DNA from: Firmicutes bacterium AM41-11
Lineage (GTDB): Bacteria > Bacillota_I > Bacilli_A > Erysipelotrichales > Erysipelotrichaceae
Length of the DNA stretch: 64,000 bases
Assembly (NCBI GenBank): GCA_003480165.1
Contig: QUIQ01000004.1
Location: forward strand, 62,001-126,000
Direction: 5' to 3'
The notes under the pieces are model-generated. The model saw only the letters and a program-made list of their open reading frames with translations, did not search any database and was not told where the DNA came from. Numbering within the stretch: the stretch's first letter is position 1; each line of letters opens with the position of its first letter. Shown here piece after piece: positions 1 through 64,000 of this stretch. A program made the translations under genes and the position numbers.

Positions 1-1307
1 CCTTCATAGCGAATGACAACTACATCACCTGGCTTGATTTTGCCAGCATAGATAGCTTGGATAGATTCATCTTCGGAATCGAATACACGAGCTGGTCCAA
101 TGTGATGCATCATTTCAGGTGCACATGCAGATCTTTTTACTACAGCTCCATCCGGACAGATGTTTCCATAAAGAATGGCAATACCACCATTTTCTGAGTA
201 TGGTTGTTCTACTGGACGAATGATTTTTTCATCTTTGTTGATGGCATATTTGGTATTTTCGCCAACGGTTTTACCAGTTACTGTCATGCAGTCTGTATCA
301 ATTAAATGGATTTTACTTAATTCATGAAGGACAGCTTGTACGCCACCAGCACGATCTAAATCTTGCATATGGGTAGAACCAGCAGGAGCTAGGTGACATA
401 AGTTTGGTGTACGATCACTAAATTCATTGAATGTGCTTAAATCTAAGTTATAACCAGCTTCTTGGGCAATAGCTAATAAATGTAATACAGAGTTTGAAGA
501 GCAACCTAATGCCATATCACAAGTTAAGGCATTTTTGATACTCTTTTCATTAACGATATCTTTGACTTTAAGACCTTTTTCTAACATATCCATAACTGCC
601 ATACCTGCATGTTTCGCTAATAAGATACGTTTGTTGGAAACAGCTGGAATGGTACCATTTCCTGGAAGGGCAATACCCATGGATTCACATAGACAAGAAA
701 TACTGTTAGCTGTGTACATACCTGCACAACTTCCACATCCTGGGCAGACACCTTGTTCGAATTCTTCCAGGTCTTTATCATCGATGATATTGGCTTTACG
801 TGCACCTACGGCTTCGAAAATCTTTGATAGAGATACTTCTTCACCTTTTACGTGTCCGGCTAACATTGGTCCACCGGTACATACTACCGTTGGAACATTG
901 ACACGTAAGGCTCCCATCAACATACCTGGTACGATCTTATCGCAACTTGGAACTAATACTAAGGCATCGAAACAATGGGCTTCAGCCATCGTTTCTACAC
1001 TATCAGCAATTAATTCACGGCTTGCCAGGGAATAGTGCATACCTTTATGTCCCATCGCAATTCCATCACAAACTCCAATAGCTGGTACGACAATTGGAGT
1101 ACCACCTCGCATCGAAACACCGGTTTTGATAGCTTCGACAATTTTGTCTAAGTGGAAGTGACCAGGAACGATATCACTTTTAGCGGATACGATTCCTACT
1201 AGGGGTTGATCTAATTCTTCTTTGGTATAACCCATCGCATAGAACAAGCTGCGCATTGGAGCCTTTTCGACACCTTGGGTTACTTGAGCACTTTTTTTAT
1301 TGTTCAT
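1..1307 (-). CDS. ilvD: Dihydroxy-acid dehydratase, C-terminus cut by window edge
   Basis: Dehydrates 2,3-dihydroxy-3-methylbutanoate/-pentanoate to the 2-oxo acids that precede valine and isoleucine; a cytosolic Fe-S enzyme. About 435 of the usual ~555 residues are present and the C-terminus lies beyond base 1. The Fe-S ligand motifs are seen: SCDK (Cys122) and CPGCGSC (Cys188, 191, 194). The start ATG at 1307 has an AAGGAGAA ribosome site a few bases upstream. It is the third gene of a leftward ilvB-ilvN-ilvD operon, separated from ilvN by a short hairpin. The assignment over the related phosphogluconate dehydratase rests on the motif context and the ilv neighbours. Confidence 0.95.
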   Translation of the reverse strand, partial: MNNKKSAQVTQGVEKAPMRSLFYAMGYTKEELDQPLVGIVSAKSDIVPGHFHLDKIVEAIKTGVSMRGGTPIVVPAIGVCDGIAMGHKGMHYSLASRELIADSVETMAEAHCFDALVLVPSCDKIVPGMLMGALRVNVPTVVCTGGPMLAGHVKGEEVSLSKIFEAVGARKANIIDDKDLEEFEQGVCPGCGSCAGMYTANSISCLCESMGIALPGNGTIPAVSNKRILLAKHAGMAVMDMLEKGLKVKDIVNEKSIKNALTCDMALGCSSNSVLHLLAIAQEAGYNLDLSTFNEFSDRTPNLCHLAPAGSTHMQDLDRAGGVQAVLHELSKIHLIDTDCMTVTGKTVGENTKYAINKDEKIIRPVEQPYSENGGIAILYGNICPDGAVVKRSACAPEMMHHIGPARVFDSEDESIQAIYAGKIKPGDVVVIRYE

Positions 1308-1322
1308 ATATTCTCCTTTTTT

Positions 1323-1346
1323 AAAAGAGGCGGTGCTTGCCGCCTC
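1323..1346 (-). terminator. Intercistronic hairpin between ilvN and ilvD
   Basis: A 7-bp GC-rich stem (GAGGCGG/CCGCCTC, 1327-1346) with a 6-nt loop is followed on the minus strand by TTTT then A-rich sequence. The U-run is short, so partial termination or mRNA stabilisation is more likely than full termination. ilvD has its own ribosome site but no clear promoter in this gap. Confidence 0.5.
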
Positions 1347-1357
1347 GTTTAAGTCAA

Positions 1358-1852
1358 TTAATCGTCTGTTTCTACAGATTCTCGGGAAATACCGGTAATT
1401 CCGGTTCGACAAATTTCTTCGATTTTGTAACAACTTAACATTTCTAATAAACCGTCGATCTTTTCTGGTGCACCAGTTAATTCGATAATCATATTAGTTT
1501 TTGTTAGTGAAATGATTTTTCCACGATATATATTTACAATTTCGATGATGCCGGAACGATTGGTCTTATCACAAGAAACTTTTAATAGAAGCAATTCTCT
1601 AAATAAACTGTTGTTGTGATTCAACAAGAATAAATCTTTGACCGGTTCAAGTTTTCGCGTTTGAGTCATAATTTGCGAAAGGGAAGTATCATTTCCATCA
1701 AATACAACGGTAATACGCGAAATTTTTGGATCGTTTGTGGTCGAAACAGTTAGGGAATCGATATTGAAACCACGACGTCCGAATAAACTTGCTACACGGG
1801 TTAATACATTGGATTGGTTTTCTACAAAAATACTTAGTACTTCTCTTGCCAT
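1358..1852 (-). CDS. ilvN: Acetolactate synthase small regulatory subunit
   Basis: Regulatory subunit of acetohydroxyacid synthase; its ACT domain binds valine for feedback control and it activates the large subunit. The 164-residue product matches the family length. An N-terminal ACT domain spans about residues 4-78, followed by the small-subunit C-terminal domain. The chosen start, Met-Ala-Arg-Glu at 1852, has a GAGGTGAG ribosome site just upstream; an in-frame ATG at 1873 would overlap ilvB and lacks a site. The gap to ilvB is 10 bp, so the pair is cotranscribed and probably translated in fixed ratio. Confidence 0.93.
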   Translation of the reverse strand: MAREVLSIFVENQSNVLTRVASLFGRRGFNIDSLTVSTTNDPKISRITVVFDGNDTSLSQIMTQTRKLEPVKDLFLLNHNNSLFRELLLLKVSCDKTNRSGIIEIVNIYRGKIISLTKTNMIIELTGAPEKIDGLLEMLSCYKIEEICRTGITGISRESVETDD

Positions 1853-1862
1853 GGTCTCACCT

Positions 1863-3518
1863 CTAATCAACAATCATATCTTCTAATGTTCCACCATTTG
1901 GAATCATAGGTAATACACGTTCTTCTTTATCAATGTTGCAGGCAATCCAAACTGGACCTTTGCACTGCAAAGCTTGTTTATAGGCTTCTTTGAATTCTTC
2001 TAAGGTATTGCATTCAAAGCCTTTGGCACCAAATCCTTCAGCGACTTTTACATAGTCAGTTTTACGATTTAATACCGTTTGGGAATAGTGTTTGTCATAG
2101 AATACAGTTTGCCATTGATAAACCATTCCTAAAACTTTGTTGTCAAGAATGATGGTAATAATTGGCAAATCATAACTTACAGCGGTACATCCTTCGTTTA
2201 AATTCATATGGAAAGAACCATCTCCGGTAAAGTGAACGACACGTTTGTCTGGATTTCCAATTTGTGCACCAATGGCAGCACCATAACCGAATCCCATCGT
2301 TCCTAATCCACCACTGGTAATAAAACGACGTGTATTATGATGTTTAACATATTGGGCAGCCCACATTTGGTGTTGACCAACATCGGTTACATAGATGGTA
2401 TCTTTATCGGTTAAATCACATGCAGCCTCAATTAAATCTTTTGGACGAAGTTTTCCTTCTAGAGGAATGCGTACCGATTTTTGATAAGCTGTTACGGTTT
2501 CAATCCATTTTTCATGTTTACTTTCTTTTAATAAAGGAAGTAAAGCTTGTAGTACATCTTTGATATCACCGATAAGACTATAGTTAATTAAAACGTTTTT
2601 ATTGATTTCACTTGCATCGATATCAATATGAATGATTGCCGCACGTTGGGCAAAACGACGTGGATTTAAAGCTACACGATCTGAGAATCTTGTACCTAAT
2701 GCGATAACAACATCCGCCTCATCAATGGCTTTATTGGCAGCAATCGTACCATGCATTCCAATTAAACCAAGGTTTTTTGGATCATCGCAATCAATGACAC
2801 CAGCAGCCATCATGGTATAGGTTGCCGGAATATCGGCTTTTTGAATTAATTCATATAATTCTTCACGCGCATCACTTGCTTCTACACCACCACCAAAATA
2901 GATGACAGGACGTTTACTTTCATTAATGATGCGGGCAATTGTTTCAATGTCTTTTTGTTTGAACTTTGGATGGGGAGCCAATGGAATTGGTTCTTGTTTT
3001 TCATATTCTATTGTAGCAGCTGTAACATCTTTTGTGATGTCTACAAGAACAGGCCCTTTTCGTCCTTCATTGGCAATTCGGAATGCATTACGTAAAGCAT
3101 CTGCTAAGTCATCAATTCGATTGACAAAGTAATTATGTTTTGTGATTGGTAGTGTCACTCCGGTAATACTAATTTCTTGGAAAGAGTCACGGCCAATAAA
3201 GCTATCTCCTACATTGCATGTGATTGCTACCATTGGTATACTATCCATATAAGCTGTAGCAATACCTGTGACAAGATTGGTAGCACCTGGTCCACTGGTA
3301 GAGAATACAACTCCGGTCTTTCCGGTTGAACGGGCAAATCCATCTGCAGCATGAGCAGCACCTTGTTCATGAGCTGTAATTATATGATGGATTTTGTCAG
3401 AGTAGTCGTATAGTGCGTCATATACATTTAACGCTGCTCCTCCAGGGTAGCCAAATACTGTGTCAACATTTTGTTCGAGTAATACTTCCATTACAATTTG
3501 TGATCCAGTTAATTTCAT
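1863..3518 (-). CDS. ilvB: Acetolactate synthase large catalytic subunit
   Basis: Thiamine-diphosphate enzyme that condenses two pyruvates (or pyruvate with 2-oxobutyrate) to acetolactate or acetohydroxybutyrate, the first common step to valine, leucine and isoleucine. The 551 residues show the N-terminal Pyr domain with the catalytic Glu51 in AHEQGAAHAADGFAR, the central FAD-binding domain and the C-terminal PP domain with GDGSFHMNLNE. The start at 3518 is preceded by AAGGAGGGTGACT; an upstream in-frame ATG at 3551 falls inside the -10 box and is rejected. The partner ilvN follows directly, which supports the biosynthetic rather than the catabolic enzyme. Confidence 0.95.
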   Translation of the reverse strand: MKLTGSQIVMEVLLEQNVDTVFGYPGGAALNVYDALYDYSDKIHHIITAHEQGAAHAADGFARSTGKTGVVFSTSGPGATNLVTGIATAYMDSIPMVAITCNVGDSFIGRDSFQEISITGVTLPITKHNYFVNRIDDLADALRNAFRIANEGRKGPVLVDITKDVTAATIEYEKQEPIPLAPHPKFKQKDIETIARIINESKRPVIYFGGGVEASDAREELYELIQKADIPATYTMMAAGVIDCDDPKNLGLIGMHGTIAANKAIDEADVVIALGTRFSDRVALNPRRFAQRAAIIHIDIDASEINKNVLINYSLIGDIKDVLQALLPLLKESKHEKWIETVTAYQKSVRIPLEGKLRPKDLIEAACDLTDKDTIYVTDVGQHQMWAAQYVKHHNTRRFITSGGLGTMGFGYGAAIGAQIGNPDKRVVHFTGDGSFHMNLNEGCTAVSYDLPIITIILDNKVLGMVYQWQTVFYDKHYSQTVLNRKTDYVKVAEGFGAKGFECNTLEEFKEAYKQALQCKGPVWIACNIDKEERVLPMIPNGGTLEDMIVD

Positions 3519-3549
3519 AGTCACCCTCCTTAAAAAATGGTTTACGACC

Positions 3550-3578
3550 ATTATAACCCTTTATTAATGTTAGCTCAA
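3550..3578 (-). promoter_or_regulatory. Sigma-A type promoter for ilvB-ilvN-ilvD
   Basis: On the minus strand TTGAGC (3573-3578), a 17-bp spacer and a perfect TATAAT (3550-3555). Transcription would start near 3543 and give a ~25-nt leader, too short for a T-box or attenuator. Regulation of this operon must therefore be by a protein or by enzyme feedback. Confidence 0.8.
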
Positions 3579-3631
3579 CCATGATGTTTCATGAAATTTC
3601 CAATTTTTTTTCAAAAAGTCTGTAAAGTTTG

Positions 3632-3660
3632 TTGAAAATTATTCATTCATCTTTTATAAT
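3632..3660 (+). promoter_or_regulatory. Promoter of the leuACDB operon
   Basis: TTGAAA (3632-3637), a 17-bp spacer and TATAAT (3655-3660). The predicted start near 3667 fits the beginning of the T-box leader that follows. It is divergent from the ilvB promoter, with about 54 bp between the two -35 boxes. Confidence 0.85.
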
Positions 3661-3666
3661 CGTTTA

Positions 3667-3877
3667 TAAATTAAGCAACGAACTGGAGTAGTACAGTGAT
3701 TGTTTTGTTCTAGCGAGCAAGTGTTTGGTGAAAACTTGTACAAACAACATTGGAACTTGTCAGGGAGCTTAACGCACCTCTGCGTTATAGAGGTTTGAGT
3801 GTTCGTGTCAATGTTGGCAGGAAAACTAAGGTGGTACCGCGTTTTTAACGTCCTTAGATGCTAAGGGCGTTTTTTTA
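3667..3877 (+). promoter_or_regulatory. Leucine T-box leader with terminator
   Basis: tRNA-sensing leader. The 3' half has the conserved T-box stretch AAGGTGGTACCGCG (to 3841), followed by a terminator hairpin at 3848-3870 and a run of seven T. In Stem I, CTG (3683-3685) pairs with CAG (3761-3763) and CAGTG (3694-3698) with CATTG (3748-3752). This leaves a specifier loop with GAGTAGTA on the 5' side and GAACTTGT on the 3' side. The specifier read here is CUU (3756-3758, followed by a purine); the overlapping UUG is also leucine. Uncharged tRNA-Leu is expected to favour the antiterminator and expression of leuACDB. The whole 3519-3896 gap is accounted for by two promoters and this leader. Confidence 0.93.
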
Positions 3878-3896
3878 TTGAAGGAGGAAAAGCGAT

Positions 3897-5570
3897 ATGG
3901 ATTACAGAAAATACGGCAAAGAATACTATTTGCCCCCAGAACCTTGTTATGATTGGGTGAAAAAAGACTGCGTAGATCACGCACCAATTTGGTGTAGTGT
4001 GGATTTGCGTGATGGTAATCAGGCATTGATTATTCCTATGAGTTTAGATGAAAAAATTAAATTCTTTAAGACTTTGGTCCAAGTAGGATTTAAGGAAATT
4101 GAAATTGGCTTCCCAGCAGCCAGTGAAACAGAATATGAATTCTGTCGTCGTTTGATTGAGGATAACTTAATTCCCGATGATGTAACGATTCAAGTCTTAA
4201 CGCAAGCTCGCGAACATATTATTCGTAAAACTTTTGAAGCTATCAAAGGTTGTAAAAGAGCTGTTGTTCATGTTTACAACTCAACAAGTGTTGCCCAACG
4301 TGAACAAGTATTTAAAAAGTCAAAAGAACAAGTCAAACAAATTGCAGTCGATGGGGCTAAGTTATTGAAAGATCTTGCGGTGGAAAGTGATTCTGAATTA
4401 ATTTTTGAATATTCACCAGAAAGTTTTACTGGAACGGAACCAGAATATGCTTTGGATGTATGTAATGCCGTTATTGATGTTTGGCAACCAACGCCAGATC
4501 ATAAAGTCATTATCAATTTACCAGTTACGGTAGAAATGAGTATGCCTCATGTCTATGCAAGTCAGGTTGAGTATATGCATAAACATATGCATAATCGTGA
4601 TTCGGTTATTTTATCTTTACATCCTCACAATGACCGTGGAACGGGAATTGCGGATACAGAATTAGGTTTATTAGCCGGAGCAGATCGTGTTGAAGGTACA
4701 TTATTTGGTAATGGAGAACGTACGGGAAACATCGATATTATTACGGTAGCTATGAATATGTATGTTCTTGGTATTGATCCAAAATTGGATTTCTCCAATA
4801 TGCCAGCCATTCGTAAAGTTTATGAAGAAGTAACACGTATGAAAGTCTATGATCGTGAACCTTATTCTGGTGATTTGGTTTATGCTGCCTTCTCTGGTAG
4901 TCACCAAGATGCGATTGCCAAAGGTTTTGCCCTTCATAAAGAACATCCAGAACATTGGAATGTACCATATTTATTAATTGATCCAGGAGATATTGGACGT
5001 AAATACGATAAAGATGTAATTCGTATCAATTCACAATCTGGTAAAGGTGGTATTGGTTTTGTTCTTCAAGAGTATTATGGATTCGATTTACCAAGAGTAT
5101 TCCGAGAAGAGTTTGGTTACTATATTAAAAACATCAGTGATCATAAACATGCCGAATTGATGCCAAATGAAGTCAAAGATATCTTTGATCGTGATTTTGT
5201 GAATTTGAAGACCCCACTTGAAGTGAATGATTATCACTTTACGCGTAATGGTCAAATTGTTAGTGCATATTTAGATGTGACATTTAATGGTGAACAATTT
5301 GATATTTCTGGAAAAGGAAATGGTCGTTTGGATGCCGTTGCGAATGCGATTCGTAAACACTTCAAGATCGACTTTGATATTGAAGATTATTCTGAACACT
5401 CCTTAAGTATTGGATCTGCTTCAAAAGCGGTAGCGTATGTACAAATGACTGATGAAGATAACGAACATCGTTTTGGTGTTGGTGTAGATGATGATATTAT
5501 CTTAGCTTCTATTTACGCACTATTCAGTGCGGTAAACCGTTATTATCGTGAAGGAAAGGGTTTAAAATAA
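3897..5570 (+). CDS. leuA: 2-Isopropylmalate synthase (long form)
   Basis: Condenses acetyl-CoA with 3-methyl-2-oxobutanoate, the committed step of leucine synthesis. The 557-residue protein has the HMGL-like TIM barrel with DLRDGNQAL (residues 36-44), HPHND near residue 242 and FGNGERTGN near residue 270, then a C-terminal LeuA dimerisation/leucine-feedback domain. The N-terminal extension and the DLRDGNQAL variant resemble the long LeuA form known from actinobacteria and fungi. The start has an AAGGAGGAAAAG site. The stop overlaps the leuC start by one base (TAATG). Controlled by the upstream leucine T-box. Confidence 0.94.
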
Positions 5571-6847
5571 TGGGAATGACAATGACGCAAAAGATTCTAG
5601 CTGCTCATGCTGGTCTAGAATCTTGTAAAGCAGGTGACTTGATTGAAGCTAAATTGGATCTGGTGATGGCTAATGACATCACTGGTCCTATGGCTTTACC
5701 AATTATTCAACAAATGGGTGGACATGTATTCGACAAAGATAAAGTCGTTTTTGTTCCGGATCATTTCACTCCAAATAAAGATATTAAAAGTGCGGAAAAC
5801 TCAAAAGCTATTTTAGATTTTTCTATTCAAGAAAAATTGACACATAAGATGGTACAAGGAAAATGTGGGGTAGAACATGCGATTTTACCAGAAAGAGGTT
5901 TAGTCTATGCTGGTCAATGTGTGATTGGTGCTGACTCACATACTTGTACATATGGTGCTTTAGGGGCTTTTTCTACTGGTGTAGGAACAACCGATATTGC
6001 TGCTGGTATGGCAACGGGTATCGCTTGGTTTAAAGTTCCAAGTGCACTGCAATTCTATTTACATGGAAAATTAAATCCTTATGTAAGTGGAAAAGATGTC
6101 ATCTTACATATAATAGGAAAGATTGGTGTTGATGGTGCCCTTTATAAATCGATGGAATTTGCTGGACCTGGTGTAAGTGAATTATCCATGGATGATCGTT
6201 TTACAATCTGTAATATGGCAATTGAGGCAGGTGCTAAAAATGGTATCTTCCCAGTTGATCAAAATGCGATTGACTATATGGAAAATGCCGGTGTGAAAGA
6301 TTATACGATTTATGAAGCAGACAAGGATGCAACGTATGAATCTATCATTGATATTGATTTATCCGAGATTCGTCCAACGGTTGCGTTCCCACATTTACCT
6401 GGTAATGCCCATACAATTGATGAAATTGAAGCAGAAGAACCAATTTATGTAGATCAAGTCGTTATTGGTTCTTGTACGAATGGTCGAATTTCTGATTTAC
6501 GAAAAGCTGCAGCCATCTTAAAAGGCCATACGGTTGCCGAAAATGTTCGTGTAATGGTTGTACCAGCTACGCAAAAGATTTTCTTACAATGTGTACACGA
6601 AGGTTTAGTGGATATTTTTGTCAATGCGGGTTGTGCTTTCAATACACCTAGCTGTGGTCCATGTATGGGTGGTCATATGGGTGTTATGGCCAATGGTGAA
6701 AAATGCTTATCTACCACAAACCGAAACTTTGTAGGACGTATGGGAGATACGAAGTCATTGATTTATTTAGCTAGTCCTGAAATTGCTGCAGCTACAGCGA
6801 TTAAAGGTTATATTGCCAATCCAGAACACATCAAAGGAGGAGAATAA
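5570..6847 (+). CDS. leuC: 3-Isopropylmalate dehydratase large subunit
   Basis: With LeuD isomerises 2-isopropylmalate to 3-isopropylmalate; an aconitase-family [4Fe-4S] enzyme. The 425-residue length is that of the shorter bacterial/archaeal LeuC type. The cluster cysteines are visible at Cys302 (GSCTNGR) and at Cys362 and Cys365 (SCGPC). The substrate-site segment [20 protein letters not shown] lies around residues 122-142. The start overlaps the leuA stop; an in-frame ATG three codons later is a possible alternative. leuD follows after 2 bp, as expected for the heterodimer. Confidence 0.95.
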
Positions 6848-6849
6848 GA

Positions 6850-7350
6850 ATGAAAGAAGCACATGGAACAGTATTAAAATATGGTGACAATGTGGATACA
6901 GATGTCATTATTCCAGCGCGTTATTTGAACTCTTTTGATGCCAAAGAATTAGCGAGTCATGCGATGGTTGATATTGACTCTACTTTTACCAGTCGTGTAA
7001 AAGCTGGTGATATTATGGTGGCACGTAAGAACTTTGGTTGTGGTTCCAGTCGTGAACATGCGCCACTTGCTTTAAAGACAGCAGGAATTTCATGTATTAT
7101 TGCCGATAGTTTTGCACGTATCTTTTATCGTAATGCGATTAATATTGGTTTATCGATTATGGAATGTCCAGAAGCTGCTGCAAATATTTCCGAAGGGGAT
7201 GAAGTAAAGGTTGATTTTGATACGGGTGTCATCACCGATGTAACGACTGGAAAAGAATTTCATGCGGCTCCATTCCCACCATTTATGCAAAACATTATTG
7301 CTCAAGGTGGTTTGGTTAATTATGTTAACGCAAAAAAGGAGAATCAATAA
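6850..7350 (+). CDS. leuD: 3-Isopropylmalate dehydratase small subunit
   Basis: Small (swivel-domain) subunit that completes the LeuC active site. At 166 residues it has the short LeuD length that pairs with LeuC of about 420 residues. Family motifs seen are [15 protein letters not shown] at the N-terminus and [11 protein letters not shown] in the middle. The AAAGGAGGAGAATAAG ribosome site overlaps the end of leuC, which indicates translational coupling. The stop overlaps the leuB start by one base. Confidence 0.95.
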
Positions 7351-8411
7351 TGGAAAAGAAAATTGCAGTTGTTCGTGGTGATGGAATCGGTCCTGAAATC
7401 GTTGGGGAAGCATTGAAGGTTCTTTCCGCTATTGAAAAGAAGTATCATCATACTTTTACCTTAGATGAAGTTTTAGCTGGTGGTGCGGCAATTGATGCAA
7501 CGGGAGAATGTTTACCGCAAAAATCAATTGATCAGCTATTAGCGAGTGACAGTGTATTATTAGGTGCTGTTGGTGGTCCAAAGTACGATAGTCAACCACC
7601 TGAAAATCGTCCTGAAAAAGCGCTTTTACGCATCCGTAGTTTGTTGGGATTGTTTGCCAATATTCGTCCTGCTGTTCTATTTGAACAATTGGCAGATGCT
7701 TCTCCTTTGAAACCTGAAATTGTTCAAGAAGGCATTGATTTTGTCGTTGTTCGTGAATTGACAGGTGGTATTTATTTTGGTGAGCATAAAACCGAAGGGG
7801 ATGTGGCAACCGACATCATGTCCTATAGCGAAGAGGAAATTCGTCGTATTGCCAAAGTTGCTTTTGATACCGCAATGGTACGACGTAAAAAAGTGACTTG
7901 TGTCGATAAAGCAAATGTTTTAGATACATCTAAATTATGGCGTAAAGTCGTCACTGAACTTGCCAAAGAATATCCAGAAGTCTCTTTAGATTTTATGTAT
8001 GTTGACAATGCGGCTATGCAGTTGTGTAAGAAGCCAAGTCAATTTGATGTCATCTTAACAGAAAATATGTTTGGGGATATTCTTAGCGATGAAGCTAGTA
8101 TGTTAACAGGAACTATTGGTACGATTGGTTCTAGTTCAATGGGTAGTAGCAGTGTTGGTATGTATGAACCAATTCATGGTTCTGCGCCAGATATTGCTGG
8201 CCAAGATTTAGCCAATCCTTTAGGAACGATTTTATCCGTTGCGATGATGTTGCGTTATTCTTTCCATTTGGAACAAGAAGCAAAAGATATTGAAAATGCT
8301 GTTAATGAAGTTTTAAATGCAGGATATCGTACAGCTGATATGATGAGTGAAGGTATGAAAAAAGTCGGATGTAAAGAAATGGGAGATTTAGTTGTTTCAT
8401 TTATTTCATAA
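7350..8411 (+). CDS. leuB: 3-Isopropylmalate dehydrogenase
   Basis: NAD-dependent oxidative decarboxylation of 3-isopropylmalate to 4-methyl-2-oxopentanoate. The 353-residue protein has the family N-terminus (VRGDGIGPEI), the VRELTGGIYFG segment and the metal/NAD signature NMFGDILSDEASMLTGTIG near residue 240, then GSAPDIAGQDLANP. ATG overlaps the leuD stop (TAATG) with an AAAAAGGAGAATC ribosome site. It is the last gene of the T-box-controlled leu operon; no strong terminator is visible before the ilvE promoter. Confidence 0.95.
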   Translation: MEKKIAVVRGDGIGPEIVGEALKVLSAIEKKYHHTFTLDEVLAGGAAIDATGECLPQKSIDQLLASDSVLLGAVGGPKYDSQPPENRPEKALLRIRSLLGLFANIRPAVLFEQLADASPLKPEIVQEGIDFVVVRELTGGIYFGEHKTEGDVATDIMSYSEEEIRRIAKVAFDTAMVRRKKVTCVDKANVLDTSKLWRKVVTELAKEYPEVSLDFMYVDNAAMQLCKKPSQFDVILTENMFGDILSDEASMLTGTIGTIGSSSMGSSSVGMYEPIHGSAPDIAGQDLANPLGTILSVAMMLRYSFHLEQEAKDIENAVNEVLNAGYRTADMMSEGMKKVGCKEMGDLVVSFIS

Positions 8412-8439
8412 TTTAATGAAAATGATTGAAACTTACATT

Positions 8440-8467
8440 GACGATTCTTTTCAGAGGTGTATTATTA
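8440..8467 (+). promoter_or_regulatory. Promoter of ilvE
   Basis: TTGACG (8440-8445), a 16-bp spacer and TATTAT (8462-8467), placing the start near 8474 and a ~20-nt leader before ilvE. Lets ilvE be made independently of the leucine T-box. Confidence 0.65.
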
Positions 8468-8495
8468 ATACAGAATATTTAGGAGGGTTTATCTT

Positions 8496-9557
8496 ATGGA
8501 AATCAGATTTGAGAAAGCAGATCACTTAAAAGAAAAACCAACCGGTACATTGGGATTTGGTAAATATTATACCGATTATATGTTTGTTGCCGATTGGGAT
8601 GCAGGACAAGGATGGCATGACGCACGTATTACTCCATATGCGCCTATCATGATGGATCCAGCAACCATGGTATTACACTATGCGCAAGAAACATTTGAAG
8701 GTTTAAAAGCTTATAAAACAGATGACGGTCGAGTATTAATGTTCCGTCCAGAAATGAACGCACGTCGTTTCATTAATTCAAACAAGCGTTTGAGTATGGC
8801 AACTTTACCAGAAGAGGACTTTGTTCAAGCATGTGAATCTTTGGTACGTGTTGAAAAAGATTGGATTCCTACAGGGGATGGTGAATCTTTATATATTCGT
8901 CCTTATATGTTCGCAACGGAAAAAGCTGTTGGTGTTCATCCAAGTCGTTCTTATAAATTTATTATTATTTGTTCACCAGTTGGTGCTTACTATCCAGAAG
9001 GTGTAAGTCCAGTTAAGATTTATATCGAAGATGAATATACTCGTGCTACTGTTGGTGGTACAGGATTCACAAAATGTGGTGGTAACTATGCAGGTAGTTT
9101 GAAAGCTCAAGAAAAAGCTGAAGAATTAGGTTATACACAAGTTCTTTGGTTGGATGGTGTTCATCGTCAATATGTAGAAGAAGTTGGTTCTATGAACGTT
9201 ATGTTCAAGATTGATGGTAAGATCATTACAGCTCCTGCTGGAGAAACTGTATTACCTGGTGTTACACGTGATTCAATGATTCAACTTTTGAAATCATGGG
9301 GTTATGAAGTAATTGAAAAACACTTAGATGTAAATGAATTAATGGAAGCTGGTAAAAACGGTAAGCTTGAAGAAGCTTGGGGAACTGGTACAGCTGCTGT
9401 TATTTCTCCAATTGGAGAACTTTACTATAAAGGTGAAAAAGTTACTATTAATGGATTTAAGACTGGTGAATTAACCCACAAGTTATATGATACATTGACT
9501 GGTATTCAATGGGGAAGATTGGAAGACAAATTCCATTGGACTGTTGAAGTTAAATAG
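8496..9557 (+). CDS. ilvE: Branched-chain amino acid aminotransferase
   Basis: PLP-dependent transamination between the 2-oxo acids and valine, leucine and isoleucine, using glutamate; completes all three pathways in this region. The 353-residue length and the motifs TFEGLKAY, the PLP lysine Lys193 in GGTGFTKCGGNYAGS and VLWLDG...EEVGSMN mark the class IV fold of the long BCAT type. An AGGAGGG site lies before the ATG. It has its own promoter and a strong terminator after it. Confidence 0.95.
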   Translation: MEIRFEKADHLKEKPTGTLGFGKYYTDYMFVADWDAGQGWHDARITPYAPIMMDPATMVLHYAQETFEGLKAYKTDDGRVLMFRPEMNARRFINSNKRLSMATLPEEDFVQACESLVRVEKDWIPTGDGESLYIRPYMFATEKAVGVHPSRSYKFIIICSPVGAYYPEGVSPVKIYIEDEYTRATVGGTGFTKCGGNYAGSLKAQEKAEELGYTQVLWLDGVHRQYVEEVGSMNVMFKIDGKIITAPAGETVLPGVTRDSMIQLLKSWGYEVIEKHLDVNELMEAGKNGKLEEAWGTGTAAVISPIGELYYKGEKVTINGFKTGELTHKLYDTLTGIQWGRLEDKFHWTVEVK

Positions 9558-9565
9558 TTTCTATG

Positions 9566-9593
9566 CACTCTTCTTAGGAAGGGTGTTTTTTTT
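9566..9593 (+). terminator. Rho-independent terminator after ilvE
   Basis: An 8-bp stem (CACTCTTC/GAAGGGTG with one G-U pair) and a TTAG loop, followed by eight T. Starts 9 bases after the ilvE stop. Confidence 0.9.
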
Positions 9594-9603
9594 GTGCAAA
9601 AGA

Positions 9604-9633
9604 AAGACAAGATGAAATAAATCATCTTGTCTT
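9604..9633 (-). terminator. Terminator hairpin for apbE
   Basis: A perfect 12-bp inverted repeat (AAGACAAGATGA/TCATCTTGTCTT) overlapping the apbE stop codon, followed on the minus strand by TCTTTTG. It stands back to back with the ilvE terminator between the convergent genes. Confidence 0.7.
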
Positions 9634-10735
9634 AATTGGATAAGCTTACCTTTTTCCGAATGGATTTTGTGGTATAGATTTTAAAGCCTTTGGTTGTGAA
9701 ATCAGCTTTTTTATTTGGTGCTTGGGCTTTATCGAAAATCCAAATTGCTTGCACCTTTTCTTTTTTAGCCAGGGCATAGCCATCTTCAAAGTTTAAAGAG
9801 AATAGAGCAGTGCTTAAACCATCGGCTTTGGTAGAATTCTTGGTAAGTACTGTTACGCTACGACATTGTTTTGCGGGCATCAAAGTATCCGGATCAATGA
9901 TATGAGAATAGCGGGTACCATTTACGGTGTAGTATCTTTGATAGTCACCACTTGTTACAATGGCTTGATTTGTTTGATCGACTTCTATATTTAATAGGGA
10001 ATCGGAACTATCTGGATTTTGTACACCGATGTTCCAATTTGATCCATCGGATTTCTTGCCAATCAATACAACATTTCCTCCCGCATTGATAAAGCCGTTA
10101 TGAAGACCTGCTTTATTGAGTTTTTCTTTGGTCAGCTGGGCTGTATATCCTTTGGCTATGCCACCTAGATCCAACATACATTGTGAATCCGTAAGGGAGA
10201 TGGTATTGCCCTGAATCTGGATTTTATCCATGCCAGTGTGTTGACTGGCTGCATTTAGTTCTTCTTGGCTGGGAAGGTTTCCACTTTTTCCTTTTTCATT
10301 TAAGGTCATGCCTTGTTCACGATAGTCATGCCAAATATTCATAACACTACCGTAACTGATATCAAATTTTGAACATACTTGATTGATCTTTATCGCATCT
10401 TTGATACATTTCATTGTCGTTTGATCAACTTCGATGAGATGATTTGCCGCTTCGTGATTGATCGTATATATATTATTGATCTTCGAATAGGCATGGTATT
10501 GATCAAAGCGTTTGTTGTTTTCTTTGAATGTGTTTTCTACGATTTTTGTGTATTTTGCGAACTCTTCATCCGTACAATCTGCTTGGAAGGTGATAGAGGT
10601 ATCAAAGCCTACATCGGTAAGGGTAATACTCTGGGTGCTGCTTTTGGATCGGGATTGAATAAAACAGACAATAGAGACCATAATTAAAAGGAAACAAAGG
10701 GATAAAATCAGCCAGCTTTTACTATTTTTTTTCAT
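9632..10735 (-). CDS. apbE: FAD:protein FMN transferase (flavinyl transferase)
   Basis: Transfers FMN from FAD to a Thr in target membrane proteins, in particular RnfG and RnfD, outside the cytoplasm. The 367-residue product has an N-terminal membrane anchor (about residues 7-27, no convincing lipobox) followed by an ApbE domain with DLGGIAKGY, NAGGNV and the ...YSHIIDPDT... segment. It is divergent from the rnf operon, whose RnfG carries SGAT, so its substrates are encoded next door. The ATG at 10735 has no Shine-Dalgarno sequence, and a TATAAT sits exactly 6 nt upstream, suggesting a leaderless mRNA; later in-frame ATGs would cut into the anchor. Confidence 0.93.
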   Translation of the reverse strand: MKKNSKSWLILSLCFLLIMVSIVCFIQSRSKSSTQSITLTDVGFDTSITFQADCTDEEFAKYTKIVENTFKENNKRFDQYHAYSKINNIYTINHEAANHLIEVDQTTMKCIKDAIKINQVCSKFDISYGSVMNIWHDYREQGMTLNEKGKSGNLPSQEELNAASQHTGMDKIQIQGNTISLTDSQCMLDLGGIAKGYTAQLTKEKLNKAGLHNGFINAGGNVVLIGKKSDGSNWNIGVQNPDSSDSLLNIEVDQTNQAIVTSGDYQRYYTVNGTRYSHIIDPDTLMPAKQCRSVTVLTKNSTKADGLSTALFSLNFEDGYALAKKEKVQAIWIFDKAQAPNKKADFTTKGFKIYTTKSIRKKVSLSN

Positions 10736-10741
10736 GTGGAC

Positions 10742-10770
10742 ATTATATGCTTTTTGCCTGATTTTGTCGA
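10742..10770 (-). promoter_or_regulatory. apbE promoter, predicted start at the ATG
   Basis: Minus strand TCGACA (10765-10770), 17-bp spacer, TATAAT (10742-10747), then 6 nt to the A of the apbE ATG. The -35 matches 5 of 6 consensus bases. The normal -10 to +1 distance puts transcription start on the start codon. Confidence 0.7.
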
Positions 10771-10781
10771 ATAAGTTCAGC

Positions 10782-10810
10782 TTGAATCTACTTTTAAAAA
10801 GGGTTATGAT
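10782..10810 (+). promoter_or_regulatory. Promoter of the rnf operon
   Basis: TTGAAT (10782-10787), 17-bp spacer, TATGAT (10805-10810), with start near 10817 and a ~29-nt leader. The two divergent -35 boxes of apbE and rnf are 11 bp apart. Confidence 0.8.
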
Positions 10811-10845
10811 GTGTACTGATTAAATGGAAGGAGAGGAATAGATCT

Positions 10846-12138
10846 ATGTCACTATTTTTAGGATCTATGCGACAACATATTCCAGGTCGAAAAGAACTGA
10901 CAGAAAAATCTCAAGTGCTATCTTTAATGCCTAAAGAGAATGTTTACATTCCTTTGATTCATGGTCGAAGCACGGCAGATGATTTTGAAGTTTTCGTTTC
11001 CGAGGGAGATGAGGTCAAAGTTGGAACAAAACTTGCCCAAACTAAAGGAGGTTTATTTGTTCCAATCTATTCAAGTGTTTCTGGAGTTTATCGTGGAACC
11101 GCAAAAAGAATGCACAATTCAATGCGTCCACAAGTACATATGGTAATTGAACCGGATGGAAAACAAGAAACCATTCAGGCATTTGAACCAAAGGATTATA
11201 CTTCTTTAACAGAACAAGAGTGTGTTGATTTTGTCAAAGAAGCAGGAATTATTGGTTTAGGAGGTGCTGGTTTCCCTACTTATGTAAAATATGGAAAACC
11301 AGATGGAGTTCAATGTGTTCTTATCAACGCTGTTGAATGTGAACCATATATTACAGCTGATTATCGAAATGTCATGGATGATGTGGATGATTTGATTACC
11401 GGTTGTCTTATTATGAAAAAGATGGCTAAAGTTGATACGGTTTATATATGTATCAAAGAATCCCATCCTGATTTGATTGAAAAAGTAAAAGCTGCTTGTA
11501 AAGACGGTGTGCAAGTACGTCCTGTACCAGATGTATATCCAATGGGATGGGAACGTGTTCTTGTACGTGAAATCTTACATAAAGAATATGGTATGTTACC
11601 AGCTGAAGCCGGTGCTATTGTAGACAATGCGACAACAGCTATTGCCATGGCTCGTGCCTTTAGATTGGGAGAACCAATTGTACGTAAGACGATTACCGTA
11701 AGTGGTGATGGTGTAAAAAATCCAATGAACGTATCCGTTCCTGTAGGTATGCCAGTTAATGAAATTATTGAAGCATGTGGTGGATATACATGCGATAGTG
11801 TTCGTTTGATTGCTGGTGGACCTATGATGGGTAAAACGATTTTAAATGATCAATTTGTGATTGACCGTGCCATGAACGCTTTGACGATTTTAAAGCATGT
11901 TGAAGACGATGCCATTGAATGTTTACGTTGTGGACGTTGTTCCGATCATTGTCCATCTGGCTTACAACCAGTTCGTATTGCGGCTGCCGTAAAAGCCAAT
12001 GATGTCGATGAAATGATTAAACGTGGGGCATCTAGTTGTATTGAATGTGGTTTATGTACATATGTTTGTCCAAGTCATATCAATGTTACGGAAAATGTAC
12101 GTAAGGCAAAACGTGTAATTGCCTTGAAGAAGAAATAG
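10846..12138 (+). CDS. rnfC: Rnf complex subunit RnfC
   Basis: Peripheral NADH/FMN-binding subunit of the ferredoxin:NAD+ oxidoreductase that couples electron transfer to Na+ or H+ export. The 430-residue protein carries an N-terminal barrel-sandwich-like domain, the nucleotide-binding segment GLGGAGFPTYVKY, and near the C-terminus two [4Fe-4S] motifs, CLRCGRCSDHCPSG and CIECGLCTYVCPSH. First gene of rnfCDGEA-x-B, the order known from clostridial and Acetobacterium clusters. An AAGGAGAGG ribosome site is present upstream of the ATG. Confidence 0.95.
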   Translation: MSLFLGSMRQHIPGRKELTEKSQVLSLMPKENVYIPLIHGRSTADDFEVFVSEGDEVKVGTKLAQTKGGLFVPIYSSVSGVYRGTAKRMHNSMRPQVHMVIEPDGKQETIQAFEPKDYTSLTEQECVDFVKEAGIIGLGGAGFPTYVKYGKPDGVQCVLINAVECEPYITADYRNVMDDVDDLITGCLIMKKMAKVDTVYICIKESHPDLIEKVKAACKDGVQVRPVPDVYPMGWERVLVREILHKEYGMLPAEAGAIVDNATTAIAMARAFRLGEPIVRKTITVSGDGVKNPMNVSVPVGMPVNEIIEACGGYTCDSVRLIAGGPMMGKTILNDQFVIDRAMNALTILKHVEDDAIECLRCGRCSDHCPSGLQPVRIAAAVKANDVDEMIKRGASSCIECGLCTYVCPSHINVTENVRKAKRVIALKKK

Positions 12139-12149
12139 GGAGGATGAAT

Positions 12150-13301
12150 ATGAAGTTTAGTTTTCATGTGAGCCCAAGCTTAAAAGGTAATTTAACAACC
12201 AAAGAGATCATGAAAGAATTGACTCTTGGCTTATTGCTAGTATTTGTCTTGGCGGTTTTCTATTATGCAAGTGCATATGGATCTCGTTATGCACTTCAAG
12301 CGATTCTTTTATTAGTTTGTTCATTAGTCACAACTCTTGTTTGTGAATTCTTATTTGCGAAAATTCGTAAAAGAGATCCTAAAAAAGAAATTCAAAATTC
12401 ATTTGGATGGGTAACAGCTATTATCTTGACGTTAATGGTTCCTATTTCAACACGTCCATATGCTTTGATTATTTCTACAGCTTTCGCAATTATCTTCGGT
12501 AAGATGTTATTTGGTGGTTTTGGCCATAATATCTTTAACCCTGCAGCTGTTGGTCGTGCCGTTATCTTTGCGACATTTACTGGTGCTTCTACAAATTTAG
12601 TAACAAGTGCTACACCAACTGCTTTAATTGCCAATTCTTATGGATGGGTTCCTGCCAATGCTGATGCTTTGGATGGCTTCCTTTCTCAAGTAGGTGGATG
12701 GTCTAGCTTATTTTTAGGAACATATCCTGGAGCTTTAGGCGAAACCTTTACAATTGCGATTGTCTTAATTGGTATTTTCTTAATTGTTCGTAAGATTATT
12801 GACTGGCGTGTTCCAGTTGTATATTTAGGTACGATCTTTGTGATGACGGCAATTGTTGCCATTATTACCGGTGTTGGATCTTACCATGGTATTCCAGGCT
12901 TTATTTGGTATCCTGTACTTCATCTTATTTTAGGTGGTGTTGTTTTTGGAGCCTTCTTTATGTTGACCGATCCTGTTACAAGTCCTACAAGTGCAGCTGG
13001 TCGTACGATCTTTGCCTTGGGTGCTGGAATCTTAACAGTATTGATTCGTTTAACAGGTAACTTACCTGAAGGTTGTTTATATTCTATCTTATTGATGAAT
13101 ATGATGACGCCATTAATTGAATCTTTATTAGATGGAAAACAATTAGATATCTTAAAGAAAGCAAAACATGGTTTCATCTACTTAGCTTTAGTTGGCTTAG
13201 CTATTACGATTTTTGCCGCTTGCTCTGTACATCCTGTTTCAAATCCAAAGGGTGAAAAAGAAGCAAAAGTTGTTGAAAATGTGGAGGTGAATGTTCTATG
13301 A
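12150..13301 (+). CDS. rnfD: Rnf complex subunit RnfD (flavinylated membrane protein)
   Basis: Integral membrane subunit with about ten helices, thought to carry covalent FMN and form part of the ion path. The 383-residue product has the conserved FGGFGHNIFNPAAVGRA segment and TSATPT around residues 152-157, matching the position of the flavinylated Thr of the NqrB/RnfD family (Thr155 in this numbering). The start is placed at 12150 because GGGAGG (12138-12143) is 6 nt from that ATG, while the ATG at 12144 directly abuts it. Overlaps rnfG by 4 nt. Confidence 0.93.
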   Translation: MKFSFHVSPSLKGNLTTKEIMKELTLGLLLVFVLAVFYYASAYGSRYALQAILLLVCSLVTTLVCEFLFAKIRKRDPKKEIQNSFGWVTAIILTLMVPISTRPYALIISTAFAIIFGKMLFGGFGHNIFNPAAVGRAVIFATFTGASTNLVTSATPTALIANSYGWVPANADALDGFLSQVGGWSSLFLGTYPGALGETFTIAIVLIGIFLIVRKIIDWRVPVVYLGTIFVMTAIVAIITGVGSYHGIPGFIWYPVLHLILGGVVFGAFFMLTDPVTSPTSAAGRTIFALGAGILTVLIRLTGNLPEGCLYSILLMNMMTPLIESLLDGKQLDILKKAKHGFIYLALVGLAITIFAACSVHPVSNPKGEKEAKVVENVEVNVL

Positions 13302-13813
13302 ACAAGATCTTACATTTAACGATTTTCTTAGCAATTATTTCTGCAATTGCTGGTGGAGCATTGGCTTTTGCCAATAACTTGACAGCTCCTGTTATTGCGG
13401 AAAACGAATTGAAACAAGAACAAGAATCTTTGCAAAAAATGTATAAGTCAGCAGCTTTAGACGATTTTAAACAAGTGAAGTTTACGGAAGATTCTAAAAC
13501 TGTGCAAAAGGTTTATTCTTATAAAGACTTTTATATCTTTAATATGTCTGTATCTGGATATAAGGATGGAACAACTTTCTTAGTATCTATTAATAAAGAT
13601 ACAGGTGTTGTTGATAAGTATTTAGCTTTATCTAATGGAGATACAAAAGGTTTAGGTTCAAAAGTTATGGATAGTCCTTTCCGTAAGAGCATTGAAGGAA
13701 AGAAAGCTTCTGATCATTTAGATACGATTTCCGGAGCAACCATTTCTTCGAGTGCTGTAACGGCAGGTATTAATGAAGCTGCTGGTTACGTAGATGAGTT
13801 GAAAGGAGAATAG
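13298..13813 (+). CDS. rnfG: Rnf complex subunit RnfG (FMN-binding)
   Basis: Membrane-anchored subunit with one N-terminal helix (about residues 5-27) and an external FMN-binding domain. The flavinylation motif SGAT is at residues 145-148, with Thr148 the expected FMN-phosphoester site for ApbE. Length of 171 residues is a little short for the family (commonly 180-210). ATG overlaps the rnfD stop (ATGA), and rnfE follows after 2 bp. Confidence 0.94.
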   Translation: MNKILHLTIFLAIISAIAGGALAFANNLTAPVIAENELKQEQESLQKMYKSAALDDFKQVKFTEDSKTVQKVYSYKDFYIFNMSVSGYKDGTTFLVSINKDTGVVDKYLALSNGDTKGLGSKVMDSPFRKSIEGKKASDHLDTISGATISSSAVTAGINEAAGYVDELKGE

Positions 13814-13815
13814 AT

Positions 13816-14475
13816 ATGTCAAAATTTCAAAGTTTTAAAAATGGATTATTGAAAGAAAATCCAGTATTCTCTTTATTCTTAGGTATTTGTTCGACTTTAG
13901 CAATCACTACAACAGTAGATAATGCGATTGGTATGGGTATTGCGGTAATTGTTGTCTTGATTATGTCAAACGTAATTATTTCTTTATTACGTAATATCAT
14001 TCCAGATGAAGTACATATTCCGGTATATATCGTTATTATTGCGACATTGGTTAAAATTGTTCAAATGTTGATTGCAGCCTATGCGCCTGCATTAAATACC
14101 AGTCTTGGTGTATTTATTCCATTGATCGTTGTTAACTGTATTATCTTAGGTCGTGCCGAAGCTTATGCGTGCAACCATAATCCTATGGATGCTGCATTAG
14201 ATGGTTTAGGTATGGGTTGTGGATATACATTAGCTGTATTATCTATGAGTTTTATTCGTGAAGTAATCTCTACGGGAGGCTTTAAAGTTTCTAACCCATT
14301 TAATACAAGCCAGGTTTTCTTGAATGTACATATTATCCCAAGTAATTTTACTATCAGCATGTTCTCTTCAGCTGTAGGTGCTTTCTTAACTTTCGCTATG
14401 TTGGCAGCCTTTGTTGGATGGTATAAAGATCGTGCTGCGAAAAAAGAAGCAGAAGCTGCTAAGGAGGGAAAATAG
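13816..14475 (+). CDS. rnfE: Rnf complex subunit RnfE
   Basis: Integral membrane subunit of the RnfA/RnfE (NqrD/NqrE) family. The two proteins form inverted-topology partners holding an Fe-S cluster and the ion channel. The 219-residue product has about six hydrophobic segments, the NPVFSLFLGICS N-terminus, and PLIVVNCIILGRAEAYA in the middle, with the conserved Cys residues of the family. The C-terminus is charged (lysine/glutamate/alanine-rich). Spaced 2 bp from rnfG and 3 bp from rnfA. Confidence 0.94.
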   Translation: MSKFQSFKNGLLKENPVFSLFLGICSTLAITTTVDNAIGMGIAVIVVLIMSNVIISLLRNIIPDEVHIPVYIVIIATLVKIVQMLIAAYAPALNTSLGVFIPLIVVNCIILGRAEAYACNHNPMDAALDGLGMGCGYTLAVLSMSFIREVISTGGFKVSNPFNTSQVFLNVHIIPSNFTISMFSSAVGAFLTFAMLAAFVGWYKDRAAKKEAEAAKEGK

Positions 14476-14478
14476 TTT

Positions 14479-15054
14479 ATGTCTGAATTATTTGGCTTAT
14501 TATTTACCAGCTTAATTGTTAATAACGTTATCTTAACCCAGTTCTTAGGTATGTGCCCATTCATGGGTGTTTCGAAAAAACGTACTAGTGCATTAGGTAT
14601 GGGTGTTGCCGTTGTCTTTGTTATCGTTGCCGCATCTATTATTACATTTGGTTTATATTATCTTGTCCTTGTTCCTTTGAAATTGGAATTTATGGATTTG
14701 ATTACCTTTATTCTAGTTATCGCGTCTTTGGTACAATTAACGGAAATGTTTATTAAAAAGACAAGTCCTGCTCTATATAAGAGTTTAGGTGTTTATCTTC
14801 CTTTGATTACTACAAACTGCGTTGTATTAAATGTATGTTTAGTAAATATTCAAAATGGATATGATTTTGCGCACATGATTATGTATTCTGTTGGTACACC
14901 AATGGGATTTGCCCTTGTTCTTTATATTTTCTCTACAATTCGTGAACGTTTGGAATTAAGCGATGTTCCAGAATTCTTTAAGGGAAATCCAATTGCCTTG
15001 GTTGTAGCAGCTATTATGTCTATGGCCTTTACTGCCTTTGCGGGAGTTATTTAA
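14479..15054 (+). CDS. rnfA: Rnf complex subunit RnfA
   Basis: Integral membrane subunit paired with RnfE. The 191-residue length is standard. It shows the family N-terminus NNVILTQFLGMCPFMGVSKK and PLITTNCVVLNVCLVN in the middle, both with conserved Cys, and six hydrophobic segments. AAGGAGGGAAAATAGTTT provides the ribosome site. Its stop overlaps the start of a 58-codon Cys-rich gene (TAATG), so the operon does not go straight to rnfB as it usually does. Confidence 0.94.
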   Translation: MSELFGLLFTSLIVNNVILTQFLGMCPFMGVSKKRTSALGMGVAVVFVIVAASIITFGLYYLVLVPLKLEFMDLITFILVIASLVQLTEMFIKKTSPALYKSLGVYLPLITTNCVVLNVCLVNIQNGYDFAHMIMYSVGTPMGFALVLYIFSTIRERLELSDVPEFFKGNPIALVVAAIMSMAFTAFAGVI

Positions 15055-15230
15055 TGTTTCGAATTCTTGCAGCTATACTGTTTGTTGGCGCATTGATTGG
15101 CATTTATATTTGGGCTTATTTAAATAACAAAAAAACCCCTGTTCCAAAAGGGTGTGAAAATTTAAAAACAGACTGTGATGGATGTAAACTGGTTTCTTGC
15201 TCTTTACATCCAGATCACGATAAAAAGTAG
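15054..15230 (+). CDS. Small Cys-rich single-pass membrane protein inside the rnf operon
   Basis: A 58-residue product that I do not recognise. It has one hydrophobic helix at about residues 4-22, a short basic linker, and a C-terminal tail with four cysteines (Cys34, Cys41, Cys44, Cys49) and two histidines (52, 55). The ATG overlaps the rnfA stop (TAATG) and is preceded by GGGAG with 7-nt spacing (15042-15046). rnfB starts 10 bp after its stop. The helix-then-cysteines layout resembles the beginning of RnfB itself, so an Fe-S or thiol role in the Rnf complex is possible, but that is inference. The spacing is not a textbook [4Fe-4S] motif. Confidence 0.8.
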   Translation: MFRILAAILFVGALIGIYIWAYLNNKKTPVPKGCENLKTDCDGCKLVSCSLHPDHDKK

Positions 15231-15240
15231 GAGGAATACA

Positions 15241-15546
15241 ATGATTGCAGCAATCGTAATGATGCTTGTTCTTGGTGGTCTTCTTGGTTTGGGATTAGGA
15301 ATTGCTGATTCTAAATTAAAGGTTGAAGTGGATGAACGAGTTGAACATGTAACGGGCATGCTTCCTGGTTATAACTGTGGAGGTTGTGGTTACCCTGGTT
15401 GTTCTGGATTTGCAGAAGGCATGGTTTCTGGAGAAACAAATCAATTCTTATGTAAACCAACAAAACCAGATCAAAAAGCTAAAATTATCCAATATTTAAA
15501 AGAAACCCCAGGTCCTGATGGTAGTACCATCGATATTAAAGGGTAA
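15241..15546 (+). CDS. rnfB: Truncated RnfB: membrane and first Fe-S segment only
   Basis: RnfB normally takes electrons from soluble ferredoxin through C-terminal ferredoxin-type domains. Here the product is 101 residues: a hydrophobic N-terminus (1-21) and the RnfB-type motif CGGCGYPGC...C (Cys46, 49, 54, 71), then a polar tail. The ferredoxin domains of usual RnfB (roughly 180 residues or more) are absent. The stop is followed at once by a strong terminator, and I see no cysteine-motif sequence in another frame, so this is a short gene and not a frameshift. Start ATG at 15241 has AGGAGGAATACA upstream; an in-frame ATG at 15175 would overlap the small Cys-rich gene. Confidence 0.88.
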   Translation: MIAAIVMMLVLGGLLGLGLGIADSKLKVEVDERVEHVTGMLPGYNCGGCGYPGCSGFAEGMVSGETNQFLCKPTKPDQKAKIIQYLKETPGPDGSTIDIKG

Positions 15547-15548
15547 TG

Positions 15549-15576
15549 AAAAAGTCGGCTGTTAAGCCGGCTTTTT
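15549..15576. terminator. Bidirectional terminator between rnfB and rqcH
   Basis: A 12-bp inverted repeat (AAAAAGTCGGCT/AGCCGGCTTTTT, one G-T pair) with a GTTA loop. The terminal A/T runs give a U-tract in both directions. It ends the rnf operon and overlaps the rqcH stop codon on the other strand. Confidence 0.92.
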
Positions 15577-17202
15577 ATATGTTTGGAGAATTTCTTGTAC
15601 TTGTTCTTGGTTTGGATCAATATAAATTGTTTTATATTTTTTCATTGTCACAAAGCCAATTTTGGAACCAGGTACTTTTTTTAACTGGTTGATGGGACAA
15701 TAGTCTACAGGAACACTACTTGATAGTTGACCTTTGGAATAATAGGCAGCAAGTAAGGCACACATTCGAATCAGTTCTTCATTTACTTCCTCACATTTTA
15801 GTAAAACATGAGAACCATGATAGTCTTTGACGTGAAACCATAAATCTTCTTTGCGTGCGAGTTTATGGGTGATGTAGTTGTTTTGAATATTATTCTTACC
15901 TACATAAATATCTGCCTCATTAACTTTTAGATGAATGAGGTTTGGTACATTTTTCTTTTTAACTTTGCGCTTCGTATTCTTTTGGAAGAGCACACGATTA
16001 TTTACGAGTTCTTCTCGGATTTCTAAAGCGTCTTCAATAGATGCATATTTTAATTGGTCACTTAACTGGGTATAGTATTCAATTTCATCTTTACATATTT
16101 GTATTTGTTCTTCCAAGATACTCTGAGAGCGTTTTAGTTTATGATATTTCTGGTAATACTTGTTGGCATTGCCTTTGATATCTAGTCGCATATCAATCGG
16201 AATTGTGACTTCTTCACCTGTTTCAAAAGATGTAAGTACAATATTTGGCTGTTTCTTGATTTGACTCATATACGCAAACAATAAGTCACCATATTCTTGA
16301 TACTTTTTATAATCTTTTGATTTATCTAAGGTTTGCAGCAACTTAGGTAATTTTTTCTTTTCGCGTTTTAATTCTTTTTCTACGGTTCGATATACATCAC
16401 CACATTGTTCCTTGATGCGAATTTTATGTTCCTTTTCTGTATAGAGGGCATTTAGTCCTTCCATAAGCGGATACACTTTGGCTTGTTTATGTAAATGGGT
16501 TAATTCAATACAATGATAGTCTGTATCATAGACATATAAGGTTTGACTATGAATGACTTCTTGGATTAGATCGGCATATTTTTCTCCTTGGTGAATTCGA
16601 TAAGCAAACTCGGTAGATAAAATAGGAGAAAAACCATAGACCTGGGAAACTAAACTTTGGTCAAAATCGAGATTTTTCGCCTGGGTGGGAATTTGTTTCT
16701 GGCCTTGTTCAGGATATTTATAGACGGCACCAGGGTGTATAAATCGTTTGGAGTTTTCATATACAGGAATACGCTTTAATGCATCAATGATGACTTCTTT
16801 CTCATTCACTAAAATCATATTTGCGTATTTTCCCATTAATTCTACATATAAGTTAAATCCAACGTAATCTCCCAGTTCATTTCTTGTTGCCAGATGAAAA
16901 CATAAGATGCGGTCATAGTTCATTTGTTCGATTGATTCAATGATACAATTCGCACATTGTTTACGTAAGACCATAACAAAATTGCTAGGATTTGCCTGGG
17001 TTGTTTCGCGTTGGTTTGTTAGGTATAAACGATTTGTGTTTGAGTGTACATTAATCAATAACTTTTGATTTCCATGATTTCGAGTATGGAGTTGAAAGAG
17101 GATTTCTTCGTCACTAATATTTTGAAATTTATTGATTTTACATGGGCAAAGCTCATTTAATTGTTTTGTGATTGTCACAAGTAAAAGTCCATCCATTGCC
17201 AT
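15562..17202 (-). CDS. rqcH: Ribosome quality control protein RqcH (NFACT/FbpA family)
   Basis: Binds stalled 50S-peptidyl-tRNA complexes and recruits tRNA-Ala to add C-terminal alanine tails that mark nascent chains for proteolysis. The family was first described as fibronectin-binding. The 546 residues show the NFACT-N domain at the N-terminus, a helical coiled-coil middle rich in Lys/Glu, and the NFACT-R domain with KNNIQNNYITHKLARKEDLWFH and GSHVLLK. GGAGGAAAAAAT precedes ATG 17202. A single-gene unit divergent from gmk; an extended -10 (TGTTACAAT on the minus strand) lies near 17227-17235. Confidence 0.9.
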   Translation of the reverse strand: MAMDGLLLVTITKQLNELCPCKINKFQNISDEEILFQLHTRNHGNQKLLINVHSNTNRLYLTNQRETTQANPSNFVMVLRKQCANCIIESIEQMNYDRILCFHLATRNELGDYVGFNLYVELMGKYANMILVNEKEVIIDALKRIPVYENSKRFIHPGAVYKYPEQGQKQIPTQAKNLDFDQSLVSQVYGFSPILSTEFAYRIHQGEKYADLIQEVIHSQTLYVYDTDYHCIELTHLHKQAKVYPLMEGLNALYTEKEHKIRIKEQCGDVYRTVEKELKREKKKLPKLLQTLDKSKDYKKYQEYGDLLFAYMSQIKKQPNIVLTSFETGEEVTIPIDMRLDIKGNANKYYQKYHKLKRSQSILEEQIQICKDEIEYYTQLSDQLKYASIEDALEIREELVNNRVLFQKNTKRKVKKKNVPNLIHLKVNEADIYVGKNNIQNNYITHKLARKEDLWFHVKDYHGSHVLLKCEEVNEELIRMCALLAAYYSKGQLSSSVPVDYCPINQLKKVPGSKIGFVTMKKYKTIYIDPNQEQVQEILQTYKKPA

Positions 17203-17247
17203 ATTTTTTCCTCCAATCTTTCGTATTGTAACATATTGATAAATTCT

Positions 17248-17276
17248 TTGACACTCTTATCTTTCGAGGATACAAT
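17248..17276 (+). promoter_or_regulatory. Promoter of gmk
   Basis: TTGACA (17248-17253, perfect), 17-bp spacer, TACAAT (17271-17276). Start predicted near 17283, giving a ~20-nt leader. Confidence 0.85.
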
Positions 17277-17303
17277 GGGGTATATAAAAAAGGGAGATTG
17301 TGC

Positions 17304-17882
17304 ATGAAACGTGGATTATTAATCATTTTAAGTGGTCCGAGTGGTGTAGGAAAAGGGACAATTCGTAAGTTTTTTGAAAAGAGTACCAAATTAAATTTAG
17401 CTTATTCTACATCTATGACAACAAGAAAACCACGTGTGGGTGAAGTTGATGGTGTCGATTACTTTTTTACAACACGCGATAAGTTTGAACAGGCTATTAA
17501 GAATGGCGACTTGTTGGAATATGCGGAGTTTGTCGGTAACTATTATGGCACACCACTGAAAGAAGTGAACCGTTTACGTGATGAAGGGAAAAATGTTTTA
17601 TTGGAAATTGAAGTACAAGGGGCTATACAAGTTCAGAAACGTTGTCCAGATGCCTTGAGTATTTTTATCATTCCACCTTCCATGGATGAATTAGAACGAC
17701 GTATTCGTGGTCGTCGTAGTGAACCAGAAGAAATCATTCAACAGCGTTTAGCTAAAGCCAACCATGAAATGAAAATGATCAAAGAATATAAGTATATTGT
17801 TTGTAATGATGATCCAAAACTTGCAGCAGAACTCATTGAGACGATTATTCTTCGTCACATTGAATTAGAGGAAAATAAATAA
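17304..17882 (+). CDS. gmk: Guanylate kinase
   Basis: Phosphorylates GMP/dGMP to GDP/dGDP with ATP. The 192-residue product has the P-loop GPSGVGKGT (11-19), the GMP-binding segment STSMTTRKPRVGEVDGVDYFF and the lid RIRGRRSEPEE. The ATG at 17304 has GGGAG at 7-8 nt; an in-frame TTG six bases earlier is less likely. Guanylate kinase upstream of the rimP-nusA operon, with divergent rqcH, is a plausible housekeeping block. A hairpin separates it from rimP. Confidence 0.96.
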   Translation: MKRGLLIILSGPSGVGKGTIRKFFEKSTKLNLAYSTSMTTRKPRVGEVDGVDYFFTTRDKFEQAIKNGDLLEYAEFVGNYYGTPLKEVNRLRDEGKNVLLEIEVQGAIQVQKRCPDALSIFIIPPSMDELERRIRGRRSEPEEIIQQRLAKANHEMKMIKEYKYIVCNDDPKLAAELIETIILRHIELEENK

Positions 17883-17884
17883 AT

Positions 17885-17913
17885 TTGCAAGTTCGTAGGT
17901 TTTGTGGTATTAA
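17885..17913 (+). promoter_or_regulatory. Possible promoter of the rimP-nusA-infB operon
   Basis: TTGCAA (17885-17890), 17-bp spacer, TATTAA (17908-17913), directly after the gmk stop. If used, the 17931-17960 hairpin would lie inside the 5' leader of rimP. Neither hexamer is perfect. Confidence 0.45.
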
Positions 17914-17930
17914 ATATATGTATAGTTAGT

Positions 17931-17960
17931 AAGGAGTGGGTCATCCCACTCCTTAATTTT
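17931..17960 (+). terminator. Hairpin between gmk and rimP
   Basis: A perfect 10-bp stem (AAGGAGTGGG/CCCACTCCTT) with a TCAT loop, then AATTTT. It could terminate gmk transcripts or, if the 17885-17913 promoter is used, act as a leader attenuator. The 5' arm also contains an AAGGAG, so it could mask a ribosome-binding-like sequence, though the rimP site (GGAAGGAG) lies just downstream. Confidence 0.65.
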
Positions 17961-17974
17961 GGAAGGAGAAATGT

Positions 17975-18433
17975 ATGGATCGTTTGAAAAAATGGATTGA
18001 ACCCATTTTGGCTGAGAATGGTTGTCGTTTGTATGACTTAGAATGGCTAACCAATGAAAAACCACCTTTGTTGCGAATTTCGATTGAGAAATTAGAAGGT
18101 GCTGTGGATTTAGATACTTGCGCTAGTTGTAGCGATGCCATTGGTACATTCTTAGATGAAAAAGACTGGTATGACAAAGAATACAATTTGGAAGTTTGTT
18201 CACCTGGTGCTGAACGCGAACTGAAGAATGAAGAACAAATGCAGAACGCAATTGGTAGCTATGTCTATGTAAAACTTAAAAATCCGAAACAAGGATTGGA
18301 TCATGTGTTTGGAGATTTAAAAGAAGTACAAGAAGAGTCTGTAACGATTCAATATAAAGATAAAACGCGAAATAAAGAAATTGAAATTGATCGAGAAAAT
18401 ATTTCTTTAATTATGACGGCAGTAAAAGTATAG
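17975..18433 (+). CDS. rimP: Ribosome maturation factor RimP
   Basis: Assists late maturation of the 30S subunit. The 152-residue protein has the N-terminal alpha-beta RimP domain, with YDLEWL and an LRISIEK strand, and the family signature LEVCSPGAERELK, followed by an SH3-like C-terminal domain. GGAAGGAG is 6-7 nt before the ATG. First gene of the conserved rimP-nusA-rnpM-ylxQ-infB-rbfA block. Confidence 0.94.
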   Translation: MDRLKKWIEPILAENGCRLYDLEWLTNEKPPLLRISIEKLEGAVDLDTCASCSDAIGTFLDEKDWYDKEYNLEVCSPGAERELKNEEQMQNAIGSYVYVKLKNPKQGLDHVFGDLKEVQEESVTIQYKDKTRNKEIEIDRENISLIMTAVKV

Positions 18434-18442
18434 GAGCTATGT

Positions 18443-20083
18443 ATGAAAGTAAAAGTTAGTGATTTAAAAAACGCATTATTAGGTATTGAATCCAATCGAC
18501 AATTATCTTCTGATATTGTTGAAGGAGCATTGGTTGAAGCTTTATCGAAAGCGTATCGTAAACACGTAAATATTCCTGATGGATATGTACATGTTGCGAT
18601 TGAAAATGGTCACATTCATATCTATCCACAACGTATGGTGGTAGAAGAAGTCGAAGATGATGCTTTGGAATTCTCTCTAGAAGATGCCCAAAAATACAAA
18701 AAAGACGCTAAGATTGGTGATTTAGTTGATGAAGACGAAGTAGATTTTACAGAATTTGACCGTGCAGATGTTAACTTGGCTAAAAATGTCATGAAACAAA
18801 AAATTCGTGAAGCGGAAAAACAATTGGTTTACGAAGAATATTGTGACAAAGTCGATGATATGGTTTTAGGTACAGTTGAAACCGTAGAAGACAAATTCGT
18901 TATCGTTAATATTGGAAAAACTTTAGCAATGATGCGTCGTGTAGACCAAATTCCTACTGAACACTATTATGAAGGCCAAAACTTATTAGTTGTGATTCGG
19001 GAAGTAAATAAAGAAACTCGTGGAGCTCAAGTTTTAGTTAGTCGTTCAACACCTGTTTTTGTTCGTCGTTTATTTGAACGTGAAGTTCCAGAAATCTATC
19101 AAGGAACTATTGAAATTAAAGCCATTGCACGTGAAGCTGGGGAACGTTGTAAAATTGCGGTTTATTCACACAATGAAAACATTGATCCAATTGGGGCATG
19201 TATTGGTCCAAGAGGGCAACGTGTCCAAACCATTATTAATGAATTAAATGGTGAAAAAATTGATATTTTTGAATGGTCGGATAACATCAGTGAATTGATT
19301 CAAAATGCATTGAGTCCAAGTGAATCAGTTGCCGTATTTAAGAATCCTAATGTCGATGATGGATTAGTAGTTGTTGTTCCTGACAATCAACTTTCTTTAG
19401 CCATTGGTAAACGTGGTAAAAATGCGCGTTTAGCGGTTCGTTTATCTAACCATAAGATTGATATTAAATCCGTATCAGAAATGGAAGAAAATGGTGTGGA
19501 TTACATGGCACTTTCCCAACAGATGCAAGATGAATACAATCAGAAGAAAGCCGAAGAACGTGCTTATAAACAACAATTGCGTATTGAAGAGTTGAAGAAT
19601 CAAGATTCTGATCTGGAATCAGTTGAATTACCAGATTTTGAATATGATGATGAGCCAGAAGAAGCAGAAATCATTTTAACGGATTCAGAAAGCGAAGAAG
19701 CTGTAGTACAAGAAGAAGCACCTGCCCAAGAAGAGGTTGTCATTGAGCAACCACAAAAAGAAGAAGATGACATGGAAATTGCTGCGCGTATTGCCAAAGA
19801 GGCTCGTAGTAAAGAGCGTGCTTCTGAAGTAAAAGAGTATACTTCTAAATTCGAAAACTTTGCCGATGCTTCTCACAAAGAAGAAGTGAAACCAGTTAAG
19901 AAAAAGGTTGAAGAACCTAAGAAGAAAGAAGAACCAAAAGAAGAAAAGAAACCGCAATTTGAACAAATGAAGCCAATTTATTCGGATGAAGAATTAGCGG
20001 AAATTGAAGCGGAAGAAGAATACGAAGACAATCGTTGGGATGATGATGTAGATTACGAAGAGTATGATGAATACTACGATTAG
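18443..20083 (+). CDS. nusA: Transcription termination/antitermination factor NusA with long acidic tail
   Basis: Binds RNA polymerase and nascent RNA to modulate pausing and termination. The 546-residue protein has the N-terminal domain, an S1 domain (near GTVETVEDKFVIVNIG), KH1 and KH2 (GACIGPRGQRV and IGKRGKNARLAVRLS), ending near residue 350. This is the usual Firmicutes core of about 350-370 residues. A ~190-residue Glu/Lys-rich, low-complexity extension follows and ends in an Asp/Glu/Tyr-rich tail. It lacks the AR repeats of proteobacterial NusA. The extension's function is unknown; it may be disordered and contact RNA polymerase or ribosome partners. Confidence 0.95.
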   Translation: MKVKVSDLKNALLGIESNRQLSSDIVEGALVEALSKAYRKHVNIPDGYVHVAIENGHIHIYPQRMVVEEVEDDALEFSLEDAQKYKKDAKIGDLVDEDEVDFTEFDRADVNLAKNVMKQKIREAEKQLVYEEYCDKVDDMVLGTVETVEDKFVIVNIGKTLAMMRRVDQIPTEHYYEGQNLLVVIREVNKETRGAQVLVSRSTPVFVRRLFEREVPEIYQGTIEIKAIAREAGERCKIAVYSHNENIDPIGACIGPRGQRVQTIINELNGEKIDIFEWSDNISELIQNALSPSESVAVFKNPNVDDGLVVVVPDNQLSLAIGKRGKNARLAVRLSNHKIDIKSVSEMEENGVDYMALSQQMQDEYNQKKAEERAYKQQLRIEELKNQDSDLESVELPDFEYDDEPEEAEIILTDSESEEAVVQEEAPAQEEVVIEQPQKEEDDMEIAARIAKEARSKERASEVKEYTSKFENFADASHKEEVKPVKKKVEEPKKKEEPKEEKKPQFEQMKPIYSDEELAEIEAEEEYEDNRWDDDVDYEEYDEYYD

Positions 20084-20091
20084 GAGGATCT

Positions 20092-20349
20092 ATGCGTAAA
20101 ATTCCTATGAGAAAATGTGTGGTTACACAAGAAAGATTTCCAAAAAAAGAATTGATTCGTGTGGTACGTACACCAGAAAAGACCATTGAAGTTGATCCTA
20201 CCGGAAAAATGAATGGACATGGTGCATATGTTTCAAAGCGGAAAGAGACAATTTCTTTAGCTAAGAATAATCATGCGTTAGATCGAGCTTTGGAAATGGA
20301 AATTCCTGAAGAAGTGTATACCAAACTTTTGGAGTATGTAGATGAATAA
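20092..20349 (+). CDS. rnpM: RNase P modulator RnpM (YlxR)
   Basis: Small RNA-binding YlxR-family protein; the Firmicutes member is reported to bind RNase P RNA and modulate its activity. The 85 residues show the family pattern PMRKCVVTQ near the N-terminus and GRGAY-like GHGAYVSK in the middle. AGGAGGATCT gives the ribosome site. The gene overlaps ylxQ by 8 nt and lies between nusA and infB as in other Firmicutes. Confidence 0.92.
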   Translation: MRKIPMRKCVVTQERFPKKELIRVVRTPEKTIEVDPTGKMNGHGAYVSKRKETISLAKNNHALDRALEMEIPEEVYTKLLEYVDE

Positions 20350-20626
20350 TACGATTTCCTTATTACAGATTGCCTGGAAAGCAGGTAAGGTTGTTTTTGG
20401 AGATCGTTTGATTCCTGCTATTCAAAAGAATGAAGTTTTTTTGGTTATCATGTCCAGTTCTTGTGGCAATAACCGGAAAAAGAAATTAAAAGATAAGTGT
20501 GCGTTTTATCAGATTCCTTTGATGGAAATAGATGCTTTGCGATTCAATTGCATTTCATCGCGTTCCGTGAATTCATTTGGAATCACGGATAAGCATTTTG
20601 TAGAAGCGATAGAGAAGAAAGGATAG
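20342..20626 (+). CDS. ylxQ: L7Ae-family RNA-binding protein YlxQ
   Basis: Small protein of the L7Ae/L30e/S12e/Gadd45 fold, which binds kink-turn RNA; its cellular role in bacteria is not settled. The 94-residue product has the family N-terminal segment AWKAGKVVFG followed by a strand-rich middle. The start overlaps rnpM and the stop precedes infB by only 6 bp, so the operon is tightly packed. Relative to YbxF/YlxQ homologues (about 80-100 residues) the length is normal. Confidence 0.85.
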   Translation: MNNTISLLQIAWKAGKVVFGDRLIPAIQKNEVFLVIMSSSCGNNRKKKLKDKCAFYQIPLMEIDALRFNCISSRSVNSFGITDKHFVEAIEKKG

Positions 20627-20632
20627 GTGGCT

Positions 20633-22507
20633 ATGGCATATAACAATAACAACAGTAAAAAACCGCAACGTAAAAAGAAACCGTCAAAACATAACAAGGG
20701 TAGAGGTAATCAGCGGAACAAACAACCTGTGCGTCCTGTCAAAAAGGATGAGGTTAAAGAAATTACGTATCATGATACTCTAACCGTTGGTCAGTTAGCG
20801 GAATTGATGCATAAAAATAGTTCGGAAATTATTAAGTTCTTATTCCTTTTAGGTAATATGTCTACAATTAATACCGTATTATCAGATGATGATATTGAAT
20901 TGATTTGTGCAGAATTCAATGTCGAAGTGCATAAAGAAGTTATTATTGAAGAAGACAATATCGAAGATCAATTGGATAACATTGAAGAAGATGAATCCAA
21001 ATTAGTTTCACGTCCACCTGTTGTAACGATCATGGGACATGTTGACCATGGTAAAACAACATTATTGGATACAATTCGTAATACGAATGTAACGGGAGAT
21101 GAATTCGGTGGTATTACCCAACATATTGGTGCTTACCAGGTAAATGTTGGTGATCGTAAGGTTACTTTCTTAGATACGCCAGGTCACGAGGCTTTTACAG
21201 CTATGCGTGCGCGTGGAGCACAAGTAACGGATGTCGTTATCATTGTCGTTGCTGCGGATGATGGTGTTATGCCACAAACCAAAGAAGCCGTTGACCATGC
21301 CAAAGCCGCTGGAGTGCCAATTATTGTTGCTGTCAACAAGATTGATAAACCCGGCGCTAATCCAGATCGTGTAATGAGTGAAATGTCTGAATTAGGTGTT
21401 ATGCCAGAAGAATGGGGTGGCGATACGATTTTCCAACCTGTTTCCGCAAAAACTGGAGAAGGTGTGCAAGACTTATTGGAAACTATTCTATTAGTTTCGG
21501 ATATGCAAGAATTAAAAGCCAATCCTGATGCCATGGCTAGTGGTACCGTTATTGAAGCTAAATTGGATAAAGGTCGTGGACCAGTAGCTACATTGTTAGT
21601 GCAACGTGGTTCGCTTCATTCTGGCGATAGTGTTGTTGTTGGTACTTCTTATGGTCGAGTTCGTCGTATGACGAACGATAAAGGAAAAGAAATCAAATGT
21701 GCGACACCAAGTATGCCAGTTGAAATTATTGGTTTGAATGAGGTTCCTCGTGCAAGTGATGTCTTTATGACTTATTCGACATATAAACAAGCACAATCTA
21801 TTGCACAATCACGTGAAGAAAAACAAATTGAAAAAGAACGTAACAGTACATCTGCTATGTCACTAGAAGACTTAGCTCGTAAAATTAATGAAGAAGACAT
21901 GAAAGAAATTAATGTCATCATCAAAGCCGATGTGCAAGGTTCTGCGGAGGCTTTAAAGGCTTCTATGGAAAAATTGGATGTAGATACTGTTCGTATTAAT
22001 GTTATCCGTTCGACGGTTGGTACGATTAGTGAATCGGATATCTTATTAGCTAGTGCTTCGAATGCCATTATTTATGGATTTAATATTCGACCTACAGCTG
22101 CTGTACGTAAGAAAGCCGAAGAAGAAAATGTTGAAATTCGTCTACACAACATTATCTATAAAGCTTTGGAAGAATTAGAAGCAGCGATGAAAGGTCTTCT
22201 TGCACCAGTTTATCAAGAAGTGGTTATTGGACAAGCTGAAGTTCGTGAAACATATAAGGCTAGTAAAGTTGGTACGATTGCCGGATGTATGGTTACTGAT
22301 GGGGTTGCGAAACGTGATGCCAAAGTTCGTGTCATTCGTGATGGTATTGTGATCTATGAAGGGGTTCTTGGTTCTTTACAACGTTTCAAGGATTCTGTTA
22401 AAGAAGTACAATCGGGCTATGAATGTGGTTTAACTGTCGAAAACTATAATGATATCAAAGTTGGAGATTTGATTGAATTATATGAAGACCAGGAAGTAGA
22501 ACAATAA
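20633..22507 (+). CDS. infB: Translation initiation factor IF-2
   Basis: GTPase that places initiator tRNA on the 30S subunit and promotes subunit joining. The 624-residue form has a short, basic Asn/Lys-rich N-terminus, an IF2-N domain ([13 protein letters not shown]), then the G domain with GHVDHGKTT near residue 140, DTPGHE and NKID, then domains II, III and IV. The ATG at 20633 follows AGGATAGGTGG; the GTG six bases before it is less likely. The N-terminal region is much shorter than in many bacteria. Confidence 0.96.
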
Positions 22508-22508
22508 T

Positions 22509-22847
22509 ATGTCATTAAAACAAGAACGTTTAGATATGGTTCTTCAAAGAGAAATTTCTAATATTCTCCAATTTGATTTGAAGAATCCAAAACTTGGTTT
22601 TGTCACCGTTACCGATGTTCAATGTACTAAAGACTTATCCATTGCGAAAGTCTATGTCTCTTTTCTAGGAAAACAAGAAAGAAACGATGCCGGAATGCGG
22701 GTGTTAAATCATTCCAAAGGGTATATTCGTTCCGAATTAGCCAAACGTTTAACAATTCGTAAAACACCAGATCTTATTTTCTTACAAGATAAGAGTCTCG
22801 AACGTGGTAATCGAATTGAATCTATCTTACATGATTTAGATAAATAG
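22509..22847 (+). CDS. rbfA: Ribosome-binding factor A
   Basis: Cold-shock and 30S maturation factor that binds near helix 1 of 16S rRNA. The 112-residue product has a KH-like fold and the family segments QREISNILQFDLKNPKLGFVT and GYIRSELAKRL. It starts one base after the infB stop. Last gene of the rimP operon; a nested hairpin terminator follows. Confidence 0.95.
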   Translation: MSLKQERLDMVLQREISNILQFDLKNPKLGFVTVTDVQCTKDLSIAKVYVSFLGKQERNDAGMRVLNHSKGYIRSELAKRLTIRKTPDLIFLQDKSLERGNRIESILHDLDK

Positions 22848-22856
22848 AAGATTTTA

Positions 22857-22898
22857 GGTTAAAATGAGTTAAGGTCTAACTTGTTTTAACCTTTTTTT
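22857..22898 (+). terminator. Terminator after rbfA
   Basis: Outer 8-bp stem GGTTAAAA (22857-22864)/TTTTAACC (22884-22891), with an inner GAGTTA/TAACT arm, then seven T. Confidence 0.88.
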
Positions 22899-22929
22899 AT
22901 AATAAAACTGTTTTGGGAGGTGATGCCTA

Positions 22930-24006
22930 GTGAAGATTTTACATTGTGCCGATATACATTTAGATTCTGCGATGCAAACGCATATGGATAAAGATCAGGC
23001 AATCCAAAGAAATGCAGAAATATTAAAAACTTTTACACGCATGATTGATTATGCGAAAAGCCATCAAATTGCGGTAGTTTTAATTGCGGGTGATTTATTT
23101 GATCGAGATCGAGTGACCAGACGTACAGTTGAATCCGTATTGGATTCCATTCAATCTGCCCCACAAATTGACTTTCTTTATGTCAGTGGTAATCACGATG
23201 CCAAAGCCAATGCCTTTCTGGATAAGGATATTCCAGAAAACTTTAAAGTATTTACAAATGATTGGACAACGTTTGATTATGGAGATGTCTCTATTTCGGG
23301 TATAGAGATGACAAAGGACAATGCGACTACGTTATATGATCAACTTCCAGTTCAAAACAATCGCATTAATATCGTGATGCTGCATGGACAGATTGCATCG
23401 AATTCTGGTGTGGATCTTGTGAATCTTAGTTTATTAAAACAGAAGAACATCCAATATCTAGCTTTAGGTCATATTCATAGTTATGCCTGTGATAGAATCG
23501 ATGAAAATGGAATCTATTGTTATCCAGGATGTTTAGAAGGCAGGGGTTTTGATGAATGTGGACCTAAAGGTTTTGTGACGATTGATACCGATACTAGAAA
23601 TTTATCTTGTACCTTTATTCCTTTTGCTTCACGAATGCTTCATCGTGTAAATGTAGATGTTTCTGGTGCAGCCACAAATCATGCCGTTTATCAAAAAATG
23701 AAAGAAGCAGCTGCCGATATTTCAAAAAATGATATGGTGGAATTTGTTTTGAAGGGGCAAACGGATTTTTCTAGCCAAATTGCTTCAGAATATCTTTATA
23801 GTCTCATTCATAATGATTATTACTTTGTGAAGTTAAAAGATGAAATGAAACCGGCTTATGATCCGGATGTCTATTCGAAGGATATATCCTTAAAGGGTGA
23901 ATTTATTCGTTTGGTTATGCAAAATAAGGATCTTAGTGAGGAAGAAAAACTACAAATTATTCGTACAGGACTAGAAGCTTTGTCGGATGAGGAGATTACC
24001 GTATGA
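22930..24006 (+). CDS. yhaO: DNA repair exonuclease, Mre11/SbcD-like (YhaO family)
   Basis: Calcineurin-like metallophosphoesterase expected to cut DNA in complex with the ATPase encoded next. The 358-residue protein shows CADIHLDS (8-15 region), GDLFDRDR near residue 56, GNHD near residue 92, HGQI near residue 148 and GHIHSY near residue 180, the five Mre11-type metal motifs. A C-terminal capping region follows. It starts with GTG, which is favoured by GGGAGGTGAT at ideal spacing. Overlaps yhaN by 4 nt (ATGA). A -10-like TATAAT overlaps the preceding terminator T-run (22898-22903), but no good -35 is seen. Confidence 0.88.
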   Translation: MKILHCADIHLDSAMQTHMDKDQAIQRNAEILKTFTRMIDYAKSHQIAVVLIAGDLFDRDRVTRRTVESVLDSIQSAPQIDFLYVSGNHDAKANAFLDKDIPENFKVFTNDWTTFDYGDVSISGIEMTKDNATTLYDQLPVQNNRINIVMLHGQIASNSGVDLVNLSLLKQKNIQYLALGHIHSYACDRIDENGIYCYPGCLEGRGFDECGPKGFVTIDTDTRNLSCTFIPFASRMLHRVNVDVSGAATNHAVYQKMKEAAADISKNDMVEFVLKGQTDFSSQIASEYLYSLIHNDYYFVKLKDEMKPAYDPDVYSKDISLKGEFIRLVMQNKDLSEEEKLQIIRTGLEALSDEEITV

Positions 24007-27000
24007 AACTATTAAAGTGTCATGTAGAAAACTTTGGAAAATTATCAAATTTCGATTATACATTTTCCGATGGCTTAAATGTTTTTCAAGCACCAAATGG
24101 TTTTGGGAAAAGTACGCTAGCGGCCTTTATTAAAGCGATGTTGTATGGTTTCAATAAAACAAGTTCCCAAGATCTTCAAAAAAATGATCGTAAAAAGTTT
24201 CTACCTTGGCAAGGTGGTAAATATGGTGGAAGTTTAGATTTTCAGATTGCGGATACAAAGTATCGGGTTTGGCGAAGTTTTGGGAAAACAGCGAAAAAAG
24301 ATGCGTTTTCCTTGTATGATTTAACGCATCGTAAAGATAGCACTTTGTATAGTGAAAACCTTGGCGAAGAGATTTTTCAATTGGATGCCGAGTCTTTTAT
24401 GCGGAGTATTTATTTGCCCCAAATCATGCGTACAGATACTTCATTGACAACATCGATTCGAACGAAACTAAATAATTTAGTAGATAATACGGATGATTTA
24501 AATAATTATGAATCAGCCATTACGAGAATCGAAACGGCGCGAAAAGCTTATAAAAAATTTCGTGGAAGCGGGGGAAAGGTGGATGAAATCCAAAACCAAA
24601 TCCTACAATTGGAAGAAACATTAGCGGATTTAGAGGCTAAAAAAATTCCTTTGGAAGATCTTACGCAACAATTAACGGATCTTTTAGTTCTGCATAAACA
24701 ATATGAACACGAGCTATCGTCTTTGCATCAAAGAATTCTCGATACATCCAGCTATGAAAGAGATAAAACGATACAGGATCAGTTATCAAAATTAAAGCAA
24801 GATCTTTCAAATGTGGAAGCAGACATACAAAAGATTGAAAAGCTTTATCCAAAGGGTTTGCCGTTAAAAGAAGAAGTTCTACAAATGAACCGGAATTTGG
24901 AAACTTTGCATCAAACCGAGGACTCTTTGGAACATCTGGCTCTTAATCAAGAAGATATAGAGACAAAAGAAAGCGGGCAATTGCTTTTTTCGGATGCTGA
25001 AAAATGCAATAAGGATATTCAAACTTGCCAAGAAAAGATTCATGCCTTAGTTCAAGTAGATGCACAATCCAATCCATCTTTTTCAAAGGAAGAAGTCTTG
25101 GAAAGAGAGACACTAAATCAACGCTTTATGGATGGTGTGCCTAGTAAGGAAGAGATGGATAAATGGGAGGCAGAACTACAAAGTCTTGCCCAGAAACAAG
25201 GGGCTTTACAGGCACAAGAATTAAGTGCAACTGAGGCGGAAAGTTTATCTAAGCTGACTAGATTCTTTAAGGATAAACCAGTTCATGAAGCAGAATTGCA
25301 GCGCTGTGAAGAAACAATAAATGAAGTGCATGCACTAGAAAATAAACAAAAGGCCTTACATCTTTCTTTGGCTGATCAAAAGGAATGGGAACGATTAAGT
25401 CAGATTTTTTCTCTAGAAGTTCCAGATGATGAGATAATCTATCAGAAACAAAAAGCCTGTTCGCATATAGATGAATTAACTCGTAAACAAGATGAACTTG
25501 CAATGGATGTTCAATCTGAAACAGATAAGAAAAATTCCCTGGCTTTGAAATCTCTTCTTCTATTTGGTGGTTTACTACTTTGTATCAGTATTCTTTGTTT
25601 CGTTCTGGCAAAGATTTCTCTAGGGGCTATTTTTGTCGTTGTGGGATTTGGAATGATTCTTTGTGCGATTTGGATGCATACCAAACAAATAGTAAATCAA
25701 GGCTCTTCTAAGCAGAATCGTTCGATAAGTGATGAGCAGATGCAAGAGCTTTATTCGATGCAAAAAGATCTTAAAGCGTTCTTATTAAAGTTTTATGCGG
25801 ATGCTTCTTGTCCAAATGAAAAGCTTACACAGTTATTAGTAGATAAGAGTCATTATTTGCAGTTAGAAACACGACTTAATGAAATGGATAATGAGCGTTT
25901 GCTTCTGGAAAAAGAACGAGATGCCAAACAAGCCTTTATTTTAAATTTGTATCATCGTTATTATCCAAACCAACCGTATCAAGAACATTTTTTGACGGAT
26001 TTGAGAAACAACTGGCAAATGGTTCAATCGCTACATTCTAGACAAAAGGAAATTCAAGTTGCACGTAATAAGTTGTACCAAGAAATCATTGAAATCGAGT
26101 CGGATTTAGAAACTGTATTAATGAAATACAAGGTTGTAGAAAAAGGTGATTTGGCAGATCAAATACAGAGCTTGGAAGAAGATGTGAAAACAGCTTCCAG
26201 ATATAATGCCAAGTGGGCAAAGACAAAAGAAAACAGAGAAAGAGTCCATGCCCAAAAACAGCAATTTCAGTGTGAAATTGAAGCAATCTTTCAGTCTTAT
26301 GATGTCTATTCGCCAGATGAAACGTATGAAAACTTGTTGGAGCAATTAAGAGAAAAATTTGATGCGTATTTAAATGCGTCAAAACATATTAATGAATATC
26401 ATACAAAGAAAGAAGGCTTGGAAAAACAAGCAGCCCTATTGCATCAAGCACTTGAACTTTTTATGGATACCTATGCTTTGCAGGCTCCGTTAAATGAACA
26501 AAAGCTTTCTAGGATTTTAGATGATCTCACGAATTATTCCTTTCAGCTTGGTCAAAAAACAAATTTAGAACAGGAAATAGAGAAGTTTAAGTTGAAGTAT
26601 CCGGAATGGTCAGGGCTTATGAGTGATACAGTTGTATCAGAGCCATCTTTATCTTTGGAAGAATTAAAAGTACAAGAAGAAAAAAAGATGCAAGAATTTA
26701 AAGATTGTGAGAAGAATCTTCAAGTCATCCGGCAAAAACGCAAATTGCTCTTAGAAGAAGTTGAACAGATTCCTCAACTGAATGATCAAGTTGTCTATTT
26801 AAAAGACAAGTTACTCGAATCGCAACACAGCTGTGAAGTCTTAGATACAACGAAACATTTCTTAGAACAAGCCAAGGACAATCTTTCCAATCGATATCTT
26901 GGCCCGGTCGAACAGCGTTTTCTTTTCTATGTGAAGGAACTATTCGGCGATTCTTTTCATTCCTTGTTGGTGGATCAGGATTTACATGTTCAAATCGATG

Positions 27001-27251
27001 AGCAGGGCAGCAATCGAAAAGTCGATTATTTTAGTACAGGTACGATTGATTGCATTATGCTTTGTATGCGACTTGCATTAATGGATGTTTTATTTAAACA
27101 GGAAAAACCATTTTTACTTTTGGATGATCCTTTTGTGAATTTAGATGATATCCATACCAAACGGGTTCTAAAAATGTTAGACACGATTGCCAAAGAAAAA
27201 CAAGTCATCTATATGGTTTGCCATAGCATTCGAGGAAAGGCTTGTTTATAA
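24003..27251 (+). CDS. yhaN: SMC/Rad50-like ATPase with internal membrane segments (YhaN family)
   Basis: Large ABC-type ATPase partner of YhaO. The 1082-residue protein has an N-terminal half-site with Walker A PNGFGKST (31-38), long coiled coils, two adjacent hydrophobic segments at about residues 515-560 between the coils, and a C-terminal half-site with Walker B PFLLLDDPFVNLDD near residue 1036. The hydrophobic hairpin replaces the zinc hook of Rad50/SbcC, as in Bacillus YhaN, so the complex is probably membrane-tethered. Translationally coupled to yhaO and closed by a strong terminator. Confidence 0.88.
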   Translation: MKLLKCHVENFGKLSNFDYTFSDGLNVFQAPNGFGKSTLAAFIKAMLYGFNKTSSQDLQKNDRKKFLPWQGGKYGGSLDFQIADTKYRVWRSFGKTAKKDAFSLYDLTHRKDSTLYSENLGEEIFQLDAESFMRSIYLPQIMRTDTSLTTSIRTKLNNLVDNTDDLNNYESAITRIETARKAYKKFRGSGGKVDEIQNQILQLEETLADLEAKKIPLEDLTQQLTDLLVLHKQYEHELSSLHQRILDTSSYERDKTIQDQLSKLKQDLSNVEADIQKIEKLYPKGLPLKEEVLQMNRNLETLHQTEDSLEHLALNQEDIETKESGQLLFSDAEKCNKDIQTCQEKIHALVQVDAQSNPSFSKEEVLERETLNQRFMDGVPSKEEMDKWEAELQSLAQKQGALQAQELSATEAESLSKLTRFFKDKPVHEAELQRCEETINEVHALENKQKALHLSLADQKEWERLSQIFSLEVPDDEIIYQKQKACSHIDELTRKQDELAMDVQSETDKKNSLALKSLLLFGGLLLCISILCFVLAKISLGAIFVVVGFGMILCAIWMHTKQIVNQGSSKQNRSISDEQMQELYSMQKDLKAFLLKFYADASCPNEKLTQLLVDKSHYLQLETRLNEMDNERLLLEKERDAKQAFILNLYHRYYPNQPYQEHFLTDLRNNWQMVQSLHSRQKEIQVARNKLYQEIIEIESDLETVLMKYKVVEKGDLADQIQSLEEDVKTASRYNAKWAKTKENRERVHAQKQQFQCEIEAIFQSYDVYSPDETYENLLEQLREKFDAYLNASKHINEYHTKKEGLEKQAALLHQALELFMDTYALQAPLNEQKLSRILDDLTNYSFQLGQKTNLEQEIEKFKLKYPEWSGLMSDTVVSEPSLSLEELKVQEEKKMQEFKDCEKNLQVIRQKRKLLLEEVEQIPQLNDQVVYLKDKLLESQHSCEVLDTTKHFLEQAKDNLSNRYLGPVEQRFLFYVKELFGDSFHSLLVDQDLHVQIDEQGSNRKVDYFSTGTIDCIMLCMRLALMDVLFKQEKPFLLLDDPFVNLDDIHTKRVLKMLDTIAKEKQVIYMVCHSIRGKACL

Positions 27252-27262
27252 AGAAAGATTTT

Positions 27263-27301
27263 ATGTCATAACTAAGTTTCTCTTAGTTATGGCATTTTTT
27301 T
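27263..27301 (+). terminator. Terminator after yhaN
   Basis: A 14-bp stem (ATGTCATAACTAAG/CTTAGTTATGGCAT, one G-T pair), 5-nt loop, followed by seven T (27295-27301). Confidence 0.93.
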
Positions 27302-27346
27302 GATTTTGTGTAGAGGAAAAGCTACATGAAATGGGAGATGGTTGGC

Positions 27347-27352
27347 TATAAT
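27347..27352 (+). promoter_or_regulatory. -10 box 6 nt before a PfkB-kinase ATG
   Basis: TATAAT at 27347-27352 with exactly 6 nt to the ATG at 27359. No convincing -35 at 16-18 bp. It lies downstream of an alternative ATG at 27326, so the two start-site models exclude each other. Confidence 0.4.
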
Positions 27353-27358
27353 AGGGTT

Positions 27359-28261
27359 ATGAGTATATTAGGTATAGGACAATCGGTTTATGACATCTAT
27401 TTTGTCGTAGATGGATTGCCAATGAATGCAAAAAAACGCGTTCGTTCAAGTCGAAAATGTATGGGAGGACCTGCGAGTTGTGCGATGTATCTCTGTGGTA
27501 AATGGGGCGCCCAGGTCTCTATTTGTACACGTATTGGAAAGGATGCCTTTGGTCAGAAAATAGAAAATACGTTAAAAAGTGTAAATGTGTGTACAGATTA
27601 TATGTTTATCGATGAGAATGATTCTACATCCATCAGTGGGATTCTTGTGGATCAAAAAAATGGTAATCGATCCATTTTGAATATCCCTATGAATTATCTT
27701 CCGCCTTTTCCAAAAAAATTACCAGAATCTTGCGATGTGCTGTTCTTTGATGGGCATGAAATGGAATTGTCTTTATTTGCGTATCAAAAATATCCGCAAG
27801 CCATAACGATTTTTGATGGAGATAAATATAAACCTGAAACACTTCTGTTATTGAAACAGGTTGATTATTTGATTTGTTCGGTAGAATTTGCCCAAGAGAT
27901 TACTGGCCATACTATGAATGAGGATACGTATCAAGAATTGTGTGCTATCAATTCGCATCATGTCATTCTTACAATGGGAGATCAAGGTTGTATGTATCAA
28001 AATCGTATTTACCCAGCTTATCCAGCAAAGGTAGTGGATACAACCGGGGCAGGGGATGTCTTCCATGGGGCTTTTGCCTTTGGATTAGATCAGCACTGGG
28101 ATATTGAAAAAACAATTCATGTAGCAAGTGCTGCCAGTTCCTTATGTTGTGAAGGTCTTGGTGGTGTAGTAAGTGTGCCTGATTTAGATGATGTTTTTAT
28201 GCGTATGCAAATGAATTGTGAATTTTATAACAAAACTTGTGAAAATTTTGACAATAAGTGA
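27359..28261 (+). CDS. PfkB-family carbohydrate kinase
   Basis: Ribokinase-fold kinase of unknown substrate. About 300 residues, with the N-terminal strand SILGIGQSVYD, the early Gly-Gly motif GGPASCAMYLCGKWGAQVS and the C-terminal anion-hole signature DTTGAGDVFHGAFAFG whose Asp is the catalytic base. Two starts are possible: ATG 27359, which begins where family members begin and has TATAAT 6 nt upstream, or ATG 27326, which adds 11 residues and has AGAGGA at about 8-9 nt. I prefer 27359 because no promoter is visible for the longer form. The neighbours give no hint to the sugar. The gene's 3' end holds the thl operator/promoter. Confidence 0.82.
   Translation: MSILGIGQSVYDIYFVVDGLPMNAKKRVRSSRKCMGGPASCAMYLCGKWGAQVSICTRIGKDAFGQKIENTLKSVNVCTDYMFIDENDSTSISGILVDQKNGNRSILNIPMNYLPPFPKKLPESCDVLFFDGHEMELSLFAYQKYPQAITIFDGDKYKPETLLLLKQVDYLICSVEFAQEITGHTMNEDTYQELCAINSHHVILTMGDQGCMYQNRIYPAYPAKVVDTTGAGDVFHGAFAFGLDQHWDIEKTIHVASAASSLCCEGLGGVVSVPDLDDVFMRMQMNCEFYNKTCENFDNK
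28237..28254. promoter_or_regulatory. Rex-like operator upstream of thl
   Basis: The 18-mer TTGTGAAAATTTTGACAA is a near-perfect palindrome with one mismatched position per half. It matches the TTGTGA/TTGTTA-N6-TCACAA/TAACAA pattern of the redox repressor Rex. It overlaps the thl -35 box. Confidence 0.6.
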
Positions 28262-28276
28262 ACGCTGTGGTAATTT
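28248..28276 (+). promoter_or_regulatory. Candidate thl promoter
   Basis: TTGACA (28248-28253), 17 bp, TAATTT (28271-28276). The -35 is perfect but the -10 is weak, and it lies partly within the end of the upstream kinase gene. A second option is TAAAAT near 28300. Confidence 0.45.
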
Positions 28277-28317
28277 AGTTTTGTGAAAGAATGATTATAT
28301 AAAATCATGGAGGTCTT

Positions 28318-29541
28318 ATGGAAACAAAAGAAGTTGTTATTGTAAGTGCTTGCCGTACTGCAATTGGTAAATTCTGCGGAGAATTTAAAAATGTATCTGC
28401 ACGTGATTTAGCAATCGAAGTCGGAAAAGAAGCCATCAAACGTGCTGGTGTAGATGCCAAGGACGTTGATGAAATTGTTATGGGTGAAGTTTACCAAGGT
28501 ATGCAAGGTTCTTTACCTGCTCGTCAAGTTTCAATGCGTATTGGAATGAGCGTAGAATCAAATGCAGTTGTAGTTAACCAAAACTGTGCATCTGGTATGC
28601 GTGCATTGGAAATCGCTTGTAACGACATCCAATTAGGAAAAACAGATATTGGATTAGTTGTTGGAACAGAAAACATGACGCAAGTTCCTTTCTTACTACC
28701 AAAAGCTCGTATGGGATATCGTATGGGAAGTATTCCTGAAGAAGGTGCTGCTCCTATGTATGATGCTTTATTGCATGATGCTTTATACGATGAATTAAGT
28801 GGTGGACACATGGGTTCAACAGCTGATAATGTTGCGAAATTGTACAACATTACACGTGAAGAATGTGATGAATTAGCTGTTATGTCTCATAAACGTGCTT
28901 GTGCTGCTACGGATGCAGGTAAATTTAAAGATGAAATCATTCCTATCGTAGAACATACACGTAAAGGTGATATTGTTCATGATACAGATGAACATATGAT
29001 TCGTGACTGCAACTTAGAAACTATTTCTAAATTACGTACAGTATTCAACAAAGATGGTGTTACAACAGCTGCCAATGCTTCTGGTATTAATGATGCCGCT
29101 GCTGCTGTTATCGTAATGTCTTTGGATAAAGCAAAAGAATTAGGTATTAAACCTATGGCTAAAATGCTTTATATGTGTGGTAAAGGTGTTGAACCTAAAT
29201 ATATGGGTCTTGGACCTGCAGTAGCAATCCCTGAATGCTTGGATCGTGCTGGTGTTAAATTTGATGATGTAGATTACTGGGAAGTAAACGAAGCGTTCGC
29301 TGCACAATTTATTGGTGTTGAACGTAAGTTAAAAGAAGATCATGGTTACATCGTTGATCGTAACAAAACGAACTTAAATGGTTCTGGTATCTCTTTAGGT
29401 CACCCAGTTGGATGTAGTGCATTACGTATCATCGTTACAATGTTATATGAAATGCAAAGACAAGATGCAAAAATTGGTTGTGCATCACTTTGTGTTGGTG
29501 GTGGACCTGCTATGGCTTCACTTTGGACACGTGAATTTTAA
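28318..29541 (+). CDS. thl: Acetyl-CoA C-acetyltransferase (thiolase)
   Basis: Condenses two acetyl-CoA to acetoacetyl-CoA, the entry to butyrate formation. The 407-residue enzyme has the acyl-carrying Cys90 in NQNCASGMRA, the NEAFAAQ motif, the catalytic His in GHPVGCSALR and the second catalytic Cys in CVGGGPA. GGAGGTCTT precedes the ATG. It stands alone behind a promoter with a Rex-like operator, and 166 bp separate it from bcd, which has a promoter of its own. Codon choice is strongly biased to a few codons, as in highly expressed genes. The context favours biosynthetic thiolase over beta-oxidation. Confidence 0.95.
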   Translation: METKEVVIVSACRTAIGKFCGEFKNVSARDLAIEVGKEAIKRAGVDAKDVDEIVMGEVYQGMQGSLPARQVSMRIGMSVESNAVVVNQNCASGMRALEIACNDIQLGKTDIGLVVGTENMTQVPFLLPKARMGYRMGSIPEEGAAPMYDALLHDALYDELSGGHMGSTADNVAKLYNITREECDELAVMSHKRACAATDAGKFKDEIIPIVEHTRKGDIVHDTDEHMIRDCNLETISKLRTVFNKDGVTTAANASGINDAAAAVIVMSLDKAKELGIKPMAKMLYMCGKGVEPKYMGLGPAVAIPECLDRAGVKFDDVDYWEVNEAFAAQFIGVERKLKEDHGYIVDRNKTNLNGSGISLGHPVGCSALRIIVTMLYEMQRQDAKIGCASLCVGGGPAMASLWTREF

Positions 29542-29584
29542 GCCTTTGTGAAAAAAAAATTGTGAAAAAAGATTAAACGTTAAC

Positions 29585-29602
29585 TTGTAAAAACTTTCAC
29601 AA
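29585..29602. promoter_or_regulatory. Rex-like operator 1 upstream of bcd
   Basis: TTGTAAAAACTTTCACAA, an 18-mer with TTGT and ACAA arms in the Rex arrangement. It ends 5 bp before the bcd -35 box. Two more TTGTGAAA half-sites occur at 29546-29553 and 29560-29567. Confidence 0.6.
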
Positions 29603-29607
29603 TATAT

Positions 29608-29636
29608 TTGACGGTTGGTTTATTTGTGTATAGAAT
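29608..29636 (+). promoter_or_regulatory. Promoter of the bcd-etfBA-hbd operon
   Basis: TTGACG (29608-29613), 17-bp spacer, TAGAAT (29631-29636). Start near 29643 gives a ~65-nt leader before bcd. Confidence 0.8.
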
Positions 29637-29641
29637 AACAA
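29624..29641. promoter_or_regulatory. Rex-like operator 2 over the bcd -10 box
   Basis: TTGTGTATAGAATAACAA has TTGT and ACAA arms at the same 10-bp separation as the other two sites, with half-sites TTGTGT and TTGTTA. It covers the -10 hexamer, a typical repressor position. Confidence 0.45.
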
Positions 29642-29707
29642 ATGTATGAATTAGCATTTCATGCATGAACTTGAAGTTGAATAAGAAGGAAAGGAGAACT
29701 TCAATTT

Positions 29708-30847
29708 ATGGATTTCAATTTTACACCACAACAAGAAATGATGCAGACTTTGTTCAGAGAAGTTGCGAATGGTGAAGTAAAAGAAAACGCAGCTGATGTT
29801 GATGAACAAGAAAGATTTCCAAAAGAATCTGTAGAAGTAATGCGTCAAGCAAAAATGCTAGGTATTCCATATTCTCGCGAATATGGTGGAGCTGGTGCTG
29901 ATTACTTAAGCTATGTATTAGCTGTAGAAGAATTAGCAAAAACATGTGCTACAACATCGGTTGTATTAAGTGCACACACTTCTTTGTGTACTTGGCCAAT
30001 CAGTGCATTTGGTAGCGAAGAAATTAAAAACAAATATTTACCTGACTTATGTTCTGGTAAAAAATTAGGAGCATTTGGTTTAACTGAACCTAATGCAGGT
30101 ACTGATGCTGCTGGTCAACAAACGACTGCAGTATTAGAAGGTGACCATTACGTATTAAATGGTACTAAGATCTTTATTACAAATGCTGGAGAAGCTGATA
30201 TCTATGTTATCTTTGCGATGACAGATAAGACAAAAGGTACTCATGGTATCTCTGCATTCGTAGTTGAAAAAGGATGGGAAGGATTCACTTTCGGTCTTCA
30301 TGAAAAGAAATTAGGTATTCGTGGTTCAGCTACTCGTGAATTAATTTTCAATAATGTTAAAGTACCTAAGGAAAACTTATTAGGAAAAGAAGGAAAAGGT
30401 TTCAGCATTGCCATGCAAACACTTGATGGTGGACGTATTGGTATCGCAGCACAAGCTGTAGGTATTGCTCAAGGTGCTCTTGATGAAGCTGTTCCTTATG
30501 TAAAACAACGTAAACAATTTGGTCGTCCAATTGCTAAGTTCCAAAACACTCAATTCCAATTAGCTGACATGCAAACAAAAGTTGATGCTGCTCGTTTATT
30601 GGTTTATAGAGCTGCTATGGCTAAAGAAGAAGGTAAACCTTATACAGTATTAGCTGCAGAAGCAAAATTATTTGCTGCTGAAACAGCTATGGAAGTTACA
30701 ACGAAAGCCATCCAATTATTAGGTGGATATGGTTATACTCGTGACTTACCTGTAGAAAGAATGTTTAGAGATGCTAAGATCACTGAAATCTACGAAGGTA
30801 CTTCAGAAGTACAACGTATGGTAATCTCAGGATCTATGTTGCGATAA
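29708..30847 (+). CDS. bcd: Butyryl-CoA dehydrogenase
   Basis: FAD enzyme that reduces crotonyl-CoA to butyryl-CoA. With EtfAB it is known in anaerobes to bifurcate electrons from NADH to crotonyl-CoA and ferredoxin. The 379 residues show the acyl-CoA dehydrogenase layout with FGLTEPNAGTDA, the TLDGGRIGIAAQAVGIAQGA helix region and the catalytic Glu363 in IYEGTSEVQRM. AAGGAAAGGAGAA lies upstream of the ATG. First gene of bcd-etfB-etfA-hbd, with two Rex-like sites at its promoter. Confidence 0.95.
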   Translation: MDFNFTPQQEMMQTLFREVANGEVKENAADVDEQERFPKESVEVMRQAKMLGIPYSREYGGAGADYLSYVLAVEELAKTCATTSVVLSAHTSLCTWPISAFGSEEIKNKYLPDLCSGKKLGAFGLTEPNAGTDAAGQQTTAVLEGDHYVLNGTKIFITNAGEADIYVIFAMTDKTKGTHGISAFVVEKGWEGFTFGLHEKKLGIRGSATRELIFNNVKVPKENLLGKEGKGFSIAMQTLDGGRIGIAAQAVGIAQGALDEAVPYVKQRKQFGRPIAKFQNTQFQLADMQTKVDAARLLVYRAAMAKEEGKPYTVLAAEAKLFAAETAMEVTTKAIQLLGGYGYTRDLPVERMFRDAKITEIYEGTSEVQRMVISGSMLR

Positions 30848-30867
30848 GAAAGGATTGAGGAAAGAAT

Positions 30868-31662
30868 ATGAAAGTCGTTGTTCTAGAAAAACAAGTTCCC
30901 GATTCAACTGAGATCACAGTTGACAAAAAAACTGGTGCGTTAGTTCGTGACGGTGTTCCTGCAATTACTAACCCAGATGATTTAGCTGGTTTGGAAGCTG
31001 CATTGGAGTTAAAAGATAAGAACCCTGATACAGAAGTTGTTGTAATGACAATGGGATTACCTAAAGCAAGCGAAATGTTAAAACAAGGTATTGCTATGGG
31101 TGCTGACAAAGGTGTTTTATTAACAGACCGTGTATTAGGTGGATCTGATACATGTGCTACTAGTATCGCCTTAGCTGCTGCTTTGAAAAAAGTTGGATTT
31201 GACTTAGTTATCGCTGGTCGTCAAGCTATCGATGGTGATACAGCTCAAGTTGGTCCTCAAACAGCAGAACGTTTGGATATCCCTCAAATTACATATGTTG
31301 ATGAAATCATCGATGTAAAAGAAGATTCAATCACAGTTAAGAGATCATTAGAAGATGTTGAACAAATCGTAACTGCTAAGTTACCTTGTGTTATCACAAC
31401 ATTATCTGAAATGAACACACCTCGTTATATGCAATGTGATAACATTGTTGATTTGTGTAAAGAAGACAAGATTGAAGTATTAACAAATGCAGAATTAGGT
31501 ATTGATCCAGCTACAGTTGGATTCAAAGGTTCACCTACATCTGTAAAAACTACTTTCACAAAAGATGTTACTGATGAAACAGAAACATTTACATTGTCTG
31601 AGCAGGAAACTGCAGATATGATTGCTAAAACTTTGAAAGAAAAGCAAATCATTACGAAGTAG
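30868..31662 (+). CDS. etfB: Electron transfer flavoprotein beta subunit
   Basis: Beta subunit of the heterodimeric flavoprotein that partners Bcd; in bifurcating types it binds the second flavin as FAD. The 264-residue length fits. It has the N-terminal KVVVLEKQVPDST strand, the nucleotide-binding middle with DLVIAGRQAIDGDTAQVGP, and a C-terminal arm that wraps EtfA. Placed between bcd and etfA, 20 bp and 13 bp away, each with a good ribosome site. Confidence 0.94.
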   Translation: MKVVVLEKQVPDSTEITVDKKTGALVRDGVPAITNPDDLAGLEAALELKDKNPDTEVVVMTMGLPKASEMLKQGIAMGADKGVLLTDRVLGGSDTCATSIALAAALKKVGFDLVIAGRQAIDGDTAQVGPQTAERLDIPQITYVDEIIDVKEDSITVKRSLEDVEQIVTAKLPCVITTLSEMNTPRYMQCDNIVDLCKEDKIEVLTNAELGIDPATVGFKGSPTSVKTTFTKDVTDETETFTLSEQETADMIAKTLKEKQIITK

Positions 31663-31675
31663 GAGGGAAAGAGAA

Positions 31676-32707
31676 ATGGCTAGATTTGAAGAATATAAAG
31701 ATATCTTCGTTTTCGTTGAACAAGAAAATGGAAATATAGCAGAAGTAAGTTATGAACTTATTTCTGAAGCAAGAAAACTGGTTGCTTCTATTCCTGAATT
31801 CGGATACAAAGTAGTTGGTGTATTGCTTGGAGAAAATGTAAAAGACAAAGCCCAAGAAGTAATCGCTCATGGTGCTGACAAAGTAATCGTTGTAGATGAT
31901 GCTTTGTTAAAAGATTATTCAACTCAATTTTATGCTGATGCATTAACACAAGTTGTAAATGCTTATAAACCAGATGCAATGTTAACTGGTGCCACTCCAT
32001 TAGGACGTGACTTAGCACCACGTGTTGCTGCTCGTTTAAATGTTGGTTTAACTGCTGATGCAACTAAGATTGAAGTCGATTTAGATTACGCAAAAGAAAA
32101 TGGTGAATCATTGTTAGACGTTACTCGTCCTACATTCGGTGGTAACTTATTCGGTACTATCGTTTGTAAAGACACTCGTCCACAAATGGCTACTATTCGA
32201 CCAAAAGTATTTGAATTAGCTCCTACTGATGAAAGTCGTACTGGAGAAGTTGAAACTTTTGAACCAAAATGGACAACTACAGATCCTCAAGTATTTGTAG
32301 AAAAAGTTATTGAAAAAGTAAAAGCTGATGTAGATATCACAAAAGCTGACATCTTAGTTGGTGCTGGACGTGGAGCTGAAAACTGTTTAGACGTTGTTCA
32401 AAAAGTTGCTGACGAATTAGGTGGAGTTGTATGTTGTACACGTGCCGTTGTAGAAGACGGATACATGGACAAAGCTCGCCAAGTTGGTCAAACTGGTAAA
32501 ACTGTTCGTCCTTCACTTTATATCGCTTGTGGTATTTCAGGAGCTGTTCAACACTGTGCTGGTATGGATAAATCAGATTTGATTATCTCTATTAACCGTG
32601 ACCCTCAAGCTGAAATCTTCACAATCTCTAACATGGGATTTGTAGGCGATGTACAAAAAGTATTACCTTTATTAGTTGAATCAATTAAAGCTGCTAAAGC
32701 TGAATAA
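31676..32707 (+). CDS. etfA: Electron transfer flavoprotein alpha subunit
   Basis: FAD-binding alpha subunit. The 343-residue product has the N-terminal domain and the C-terminal FAD domain with [38 protein letters not shown] and [26 protein letters not shown] supplies the ribosome site. The gene order bcd-etfB-etfA is the one known for butyryl-CoA dehydrogenase/Etf complexes in clostridia and supports a bifurcating complex, which here would feed reduced ferredoxin to Rnf. Confidence 0.95.
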
Positions 32708-32726
32708 TAAACAAGGAGAATTGAAC

Positions 32727-33566
32727 ATGAGTAAAATTGGTGTTGTTGGTGCCGGAACAATGGGGCAAGGAATTGCTCAAGCTTTCGCACAAGCAGGAAA
32801 TCAAGTGACTGTATGTGACATTAAAATTGAATGGGCACAAGGTGGAATTGATAAAATTGGTGCTAAATTAGACAAATTAGTATCACGTGGAAAAGTTGAA
32901 GAAGCTGCTGCTAACGAAGTTAAAGGAAACTTAAAAGCAGGTGAATATGCTGATTTAGCTGATGCAGATTACATTGTTGAAGCTGTATTGGAAAAAGTTG
33001 AAGTTAAACAAGAATTGTTCAAAACATTAGATGAAATCTGTAAAGATAGCACAATCTTCTGTACAAATACTTCTTCTTTATCTGTTACGGAAATCGCAAA
33101 CGGAATTAAACACGAAGTAATTGGTATGCATTTCTTTAACCCAGCTGATCGTATGAAATTAATCGAAGTAATCCGTGGTGGAGCTACTAAAGATGAAACA
33201 AACGCAAACATTGTTGAGTTATCAAAATCTATCGGAAAAACTCCTGTAGAAGTTAATGAAGCTCCTGGATTTGTTGTTAACCGTATTTTGGTTCCTATGA
33301 TCAATGAAGCTGCATTCATCCTTCAAGAAGGTGTTGCTTCAGCTGAAGACATTGATACGGCAATGAAATTAGGTGCTAACCATCCTATGGGACCTCTTGC
33401 TTTAGGTGACTTTATAGGATTAGACATCGTATTAGCTGTTATGAATGTTCTTTACACTGAAACTGGTGATTCTAAATACCGTCCATGTACTTTATTAAAG
33501 AAAATGGTTCGTGCTGGTAAATTAGGTTGTAAGACTGGTGTAGGTTTCTACGATTATTCTAAATAA
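32727..33566 (+). CDS. hbd: 3-Hydroxybutyryl-CoA dehydrogenase
   Basis: Reduces acetoacetyl-CoA to 3-hydroxybutyryl-CoA with NAD(P)H. The 279-residue product has the Rossmann motif [17 protein letters not shown] at the N-terminus, [11 protein letters not shown], the catalytic His in [16 protein letters not shown] and the C-terminal helical domain. ATG 32727 follows ACAAGGAGAATTGAAC; an in-frame ATG at 32676 lies inside etfA. Last gene before a strong terminator, so crt may be made at a different level. Confidence 0.95.
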
Positions 33567-33580
33567 GGTTTAGACATCGA

Positions 33581-33616
33581 GAAGTGGAACATTAGAAGTG
33601 TTTCACTTCTTTTTTT
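33581..33616 (+). terminator. Terminator between hbd and crt
   Basis: An 11-bp stem (GAAGTGGAACA/TGTTTCACTTC, one G-T pair) with a 7-nt loop and seven T. No promoter is obvious between it and crt, so crt probably depends on read-through. Confidence 0.88.
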
Positions 33617-33633
33617 AAAGGAAAGGTAAAACT

Positions 33634-34413
33634 ATGGAAAACGTATTATTAGAAAAACAAGGACACGTTAGTATTATTACAATTAACCGTCCAAAAGCAT
33701 TAAACGCTTTAGCTACAGAAGTTCTTAAAGATTTAGAAGCAGTAGTAAAAACAGTTGAAGCAGATAAAGATACTTATGTTGCTGTTATTACTGGTGCTGG
33801 TGATAAATCCTTTGTTGCCGGAGCTGACATTGTCGAAATGAAAGACAAAGACGTTGCTCAAGCAAAAGAATATTCTGCTTATGGTAACCAAATTTTCAGA
33901 GCTATCGAACAATTACATTGTCCAGTTATCGCTGCTGTAAATGGATTTGCTTTAGGTGGCGGATGTGAATTGTCTCTATCTTGTGATATCCGTATTGCTA
34001 GTGAAAATGCTGTATTCGGACAACCAGAAGTTGGATTAGGTATTACTCCAGGATTTGGTGGTACACAACGTTTAGCTCGTACAGTTGGTGTTGGTTTTGC
34101 TAAAGAAATGATTTACACTGCTCGTAATATTAAAGCAGATAAGGCTTTAGCTATTGGTTTAGTTAATAAAGTCGTTCCTCAAGAAGAATTAATGCCTACA
34201 GTTTTAAAGATGGCAAATGGTATTGCGAAGAATGCTCCAATTGCTGTTGCTCAATCTAAGAAGGCAATCAACAATGGTTTACAATTAGACATCGATGGTG
34301 GTGTGGCAGAAGAAGTAAAAGACTTCGCTGAATGCTTCAATACCGAAGATCAAAAATATGGTATGGAATGCTTTGTAAACCGTGTAAAAGAAAAAGAATT
34401 TAAAAATAAATAA
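33634..34413 (+). CDS. crt: Enoyl-CoA hydratase / crotonase
   Basis: Dehydrates 3-hydroxybutyryl-CoA to crotonyl-CoA. The 259-residue product has the crotonase oxyanion-hole segments SFVAGADIVEM and NGFALGGGCELSLSCDIR, and the catalytic Glu segment QPEVGLGITPGFGGTQRL. AAAGGAAAGGTAAAACT gives the ribosome site. It lies between two strong terminators, an unusual arrangement for a gene of a shared pathway. Confidence 0.95.
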   Translation: MENVLLEKQGHVSIITINRPKALNALATEVLKDLEAVVKTVEADKDTYVAVITGAGDKSFVAGADIVEMKDKDVAQAKEYSAYGNQIFRAIEQLHCPVIAAVNGFALGGGCELSLSCDIRIASENAVFGQPEVGLGITPGFGGTQRLARTVGVGFAKEMIYTARNIKADKALAIGLVNKVVPQEELMPTVLKMANGIAKNAPIAVAQSKKAINNGLQLDIDGGVAEEVKDFAECFNTEDQKYGMECFVNRVKEKEFKNK

Positions 34414-34418
34414 CATTG

Positions 34419-34451
34419 AAAAATCGTCTTGGTTTTCCAGGACGATTTTTT
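34419..34451 (+). terminator. Terminator between crt and the CoA-transferase gene
   Basis: A 14-bp stem (AAAAATCGTCTTGG/CCAGGACGATTTTT, one G-T pair) with a TTTT loop, ending in a T-run. It starts 5 bases after the crt stop. Confidence 0.92.
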
Positions 34452-34467
34452 AGAAAGGATGATACAT

Positions 34468-35820
34468 ATGGATTATTCAAAAGAATATCAATCAAAATTA
34501 TGTTCTGCGCAAGAAGCTGTGGCAGATATCAAAAGTGGTGATTGGGTAGATTATGGTTTCTGTACCGGTACACCTGTTGTTTTAGATGCTGCTTTAGCGC
34601 AAAGAATGCCTTCCTTAGAGAATGTGAATATTCGTGGAGCTATTCTTATGCAAGTGCCAGAAATCTTTAAAATCGAATCTCCAGAAAAACACTTTACTTG
34701 GAATTCTTGGCATATGTCTGGTATCGAAAGACGTGCCATTAAACAAGGTTTTGTTTACTATAGTCCTATTCGTTTCTCAGAACTTCCACGCTACTATCGT
34801 GAAAATGTTGCTGACATCGATGTAGCTTTATTCCAAGTTGCTCCAATGGATCAATTTGGCTATTTTAACTTTGGTCCAAATGCGACATATATGGCTGATA
34901 TGTGTACGCGTGCTAAGAAAATTGTTGTCGAAGTGAATGAAAATATGCCACGTACTTTAGGTGGTTTCAGTGATTCTATCCATATTTCTCAAGTGGACTG
35001 CATCGTTGAAGGAAACAATGATCCAATTAATGAAATGCCTGCAGGTGGTCCAGCTACTGAAGTTGATCAAAAGGTAGCCGAATTAATTGTAAATGAAATT
35101 CCTGATGGCGCTTGTTTACAATTAGGTATTGGTGGAATGCCAAATGCGGTTGGTTCTTTAATCGCAAAATCGGATTTAAAACATTTAGGTATTCATACTG
35201 AAATGTATGTTGATGCTTTTGTTGATATCGCAAAGGCTGGTAAAATTGATGGATCGCATAAAAACTTTGATAAGGGTCGTCAAACATTTGCCTTTGGTGC
35301 AGGTACAAAGAAATTATATGATTACATCAATGATAACCCAGAATGTATGTCAGCTCCGGTTGATTATGTAAACGATATTCATCGTATTTCTTGTTTAGAT
35401 AATTTCATCTCTATTAATAATACGGTTGATATTGATTTGTTTGGTCAAGTTAGTGCGGAAACCAGTGGTATTAAACAAATCAGTGGTGCTGGTGGACAAT
35501 TAGACTTTGTCATGGGTGCATATTTATCGAAGGGTGGTAAGAGCTTTATTTGTTGTTCTTCTACTTTTAAAGGTAAAGATGGTACTGTACAATCGCGTAT
35601 TTTACCAACCTTACATCCAGGTTCTGCCGTAACCGATACACGTGCAAATACACATTATGTTGTTACCGAATATGGAATGGTTAACTTAAAAGGTTTAAGT
35701 ACTTGGCAAAGAGCGGAAGCACTTATCAGTATTGCTCATCCACAATTCCAACAACAATTGATTGATGAAGCCGAAAAGATGCATATCTGGAATGCGGCTA
35801 ATGCTCATTTAAATTTCTAA
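34468..35820 (+). CDS. but: Butyryl-CoA:acetate CoA-transferase
   Basis: Moves CoA from butyryl-CoA to acetate, releasing butyrate; the last step of the pathway in many gut butyrate producers. The 450-residue protein belongs to the acetyl-CoA hydrolase/4-hydroxybutyrate CoA-transferase family, with the CoA-binding GIGGMPNAV and the covalent Glu245 in [10 protein letters not shown]. The start is set at 34468, which has AAAGGATGAT upstream. Specificity (butyryl- versus 4-hydroxybutyryl-CoA) cannot be settled by eye; the neighbouring thl-bcd-etf-hbd-crt genes favour butyryl-CoA. Terminators lie on both sides. Confidence 0.9.
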
Positions 35821-35848
35821 AATTCTATCGCAAAGATAGAATTTTTTT
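35821..35848 (+). terminator. Terminator after the CoA-transferase gene
   Basis: A 9-bp stem (AATTCTATC/GATAGAATT) with a GCAAA loop and T-run, immediately after the stop codon. Confidence 0.9.
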
Positions 35849-35871
35849 CACTTATTTCGAAGTTTTAATTG

Positions 35872-35880
35872 TGATATGAT
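35872..35880 (+). promoter_or_regulatory. Extended -10 promoter of the threonine-aldolase-like gene
   Basis: TG-A-TATGAT (35872-35880) with a weak TTATTT 17 bp further upstream. Start near 35887, 15 nt before the ATG. Confidence 0.55.
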
Positions 35881-35901
35881 GTTAGTAAAAGGAGGACGTT
35901 T

Positions 35902-36936
35902 ATGCTTTATTTTCGTAATGATTATCAAGTTTCCTGTATTCCAGAAATTAATGAGGCTTTTTCTTCGTTAAATAATCAAATTTATGAACCTTACGGTACG
36001 GACTCAATTACTGAACACGCAAAAGAAATTTTAAAAAGCAAAATGAAAGATCATGATGTTGACATTCAGTTTGTATATGGAGGCACAATTGCGAATATCA
36101 CAATGATTCGCTCTCTTTTAGCTTCTTATGAAGGTATTATTGCTTGTAAGACAGGTCATATTGTTATGCATGAGACCGGTTCCATCGAAGCTACGGGGCA
36201 TAAAATTATTGTTGTCGACGACTGTGATGGAAAAGTTACAGCAGATGCAGTTCAAAAGGTAGTGAACCAACATCAGATTTCTTTTGAGCATATGGTATTT
36301 CCTAAAGCAGTTTATATTTCCAATGCAACTGAACTCGGCACAATTTATTCCGAAGATGAACTTCATGCCTTACACGATAAATGTAAGGAATTAGGTTTAT
36401 ACCTTATTTTAGATGGAGAGAGATTAGGCGCTGCTCTAATGTCTGGAGTTGGATATACATTAAATGATATTGCAGCATGTTGTGATATGTTTACCATCGG
36501 AGGCACAAAGAATGGAGCTCTATTTGGTACAGCTATTGTCATTACCAATCCAGATCTTCGTGATAAGTTCCGCTATGTTATGAAGCAGTCAGGAGCTTTA
36601 ATGGCTAAGAGTTGGTTAATTGCTTTACAATTCATTGCCTTATTTGAAAATGATGCTTTCTATAAAAATGCTAAGAAAGCCAATGAGTTTGCTTTGCAGA
36701 TTCAAAACAGTTTGCATAATCTAGGTTATCCGCTTTTGGTCAAAGGATACACCAATCAGGTTTTTCCTGCTTTGACATTGAAACAATATGACTTCTTAAA
36801 AGAGTATGTTAGTTTTGAAATATGGGATAAACGTGACGATTATATTATTGTTCGTTTTGTCACAAGTTTCTCGACAACGCAAGAGGAAGTCAATGAACTT
36901 TCGGAATATCTAAAACAAGCTGCTAAGCTAGGATAA
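35902..36936 (+). CDS. Threonine-aldolase/beta-eliminating lyase family PLP enzyme
   Basis: Fold-type I PLP enzyme of the low-specificity threonine aldolase group, which would cleave L-threonine or allo-threonine to glycine and acetaldehyde. The 344-residue protein shows the substrate/PLP segments HETGSIEATGHK and LDGERLGAAL, and the likely PLP lysine Lys203 in GGTKNGALFG. Related beta-eliminating lyases share this pattern, so the substrate is uncertain. AAAGGAGGACG precedes the ATG. A single-gene unit with its own promoter, convergent with the metallophosphoesterase operon. Confidence 0.82.
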   Translation: MLYFRNDYQVSCIPEINEAFSSLNNQIYEPYGTDSITEHAKEILKSKMKDHDVDIQFVYGGTIANITMIRSLLASYEGIIACKTGHIVMHETGSIEATGHKIIVVDDCDGKVTADAVQKVVNQHQISFEHMVFPKAVYISNATELGTIYSEDELHALHDKCKELGLYLILDGERLGAALMSGVGYTLNDIAACCDMFTIGGTKNGALFGTAIVITNPDLRDKFRYVMKQSGALMAKSWLIALQFIALFENDAFYKNAKKANEFALQIQNSLHNLGYPLLVKGYTNQVFPALTLKQYDFLKEYVSFEIWDKRDDYIIVRFVTSFSTTQEEVNELSEYLKQAAKLG

Positions 36937-36961
36937 AAAAAGAATTCCTTAAAGGAATTCT
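36935..36961 (-). terminator. Terminator of the leftward nudF/ATP-grasp/esterase operon
   Basis: An AGAATTCC/GGAATTCT stem at 36941-36961 is followed on the minus strand by six T. On the plus strand there is no T-run, so it serves mainly the leftward operon. It overlaps the end of the metallophosphoesterase gene. Confidence 0.8.
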
Positions 36962-38031
36962 AAATGGTCGATATAGGTCCAACCTAAACGACCATTTTTT
37001 TTGATTTGCGCTCTTTTTTGATCAATGCGAACTAATTCAACTATTTCGCCTTTTTCTAAGGGCATTTCATAGTTCGTATATTCATTGGCTTTGCCATTGA
37101 CTAAATAGCTTTTTGGTACCCAAAACTCACGATTTAGATAGCTGTTGTAGACTAAGAGCTGATGGCCTTTTTCTTTCCGAATTTCTACTTGTCCTTTATT
37201 CCATGTTATGAAAAAGGGCAGGGCGTTTTTCGGACGAGTCGTATGTTTAACCTTTATTTTAGGTAAGTGGGAAACATAGTCCATACTGACATGATTGTCT
37301 TGAAAGATTAAGGCATTTAGTTGCCCAATCTTTCCTTTTACGACATTGCCGCCATCTATACTGTATACATTCATTCTAGAATTATAGTAGGGATTAAAAT
37401 CGGCAATTCTATGACAGTATTCGGTTACCGGCATATGACCAACGATAACCCGTTTAGGAAAATAGGTATTACCTTCACTAAAAAATGAGGCATTGATTAC
37501 TTCTTTAAAGTCATCGCCAAAGTGTTCGGGTGTTTGTAAAGCGGCATGCACATATAGACTATCATTAGTTTCAATCACATGGGGCAAATCATTGACAAAA
37601 CTGAGCTCTTTAAGAAAGTGTTGTCTAAGTTTTTGTGCGAATACTTCCATATTCGTCTGTTCATTGAAAGTGATGCCAATCGCTTGTGCCATTTCATGTA
37701 AAATAGATTCTTTGCGTTGTAATAAGACTTTTTTTAGAAAATTCAAACGATACGAATAGAGGGCATTTTTACATACAAAATCACAATTTCCCATAACGAG
37801 ATGGATATCTTCGGTTTCTGCTTGTTTCATCAATAGATGTAAAATTTCCAGGTTTTGGATACCTTTTTCTAAAAAGTCTCCTACGATTATTAGACGGTCA
37901 ACATTCTTTTGATAATGGATTTTATCTAAAAGAGCTAGATAGGAATCACAGTCGGCATGAATGTCGCTAATCGCAATCGTTCTGCCTTTTGGATCTGTAT
38001 CTAGTTTTTTTACTTTTATAGACCGGTCCAT
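36949..38031 (-). CDS. Metallophosphoesterase with C-terminal SH3-like domain
   Basis: Calcineurin-like phosphatase of unknown substrate. The 360-residue protein has SDIHAD (22-27), GDFLEKG (51-57), GNCD (81-84), YVHAAL, GHMPV and SIDGGN, a PPP-like order with the GNCD variant also found in YfcE-type phosphodiesterases. The last ~65 residues (VELVRIDQKRAQIKKNG, then GWTYIDHLEFL) look like a bacterial SH3 domain. No signal peptide is visible, so a cell-wall role for the SH3-like part is not implied. The start overlaps the esterase end by 16 nt without its own ribosome site, which suggests translational coupling. Confidence 0.8.
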   Translation of the reverse strand: MDRSIKVKKLDTDPKGRTIAISDIHADCDSYLALLDKIHYQKNVDRLIIVGDFLEKGIQNLEILHLLMKQAETEDIHLVMGNCDFVCKNALYSYRLNFLKKVLLQRKESILHEMAQAIGITFNEQTNMEVFAQKLRQHFLKELSFVNDLPHVIETNDSLYVHAALQTPEHFGDDFKEVINASFFSEGNTYFPKRVIVGHMPVTEYCHRIADFNPYYNSRMNVYSIDGGNVVKGKIGQLNALIFQDNHVSMDYVSHLPKIKVKHTTRPKNALPFFITWNKGQVEIRKEKGHQLLVYNSYLNREFWVPKSYLVNGKANEYTNYEMPLEKGEIVELVRIDQKRAQIKKNGRLGWTYIDHLEFL

Positions 38032-38777
38032 AAAAAATCAAAGATTTCTGGAACTTCTTTTTCCCAATCTTCTTCACAATGGCGACCGTCTTCTTTTACA
38101 TTGAAGTGAATGGAAATGTGATTCTGAATTAAAACATTCGCAAGAGATAAACAATCAATCGTTTCTTTGACAAAGCCATGACTCCCTGTTTCTTTGGAGC
38201 CCCAAGAAAGATAAAAAGCGGTATTTTTATTCATCCGGGTATTTTTTGTATCTTGGTAAAGATACGCCATAGTTGGATGAAAATATGGCGAGACACATAC
38301 GGCTTTGGAATAGGTTCGGCTAAATTTAATGCCGGCATAATACGCCATTAAACCACCACAACTTGATCCAGCAATCCAAGTATACTTTCTTTCTTTTTTG
38401 GTACGATAGTTCGCATCGATATAAGGCTTTAATGTATCAACGAAAAAGTGCATTGTATCTAGTCCGTGGCCGGAAAAACTTTCTTCGGCAAATTCTGAAT
38501 GAAACGGGTAGGGACCATATTCATCGAGGCGCTTTTTGCCTTGATGACTGCATTCTTGTCCTACTACAATGCAATCTATATGATTGCTTTGTAAGTATTG
38601 TCCTATGCGCCATGAACGGCCATAGGTAGCCATACTATCATCAAATAAATTATGCCCATCAAACATATAGAGAACAGGATAGCGTTTAGTCGTATTTGGG
38701 TAGTCATCCGGTAAATACATATGGATCATGCGCTCTTCTTGAAACTGAGGCATATATAAAGGAAATAATTTAAGCAC
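38016..38777 (-). CDS. Alpha/beta-hydrolase esterase
   Basis: Esterase of the enterochelin-esterase/esterase-D type fold (about 253 residues). The nucleophile is Ser139 in AGSSCGGLMA, the oxyanion region is MFDGHNLFDD, and the catalytic His lies in DGRHCEEDW near the C-terminus. No signal peptide. The start is set at GTG 38777, which overlaps the ATP-grasp stop by 8 nt and has AAAGGA upstream; the longer reading frame from 38849 lies inside the ATP-grasp gene. Its placement between an ATP-grasp ligase and a phosphoesterase suggests a joint pathway that I cannot name. Confidence 0.82.
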   Translation of the reverse strand: MLKLFPLYMPQFQEERMIHMYLPDDYPNTTKRYPVLYMFDGHNLFDDSMATYGRSWRIGQYLQSNHIDCIVVGQECSHQGKKRLDEYGPYPFHSEFAEESFSGHGLDTMHFFVDTLKPYIDANYRTKKERKYTWIAGSSCGGLMAYYAGIKFSRTYSKAVCVSPYFHPTMAYLYQDTKNTRMNKNTAFYLSWGSKETGSHGFVKETIDCLSLANVLIQNHISIHFNVKEDGRHCEEDWEKEVPEIFDFLWTGL

Positions 38778-39987
38778 GTTCTTTATTTCCTTTCTCTTTT
38801 TCGATAACCGCAAAAGCATCTTTAAAGAAATTGCTGCGCGTTTTTTCATTGGTGAATTTCATGATAATAGCTTCATCTCCCATAGCTTGGGCATAAGCTG
38901 CGGGAAGATAGGTTGTAGAAATCCATTCGTCCGCATATTTTTCTTTTAAGGCATTGGCACTATTTTTATAGTGAAGGGAATTTCTTCTTCCTGCAAAAGC
39001 ACCTGAGAAGCGGTGCAGTTTCGAATAGGATGCGTTTTGGGTTAAGAGTACTTCAGCCCATAATTCATATACATCTAGACTTCCTGCATAGTTCATCAAA
39101 TCAGGACAAAAGCCTCCAGGTGGACGGAAGTTCAGTTCAAGTCCAATGACATCGCCTTTTTTGCCTAAGCCTTTTTTGGCATTTCGTAAGCGGAAGTATT
39201 CGCCGTGAAAGAAACGGTTCTTTAAGCCAAAGGCACTGACAACGCGTTGGGCAATATCTTTTTCATTTTGAGGAATCTCAAATTCCGTATAACAACCAAT
39301 GCTTAATTGATAAACAACACTGTCCATGACATTTCCAACATATTCAAAGCTGGATAAATAACGGATGTCACCTTTTTCATCGACAATACCATCTAAAGTA
39401 AAGACATCTCCATCGATGTATTCTTCGATAATCATGGTGTAGTTTTCCGTGATTTTATAGAATTTTTGTAGTTCTCGCATGCTTTCAATTTGGTAAGTGA
39501 AACCTGCACCTACGCCATGATCGGGTTTCATGACAACTGGGAAACCGACTTCTTTGACAAAGGCTTTCGCATCTTCTAGCGAGTTAATAACTTTATAGCG
39601 AGCGGTTGGAATTCCGGCTTTCGCATAGTATTTTTTCATGCCGGCTTTGGATTGAAATTCTTCGATGGTTTTACAATCAAATCCGGTTGTGACATGAAAG
39701 TCTTCCCGAAGTTTGGCATCGAGTTGCATCCAAGCTTCATTGTTGGATTCAATCCAATCAATTTTTCCATATTTAAACGTAAAATATGCGACAGCGCGTA
39801 ACATCGCATCATAGTTGTAGTACGTATCTACGACATAGATTTCATCGCAATACTTTTTTAATTCCTCGGATAAGCTGTTGTAGGGTTGGTCGACTATCGC
39901 TAATACGGTAGCTCCATATTTTTTTAATCCGCGGCAAAACATCCAGTAGTTTTCTGGATAATTGGGACTAATAAAGACAAAATTCAT
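38770..39987 (-). CDS. ATP-grasp ligase of unknown substrate
   Basis: Carboxylate-amine/thiol ligase fold. The 405-residue protein has an N-terminal Rossmann-like pre-ATP-grasp domain (1-105), then the ATP-grasp lobes with Lys154 in VVMKPDHGVGAG, IIEEYIDGD (186-194) and the Mg-binding GLELNFRPPGG (Glu284, Asn286, Arg288). These residues are intact, so it should be active: it would activate a carboxylate as acyl-phosphate. Family members act in purine, cofactor, peptide and fatty-acid pathways, so no substrate can be assigned. It overlaps nudF by 4 nt and the esterase by 8 nt, indicating a coordinated operon. Confidence 0.82.
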   Translation of the reverse strand: MNFVFISPNYPENYWMFCRGLKKYGATVLAIVDQPYNSLSEELKKYCDEIYVVDTYYNYDAMLRAVAYFTFKYGKIDWIESNNEAWMQLDAKLREDFHVTTGFDCKTIEEFQSKAGMKKYYAKAGIPTARYKVINSLEDAKAFVKEVGFPVVMKPDHGVGAGFTYQIESMRELQKFYKITENYTMIIEEYIDGDVFTLDGIVDEKGDIRYLSSFEYVGNVMDSVVYQLSIGCYTEFEIPQNEKDIAQRVVSAFGLKNRFFHGEYFRLRNAKKGLGKKGDVIGLELNFRPPGGFCPDLMNYAGSLDVYELWAEVLLTQNASYSKLHRFSGAFAGRRNSLHYKNSANALKEKYADEWISTTYLPAAYAQAMGDEAIIMKFTNEKTRSNFFKDAFAVIEKEKGNKERA

Positions 39988-40502
39988 AGTGTTCCTTCCT
40001 CCAATTTCGCATGTTGAATCGCAATGACGGTTTTCGCATCATCTATTTTTCCATCCATGCACATTTGATATGCTGCATCTAAATCGAGCCAAACTTGTTC
40101 AATATCTTCATCCTCATCGAGGGGTAAATGAACTTTTGCTTTTTCGGGTTCAATGGCTTGATAGATCCAGATTCTTTCATCACAAAAACCTGGTGTTGAT
40201 ACAAAAGATAGAATGAGCTTTAGCTTTTTACAAGTGAATCCGGTTTCTTCATTGAGCTCACGGAAACCACATGCTTCAGGATCTTCACCATATTCTAACT
40301 TTCCTGCAGGTATTTCTAGAGTGGTTTTATTGATGGCGTGACGAAATTGGCTGACGAGTAATATTTTATGGTTTTGGATTAAAAGAATGCCAACGCCACC
40401 GGGATGGTGAATGATATCACGTTGACATTTTAAATGATTGATTTCGACTTCTTTTTGACACAAGGTAAAGATCGCACCTTTGTAGATTTCTTTTTCTTCC
40501 AT
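39984..40502 (-). CDS. nudF: Nudix hydrolase, ADP-ribose pyrophosphatase type
   Basis: Hydrolyses ADP-ribose or similar nucleoside diphosphate derivatives to AMP plus sugar phosphate. The 172-residue protein has a complete Nudix box, G-x5-E-x7-REL-x-EE-x-G (starting GKLEYGED), preceded by the IPAGKLE strand typical of the NudF group, and the HHPGGVGILLI segment. GGAGTTCTCT precedes the ATG. Nudix genes are found near scpAB in other Firmicutes, which fits this position. Overlaps the ATP-grasp gene by 4 nt. Confidence 0.86.
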   Translation of the reverse strand: MEEKEIYKGAIFTLCQKEVEINHLKCQRDIIHHPGGVGILLIQNHKILLVSQFRHAINKTTLEIPAGKLEYGEDPEACGFRELNEETGFTCKKLKLILSFVSTPGFCDERIWIYQAIEPEKAKVHLPLDEDEDIEQVWLDLDAAYQMCMDGKIDDAKTVIAIQHAKLEEGTL

Positions 40503-40511
40503 AGAGAACTC

Positions 40512-41192
40512 CTATTTTTGTGCAATCACAAAAGCTTTAGTGATTGCCTCCGCAATTTTATTTTGGGTTAAATCATTGGATAAATTGCTTAAATCTGTAT
40601 CGTTGGATGTATAGCCAACTTCAATTAATATAGCAGGTACTTTCGCATTGGTAAGAATAGGAAAATTCGCATAGTGATCGGTATCCAAACCTTGATAAAC
40701 GGTATAGTTAATCGCATCCAATTGATTGGAAATGGTATTGGATAAAGAAATTAACTTTTTGTTCTCCTGGGTCATAATGGAGTAACCACGTTGCAGGCCA
40801 TCGGTATCACTATTGGTTGTAATGGATAAAAGATAGTCGGCTTTTGCCTTAGAGGCAATCTGTATTCTTTCGGTGTTCGTTAATGTGGTATCACTAGAGC
40901 GAGTATAAACGACTTTAAAGCCAACATTTTCCAAGGCTTGACCTATTTTTTCGGTGAGCTCTAAGTTGATATCTACATCACTATTTTCATTGGTATTATT
41001 GGCTGCATCTAAACAGATTGTCGTATCTTTTACATCGGTTTTGTATTCCACATTTTCATTGGTGATGACTGCTCCATTATGCGCATTTTTGGGAACTCTT
41101 TGATTTCCTTTGGTGAGTTTTGAATTGATATTCGGTTGAACGACAAAAGCTAGAAATAGGGCAATGATTAAGTAAATGAGGGATTTTTTCAT
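40512..41192 (-). CDS. Amidase_3-like protein lacking zinc-binding histidines
   Basis: Homologue of N-acetylmuramoyl-L-alanine amidases (LytC/CwlC type). The 226-residue protein has an N-terminal signal anchor (about 5-20) and an Amidase_3-like domain with VVYTRSSDTTL, LLSITTNS and AILIEVGYTSN. By alignment to the family, the first zinc His of D-x-GHGG is Asn65 (LDAANNT), and the second (SIH-N) is Thr125; only the final Glu191 is kept. It is probably not a working amidase and may bind peptidoglycan or regulate. ATG 41192 has no ribosome site and an extended -10 box 6 nt upstream. Confidence 0.8.
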   Translation of the reverse strand: MKKSLIYLIIALFLAFVVQPNINSKLTKGNQRVPKNAHNGAVITNENVEYKTDVKDTTICLDAANNTNENSDVDINLELTEKIGQALENVGFKVVYTRSSDTTLTNTERIQIASKAKADYLLSITTNSDTDGLQRGYSIMTQENKKLISLSNTISNQLDAINYTVYQGLDTDHYANFPILTNAKVPAILIEVGYTSNDTDLSNLSNDLTQNKIAEAITKAFVIAQK

Positions 41193-41198
41193 GGATAC

Positions 41199-41207
41199 AT
41201 GATACCA
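41199..41207 (-). promoter_or_regulatory. Extended -10 box of the amidase-like/nudF operon
   Basis: TG-G-TATCAT on the minus strand with exactly 6 nt to the ATG at 41192. No good -35. The spacing predicts a leaderless transcript. Confidence 0.55.
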
Positions 41208-41242
41208 CATTTTTGTATTAGATATATTTTTAAGTGAAAATT

Positions 41243-41251
41243 TGTTATAAT
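41243..41251 (+). promoter_or_regulatory. Extended -10 promoter of the scpA operon
   Basis: TG-T-TATAAT (41243-41251), start near 41258, giving a ~10-nt leader that still contains GGTGAT before the scpA ATG. Confidence 0.7.
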
Positions 41252-41267
41252 ACAGCCTGGTGATTTG

Positions 41268-42023
41268 ATGAAATTTGAAGTGTCGATAGAACAATTTGAT
41301 GGACCATTGGATTTGATGCTCCATTTAGTGAAAGAAAATAAATTGGATTTGTTTGATTTGGATATGGATGTGTTGGCGAGTCAATACATCACTTTTATTC
41401 ATGAAATGCAGACACTTCATTTGGAAATCGCAAGTGAATATTTAGAAGAATTAGCGAGTTTGATTGAGTATAAGTCAAAAAAACTCTTACCGCGAGAAGA
41501 AGTCGAGGTCCAAGAAGAATATGAAGAAGATCATCGTGATCGCTTAGTGGCACGTTTGATCGAGTACCAACAATATAAGGAAATTACCAGTTATTTTAAA
41601 GATTCCTTTGAAGATCGACAAAAACATTTTTCGCGTCCCAGCGCTAGTTTAATTAGCTATTGGCAAAAGGCTAATGAAAATTCACCGATTGAAAATCAAT
41701 CGGCTTATTATTTAATGAAAGCAATGCATCGTGTAATCAAGCGGCATACACTATTAAAACCCTATGAAACCAAGATTACCATTAAAGAGCTTTCTACCGA
41801 AGAGCGTGTCGAACAAGTGAAAAAGATGTTTATGGGCAGTGTAGAACGTCGCAGCTTTGATCAATGCTGTCAAGACTGCATAAACTTGCATATGGTGATC
41901 GTTACTTTTTTAGCTATTTTAGATTTAATTCATCAGAAATGGTTGATGTATACTGTGGATGAAAATGATACTATTTGGATATGGAAAGGATGTACAGATG
42001 ACAAATCAGAAAGCAATTATTGA
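41268..42023 (+). CDS. scpA: Segregation and condensation protein A
   Basis: Kleisin subunit that bridges the Smc dimer and binds ScpB in chromosome compaction. The 251-residue protein begins with the family signature FEVSIEQFDGPLDLMLHLV, which includes the Smc-neck-binding region, has an acidic linker with EEYEEDHRD, and ends in a winged helix. ATG 41268 with GGTGAT just upstream; an adjacent in-frame TTG is less likely. Overlaps scpB by 26 nt, as these partners often do. Confidence 0.94.
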   Translation: MKFEVSIEQFDGPLDLMLHLVKENKLDLFDLDMDVLASQYITFIHEMQTLHLEIASEYLEELASLIEYKSKKLLPREEVEVQEEYEEDHRDRLVARLIEYQQYKEITSYFKDSFEDRQKHFSRPSASLISYWQKANENSPIENQSAYYLMKAMHRVIKRHTLLKPYETKITIKELSTEERVEQVKKMFMGSVERRSFDQCCQDCINLHMVIVTFLAILDLIHQKWLMYTVDENDTIWIWKGCTDDKSESNY

Positions 42024-42546
42024 GGGTCTGCTTTTTTTAAGTGGCGAAGATGGCCTGACTTTGTTTCAAATTCAATCGGCTTTAGAACAATCGGATGTTG
42101 ATGCGATTTTTGCGGATTTGGAAGCTTTAAAAGAAGAGTACAGTCATGCCGATAAAGGCTTTGAATTAGTGGAATATGCTAATCGTTATAAATTTGTAAC
42201 AAAAGAATTTGTATATCCTTATGGGGAAAAGCTCTTCTCGGAAGAGAAACCTGTGGCCTTAAGTCAACCAGCCCTTGAGACTTTAGCTATTGTGGCTTAT
42301 CGTCAACCGATTACACGCGTTGAAATCGAAGAAATTCGTGGGGTCAGCTGTGAGGTTATGTTAAAAAAACTCCAAGCCAGAGGCTTAATTGAAGCCAAAG
42401 ATCGTTTGGATACTGTTGGCAAGCCCTTGCTCTATACGGTAACGGATACTTTTTTAGATGCATTTCAACTAGAAACTTTACAAGAATTACCTGAGTTACC
42501 CGTGCAAAAACACGATGATGATTTATTTGAAACAGAGGATGAATAA
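41998..42546 (+). CDS. scpB: Segregation and condensation protein B
   Basis: Two winged-helix domains that dimerise and bind ScpA in the Smc complex. The 182-residue product has EGLLFLSGEDGLT at the N-terminus and ETLAIVAYRQPITRVEIEEIRG in the centre (only partly quoted here as the family hallmark), then GRLDTVGKP-like DRLDTVGKPLLY. The start at 41998 follows AAAGGATGTACAG. The stop overlaps the rluB ATG by one base. Confidence 0.94.
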   Translation: MTNQKAIIEGLLFLSGEDGLTLFQIQSALEQSDVDAIFADLEALKEEYSHADKGFELVEYANRYKFVTKEFVYPYGEKLFSEEKPVALSQPALETLAIVAYRQPITRVEIEEIRGVSCEVMLKKLQARGLIEAKDRLDTVGKPLLYTVTDTFLDAFQLETLQELPELPVQKHDDDLFETEDE

Positions 42547-43262
42547 TGGAACGACTACAAAAAGTAATGGCAAAATCCGGTGTATGTTCACGTCGTAAGG
42601 CGGAACAATACATCTTAGATGGAAGAGTAAAAGTAAATGGAATCGTATGTACTGAACTTGGTACGAAGGTAGATGGCAATGATCAAGTAGAAGTCGATGG
42701 TCAAATTATTGAACGAGAAGACTATGTCTATTATCTATTAAACAAACCGAAAGGTTGTGTTTGTACCGTTTCGGATGAATATGATCGTAAAACGGTTTTA
42801 GATTTTATGCCAAAAGATAAACGTATCTATCCTGTAGGACGGCTAGACTATGATACCAGTGGTGTTTTATTACTGACAAATGATGGGCAATTTACCAATG
42901 AGATGACCCATCCTCGCTATCATTTACCAAAGACCTATGTTGTCAATCTTCAAGGGACCTTACAAAAGGAAGATGTGAAAAAGATCCGCAAAGGTTTTTC
43001 CCATTATCAACCCGCCAAGATTTATTTCTTGGAAAATGATGTTACCCGAGATCGCATGCGTTTTGAATTGACAATTCATGAAGGTAAAAACCACGAAGTA
43101 AAAAATATGATGGCCGACCTTGGCTATGAGGTTCGTCGCTTACATCGTAAATCTTTTGGTGGTATTGAGTTAGGTAATTTGAAACCAGGTGAATATCGAA
43201 CACTAAAAGTTCATGAAGTAAAACAATTGAAAGCCTTGGCAAAACAGGGAGAAAAGCTATGA
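42546..43262 (+). CDS. rluB: 23S rRNA pseudouridine synthase B
   Basis: Isomerises a uridine near the peptidyl-transferase centre (U2605 in E. coli numbering) to pseudouridine. The 238-residue protein has an N-terminal S4 RNA-binding domain (1-60), the catalytic Asp101 in GRLDYDTSG, and the C-terminal RsuA-type motif (GKNHEVKNMM, then GYEVRRLHR). Located after scpB as in other Firmicutes. Distinguishing RluB from RsuA/RluE/F by eye relies on this context. Confidence 0.9.
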   Translation: MERLQKVMAKSGVCSRRKAEQYILDGRVKVNGIVCTELGTKVDGNDQVEVDGQIIEREDYVYYLLNKPKGCVCTVSDEYDRKTVLDFMPKDKRIYPVGRLDYDTSGVLLLTNDGQFTNEMTHPRYHLPKTYVVNLQGTLQKEDVKKIRKGFSHYQPAKIYFLENDVTRDRMRFELTIHEGKNHEVKNMMADLGYEVRRLHRKSFGGIELGNLKPGEYRTLKVHEVKQLKALAKQGEKL

Positions 43263-43975
43263 AACAAGTTTTTGTAGACCAGGATTGTCAACTGCATTCG
43301 CGTATTTATTTAGATGAACAACAAGCCCATCATCTTTTTGATGTTTTACGAATTCAAAAAAAAGAGGTGGTTCGTGTTGTTGCGAATCAACAAGTCTTTT
43401 TAGCCCATCCCGAACAACGAGGTTATCTATACCTTTTTGATAAGATGACAACCGAACAGAATATGCAGCATATTACGCTTTGTGCTTCCTTGATTAAACA
43501 AGATAAGTTTGAATGGATGCTACAGAAAGCGTGTGAATTAGGGGTTACGCGTGTTGTGCCGTTTGTGAGCCGCAATACGGTTATTCGCTTAGATGAAAAA
43601 AAAGCCGAAAAGAAGTTAGAAAGATGGTCAAAGATCTTATTGGAAGCTTGTAAACAATGCAACCGGAATGATCTTGTAGAATTGAGCCCGATTCAAACTA
43701 TCTCATCACTACTTTCTTTTCAATCGGAATGTAATTTAGTCGCTTATGAAAAAGAGAATGATCCTTCTAAGCATTTAGCTCATTATCTAAAAGATAATCC
43801 GGAATCAATTACCCTTTGCATCGGACCCGAAGGGGGATTTGAAACCTTTGAAATTGCTGAGTTTGAAGCCAATCATTTTCAGTTGTGTTCTTTAGGTCCA
43901 AGAATTCTTCGCGCTGAAACGGCCGCTTGTTACGCTTTGGCTGCGATAGAATATCAACAACATGTAAAGGAGTAA
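43259..43975 (+). CDS. rsmE: 16S rRNA m3U1498 methyltransferase
   Basis: SAM-dependent SPOUT-fold enzyme that methylates N3 of U1498 in 16S rRNA. The 238-residue product has the N-terminal PUA-like domain (HHLFDVLRIQKKEVVRVV) and the C-terminal knot with IGPEGGFETFE and LGPRILRAETAACYAL. The start overlaps rluB by 4 nt (ATGA), with GGGAGAAAAGCT upstream. Confidence 0.94.
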   Translation: MKQVFVDQDCQLHSRIYLDEQQAHHLFDVLRIQKKEVVRVVANQQVFLAHPEQRGYLYLFDKMTTEQNMQHITLCASLIKQDKFEWMLQKACELGVTRVVPFVSRNTVIRLDEKKAEKKLERWSKILLEACKQCNRNDLVELSPIQTISSLLSFQSECNLVAYEKENDPSKHLAHYLKDNPESITLCIGPEGGFETFEIAEFEANHFQLCSLGPRILRAETAACYALAAIEYQQHVKE

Positions 43976-43977
43976 CT

Positions 43978-45273
43978 ATGCGTTTTTCTATTACTACTTT
44001 AGGCTGTAAAGTGAATGCGTATGAATCACAATTTTATGCCGAAGAGTTAAAAAAATTAGGTTTTACGGAAGTAGAGGATGATCAGGAAAGTGATATTTGT
44101 ATCATTAATACTTGTACCGTAACGAATACCGCCGCTCATAAATCCCGTCAAAAAATTCATCAAGCGAAAAAGAAGAATCCGCATGCATATTGTGTCGTTG
44201 TTGGATGTTATGCACAATTTGCCAAGGAAAAAGAGCGCGATGAATTAGATGCGGACTTAGTGATTGGGGCAAATCATAAAAACCAGTTAGCGAGCTTAGT
44301 GCAAGAAATGGTTGCCAAAGATAAAAAACAAGATGTTGTGAATGACTTGGTGCAATTCAATGATTTTGAAGCAATGCCGATTCATTATTTTGGTTCCAAA
44401 CATCGTGCCTTTTTAAAGGTGGAAGATGGATGTAATCAATTTTGTTCCTATTGTGCCATTCCATTTGCGCGGGGTAGAGAACGCTCGTTAAAATATGATC
44501 AAGTGCTTTCGATTGCCCAAGAATTAGTTAAAAAAGGACATTCGGAAATTGTTTTAACGGGAATTCATACCGGACGCTATAAAGATGGTAGTTTAAAACT
44601 TGCCGATTTATTGAAAGGCTTGTTGGAAAGTACCCCAGATACGGTTTACTATCGTATTTCCAGTATTGAAATTACGGAAGTTGATCATGATTTGATTGAC
44701 TTAATGAAGGAAAATCGACGCATTTGTCGCCATCTACATATTCCTATTCAATCAGCTTGTGATGAAACATTAAAGCGTATGCATCGTCCTTATACTGTTG
44801 ATGAATTTAAAGAACATGTTGCCTGGATTCGTAAAGAACTTCCTGATATTTCTATTTCAACCGATGTGATTGCTGGCTTTGTCCAAGAATCGGACCAAGA
44901 ATTTGAAACAACATATAATAATTTAGCGGATATTGCTTTTTCTTTCTTACATGTTTTTCCTTATTCTAAACGAAACGGAACTGCAGCTAGTCAGATGAAG
45001 GGGGAAGTGAATGGAAAGATTGCCAAAGAACGTGTGGCAAAATTGCTTGCACTTTCCAAACAATTACGCTTAAATGATATGAAGAGATTTCAACCTGTAG
45101 AAGTTTTAATAGAAAAACACGAAGGCAATGTCTATACTGGTTATACGAACCAGTATCATCCAATTCGTATCGAGAGCGACACGCCTTTAGAAGGACGTAT
45201 TACGCTTCGTTGGACTTCTATAGATGAAGATGGGTATTTGGTAAGAAAGGTCGATGAAAATGCGATTAAGTAA
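43978..45273 (+). CDS. mtaB: tRNA t6A37 methylthiotransferase
   Basis: Radical-SAM enzyme that adds methylthio to t6A37 of ANN-reading tRNAs. The 431-residue protein has the N-terminal UPF0004 domain with TLGCKVNAYESQ, CIINTCTVTN and VVGCYAQ (three cluster Cys), the radical-SAM motif CNQFCSYCAIPFARG, and a C-terminal TRAM domain. The start at 43978 follows AAGGAGTAACT; a longer frame from 43927 lies within rsmE. MtaB next to rsmE is a common Firmicutes pairing. Confidence 0.94.
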   Translation: MRFSITTLGCKVNAYESQFYAEELKKLGFTEVEDDQESDICIINTCTVTNTAAHKSRQKIHQAKKKNPHAYCVVVGCYAQFAKEKERDELDADLVIGANHKNQLASLVQEMVAKDKKQDVVNDLVQFNDFEAMPIHYFGSKHRAFLKVEDGCNQFCSYCAIPFARGRERSLKYDQVLSIAQELVKKGHSEIVLTGIHTGRYKDGSLKLADLLKGLLESTPDTVYYRISSIEITEVDHDLIDLMKENRRICRHLHIPIQSACDETLKRMHRPYTVDEFKEHVAWIRKELPDISISTDVIAGFVQESDQEFETTYNNLADIAFSFLHVFPYSKRNGTAASQMKGEVNGKIAKERVAKLLALSKQLRLNDMKRFQPVEVLIEKHEGNVYTGYTNQYHPIRIESDTPLEGRITLRWTSIDEDGYLVRKVDENAIK

Positions 45274-46747
45274 ATTATTTAAAAATGCACCTACCACAAA
45301 TGTTACAGGACTCTGTTTTGACTCCCGTAAAGTCAAAGAAGGGAATGTTTATTTCTGTTTACCTGGGATTATGCATGATGGGCACGAATTTATTAGTCAG
45401 GCAGTAGAAAATGGGGCAATTTGTGTTGTTTATTCGAAAGAATTAACCCGGGAACAAATGCCGGAAGGCGCTATTTATATTCGTGTGGATAATGTTACGG
45501 ATGCCATGAATCAAGTGGCTAGAATCTTTTATTCTAAACCAAGCGATAAGATGTTGATGTATGGGGTAACCGGAACGAATGGAAAGAGTACGATTACTAA
45601 CATTATTCGTAATATCCGTAATTTAAAAGAACCATGTGGATACATCGGAACCATTGCAATCGAATATGGAAATGTTCGTTTACAACCCGATTTAACAACG
45701 CCAGATGCACTTTTCTTACAAGAAAAGTTATCTGAAATGGTACGTCATGGCATGAAAGCTTGTGCCTTGGAAGTATCTAGTCATGGTCTTGCGCAACACC
45801 GTGTTGATGGAATTGATTTTGATGTTGCTATCTTCACCAATTTAACCTATGATCACTTGGATTATCATGGAACTATGGAAAGTTATTTTGAAGCAAAATC
45901 ACTCTTGTTCTCACAACGTGTTAAACCCGATGGCATTGCGATTTTAAATATTGATGATGCCAAATATGAAGATTTATGTAAGATCAGCCAAGCCCGGGTC
46001 ATCTCTTATGGTATTGAAAAAGAATGTGATTATCGGGCTATCAATATTAATATTTATTCAGATTGTACAAAGTTTGATTTGATTTATCGTGGTAAGACTT
46101 ATCCGGTTACGACAAATCTTGTTGCTATGTATAATGTATATAATTTACTAGCTGCAATTGCTGCTTTAAATGAAACTGACATGGACTTGGAATTAATCCT
46201 TCAAGCTTGTCGTAAATTGGATCAAATCGATGGGCGTATGGAACAAATCAATTTAGGTCAACCATTCCATGTGATCGTAGACTTTGCACATACCCCAGAT
46301 GGTATGGAACAGATGTTACAATTTGGTCGTAAGATTGCCAAGAATCATAAAGTTATTTCGGTTTTTGGTTCAGCGGGAAAAAGAGATGTGCATAAACGAA
46401 AAGTTTTCGGTGAATTAGCGGATAAATATGCGGACTATATTATCTTAACGGAAGATGATCCACGTGACGAAGATCCAGCTCAAATTGCCGATCAAATTAA
46501 AGAAGGTATTAAAAATACCAATCAGGTATTTATTCAAAATCGTTATGAGGCCATTCGTCAAGCAATTGAGAGTGCCGATAAAGGCGATGTTGTTCTGTTA
46601 TTAGGAAAAGGGGATGAACCTTTTATCTATCGTGAAGAAGGTCGTGCACCTTATATGGGCGACAACAAGATTGCCAAAGAATGCATTTTGAAATATTCAA
46701 AATATGCTTCTGAATGCACAGATACGCAAGAAGAAAAGAAAAGCTGA
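45260..46747 (+). CDS. murE: UDP-MurNAc-tripeptide synthetase
   Basis: Adds the third amino acid to UDP-MurNAc-L-Ala-D-Glu in peptidoglycan synthesis. About 495 residues with the N-terminal uridine domain (CFDSRKVKEGNVYFCLPG), the Mur ATP motif GVTGTNGKST, HTPDGMEQ and the amino-acid selection loop TEDDPRDED. The selection motif is DDPR, close to the DNPR of diaminopimelate-adding enzymes, so meso-DAP is favoured over lysine but not proven. The start is set at 45260 by AAAGG spacing; ATG 45254 is possible. Overlaps mtaB by 14 nt. Confidence 0.9.
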   Translation: MRLSKLFKNAPTTNVTGLCFDSRKVKEGNVYFCLPGIMHDGHEFISQAVENGAICVVYSKELTREQMPEGAIYIRVDNVTDAMNQVARIFYSKPSDKMLMYGVTGTNGKSTITNIIRNIRNLKEPCGYIGTIAIEYGNVRLQPDLTTPDALFLQEKLSEMVRHGMKACALEVSSHGLAQHRVDGIDFDVAIFTNLTYDHLDYHGTMESYFEAKSLLFSQRVKPDGIAILNIDDAKYEDLCKISQARVISYGIEKECDYRAININIYSDCTKFDLIYRGKTYPVTTNLVAMYNVYNLLAAIAALNETDMDLELILQACRKLDQIDGRMEQINLGQPFHVIVDFAHTPDGMEQMLQFGRKIAKNHKVISVFGSAGKRDVHKRKVFGELADKYADYIILTEDDPRDEDPAQIADQIKEGIKNTNQVFIQNRYEAIRQAIESADKGDVVLLLGKGDEPFIYREEGRAPYMGDNKIAKECILKYSKYASECTDTQEEKKS

Positions 46748-46767
46748 AGTGAAAAGTCTGAATTTTA

Positions 46768-46796
46768 TTGATTTTTTAAATGTTGTCGTTTATAAT
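46768..46796 (+). promoter_or_regulatory. Promoter of rpsU
   Basis: TTGATT (46768-46773), 17-bp spacer, TATAAT (46791-46796), with start near 46803 and a GGGAGG ribosome site following. Confidence 0.85.
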
Positions 46797-46827
46797 CAAA
46801 AAGGACTCGGGAAGGGAGGTTTGTCAG

Positions 46828-47010
46828 ATGCCAAAAGTAGTAGTTAAAGAGAACGAGCAATTGGATGACGCTTTAAGAAGATTTAAACGTCAGGTTTCTC
46901 GTAACGGAACCCTTGCTGAGGCGCGTAAAAGAGAATTTTACGTTAAACCAGGTGTTCGCAGAAAATTAAAATCTGAAGCAGCACGTAAGGCACGTAGAGG
47001 TAAGAAATAA
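46828..47010 (+). CDS. rpsU: 30S ribosomal protein S21
   Basis: Small-subunit protein near the anti-Shine-Dalgarno region. 60 residues, highly basic, beginning [20 protein letters not shown] and ending in an Arg/Lys-rich tail, as in Firmicutes S21. The start at 46828 has GGGAGGTTTGTCAG upstream; the longer frame from 46780 begins upstream of the predicted transcription start. It has its own promoter and its own terminator. Confidence 0.96.
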
Positions 47011-47034
47011 TCTGCATATAATGCAGATTTTTTT
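47009..47034 (+). terminator. Terminator after rpsU
   Basis: A 9-bp stem AATCTGCAT/ATGCAGATT with an ATA loop and T-run, overlapping the rpsU stop codon. phoH starts 22 nt later, so read-through may supply it. Confidence 0.9.
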
Positions 47035-47056
47035 CGTATTGGAAAGGATCGTAACT

Positions 47057-48004
47057 ATGATTGAAATCGATTTATCCGAACATTCATACGAACAAATTCA
47101 GATTTTTACTGGCGATAGAGATCAAAATCTTGATGTCCTGGCGAAACATTATAAAACTTCTTTTATCTTGCGTTCTTCGATTTTGAAATTCAATTCTTGT
47201 TCGGAAGATGAACAAATTCAAGCTGTGATTAAGAGCTGTTTTGATTTAATTGATATGCAGAATCGTTTGAGTCATCAAGATCTTATCTATTTAATATCTT
47301 TAGCTGGTCAGCATCGTCTTCAAGATTTTAAGGTGAATCAATTGGTTCCGATTGGAAAGACGAAATCGGGAAAACTAATCTATCCTAAAACTTTAGGACA
47401 AGCCAATTATTGTGATGCTTTAAAACATAATCCTATTGTTTTTGCCACAGGTGTAGCAGGTACCGGTAAAACTTATTTAGCAGTGGCTTATGCCGTACAT
47501 CAATTAAAACAAGAGGCAATTCAAAAAATCATTTTAACGCGTCCGGCGGTCGAAGCTGGCGAATCACTGGGCTTTTTGCCAGGTGATATGAAAGAAAAGG
47601 TAGATCCGTATCTTCGTCCTTTATATGATGCCCTTTATGAAATGCTAGGGAAAGATTGTGTTGATCGCTATTTAGAAAAACAGGTTATCGAAATTGCTCC
47701 ATTGGCTTTTATGCGTGGTCGTACATTAAACGATGCAGTTGTGATTTTGGATGAAGCACAGAACACAACACAAGCCCAGATGAAGATGTTTCTAACCCGT
47801 ATGGGTAAAAATACGCAGTTAATTATTAATGGGGATATTACCCAAATCGATTTGGTTCAAGAAAGACAGTCTGGTTTAAAGCAGGCTTGTTCGATTTTGA
47901 AACATATCCACGGAATTGAAATCGTGACTTTTGATAGTCATGATGTTGTGCGCCATCCATTGGTGCAAAAAATTATCGAGCGATATGCAGAGATTGAAAA
48001 ATAA
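47057..48004 (+). CDS. phoH: PhoH-family ATPase
   Basis: RNA-associated P-loop ATPase; in many bacteria phoH sits with ybeY, but not here. The 315-residue product has an N-terminal KH-like/SMC-independent segment, Walker A GVAGTGKTYLAVAYA around residue 135, the LTRPAVEAGESLGFLPGD segment, and Walker B VILDEAQNTT. ATG 47057 follows AAAGGATCGTAACT; an earlier in-frame start lies in the rpsU terminator. Function in RNA metabolism is inferred from the family only. Confidence 0.9.
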   Translation: MIEIDLSEHSYEQIQIFTGDRDQNLDVLAKHYKTSFILRSSILKFNSCSEDEQIQAVIKSCFDLIDMQNRLSHQDLIYLISLAGQHRLQDFKVNQLVPIGKTKSGKLIYPKTLGQANYCDALKHNPIVFATGVAGTGKTYLAVAYAVHQLKQEAIQKIILTRPAVEAGESLGFLPGDMKEKVDPYLRPLYDALYEMLGKDCVDRYLEKQVIEIAPLAFMRGRTLNDAVVILDEAQNTTQAQMKMFLTRMGKNTQLIINGDITQIDLVQERQSGLKQACSILKHIHGIEIVTFDSHDVVRHPLVQKIIERYAEIEK

Positions 48005-48022
48005 ACGAAGGATTGTTATACT
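47994..48022 (+). promoter_or_regulatory. Promoter of yebC
   Basis: TTGAAA (47994-47999), 17-bp spacer, TATACT (48017-48022) with an upstream TG. It overlaps the end of phoH; start near 48029, 20 nt before yebC. Confidence 0.75.
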
Positions 48023-48048
48023 TATAAAGAAATTTGGAAGGTGATAGT

Positions 48049-48774
48049 ATGGGAAGACATTTTGAAGTCCGTGCCGCTGCTATGCAAAAAACCGCAAACG
48101 CAAAGGCAAAAGTTTATTCAAGATATTCTAAAGAAATATTGGTTGCAGCTAAAACTGGTGATACAAACCCAGATATGAACCAAGCATTAAAGAAAGCAAT
48201 TGAACGTGCAAAAGCGAACGATGTTCCTGCTAACGTTATTAAAAGAGCAATTGATAAAGCAAAATCAAGTGCTGATGAAAGTTTCAACAGTGCGCGTTAT
48301 GAAGGTTTTGGAAATAGTGGTTCTACCATTATTATTGATTGTTTAACTGACAATGCCAATCGTACAATTGCCGATTTACGTGCATGTTTTAACAAGGCTC
48401 ACGCAAAATTAGGTGTTGCCAACTCCGTTTCTTTTGGTTACGAACACTTAGGTGTTATCGTTATTAAATACGAAGATGAAGAAGCGATGATGGATGCTTT
48501 ATTAGAAGCTGGCGTTGAATTAAATGATATTGAAGTAGAAGATGGTTATATGACAATTACAACCGATCCTACGGTATTAGATGATGCCAAAGTTGTCATC
48601 GATCAATTGATTCCAGGTGTGAAATATGAAGTATTTGAAGACCGTATGGTTGCCAATGATACTGTTTCTCTGGAAGGCGAAGACAAAGTGTTATTTAAAC
48701 GTTTGGTTACATTGTTGGATGATGTAGATGATGTCCAACAAGTTTATCACAACGTTGACAATTTAGATGATTAA
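48049..48774 (+). CDS. yebC: YebC/PmpR-family protein
   Basis: Conserved three-domain protein of the YebC/TACO1 family, reported both as a DNA-binding regulator and as a factor that helps ribosomes translate difficult (proline-rich) stretches. The 241-residue product starts MGRHFEVRAAAMQKTANAKA (this segment is a hallmark) and includes NVIKRAIDKA and a mid-protein YEGFGNSGSTIIIDCLTDN region. GGAAGGTGATAGT precedes the ATG. It has its own promoter and precedes the hisS T-box leader. Confidence 0.92.
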   Translation: MGRHFEVRAAAMQKTANAKAKVYSRYSKEILVAAKTGDTNPDMNQALKKAIERAKANDVPANVIKRAIDKAKSSADESFNSARYEGFGNSGSTIIIDCLTDNANRTIADLRACFNKAHAKLGVANSVSFGYEHLGVIVIKYEDEEAMMDALLEAGVELNDIEVEDGYMTITTDPTVLDDAKVVIDQLIPGVKYEVFEDRMVANDTVSLEGEDKVLFKRLVTLLDDVDDVQQVYHNVDNLDD

Positions 48775-48780
48775 TCCTGT

Positions 48781-48981
48781 GAAAAAGAAGAAGTGAGTTA
48801 TTCTATTTTAGAGAGAAACTGTTGGGTGGAAAGTTTTATAGAATACTGACTAGTGACACTTTGGAGGAATCAAGTGATGAAGCTTGATCGTTGGTCTCGT
48901 TACGACTTGAGTGTTCAAGAATGATTCTTGAAAAGTAAGGTGGTACCGCGTTTATGACGTCCTTATATAGGGCGTTTTTTT
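48781..48981 (+). promoter_or_regulatory. T-box leader of hisS-aspS
   Basis: tRNA-sensing leader. The T-box stretch AAGTAAGGTGGTACCGCG (48933-48950) and a terminator stem ACGTCCT/AGGGCGT (48957-48975) with a T-run are clear. In Stem I, TATTCTA pairs with TAGAATA and AAACT with AGTTT around the AGAGAGA region. The specifier side reads AGTGACACTTTGG. GAC (48855-48857, Asp, followed by A) fits best, and CAC (48857-48859, His) overlaps it by one base. Nothing else was seen in the 48775-49004 gap, and no separate promoter is evident, so transcription may come from the yebC promoter. Confidence 0.92.
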
Positions 48982-49004
48982 ATTTATTTTAAGGAGGAAA
49001 AATT

Positions 49005-50285
49005 ATGGCTTATAAGATTCCAAGAGGTTGCCAGGATATTTATGGAAGTTCAAGCTATCAATGGCAAACTTTAGAAAACACATTGCGTTCGATTTGTGAA
49101 TTGTACAACTATGATGAAATTCGTACACCGATTTTTGAACATACCAATGTATTTAAACGTGAAAATGATTCAAGTGATATGGTCAATAAAGAAATGTATA
49201 CATTCCAGTTAGAAAACTCAAAGACTTCTTTGACCATTCGTCCGGAAGGAACCGCTGGGGTAGTACGAAGCTTTGTTGAAAATAAGATGTATGCCAACCC
49301 AGATCTACCTGTTAAACAATACTATATGGGCCCTATGGCACGTCATGAAAGACCCCAAAAAGGACGTTTACGTATCTTCCATCAATTTGGTGTAGAAGCA
49401 CTAGGAGAAAAGTCTCCTTATGTAGATGTTGAGACAATCGTTCTTGCCTATACAATTTTAAGTACGGTTGGTTTAAAAGACATTAAAGTATGTATTAATA
49501 CTTTAGGGGATGATGCATCTAGACAAGCTTACCGCAGTGCTTTAAAGGAATACTTTAAACCGTATTATGATCAATTGTGCCCGGATTGTAAGCGTCGTTA
49601 TGAACAAAATCCTTTACGTATTTTAGATTGTAAAGTTGATCATGATTTGGAATGCATGAAAAATGCACCAAGTATGGCCGATTATTTAAATGAAGAAAGT
49701 CAAACGTATTTTAATACCGTTTTACATCTATTAGATACTTTAGGTATTCCTTATGAAGTAGATGATAAACTTGTTCGTGGTTTGGATTATTATACCCATA
49801 CGGTTTTTGAAATCGTTTCAATGAATAAAGAAATGGGTGCCCAGTCTACTGTATTAGCTGGCGGCCGTTATGATGGCTTGATTTCTTATTTTGGTGGTCC
49901 TGAACAAATGAGTGGTATTGGTTGGGCACTAGGTATGGAGCGTTTGTTGATTGCCTTAGAAGCAGAAAATGGTCCATTAGCAGAAAAGCCATCCTTAGAT
50001 GCTTATGTTATGTGTCTTGATAGTGAAGCGCGTACCTATGCATTTGAAGTAGTAACCCAACTTCGTGCCTATGGTTTCCGTGCTGAAATGGATATGATGG
50101 GACGTTCTTTTAAAGCCCAGTTTAAGGCCGTTGATCGTATGAAGTCTAGAACAGCTATTTTAATTGGAAATACAGAAAAAGATGCGCAACAAGTCACGAT
50201 TAAAAATTTAAAAGAAAGAAGCCAGGAAACGGTTTCTATCGATGATTTAATCACGAAAATGGATGCACTTTTAGGGGAGGAATAA
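49005..50285 (+). CDS. hisS: Histidyl-tRNA synthetase
   Basis: Class II synthetase that charges tRNA-His. The 426-residue protein has motif 1-like PRGCQDIYG at the N-terminus, motif 2 with RHERPQKGRLRIFHQFGVEA, the His-specific LVRGLDYYTHTVFE, motif 3 GIGWALGMERL, and a C-terminal anticodon-binding domain. AAGGAGGAAAAATT lies before the ATG. Controlled by the upstream T-box together with aspS, which starts 1 bp after its stop. Confidence 0.96.
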   Translation: MAYKIPRGCQDIYGSSSYQWQTLENTLRSICELYNYDEIRTPIFEHTNVFKRENDSSDMVNKEMYTFQLENSKTSLTIRPEGTAGVVRSFVENKMYANPDLPVKQYYMGPMARHERPQKGRLRIFHQFGVEALGEKSPYVDVETIVLAYTILSTVGLKDIKVCINTLGDDASRQAYRSALKEYFKPYYDQLCPDCKRRYEQNPLRILDCKVDHDLECMKNAPSMADYLNEESQTYFNTVLHLLDTLGIPYEVDDKLVRGLDYYTHTVFEIVSMNKEMGAQSTVLAGGRYDGLISYFGGPEQMSGIGWALGMERLLIALEAENGPLAEKPSLDAYVMCLDSEARTYAFEVVTQLRAYGFRAEMDMMGRSFKAQFKAVDRMKSRTAILIGNTEKDAQQVTIKNLKERSQETVSIDDLITKMDALLGEE

Positions 50286-50286
50286 G

Positions 50287-52026
50287 ATGTTACGAACAAT
50301 TGAAAATGGAAATTTACGTTTGGAACATGTCGACAAAGAAGTTGAATTAGTTGGCTGGGTTGCAAAGAAAAGAAACTTTGGTCAATTGGTTTTTATTGAT
50401 TTACGCGACCGCAGTGGAATTTGTCAATTGGTCTTTGATGAAGCATTTTCTGAACAAACAAAGGAAATTCGTAATGAATATGTATTACATGTAAAAGGTG
50501 TTGTAAAAGCAAGAAAAGATGCCAATCCAAATTTGGCAACAGGGCAAGTGGAAGTACAAGTTGAAGCTTTTGATATTGTCAATGAAGCTTTAACCCCACC
50601 AATGATCATTGCCGATGAAACTGATGCCTTAGAAGATACTCGTTTAAAATATCGTTATTTGGATTTACGTCGTCCTTGTCTGCAAAAGAATTTGATTTTG
50701 CGAAATAAAGTAACTCTTTTGGTACGTAACTATTTGGCAAAACATGGTTTTGTGGAAGTAGAAACGCCGATTCTATGTCGTTCTACACCGGAAGGAGCAC
50801 GCGACTATTTAGTTCCAAGTCGTATCAGCAAAGGCGAATTTTATGCCTTGCCACAATCTCCACAATTGTATAAACAATTGCTGATGGTTGGTGGTATGGA
50901 CCGCTATTTCCAAATTGCCCGTTGTTTCCGTGATGAAGACTTACGGGCCGATCGTCAACCAGAATTCTCGCAAATTGATATTGAGATGAGTTTCATCGAA
51001 GAAGAAGATATTTGGCAAATGACCGAAGGTTTGATGAAGGAAATCTTCAAGGAAATCAAAGGTATTGATTTACCTGCATTCAAACGTATTCCTTATGATA
51101 CATGTATGGAAAAATATGGATCCGATAAACCGGATTTACGTTTTGATATGCCATTAGTCAATGTAAGTGATATTTTCTCTTCTACGGAATTTAAAGTCTT
51201 TGCCTCTACTTTAGAAAATGGTGGCATTATTCAAGCGATGAATGTCAAAGGTGGAGCAAACAAATTCAGCCGTAAACAATTGGATAAGTTACAAGATTAT
51301 GTAAAGGTTTATGGGGCCAAAGCGCTTGCTAATTTAAAATATACGGAAGCAGGTTTTGCGGGTTCGGTTCATAAGGTTTTATCGGATCAAGAAAAAGCGG
51401 ACTTAACGAAAGCTTTAAACATTGAACCAAACGATATTGTTTTCTTTATCGCAGATAAAAAGAAAGTAGCTCAAACGGCATTGGGTGCTTTACGTGTGAA
51501 ATTAGGTCATGACCTTGATTTGATTGATAAAGATGCTTTCGAATTCTTATGGGTAACGGATTTCCCAATGTTTGAATTCGATGAAAATGAGAATCGTTAT
51601 GTGGCTGCGCATCATCCATTTACTTCACCAAACTTAGAAGATGTCGATAAATTGATGACGGATCCAGCGCATTGTTACAGCCGTGCCTATGACCTTGTAT
51701 TAAATGGCTATGAACTGCTTTCTGGTTCTATTCGTATTCATGATCAAAAACTTCAAGAAAAAGTATTTGAAGCTATTGGTATGACAATGGAAGAAGCCCA
51801 TGAAAAATTTAGTTGGTTTATGGATGCCTTCCAATATGGAACACCACCTCATGGAGGTGTTGGTATTGGACTAGAACGTCTAGTGATGATTTTAGCTGGC
51901 ACCGACAATATTCGTGATGTTGTGGCATTCCCCAAAACAGCGAGTGCTTCTGACTTGATGGCACAAGCTCCATCTACCGTTGATGAAAAACAATTAAAAG
52001 AATTAGGTATAGATATTTCTGATTAA
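50287..52026 (+). CDS. aspS: Aspartyl-tRNA synthetase
   Basis: Class II synthetase that charges tRNA-Asp (possibly also tRNA-Asn, if the organism uses the GatCAB route). The 579-residue protein has the N-terminal OB-fold (VELVGWVAKKRNFGQLVFIDL), motif 2 with FRDEDLRADRQPEFSQID, the bacterial GAD insertion and motif 3 GVGIGLERLVMIL. Length is typical of bacterial AspRS. It ends at a strong terminator, beyond which lies the 6S-like RNA. Confidence 0.96.
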   Translation: MLRTIENGNLRLEHVDKEVELVGWVAKKRNFGQLVFIDLRDRSGICQLVFDEAFSEQTKEIRNEYVLHVKGVVKARKDANPNLATGQVEVQVEAFDIVNEALTPPMIIADETDALEDTRLKYRYLDLRRPCLQKNLILRNKVTLLVRNYLAKHGFVEVETPILCRSTPEGARDYLVPSRISKGEFYALPQSPQLYKQLLMVGGMDRYFQIARCFRDEDLRADRQPEFSQIDIEMSFIEEEDIWQMTEGLMKEIFKEIKGIDLPAFKRIPYDTCMEKYGSDKPDLRFDMPLVNVSDIFSSTEFKVFASTLENGGIIQAMNVKGGANKFSRKQLDKLQDYVKVYGAKALANLKYTEAGFAGSVHKVLSDQEKADLTKALNIEPNDIVFFIADKKKVAQTALGALRVKLGHDLDLIDKDAFEFLWVTDFPMFEFDENENRYVAAHHPFTSPNLEDVDKLMTDPAHCYSRAYDLVLNGYELLSGSIRIHDQKLQEKVFEAIGMTMEEAHEKFSWFMDAFQYGTPPHGGVGIGLERLVMILAGTDNIRDVVAFPKTASASDLMAQAPSTVDEKQLKELGIDISD

Positions 52027-52052
52027 GGAGTTGAATTTCAACTCCTTTTTTT
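52025..52052 (+). terminator. Terminator after aspS
   Basis: A 9-bp stem AAGGAGTTG/CAACTCCTT with an AATTT loop, followed by five more T. It overlaps the stop codon. Confidence 0.92.
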
Positions 52053-52081
52053 GCTAGACAGATTTTAAAAAATATGCTTAC

Positions 52082-52110
52082 TTGTACAGAGAATCGAAAG
52101 CTGTTAACAT
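52082..52110 (+). promoter_or_regulatory. Promoter of the 6S-like RNA
   Basis: TTGTAC (52082-52087), 17-bp spacer, TAACAT (52105-52110) with a TG one base upstream of the hexamer. Six bases later is 52117, exactly where the closing stem of the RNA begins. Confidence 0.65.
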
Positions 52111-52116
52111 GTGTTT

Positions 52117-52275
52117 GCCTGGAGATGCTAACATTTTTCCTACGCTTAGAGATAAGGGAGACCGGACGTTGTCTTTCTGTGTTGAATACCTTTTCATCGA
52201 TCAGGGATCCTAAGGCTAGACACAGGTCACCCACCTGGATATACCGGGAAAGATCTCTCGTCTTCAGGCTTTTTT
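52117..52275 (+). ncRNA. ssrS: Probable 6S RNA
   Basis: A ~159-nt transcription unit with no credible protein. The 5' end GCCTGGAGATG (52117-52127) pairs over 11 bp (two G-U) with CGTCTTCAGGC (52259-52269), followed by six T, so the closing stem is also the terminator. Internal pairings include AGAGAT/ATCTCT and the CAGGT-CACCC-ACCTG hairpin. The position directly after aspS matches the 6S-1 gene of Bacillus subtilis, and a rod-like closed RNA is the 6S design. The central bubble was not modelled, so another structured RNA is possible. 6S RNA binds sigma-A RNA polymerase in stationary phase. Confidence 0.6.
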
Positions 52276-52285
52276 AGGTGATAGT

Positions 52286-52870
52286 ATGACCAATCAAGAA
52301 AAGTTTATTGAGATTTACCAAAAACATATTCACCGACCTGGTGCAGACAAGTTTTTAGAATATTTAATGAGTGATCAAAGTGATTTTTTTCAAGCACCTT
52401 GTTCAACACGCTTTCATGGCTCTCATACCGGAGGCTTAGTGGAACATAGTATTCATGTCTATGAATGTTTAGATGCGTATCTGAAACGGGAACGATGTAA
52501 AGATCTTTACCATATGGATTATTCTGATGATACGATTGCGACAGTTAGCTTATTACATGATGTCTGTAAAATTAATGTTTATAAATCATCAGTACGAAAT
52601 AAGAAGGTAGATGGCAATTGGATTCAAGTTCCATATTATGAATTTGATGATAAGATGCCTTATGGACATGGCGAAAAAAGTGTTTATATGATTACACCAT
52701 TTATGAAGTTATCACGCGAAGAAGCTTTTGCGATTCGTTATCATATGGGCTTTTCCAATAATGATTCTGCCAATGCGGTCGGCTATACCTTTGAACATTT
52801 TCCTTTAGCTTTCGCATTGAGTACGGCGGATATGGAAGCAACTTACTTTTTAGACAAGAAGGGCGAATAA
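52286..52870 (+). CDS. HD-domain hydrolase (YhaM-like)
   Basis: Phosphohydrolase/nuclease of the HD superfamily. The 194-residue protein has HTGGLVEHSIHVYE, the HD pair in SLLHDVCK and further metal-site residues in YGHGEKS and RYHMG. This resembles the HD half of the 3'-5' exoribonuclease YhaM, but the OB-fold half is missing, so nucleotide or RNA substrates are both possible. AGGTGATAGT gives the ribosome site. It begins 10 nt after the T-run of the 6S-like RNA with no visible promoter, so expression probably relies on read-through. Confidence 0.82.
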   Translation: MTNQEKFIEIYQKHIHRPGADKFLEYLMSDQSDFFQAPCSTRFHGSHTGGLVEHSIHVYECLDAYLKRERCKDLYHMDYSDDTIATVSLLHDVCKINVYKSSVRNKKVDGNWIQVPYYEFDDKMPYGHGEKSVYMITPFMKLSREEAFAIRYHMGFSNNDSANAVGYTFEHFPLAFALSTADMEATYFLDKKGE

Positions 52871-52896
52871 TCGTCCTTTTTTTACGTTCTAAAAAC

Positions 52897-52905
52897 TGTT
52901 AGAAT
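52897..52905 (+). promoter_or_regulatory. Extended -10 box immediately before truB
   Basis: TG-T-TAGAAT (52897-52905) with 7 nt to the truB ATG at 52913; -35 region is only T-rich. Predicted transcription start at or next to the start codon. Confidence 0.5.
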
Positions 52906-52912
52906 AGAATAC

Positions 52913-53737
52913 ATGGATGGAATATTAGTGATTAATAAACCGGCTGGTATGACCAGTCACGATGTACTCAATCGATTACGCAAGATGTATCACCAAAAGA
53001 AGTTTGGGCATACAGGGACTTTGGATCCGGATGCAACAGGGGTTCTAGTCGTTTTATGTGGTAAAGCTTGTAAGGTGCTACAATTCTTGCGCGATACCGA
53101 TAAAAAATATATTGGGCAAATAGCTTTAGGTTTTTCTACGACAACCGATGATATTTCTGGGGAAGTCCTGGAAAGAAAACCAGTGAATGAAGATTTTGAT
53201 TTTGCGGAAGTTCTGGCTTCTTTTAAAGGGGAACTGCATCAAAAAGTTCCGGCTACTTCGAATAAGAGAGTCAATGGACAAAAACTCATTGATTTACAAC
53301 GAAAGGGAAAAGAAGTACCCGATGTTTATCAAGATGTGACGATTTATGATATCCAAGCCTTGGATGATTACCGTTTTGAAGTATCTTGTTCCAGTGGAAC
53401 GTATGTACGCAGTATTTGTCGCGACTTTGCCCTGAAGACAAATAATCTTGGCTGTATGAAATCTTTACAGCGAATTCAAGTTGGGCGTTTTTCGATTGAA
53501 CAGGCACAGACCTTAGAAGACTTAGAGCATCAAGAACCGATTCTTTATCCAATCGAGATGGTATTAGATCATTTTCCAATGATTGAGTTTGAAAAAATTC
53601 AAGATGTCTATCAAGGAAAACGGATATCTTTAGATTGTGAGGCGGATATGGTTTGTATTACTGAAAATCATCATCCGGTAGCCATCTACCAAAGAGAAAA
53701 CGGATCGACTTTTCGTTCCAAAAGGGGGTTGTGGTAA
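52913..53737 (+). CDS. truB: tRNA pseudouridine-55 synthase
   Basis: Makes pseudouridine 55 in the T-loop of tRNAs. The 274-residue protein begins MDGILVINKPAGMTSHDV, exactly the family start, and has the catalytic Asp in GHTGTLDPDATGVL and the C-terminal GTYVRSICRD. There is no Shine-Dalgarno sequence before ATG 52913; an extended -10 lies 7 nt away, so the mRNA may be leaderless. The stop overlaps the ribF start by one base. Confidence 0.95.
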   Translation: MDGILVINKPAGMTSHDVLNRLRKMYHQKKFGHTGTLDPDATGVLVVLCGKACKVLQFLRDTDKKYIGQIALGFSTTTDDISGEVLERKPVNEDFDFAEVLASFKGELHQKVPATSNKRVNGQKLIDLQRKGKEVPDVYQDVTIYDIQALDDYRFEVSCSSGTYVRSICRDFALKTNNLGCMKSLQRIQVGRFSIEQAQTLEDLEHQEPILYPIEMVLDHFPMIEFEKIQDVYQGKRISLDCEADMVCITENHHPVAIYQRENGSTFRSKRGLW

Positions 53738-54711
53738 TGAAAGTAGTACGCATTGATTTCCGTGAAATACCTACATTAGAAGCTAGTGCGGCTTGTATTG
53801 GATATTTTGATGGAATGCATAAAGGCCATCAAAAACTTTTGAATTTATGCTTAAAAACAGCGAAGAAAAAACATTTAAAAAGTGCTGTTTGTACTTTTGA
53901 TCCCGATCCTTGGACGGTTTTTTATCCAGAAAAAAAGGTTCATCACTTATTTACTTTAGAAGATAAAATTCATTTTGCCCAAAAACAGGGATTTGATGCC
54001 TTTTATATATTAACTTTTACGAAGGAATTTGCATCTAATGATGTGGCATCTTTTCATGAAATTGTGAAGAAAATGCATATCGAGCATTTGATTTGTGGCT
54101 TTGATTTTCAATATGCTTGTAGGAATCAAGGCAATGTTCATACTTTGCAGCAACAATCAGATTTTGCGGTTTCGGTTGTCGAAAGTGTGAATGAAAAACA
54201 AATCAAAATTTCTTCCAGCCGGATTGAACCATTGGTTTGCCAGGGACAAGTTTTAAAGGCCAATCGTTTATTGGGTGTGGTTTATTCCATTGAAGGAACG
54301 ATTGTCAAAGGTTTTCAAAGAGGATCAAAGATTTTAGGGATTCCTACCGCAAATCTCAATGCCAATTCTGAATATATTCAACCAATGGTCGGCGTTTATG
54401 CTGGAATGGTGAGTGTAGAAGATCGTTTATATGGAGCAATGATCAATATCGGCAATAATCCGACTTTTGAGAATAAATTTCAAACGATAGAAGCAAATAT
54501 CTTTCATTTCAATGAAGATATTTATGGAAAAACGGTCCGAGTTTTCTTTTTTGATAAAATCCGGGACGAAAAGAAATTTTCTGGAGCCAAAGAATTAAAA
54601 GAGCAGTTATTAGCGGATATTGAAACGAGTAAAAAACGCTTGCAGAATCATCCTCGTTTATTGGAAAATACCGCGGAATTATGGGATAAGAAGCTCTTTA
54701 TCGATGCATAA
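53737..54711 (+). CDS. ribF: Bifunctional riboflavin kinase / FAD synthetase
   Basis: Phosphorylates riboflavin to FMN and adenylates FMN to FAD, feeding the many flavoproteins here (Bcd, Etf, Rnf, ApbE). The 324-residue product has the N-terminal adenylyltransferase with GYFDGMHKGHQ and SSSRIE, and the C-terminal kinase with GIPTANLN and NIGNNPTF. ATG 53737 overlaps the truB stop (TAATG) with GGGGGTTGTGGTA upstream; the GTG six bases earlier is less likely. truB-ribF is a conserved pair. Confidence 0.94.
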   Translation: MKVVRIDFREIPTLEASAACIGYFDGMHKGHQKLLNLCLKTAKKKHLKSAVCTFDPDPWTVFYPEKKVHHLFTLEDKIHFAQKQGFDAFYILTFTKEFASNDVASFHEIVKKMHIEHLICGFDFQYACRNQGNVHTLQQQSDFAVSVVESVNEKQIKISSSRIEPLVCQGQVLKANRLLGVVYSIEGTIVKGFQRGSKILGIPTANLNANSEYIQPMVGVYAGMVSVEDRLYGAMINIGNNPTFENKFQTIEANIFHFNEDIYGKTVRVFFFDKIRDEKKFSGAKELKEQLLADIETSKKRLQNHPRLLENTAELWDKKLFIDA

Positions 54712-54716
54712 ATTTT

Positions 54717-54725
54717 TGATATAAT
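54717..54725 (+). promoter_or_regulatory. Extended -10 promoter of the Asp23-family gene
   Basis: TG-A-TATAAT (54717-54725) with TTTATC 17 bp upstream. Start near 54732, leaving a leader with AAGGTGA. Confidence 0.7.
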
Positions 54726-54748
54726 TTAAAGGAAGTGAAGGTGAAATT

Positions 54749-55078
54749 ATGGCACAAGAATATATAACTTTTGAACCTCAAAATGAATATGGTTCCGTAC
54801 GATTAAATAAAACAGTTTTTTCTAGTATTGCAGTAAATACCATTGAAGAGGAAGAGAATGTTCAATTGGTGGAAGGAAATCGTCCATTTAAAGGCGGTGT
54901 TACAACTGTGATTGAAGAGAATCATCTTCGTCTTACGATTCCTGTAAAAGTTCACTATAAAGCGAACGTTACGGATGTTTGCGCAAAATTACAAAACAAG
55001 ATCTTTGAAAGTATTTCTTATATGACAGAATTTAAACCGGATTCAATTGAAATCCAGGTGGTTGGCTTTATCTTTTAG
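54749..55078 (+). CDS. Asp23/Gls24-family protein (YqhY-like)
   Basis: Small conserved protein of the Asp23 (DUF322) family; the B. subtilis homologue YqhY lies beside nusB and affects acetyl-CoA carboxylase/lipid homeostasis. The 109-residue product starts MAQEYITFEPQNEYGSVRLN and has the family strand pattern with VEGNRPFKGGVTTVIEEN and the LTIPVKVHYKANVTDVCAKL region. The family function is not well defined. It has its own promoter and terminator, and the nusB operon follows as in Bacillus. Confidence 0.85.
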   Translation: MAQEYITFEPQNEYGSVRLNKTVFSSIAVNTIEEEENVQLVEGNRPFKGGVTTVIEENHLRLTIPVKVHYKANVTDVCAKLQNKIFESISYMTEFKPDSIEIQVVGFIF

Positions 55079-55104
55079 GAAATCTTTCAAGGTTTCCTTT
55101 TTTT
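55077..55104 (+). terminator. Terminator after the Asp23-family gene
   Basis: An 8-bp stem AGGAAATC/GGTTTCCT (one T-G pair) with a TTTCAA loop and T-run, overlapping the stop codon. Confidence 0.85.
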
Positions 55105-55119
55105 AAAAGGAGGGATTGG

Positions 55120-56019
55120 ATGAGCGTTTCTTTTGATGATTTTCTAGTTGTAGGAATTTCGAGTCGAGCTTTATTTAATCTGGAACTCGCAAATCAAATC
55201 TTTGAAAAAGAAGGACTGGATGCGTATCGGGATTATCAACTGGCTCATGAAGAAGAGGTCCTGGAACCAGGCCCTGGCTTTTCTTTGGTGAAGAAGCTTT
55301 TAGATTTAAATCAAACCTTAGGTAAAAAAGCGGTGGAAGTGATTGTCATGTCACGTAATTCGGCAGAAACTTCTCTGCGAATCATCCATTCTCTTGATCA
55401 TTATCAATTGGATATTGGGCGTATGGTTATGAGTGGCGGACAGAGTATTTCGCGTTACTTAAAGGCTTTCGGTGTGGATCTTTTTCTTTCGGTGAATGAA
55501 GAAGATGTGGCCAATGCCATTAATGATGGCTTTCCAGCTGGTTTGATTTATACGCATGAATCGTATCCTTTTGTCCCGGATCACCAGATTCGTATTGCTT
55601 TTGATGCAGATGCAGTTCTTTTCTCAGCGGATTCTGAGAAAATCTACAAACAATCTGGTTTGGATGCATTTGTAGAAAACGAAGTCTTAAAACAGGATGA
55701 AGTTATGCAACAAGGACCAATGGCCCATTTTTTGTTTCGCTTATCCAAGCTTCAAGCTTTATCGAAAGATCATGAATGTATCCGTACCGCAATTGTGACG
55801 GCACGAGATCGCAATGCGGGAATTCGTGTTATCAAAACATTAAGAGCATGGAAAATTGATATTGATGAAGTTTTCTTTTTACAAGGTGCCAATAAAGCGG
55901 AAGTCTTAGCTTGTTTTGGCGCAGATATTTTCTTTGATGATCAAGATGTACATGCCAAACCTGCTAGTCAGGTTGTACCTAGTGCAAGAGTTTTATATAA
56001 AAGTGAGGGAAATGAATGA
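55120..56019 (+). CDS. Cytosolic 5'-nucleotidase family protein
   Basis: HAD-like 5'-nucleotidase of the family that includes cN-I; expected to dephosphorylate nucleoside monophosphates. The 299-residue protein begins FLVVGISSRALFNLE, the family N-terminus, and contains IVMSRNSAETSLRI, MSGGQSISRYLKAF, the second nucleotidase-like segment RIAFDADAVLFSADSE, TARDRNAGIRVI and FFDDQDVHA. AGGAGGGATTGG precedes the ATG. It overlaps nusB by 4 nt and opens a long operon. Substrate preference cannot be read from the sequence. Confidence 0.85.
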   Translation: MSVSFDDFLVVGISSRALFNLELANQIFEKEGLDAYRDYQLAHEEEVLEPGPGFSLVKKLLDLNQTLGKKAVEVIVMSRNSAETSLRIIHSLDHYQLDIGRMVMSGGQSISRYLKAFGVDLFLSVNEEDVANAINDGFPAGLIYTHESYPFVPDHQIRIAFDADAVLFSADSEKIYKQSGLDAFVENEVLKQDEVMQQGPMAHFLFRLSKLQALSKDHECIRTAIVTARDRNAGIRVIKTLRAWKIDIDEVFFLQGANKAEVLACFGADIFFDDQDVHAKPASQVVPSARVLYKSEGNE

Positions 56020-56393
56020 ACAGACATCAACAACGAGAAGTAGCTATCAATAGCTTATATCAACATCTATTATTAAATAAGGACATCCGGAAATGCGTCT
56101 TTGATGCAATGCATGGATCGAATGAAATCGATGGATACCTTTATAGTATTACGATTGGTACAGCGGAAAATAAATATCCGTATATCCAAAAGATTAATGA
56201 CTTGCTGCGGAAGGATTGGGATTTTAATCGTTTAAGTGTTTTGGAACAAGCCATCCTTTTGATGGGTTGTCAAGAAATTCTTGTCAATGAAACACCAAAG
56301 TCTGTTGTCATTGATGAAGCTGTTCGCTTAGCAAAAAAATACTGTGATGATGATTCTTATAAATTGATTAATGGGGTCTTGGATCAACTATGA
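56016..56393 (+). CDS. nusB: Transcription antitermination factor NusB
   Basis: Binds boxA RNA together with S10 (NusE) to promote antitermination of rRNA operons. The 125-residue all-helical protein has the family start RHQQREVAINSLYQ and the segments LSVLEQAILLMG and VVIDEAVRLAKKYCDDDSYKLING. The ATG overlaps the nucleotidase stop (ATGA) and the end overlaps xseA by 4 nt. Confidence 0.93.
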   Translation: MNRHQQREVAINSLYQHLLLNKDIRKCVFDAMHGSNEIDGYLYSITIGTAENKYPYIQKINDLLRKDWDFNRLSVLEQAILLMGCQEILVNETPKSVVIDEAVRLAKKYCDDDSYKLINGVLDQL

Positions 56394-57799
56394 GTAAAGA
56401 GATGATTTTTCCTGTTTCGCGAATTGTGTATCGTATTAAAGAAATCATCGAAGATACGGTTCGTTTAGATAGCTTATGGATTCAAGGAGAAATCTCTAAT
56501 TTAAAAAAGCATCGTAGTGGCACTTATTACTTTTCTATTAAAGATGATAAAGCAGCGATGAGTTGTGTGATGTTTTCTTCTTATGTCAAACACCTTAAGT
56601 TTGATTTAGAAGAAGGCATGAAGGTTTTAATTTCTGCAAGTGCATCGGTTTATCCGGAACGAGGAAGCTTACAGTTGTATGTTAAACAAGTCCGACCGGA
56701 TGGAATTGGTGCTTTGTATTTGGAATTGGAACAAAGAAAACAACGCTTATTGAAAGAAGGTTATTTTGACCCAGCTCATAAATTACATAAGCCGAGTTAT
56801 ATTGGAAATGTTGGTGTAATTACGGCTAAAGAAGGGGCTGCTTTACAAGATGTATTATCTACGATTCGCATGCGTTGGCCGATGATGCAAATTACGCTTT
56901 ATCCAGCTTTAGTACAAGGCAATCAGGCGGCCCAATCAATCATCGCACAATTAGCCAAAGCAGATTGTGCAGGGCATGATGCGATTTTAATTGTGCGTGG
57001 TGGCGGAAGCTTTGAAGACTTGTTCTGTTTTAACGATGAGGCATTGATTCATGCAGTATATGCATGTAAGACTTATACGATTTGTGGTGTGGGTCATAAA
57101 ACGGATACTACTTTAATTGATTTTGTTGCCGATATGTCTTGTCCAACGCCTACTGCAGCAGCGCAATTTGCCAGTTTGGATCAAAGGGAAGTGCTACAAA
57201 AATTGGCACAATCCCAACAATATATGTCACAGCGAATGGAACAAATTCTTGCGCTGAAACAACAACAATTATCTACGCTATTATCTAACCCATATATGAA
57301 GGATCCAAAATCCTGGGTTTTTCAAAAGCGTTTATTGTTGGATTCCTATCTTCAATCGATGGATCAAACCAAAGATGCGCTCTTATCTAAATCGGCCGAT
57401 TTAGAGTATAAGAAGTCGCTTATCTTGCAATCGGTTCAACATCTCTGTGATAAAAAAGGGGGAGAACTTACTTCCATAAAACGTCAACTTATTCCTTTGA
57501 TGCAGAGAATCGATGGACAAAATCAGCAGACTTATATACAAGTAAACCAGAATTTCATGCAGGCGATGCAACAGTATAGGGAACTTAACCGCCAAGCATG
57601 TGCAAAATATATTTCCTTATTAGATGCTTACAGCCCTTTAAAGACGATGCAAAGAGGGTATTCCATTACGACTTGTCAGAATACTTTAGTGCGTTCGATT
57701 GATGGGGTTTCGAAAGATATGATTCTATATACCCAAGTGGGGGATGGAACGATTGAATCTAAAGTTATAGATAAAAGGAGGATGAAAGATGCCAAATAA
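56390..57799 (+). CDS. xseA: Exodeoxyribonuclease VII large subunit
   Basis: Catalytic subunit of exonuclease VII, which degrades single-stranded DNA from both ends. The 469-residue product has the N-terminal OB-fold (IQGEISNLKKHRSGTYYFS), the catalytic core with GGGSFEDLFCFNDE and GVGHKTDTTLIDFVAD..PTPTAAAQ, and a long coiled C-terminal part ending in QRGYSIT. Overlaps xseB by 11 nt, as expected for coupled subunits. Confidence 0.94.
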   Translation: MSKEMIFPVSRIVYRIKEIIEDTVRLDSLWIQGEISNLKKHRSGTYYFSIKDDKAAMSCVMFSSYVKHLKFDLEEGMKVLISASASVYPERGSLQLYVKQVRPDGIGALYLELEQRKQRLLKEGYFDPAHKLHKPSYIGNVGVITAKEGAALQDVLSTIRMRWPMMQITLYPALVQGNQAAQSIIAQLAKADCAGHDAILIVRGGGSFEDLFCFNDEALIHAVYACKTYTICGVGHKTDTTLIDFVADMSCPTPTAAAQFASLDQREVLQKLAQSQQYMSQRMEQILALKQQQLSTLLSNPYMKDPKSWVFQKRLLLDSYLQSMDQTKDALLSKSADLEYKKSLILQSVQHLCDKKGGELTSIKRQLIPLMQRIDGQNQQTYIQVNQNFMQAMQQYRELNRQACAKYISLLDAYSPLKTMQRGYSITTCQNTLVRSIDGVSKDMILYTQVGDGTIESKVIDKRRMKDAK

Positions 57800-58004
57800 G
57801 AAATTAAAATTTCAAGAAGCGATGACGCGCTTAGATGAAATTGTGACAAAACTTTCTTCCAATGATTTAGATTTAGAAGAAGCGATGGACTTATTTACGG
57901 AAGGTTTAAAGCTTTCTACACAATGTGAAAAACAATTAAAAGAATTTGAAACAAAAATTGAGGCGATTACGCATCAGGAGGCACAAGATGGAACTGCTGA
58001 ATGA
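57789..58004 (+). CDS. xseB: Exodeoxyribonuclease VII small subunit
   Basis: Small helical-hairpin subunit that binds XseA in many copies. The 71-residue product has the family pattern FQEAMTRLDEIVTKLSS and LEEAMDLFTEGLKL. AAAGGAGGATGAAAG gives the ribosome site within xseA. It overlaps ispA by 17 nt. Confidence 0.93.
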   Translation: MPNKKLKFQEAMTRLDEIVTKLSSNDLDLEEAMDLFTEGLKLSTQCEKQLKEFETKIEAITHQEAQDGTAE

Positions 58005-58836
58005 ATTTGAAACATACTTAAAGGAAAAAGTTACGCAAGGTCATAATTCCAAAGTAAAAGATGCGATGGCATATTCTTTGTTGCAAGGAGGAAAGCGAAT
58101 TCGTCCGCAACTCTTGTTTGCGACTTTGATGGCGTATGGTCTTGATCCAAAAGTTGGTTTTCCTTGTGCAGCAGCTATTGAAATGATTCATACTTACTCT
58201 TTGATTCATGATGATTTGCCTGCTATGGATGATGATGACTTACGGCGTGGAAAACCAAGCTGCCATAAGGCATATGGGGAAGCTTTTGCGATTTTAGCAG
58301 GAGATGGTCTTCTAACGCGTGCTTTTGATGTAGTTTTGGAGAGTGATGCTTCAAGTGATCAAAAAGTGCAATTGGTTCACTTATTAAGTGATTATGCGGG
58401 TGTTTATGGCATGGTCTATGGCCAGGAATTAGATTTGTTGGCAGAAGATGATACTGCTATGACGATTGATAAAGTCTTTGCGATTGATGCTTATAAGACA
58501 GCTAAGCTTTTAACGCTTCCTTTATTGTGTGGTGCAACTCTTGCGGATAAAGAAAAAGATTATCCTCATTGGGAAAAGATTGGCTATGATTTAGGAATTC
58601 AATTTCAAATTCAAGATGATATTTTAGATCAAACACAATCCAGTCAAGCTCTGGGTAAATCAACGAGTGATCAAGAAAATCATAAACAAACCTTTGTTTC
58701 TCTATTGGGTTTAGAAAAGGCTAAAGCTGAAGTCGTTCGTTTTGAAAAGGAAATTCAATCCGAGTTACAATATTTCCAAGGAGATACTTCGTATCTCAAA
58801 TCGCTGATTCGTTTTATGGTTTATCGTACGTATTGA
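57988..58836 (+). CDS. ispA: Polyprenyl (farnesyl/geranyl) diphosphate synthase
   Basis: Condenses IPP with allylic diphosphates to farnesyl or geranylgeranyl diphosphate. The 282-residue protein has the first Asp-rich motif in HDDLPAMDDDDLRRG, GGKRIRPQL before it, and the second motif QIQDDILD. ATG 57988 follows CAGGAGGCACAAG; an earlier in-frame start lies within xseB. Position between xseB and dxs is conserved. The last bases contain a 4-nt overlap with a dxs-frame ATG, but the preferred dxs start lies 14 bp downstream. Confidence 0.93.
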   Translation: MELLNEFETYLKEKVTQGHNSKVKDAMAYSLLQGGKRIRPQLLFATLMAYGLDPKVGFPCAAAIEMIHTYSLIHDDLPAMDDDDLRRGKPSCHKAYGEAFAILAGDGLLTRAFDVVLESDASSDQKVQLVHLLSDYAGVYGMVYGQELDLLAEDDTAMTIDKVFAIDAYKTAKLLTLPLLCGATLADKEKDYPHWEKIGYDLGIQFQIQDDILDQTQSSQALGKSTSDQENHKQTFVSLLGLEKAKAEVVRFEKEIQSELQYFQGDTSYLKSLIRFMVYRTY

Positions 58837-58850
58837 AAAGAGGGATAATT

Positions 58851-60674
58851 ATGCGTTTATACGACCTTGAGTCTCCGGAACAGATTCAATATTTATCATT
58901 GGATCAACTCAAAGAACTTTGTGATGACATTCGTTATTTTTTAATCGATTCACTTTCGAAAACGGGAGGCCAATTGGCAAGTAATTTAAGTATTGTAGAT
59001 GCAACGGTTGCGATGCATTACGTTTTTCATGTGCCACAAGATCGTGTTTTATTTGATGTAGGATATCAGTGTTTAACGCATAAAATCCTTACGGGACAGT
59101 CAACGCGTTTTGCGACATTAAATCGTTTTGAAGGCCTTGATCCTTATTGTGATCCGCATACGAGTCGTTTTGATACTTGGAAAGCTACGCATGCAGGACA
59201 GTCTCTTTCGATTGCCAGTGGTCTAGCCAGTGCTAGAGATTTATCGAATGAAACGTATCAAGTTCTTTGTGTGATTGGCGATGAAGCCCTTCATGCTGGT
59301 GCAAGTTTAGAAGCCCTGGAGCGCATTGGAGAAAGGAAACAGAAAGTTATTTTGATTTATAATGATAATCAATACTCTGATGCACAGAATCATCATTTAC
59401 AACAAGCGCTCTCTAATTTACGTTCGACAAAATTGTTCCGTCAAGCAGGTAATGGAATGAAGTCCAGTCTGGCTTCGAATCGTTTAGGTAAATCGGTTTT
59501 GCATACGTTTGGTTCGGTAAAAGATTCAATTAAAGAATCGGTCTCCAAACAGTCTTTATTTGATGTTTTGAATTTTCATACAATTGGTCCGATTGATGGA
59601 CATAATTTAGAAGATTTAATAGCTGCCTTCCAACATGCCAAAGAATGCGAAGGACCGGTTGTCGTTCACCTTCATACGCAAAAAGGTTATGGTTCACGCT
59701 TTGCGGATCAACAAGCAGATTGGAATCCCCTTGTTCCTTTTAACAAAGAGACTGGTAAACCACTGTTCTTATTACCTAAGTCGCAAATTACTTGGTCTGA
59801 ATATGTTGAAATGCTTTTAATTGAGCAGGCAAAAGATGATGGGAAGCTGGTCGTAATTAGTTCTAAACAATCGAGTTTTAAACACTTTGCGCATTGTTAT
59901 CCAAAGCGGACTTTTATCTTTCCTTGCTCGGACCAGCATTGCATAAGTTTTGCGTGTGGCTTCGCTGCTGAGGGCTATCATCCTTTTGTTGCGATGCCAA
60001 GTGCTTATATTTTAAAGAGCTTAGATGCCATTCAAGCCAATCTGGCTTATATGAACTTGCCTATTGTTTTAGGTATTTCGGATATTGGTTTAAATGGGCA
60101 GGCAGGTTCCATCTTCCATGGAATCGATGATTTGCTACATCTAGAGACAATTCCTAATTTAGTTTTGGCAACTGCGAAAGATGCTAAGGAATTTAAGGAT
60201 TTATTCTATACAGCTTTTCAATCTAATCAGCCATTTGTCTTGCGTTATCCAAATCAAAGTACTTCTTTTGATTTAGAGAGTGAGGCAAATATAATTGAAC
60301 TTGGATCTTGGTCCCAGTTCCAAATTGGCATGCAGCCAAAGTCGATTGTTTTCTGTTATGGTGATACAGTTGATCGCTTACTGGCAAAGGCAAAAGAAAA
60401 TAATTTAGAGATGATCATTGTTAACGCACGTTTCTTTAAACCAATCGATACAAAGATCTTACGCGAATTGTTTGCCTTGCATCTACCGATTCATATTTGT
60501 GAAACCGACCGCAGGGGTTCTTTAGCCAGGGCCATTGAAGCGGAATTATCGCATTGTTCTGTTTTAGGTATTGATGACCATTTTGTTGGCCAGGGATCGG
60601 TGCGGACTTTGCGAATTTGTGAACATATTTCGATAGAGAGTTTTCTTGAGGATATATTGAGTGATGCAGACTAG
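58851..60674 (+). CDS. dxs: DXS homologue with altered catalytic residues
   Basis: Homologue of 1-deoxy-D-xylulose-5-phosphate synthase (pyruvate + glyceraldehyde-3-P, TPP-dependent). The 607-residue length and gene position (after ispA) fit DXS. Key sites differ, aligned to E. coli: His49 is Tyr72 (FDVGYQ), the TPP GDG motif is GDE (143-145), Glu370 is Asp361 (CSDQHC), Arg398 is Ile412 (DIGLNG) and His431 is Phe422 (GSIFHG). NDN (171-173) and the His of VHLHTQKG remain. It is either inactive for DXP synthesis or has another reaction. Start at 58851 after AGAGGGATAATT. Confidence 0.82.
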   Translation: MRLYDLESPEQIQYLSLDQLKELCDDIRYFLIDSLSKTGGQLASNLSIVDATVAMHYVFHVPQDRVLFDVGYQCLTHKILTGQSTRFATLNRFEGLDPYCDPHTSRFDTWKATHAGQSLSIASGLASARDLSNETYQVLCVIGDEALHAGASLEALERIGERKQKVILIYNDNQYSDAQNHHLQQALSNLRSTKLFRQAGNGMKSSLASNRLGKSVLHTFGSVKDSIKESVSKQSLFDVLNFHTIGPIDGHNLEDLIAAFQHAKECEGPVVVHLHTQKGYGSRFADQQADWNPLVPFNKETGKPLFLLPKSQITWSEYVEMLLIEQAKDDGKLVVISSKQSSFKHFAHCYPKRTFIFPCSDQHCISFACGFAAEGYHPFVAMPSAYILKSLDAIQANLAYMNLPIVLGISDIGLNGQAGSIFHGIDDLLHLETIPNLVLATAKDAKEFKDLFYTAFQSNQPFVLRYPNQSTSFDLESEANIIELGSWSQFQIGMQPKSIVFCYGDTVDRLLAKAKENNLEMIIVNARFFKPIDTKILRELFALHLPIHICETDRRGSLARAIEAELSHCSVLGIDDHFVGQGSVRTLRICEHISIESFLEDILSDAD

Positions 60675-61377
60675 ATTAGATAAATATTGTAGTTCTTTGT
60701 GTGAGTCTCGTACCAAAGCACAAGATTTAATAAAAAAAGGGAATGTTAAGGTTAATGGTGTTGTGATAAAAAAAGCCAGTACACTTTTAGAACCGGAAGA
60801 TAGAGTGGAGATTGTACAGGATGACCCTTATGTTTCTAGAGCGGCTTATAAGTTATTAGGTGCGGTAGAAAACTATGCAATCAACTTAAAAGAAAAAACG
60901 GTTTTAGATGTAGGGGCGAGCACTGGTGGTTTTACCGATGTTTGTTTACAACATGGGGCCAAAAAAGTCTATGCACTTGATGTAGGACATTTACAACTTG
61001 CTAAACGACTAGACCAAGATAGTCGTGTTATCAAAATGGAAGGGCGAAATGCTCGCTATATGGAAGCAGACTGGTTTGATACAAAGATTGATTTTCTTTG
61101 TATGGATGTAAGCTTTATTCAAGCCAAAACGATTTTAGACCGTGTCTTTGAAGTTTTAACGATTGATTCGATGGTTATTCTAATTAAGCCGCAATTTGAA
61201 TGTGGTCCTTCCTTTTTAAATAAACAAGGCATTTTAAAAGATAAAAAACTGGCGAAAAAAATTGTGAATCAATATGTTCAATATTTATTGGTTCATTATC
61301 CGAAAGTTGACTGGATGCCTAGTCCCATACAAGGACGTCATGGTAACCAAGAATTTGTGCTATATGCTAGAAAGTGA
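60664..61377 (+). CDS. tlyA: TlyA-family rRNA methyltransferase/hemolysin-like protein
   Basis: 2'-O-methyltransferase of 16S and 23S rRNA in the mycobacterial prototype; called hemolysin A in older annotation. The 237-residue protein has an N-terminal S4 domain (1-60, RLDKYCSSLCESRTKAQDLI) and an FtsJ-like methyltransferase with SAM motif LDVGASTGGFTDV and DVSFIQ. ATG 60664 or GTG 60661; both overlap the dxs-like gene. Between dxs and recN, as in Bacillus, but the argR gene often found there is absent. Confidence 0.9.
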   Translation: MQTRLDKYCSSLCESRTKAQDLIKKGNVKVNGVVIKKASTLLEPEDRVEIVQDDPYVSRAAYKLLGAVENYAINLKEKTVLDVGASTGGFTDVCLQHGAKKVYALDVGHLQLAKRLDQDSRVIKMEGRNARYMEADWFDTKIDFLCMDVSFIQAKTILDRVFEVLTIDSMVILIKPQFECGPSFLNKQGILKDKKLAKKIVNQYVQYLLVHYPKVDWMPSPIQGRHGNQEFVLYARK

Positions 61378-61385
61378 GAAATTTC

Positions 61386-63026
61386 ATGATCGAACAACTG
61401 ATGGTTAAAGATTACATATTATTTGATTATGCCCTAGTTGATTTTACCCATGGAATGCATGTCATTACTGGTGAAACAGGGGCAGGGAAATCACTATTAA
61501 TTGATGCAATTGGATATCTCAGTGGTAAGCGGATTAATGGCAATATTGTTCGCAAAGGGAAAGATAAAGCGATTCTGCAAATGGTATGTTCGACATCAAG
61601 TCCGAAAATTTCTCAAATGTTGGAAGAAAATGGCTTTGAAGTAGAAGATTCTATTCTTATTACGCGTACGGTTCAAGCTAATCAAAAAAGTACGATTCGC
61701 ATCAACCAACAGATAACAACTCTTTCTTTTGTGCGTGAATTAGTTTCTTATATGATTGATATGCATTCGCAAATGGATACCTATCAATTAATGCAGCCCT
61801 CGGTTCAATTAGATTTATTAGACGCTCTTGCCCAGACTAAAGATTTAAGAGAAGAAGTGGCTCAGCAATACACAACATTAAAGGCTATCGAAAAAGAATA
61901 TCATACATGTAAAAATGAATCCTTATCTGATGATGAACTGGATTATTTAACCGCGCAATTGAATCGTATTGATGAATTAAATATTCAAGAAGGCGAATTA
62001 GAGTCTTTACAAGAAAAGGTAAAAATCTGTGCCGAAATGGAAAAGAATACGGAACTTTTTTCCCAATCGATTTATCAATTGAATAAAGAAAATGGATTGA
62101 TGGATACTTGTTATGACTTATCTAAAGAATTAAGTAAAACGAATTCTACTTCAGAAATTGCCAATCAATTGATGGATATCTATTATCGTTTTGATGAAAT
62201 AAAAGAGAATCTTCAAGAACAATTGAATCAATTTGATCAATCAAGTGAATCGATAGATGAGATGGAATCTCGCATTTATACAATCAAAGCGATGTATAAG
62301 CGCTATGGTGGTTCATTTTCTTCACTGATGGAAGCAAAAGCTAATCTTGAAAAGAAAATTGAACGCTTTCTTTCGCGTGAACATATTCTAGCGGAAATGG
62401 AAACAAATCTATCTAAGGCTAGAAAAGCGTATGATCAACTAGCTGAAGAACTTTCACAAAAACGTAAAGCGATTTTTAGCTCGGTAGAACAACAAGTGAA
62501 TCAACATTGTCATGATTTAATGTTGGAACACGCAGATTTTCATATTTCATCTCAGGAAAAAGAAGCGAGTAAAGATGGTAAAGATGCCATAGAATTTTTA
62601 ATTTCTATGAATCCAGGACAACCTTTGGTCCCTTTAAAAGATTCAGCTTCTGGCGGAGAGCTATCGCGTTTGATGTTAGCTTTAAAGGTTGTCTTCCAAG
62701 CCCAACAAGGGGTGGATACCATCATCTTTGATGAAATTGATACAGGTGTTAGTGGTAAAGTTGCTTTTGCGATGGGGCATAAGATGCATACTTTAGCGCA
62801 ACATTATCAAGTTTTATGTATCACGCATTTAGCCAGTGTTGCTTGTTTCGGCGACAGGCATTATTGTGTGCAAAAAACGAGTGAAGATGGTAGTACCCAG
62901 ACTTCTATTCATCTACTTAATGAGAAAGAGACCTTGGAAGAATTAGCTGTAATGTCAAGTGGGCAAATGAATCAGGCTTCTTTGCAGGCTGCGCAAGAAT
63001 TAAAGGATCGTGCAATCCATGGCTAG
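61386..63026 (+). CDS. recN: DNA repair protein RecN
   Basis: SMC-like ATPase for double-strand break repair. The 546-residue protein has Walker A GETGAGKS (29-36), a coiled-coil middle, the ABC signature DSASGGELSRLMLAL and Walker B TIIFDEIDTGVSG. The start is set at ATG 61386 (Met-Ile-Glu-Gln), where the family N-terminus begins; GTG 61374 would add four residues and overlap the tlyA stop. The ribosome site is weak in both cases. Overlaps dinB by 8 nt. Confidence 0.93.
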   Translation: MIEQLMVKDYILFDYALVDFTHGMHVITGETGAGKSLLIDAIGYLSGKRINGNIVRKGKDKAILQMVCSTSSPKISQMLEENGFEVEDSILITRTVQANQKSTIRINQQITTLSFVRELVSYMIDMHSQMDTYQLMQPSVQLDLLDALAQTKDLREEVAQQYTTLKAIEKEYHTCKNESLSDDELDYLTAQLNRIDELNIQEGELESLQEKVKICAEMEKNTELFSQSIYQLNKENGLMDTCYDLSKELSKTNSTSEIANQLMDIYYRFDEIKENLQEQLNQFDQSSESIDEMESRIYTIKAMYKRYGGSFSSLMEAKANLEKKIERFLSREHILAEMETNLSKARKAYDQLAEELSQKRKAIFSSVEQQVNQHCHDLMLEHADFHISSQEKEASKDGKDAIEFLISMNPGQPLVPLKDSASGGELSRLMLALKVVFQAQQGVDTIIFDEIDTGVSGKVAFAMGHKMHTLAQHYQVLCITHLASVACFGDRHYCVQKTSEDGSTQTSIHLLNEKETLEELAVMSSGQMNQASLQAAQELKDRAIHG

Positions 63027-64000
63027 AGTACTCTTTCATATTGATATCAATGCCTTTTTTGCCTCAGCAGAAATCTTAAAGAAACCATCGCTTGCCGGTA
63101 GGCCAATTGCGATTGGTTCAGTGAGTCGCCATGGGGTTTTATCTACCGCCAGCTATGAAGCTAGAGACTATGGGGTTCATAGTGCCATGCCAGTTTATGA
63201 GGCCTTACGGCTTTGTCCGGACTTAGAACTGGTTCAACCAGACTTTGTGTATTATCGTGAGTTAAGTGCGAAGTTTTTCCATTATCTATATCAATATACC
63301 AATCAGATTGAACCAGCAAGTATTGATGAATGTTACATGGATGTAACAGAAATTATCAAAGCGTATAAGCGGCCTATGGATTTAGCTTTCCAAATTCAAA
63401 ATGGGGTATATAAAGAAACCGGCTTGCATGTTTCGATTGGCGTAGCACCAACTAAGTTTTTAGCGAAGATGGCTAGTGATATGCGTAAACCAAATGGAAT
63501 TACGATTCTTAGAAAAGTGGAATTATCCACTAAACTGTGGCCTTTACCGATTGAAGATATGGTTGGTATTGGTAAAAAAACGGTACCTAAATTAAAAAAG
63601 CAGGGCATTATGACGATTGGTGATTTTGCCAGTGAAGAAAATGAAAATACGGTTTTATCAATTTTGGGTCGAAGTGGATATAGCTTGTTGTTAAAGGCTA
63701 GAGGGAAGAGTACCAATCGACTCTCTTATTCGAATACCCGGCAATCGATTTCTCTAGGGAAAACGTATGAAAATGATTTATATTCGATGGATGAAATTCT
63801 ATCTTGTGTTCGCTTATTAACTTTAAAATTATCTGAAAAGATGAAACGAAAGAATTATAAAGGGAAATTGGTCTCTTTAACTTTACGTGATTTAGATTTT
63901 CATAATATTGTGCGAAGTCAATCTTTAAAAGAATACACGAATGAATTTGCGTATCTATATGAGGCTTTGCAGGAAATTATTGAACAGAACTATATCGAAG
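63019..64000 (+). CDS. dinB: DNA polymerase IV (Y-family), 3' end cut by window edge
   Basis: Translesion DNA polymerase. At least 327 residues are present, starting Met-Ala-Arg-Val-Leu at 63019, and the gene continues past base 64000. Catalytic acids are seen at Asp9 (FHIDINAFFA) and Asp103/Glu104 (SIDECYMD), followed by the helix-hairpin-helix region near VGIGKKTVPKLKK. The N-terminus overlaps recN by 8 nt. AAAGGATCGTGCAATCC lies upstream. The missing C-terminal end probably includes the sliding-clamp-binding peptide, so that part cannot be judged. Confidence 0.93.
   Translation, partial: MARVLFHIDINAFFASAEILKKPSLAGRPIAIGSVSRHGVLSTASYEARDYGVHSAMPVYEALRLCPDLELVQPDFVYYRELSAKFFHYLYQYTNQIEPASIDECYMDVTEIIKAYKRPMDLAFQIQNGVYKETGLHVSIGVAPTKFLAKMASDMRKPNGITILRKVELSTKLWPLPIEDMVGIGKKTVPKLKKQGIMTIGDFASEENENTVLSILGRSGYSLLLKARGKSTNRLSYSNTRQSISLGKTYENDLYSMDEILSCVRLLTLKLSEKMKRKNYKGKLVSLTLRDLDFHNIVRSQSLKEYTNEFAYLYEALQEIIEQNYIE

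Follow-up and report, generated by a model that had tools for sequence, protein, structure and literature searches.

Rnf is a main energy-conserving enzyme in many anaerobes, and the ferredoxin-accepting module of its subunit RnfB is treated as the input for electrons. The core subunits B, C, D and E of Na+-NQR are homologous to Rnf subunits D, G, E and A, and NqrM has one transmembrane helix followed by cysteines. According to the available text of PMC12174285, nqrM of V. cholerae shares a transcript with the nqr structural genes and is apparently needed for the [2Fe-2S] cluster, and solved canonical RnfB carries a C-terminal module of 2-7 clusters. Excerpts of PMC4014512 derive NQR from RNF by a swap of the input subunit. 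The rnf operon analysed here resembles the canonical systems of A. woodii, C. tetanomorphum and A. vinelandii in its C, D, G, E and A subunits, in the ligands of RnfA/E and RnfC, and in an RnfB with a transmembrane helix and a relay domain. Unlike these systems, it lacks the C-terminal cluster module of RnfB; operons of its type usually contain an additional gene for a small Cys-rich membrane protein, mostly an RnfD with an extra helix, and often extra FMN domains. The small protein resembles NqrM, likewise a small membrane protein whose gene accompanies those of the structural subunits, but it has no match to PF04400 (NqrM), and the operon further differs from Na+-NQR in the absence of NqrF and in an RnfC that keeps its clusters. 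Rnf with a short RnfB is a new variant of Rnf; in the open-licence literature searched, as far as its text was available, neither a description nor biochemistry of this type was found.

The window, the whole stretch of 64,000 nucleotides that was analysed, has its nearest kin in Faecalitalea (Erysipelotrichaceae). Its rnf operon (10846-15546, + strand) comprises rnfC, rnfD, rnfG, rnfE, rnfA, a 58-codon gene and rnfB. Divergent from rnfC lies apbE, encoding an FAD:protein FMN transferase (9632..10735, - strand; PF02424, 237.8 bits), the product of which would flavinylate RnfD and RnfG. RnfC (10846..12138, +; 430 aa) has an FMN/NADH domain, an SLBB domain and two 4Fe-4S motifs, the eight cluster Cys of which were all conserved in the alignment columns, and it scored 349 bits with TIGR01945 (cut-off 245.95). 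RnfD (12144..13301, +; 385 aa; TIGR01946, 211.4 bits, cut-off 207.05) consists of the core and an extra C-terminal hydrophobic helix at residues 343-360 (13170..13223, +; limits set by eye). RnfG (13298..13813, +; 171 aa) remained below the TIGR01947 cut-off (59.2 vs 102 bits), but its one FMN_bind domain reached that of PF04205 (48.1 vs 22 bits), and the subunit is therefore divergent, not absent. RnfE (13816..14475, +; 219 aa; ligands Cys25 and Cys108) matched PF02508 and just missed TIGR01948 (212.8 vs 213.4 bits), while the Rnf/Rsx model NF009070 was reached (243.3 vs 184). RnfA (14479..15054, +; 191 aa; ligands Cys26 and Cys114) scored 245.7 bits with TIGR01943 (cut-off 229.3); the ligand numbers of A. 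woodii RnfA/E were taken from the available part of PMC11889175. RnfC, RnfD and RnfA thus reach NCBIfam cut-offs, and the Cys ligands of the RnfA/E [2Fe-2S] cluster and of the two RnfC [4Fe-4S] clusters are kept. On its sequence, the locus is a predicted Rnf-type pump, RnfCDGEA with its cluster ligands, in which the subunit for electron input is reduced to a minimum.

The start codon of the small membrane gene (15054..15230, +; 58 aa) shares one base, 15054, with the rnfA stop. Its product has a transmembrane helix at residues 2-26 and then the pattern C-x6-C-x2-C-x4-C (Cys34/41/44/49), features assigned from the sequence, 54 relatives, an alignment and a model. The ribosome-binding site AGGAGG (15229..15234, +) serves rnfB (15241..15546, +; 101 aa), for which PF04060, homologues and a model give a transmembrane helix at residues 2-26 and one 4Fe-4S domain with Cys46/49/54/71. 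Three bases past the rnfB stop, a terminator-like hairpin with a 12-pair stem and a T run follows (15549..15576, +). The anatomy given in an earlier note on this DNA (coordinates, one-base overlap with rnfA, 58 codons, 101-aa RnfB, Cys positions and a terminator directly behind rnfB) was found as described there.

PF04060 was the sole Pfam domain of the window RnfB (48.2 bits, cut-off 23) and the sole family in all 39 short RnfB members scanned, and the cut-off of TIGR01944 was missed (60.9 vs 68.7 bits). A protein search admitting about 56-176 aa returned 441 homologues, with lengths of 88-124 aa among the 120 matches listed; database names for the protein are '(Fe-S)-binding protein' or 'electron transporter RnfB'. 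Structure prediction (pLDDT 92.3) gave a transmembrane helix and a compact domain, so that the short RnfB is, as predicted, a single transmembrane helix with one complete [4Fe-4S] domain. This domain is the counterpart of the A. woodii B8 relay domain, which passes electrons to the RnfA/E cluster. The four Cys of RnfB and the RnfA/E ligands were invariant or nearly so in the alignment columns. Foldseek of the model against the PDB gave no E value under 0.001 and no RnfB chain among the 50 matches listed, which is not evidence of a different fold; with VIA-align the best Z was 8.5, barely above the background level named by the tool. The predicted fold may resemble that of the N-terminal [4Fe-4S] domain of the corrinoid/iron-sulfur protein (CFeSP), with which it aligned over 54-57 residues and had a weak sequence match. 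The RnfB tail has a mean charge of +1.0 (range -3 to +5), too weak an argument for docking, which was therefore dropped.

That the small ORF is a genuine gene follows from its 54 relatives among the best 80 of 577 loci, its kept Cys pattern and a pN below pS. The latter was found in 17 of 17 pairs (0.15 vs 0.73 for the window and L001, 0.04 vs 0.62 for L016 and L020), with one pair, L024 and L032, too similar for a verdict (0.01 vs 0.03). Among the 54 members, 46 had C-x6-C-x2-C-x4-C, six had C-x5 or C-x8 as the first spacing, and two were without the first Cys. An N-terminal hydrophobic stretch was seen by eye in all but L025, which as read has 38 aa and lacks most of it. The model of the small protein gave helix 2-26 with high confidence and the Cys tail at about 60; lysines past the helix suggest, by the positive-inside rule, a cytosolic location of the tail. 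The window protein reached the curated cut-off of no Pfam or NCBIfam family, and comparison with solved structures gave nothing convincing (best E 0.56). It resembles the FeoB-associated proteins (PF12669) in being short and in having one transmembrane helix with a Cys cluster behind it; unlike that family, it is encoded with rnf genes and remains below the cut-off (17.1 vs 27 bits). Weak similarity to PF12669 was present in 18 of 39 members, with a best E of 0.00026. The identification of the small protein as NqrM by profile was rejected, since none of the 39 members matched PF04400 at E <= 1. The small protein probably carries bound iron or an Fe-S centre.

In the window, C-x2-C-x2-C-x3-C occurred within open reading frames only as the two motifs of RnfC, and a third match was interrupted by stops. 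For the missing module, the query was a 185-aa C-terminal segment of an RnfB from Lachnospiraceae. It gave a near full-length match in all 14 genomes with long RnfB (E 3.5e-72 to 2.7e-56), whereas in 32 genomes with short RnfB there were only partial ferredoxin-type matches (in 26 of them at E up to 1e-5, the best at 1e-10) and no canonical module. The module was therefore lost, not moved or split off. Two partial matches were not taken as RnfB: a 456-aa frame on the rnf contig of G018 (query 12-158), RnfC by size, and a 124-aa protein with four ferredoxin motifs in G007, the genome of L015 (L109 2682-3056; query 65-185). The latter protein adjoins a gene that by eye resembles aldehyde ferredoxin oxidoreductase. 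Within 3 kb past rnfB in the 56 short loci no ferredoxin-motif ORF was present, the three motif matches lying in frames of 19-41 codons. No second full-length RnfB was seen in 18 short-RnfB genomes, a 434-aa frame in G015 and a 579-aa frame in G006 being left out; frames of about 400 and 560 aa coincide with PF02906 frames where both lists show them (for example in G010, G014 and G018; one scanned). The third match in G006 was a second short RnfB. The claim that the ferredoxin-accepting domains are absent from RnfB was thus borne out, while the separate RnfB-type ferredoxin domain that the earlier note proposed to look for elsewhere in the genome was found in none of the 32 relatives searched.

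The contig scan yielded 577 confirmed loci, of which the best 80 were taken, so that the sample leans to close kin. Of these 80, 56 encoded a short RnfB (71-108 aa) and 24 a long one (249-318 aa), with slightly varying start choice; L049 among the short loci was cut by a contig end and two of the long ones were cut or open. Of the short loci, 55 had a readable rnfA, and 54 of these contained, between rnfA and rnfB, an ORF of 38-75 aa built around a C-x2-C-x4-C core, the lone exception being L044. In the 24 long loci the gap between rnfA and rnfB was 11-131 bases (358 in L062; L068 had no readable rnfA), and a small-protein profile search found no match in their genomes. Among 196 genomes from the order that includes Holdemanella biformis, Erysipelotrichales, 161 contained PF04060. 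Twenty stretches from this order were examined. The 14 of these picked for frames of 260-298 aa encoded RnfB proteins of 257-268 aa that contain three ferredoxin motifs each, and none had the small gene between rnfA and rnfB. L098-L100 were short-type loci with the small gene, L097 and L101 were not RnfB, and L102 was hydrogenase-like; its frame (2385-3575, - strand; 396 aa) combines an N-terminal Fer4, a Fe_hyd_lg_C match and a C-terminal PF04060.

Genome-wide, among 56 genomes hand-chosen from the two genome scans, the small protein was present in 32 of 32 with short RnfB, in one of 14 with long RnfB and in none of 10 without PF04060. It was absent from 37 of 38 long-RnfB genomes (24 + 14). 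With five added loci, 60 short-type loci had a readable rnfA, and in 58 of them the small gene lay between rnfA and rnfB; the pairing of the two genes that was to be sought in related rnf clusters is thus present. L044 (around 3640-3960) has a short RnfB of the clade and no small gene, and none occurs elsewhere in its genome. The second rnf operon of G006 (L110 253-1796) contains rnfE, rnfA and a 101-aa short RnfB overlapping rnfA by one base, without a small gene between them; the only copy in G006 sits in the other operon, L014. In G206, both operons, L035 and L108 (1220-2880, - strand), have rnfA, the small gene and short rnfB. The one long-RnfB genome with the small protein, G157, carries it as an orphan (L103, ORF end 6291, +) beside a divergent apbE (4910-6007, -), with no rnf genes within the surrounding 10 kb. 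In L015 (10379-12573) and L037 (10307-12421), rnfB is followed by apbE (PF02424), a NusG domain II gene (PF07009) and a PF07456 gene resembling heptaprenyl diphosphate synthase component I. L037 is a short-type operon on a contig labelled Leptotrichiaceae (Fusobacteriota), either by gene transfer or in a mislabelled MAG.

In a tree of RnfA, E, D and C, from which near-identical rows had been removed (83 to 72), 43 short and 29 long types were separated by one branch. A tree of RnfA, E and D with E. coli as outgroup (63 rows after such removal) united the 40 short types in one clade with support 100/98 and grouped the long-type loci of the order with Clostridia. The full-length RnfB of relatives, which the earlier note had named as a counter-case, was not encountered within the short clade, and that of the same order belongs to another clade. 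A tree of RnfA and E that included L108 and L110 (55 rows after removal, 38 of them short) supported the short clade with 99/97; L035 and L071, in which RnfA was read into the RnfE place, were left out of it and are in neither of the other trees. With the E. coli root, the short clade was nested inside the long types (backbone supports 98/60 to 94/81), which fits a loss of the RnfB module. The short type is one clade, with bootstrap values of 99-100 in these two rooted trees. As this loss of the module falls on one branch, its pairing with the small gene amounts to a single event that was then inherited and not to many independent ones. L044 and L110 branch near the base of the clade in an unresolved fork with long branches, and the small protein may therefore not be obligatory. 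The deepest short row was L014, whose small protein is without the first Cys. The small gene may postdate the truncation of RnfB, or it may have been lost twice.

By a crude test, the extra C-terminal hydrophobic helix of RnfD was present in 40 of 52 short and two of 35 long loci; some misses reflect a misplaced anchor motif, and two loci lacked the motif. Extra FMN-binding domains on RnfD, RnfG or RnfE were counted in 28 of 54 short-type and two of 35 long loci, six loci without readable D, G or E being excluded. The window complex, one of the 54, has the extra helix and no extra FMN domain. A Pfam check of ten long subunits gave clear extra FMN domains in five. Among relatives with short RnfB, L006 (5855-7621 and 8157-9215), L017 (7283-8569) and L050 (6913-8559) showed FMN_bind domains attached to the C-terminal ends of RnfD and RnfE, and RnfG proteins that contain three or four such domains. 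Multi-flavinylated RnfG is already known from PMC8238504, and FMN domains fused to RnfD or RnfE were not found in the available text of PMC8238504 and PMC11334425.

POR-domain frames of 1170-1248 aa, the size of pyruvate:ferredoxin oxidoreductase (PFOR), were present in all 32 short-RnfB genomes, and PF01558 in 14 of 14 long-RnfB genomes and five of 10 without PF04060. [FeFe] hydrogenase domains occurred in 30 of 32, 10 of 14 and four of 10 genomes of the three groups, respectively. Ferredoxin-type matches were found in all 32 short-RnfB genomes; seven pass a curated family cut-off and many lie inside larger proteins. From this content, reduced ferredoxin is probably made and available, and gene content is also the ground on which ferredoxin is inferred as the donor. 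The earlier view that the ferredoxin-accepting part is missing and that electron entry must differ from the usual one is supported. The N-terminal domain of CFeSP is reduced by ferredoxin or CODH, which reactivates the corrinoid. As its fold may be similar, this domain could offer a precedent for direct docking of ferredoxin, although CFeSP is soluble and has a corrinoid-binding part, unlike the membrane-anchored short RnfB.

The reading somewhat favoured here is an Rnf pump with a bare relay domain as its input, on which soluble ferredoxin docks directly, with the small protein beside RnfB. Pyruvate:ferredoxin oxidoreductase would produce reduced soluble ferredoxin, which would dock directly on the exposed relay domain of RnfB; this domain would then swing to the [2Fe-2S] cluster of RnfA/E. 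From this cluster, electrons would cross to the RnfG and RnfD flavins and then come back via RnfC to reach NAD+, a flow that would drive ion export. The Cys tail of the small protein, at the predicted cytosolic membrane surface, could work as a docking partner or relay beside RnfB, a role held tentatively and at somewhat under even odds. Entry through the two clusters of RnfC, one of the routes considered earlier, is unlikely, because in known Rnf complexes RnfC forms the NAD end, and in A. woodii its clusters are over 30 A away from the RnfB clusters (available text of PMC11889175). The other routes considered, a separate ferredoxin and/or the small protein, fit the gene content and the 58/60 pairing.

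A trivial origin of the short RnfB, by a sequencing or assembly error or a loss of frame that hides the ferredoxin domain, is extremely improbable and was ruled out: no point in its favour was found, the 441 homologues are of similar length, 56 of the best 80 of 577 loci are short, the terminator-like hairpin directly follows the stop, and 32 relatives have no module. Very unlikely, too, is a decaying RnfB in a complex that is losing function. The whole domain is indeed gone, but the 56 short loci form part of a deep clade with kept Cys ligands and a compact predicted domain, and RnfB pN was well below pS in eight pairs with the window.

The more serious alternative, which ranks a close second to docking or relay, is a real if lesser possibility and has no counterpart in the earlier note, makes the small protein not a redox subunit but an NqrM-like maturation factor that delivers iron or a cluster to the membrane [2Fe-2S] site of RnfA/E and leaves the short RnfB alone as electron entry. 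The layout of one transmembrane helix followed by Cys and the operon logic are both like those of NqrM, the orphan copy in G157 lies beside apbE, G006 has one copy for its two operons, and the weak FeoB-associated similarity, below the cut-off for the window protein, points the same way. Such a factor is nevertheless missing from 37 of 38 long-RnfB genomes, although their RnfA/E ligands are identical, and from the genome of L044. The absence of PF04400 from the 39 members also speaks against it, as does the lack of any match over the cut-off in eight genomes (five with short RnfB), a search whose reach is unproven since no control genome passed the cut-off either. Rather unlikely is a third reading, in which the pump does not mainly transfer electrons from ferredoxin to NAD+. 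Instead, RnfC would take in NADH, the RnfD/RnfG flavins, in many relatives multiplied by fused FMN domains, would pass the electrons on to extracytoplasmic acceptors, and RnfB would have shrunk because it carries little or no current. It draws on the excess of extra FMN-binding domains in short-type loci and on multi-flavinylated RnfG, which according to a suggestion in the available text of PMC8238504 opens another route to acceptors outside the cytosol. In the window, however, none of RnfD, RnfG and RnfE carries such an extra domain by the same test, the Cys of RnfB and the ligands of RnfA/E are invariant or nearly so, and a PFOR-sized protein is present in all 32 short-RnfB genomes.

In annotation, a module-free RnfB, which falls below the TIGR01944 cut-off, should be admitted. 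The variant bears on the origin of NQR from RNF. It may, with a good deal of doubt, represent a third Rnf/Nqr architecture, free of the module, in which a bare relay domain, usually with a Cys-rich subunit, serves untethered ferredoxin, and in which FMN domains added to RnfD, RnfG and RnfE in many lineages can branch electrons to the outside. If true, such an architecture would offer a present-day counterpart to the transition from RNF to NQR that has been proposed, during which the RnfB input disappeared and a different one replaced it. A clade of gut bacteria dispenses with the module and so provides a natural deletion variant in which the minimal set for pumping driven by ferredoxin can be tested.
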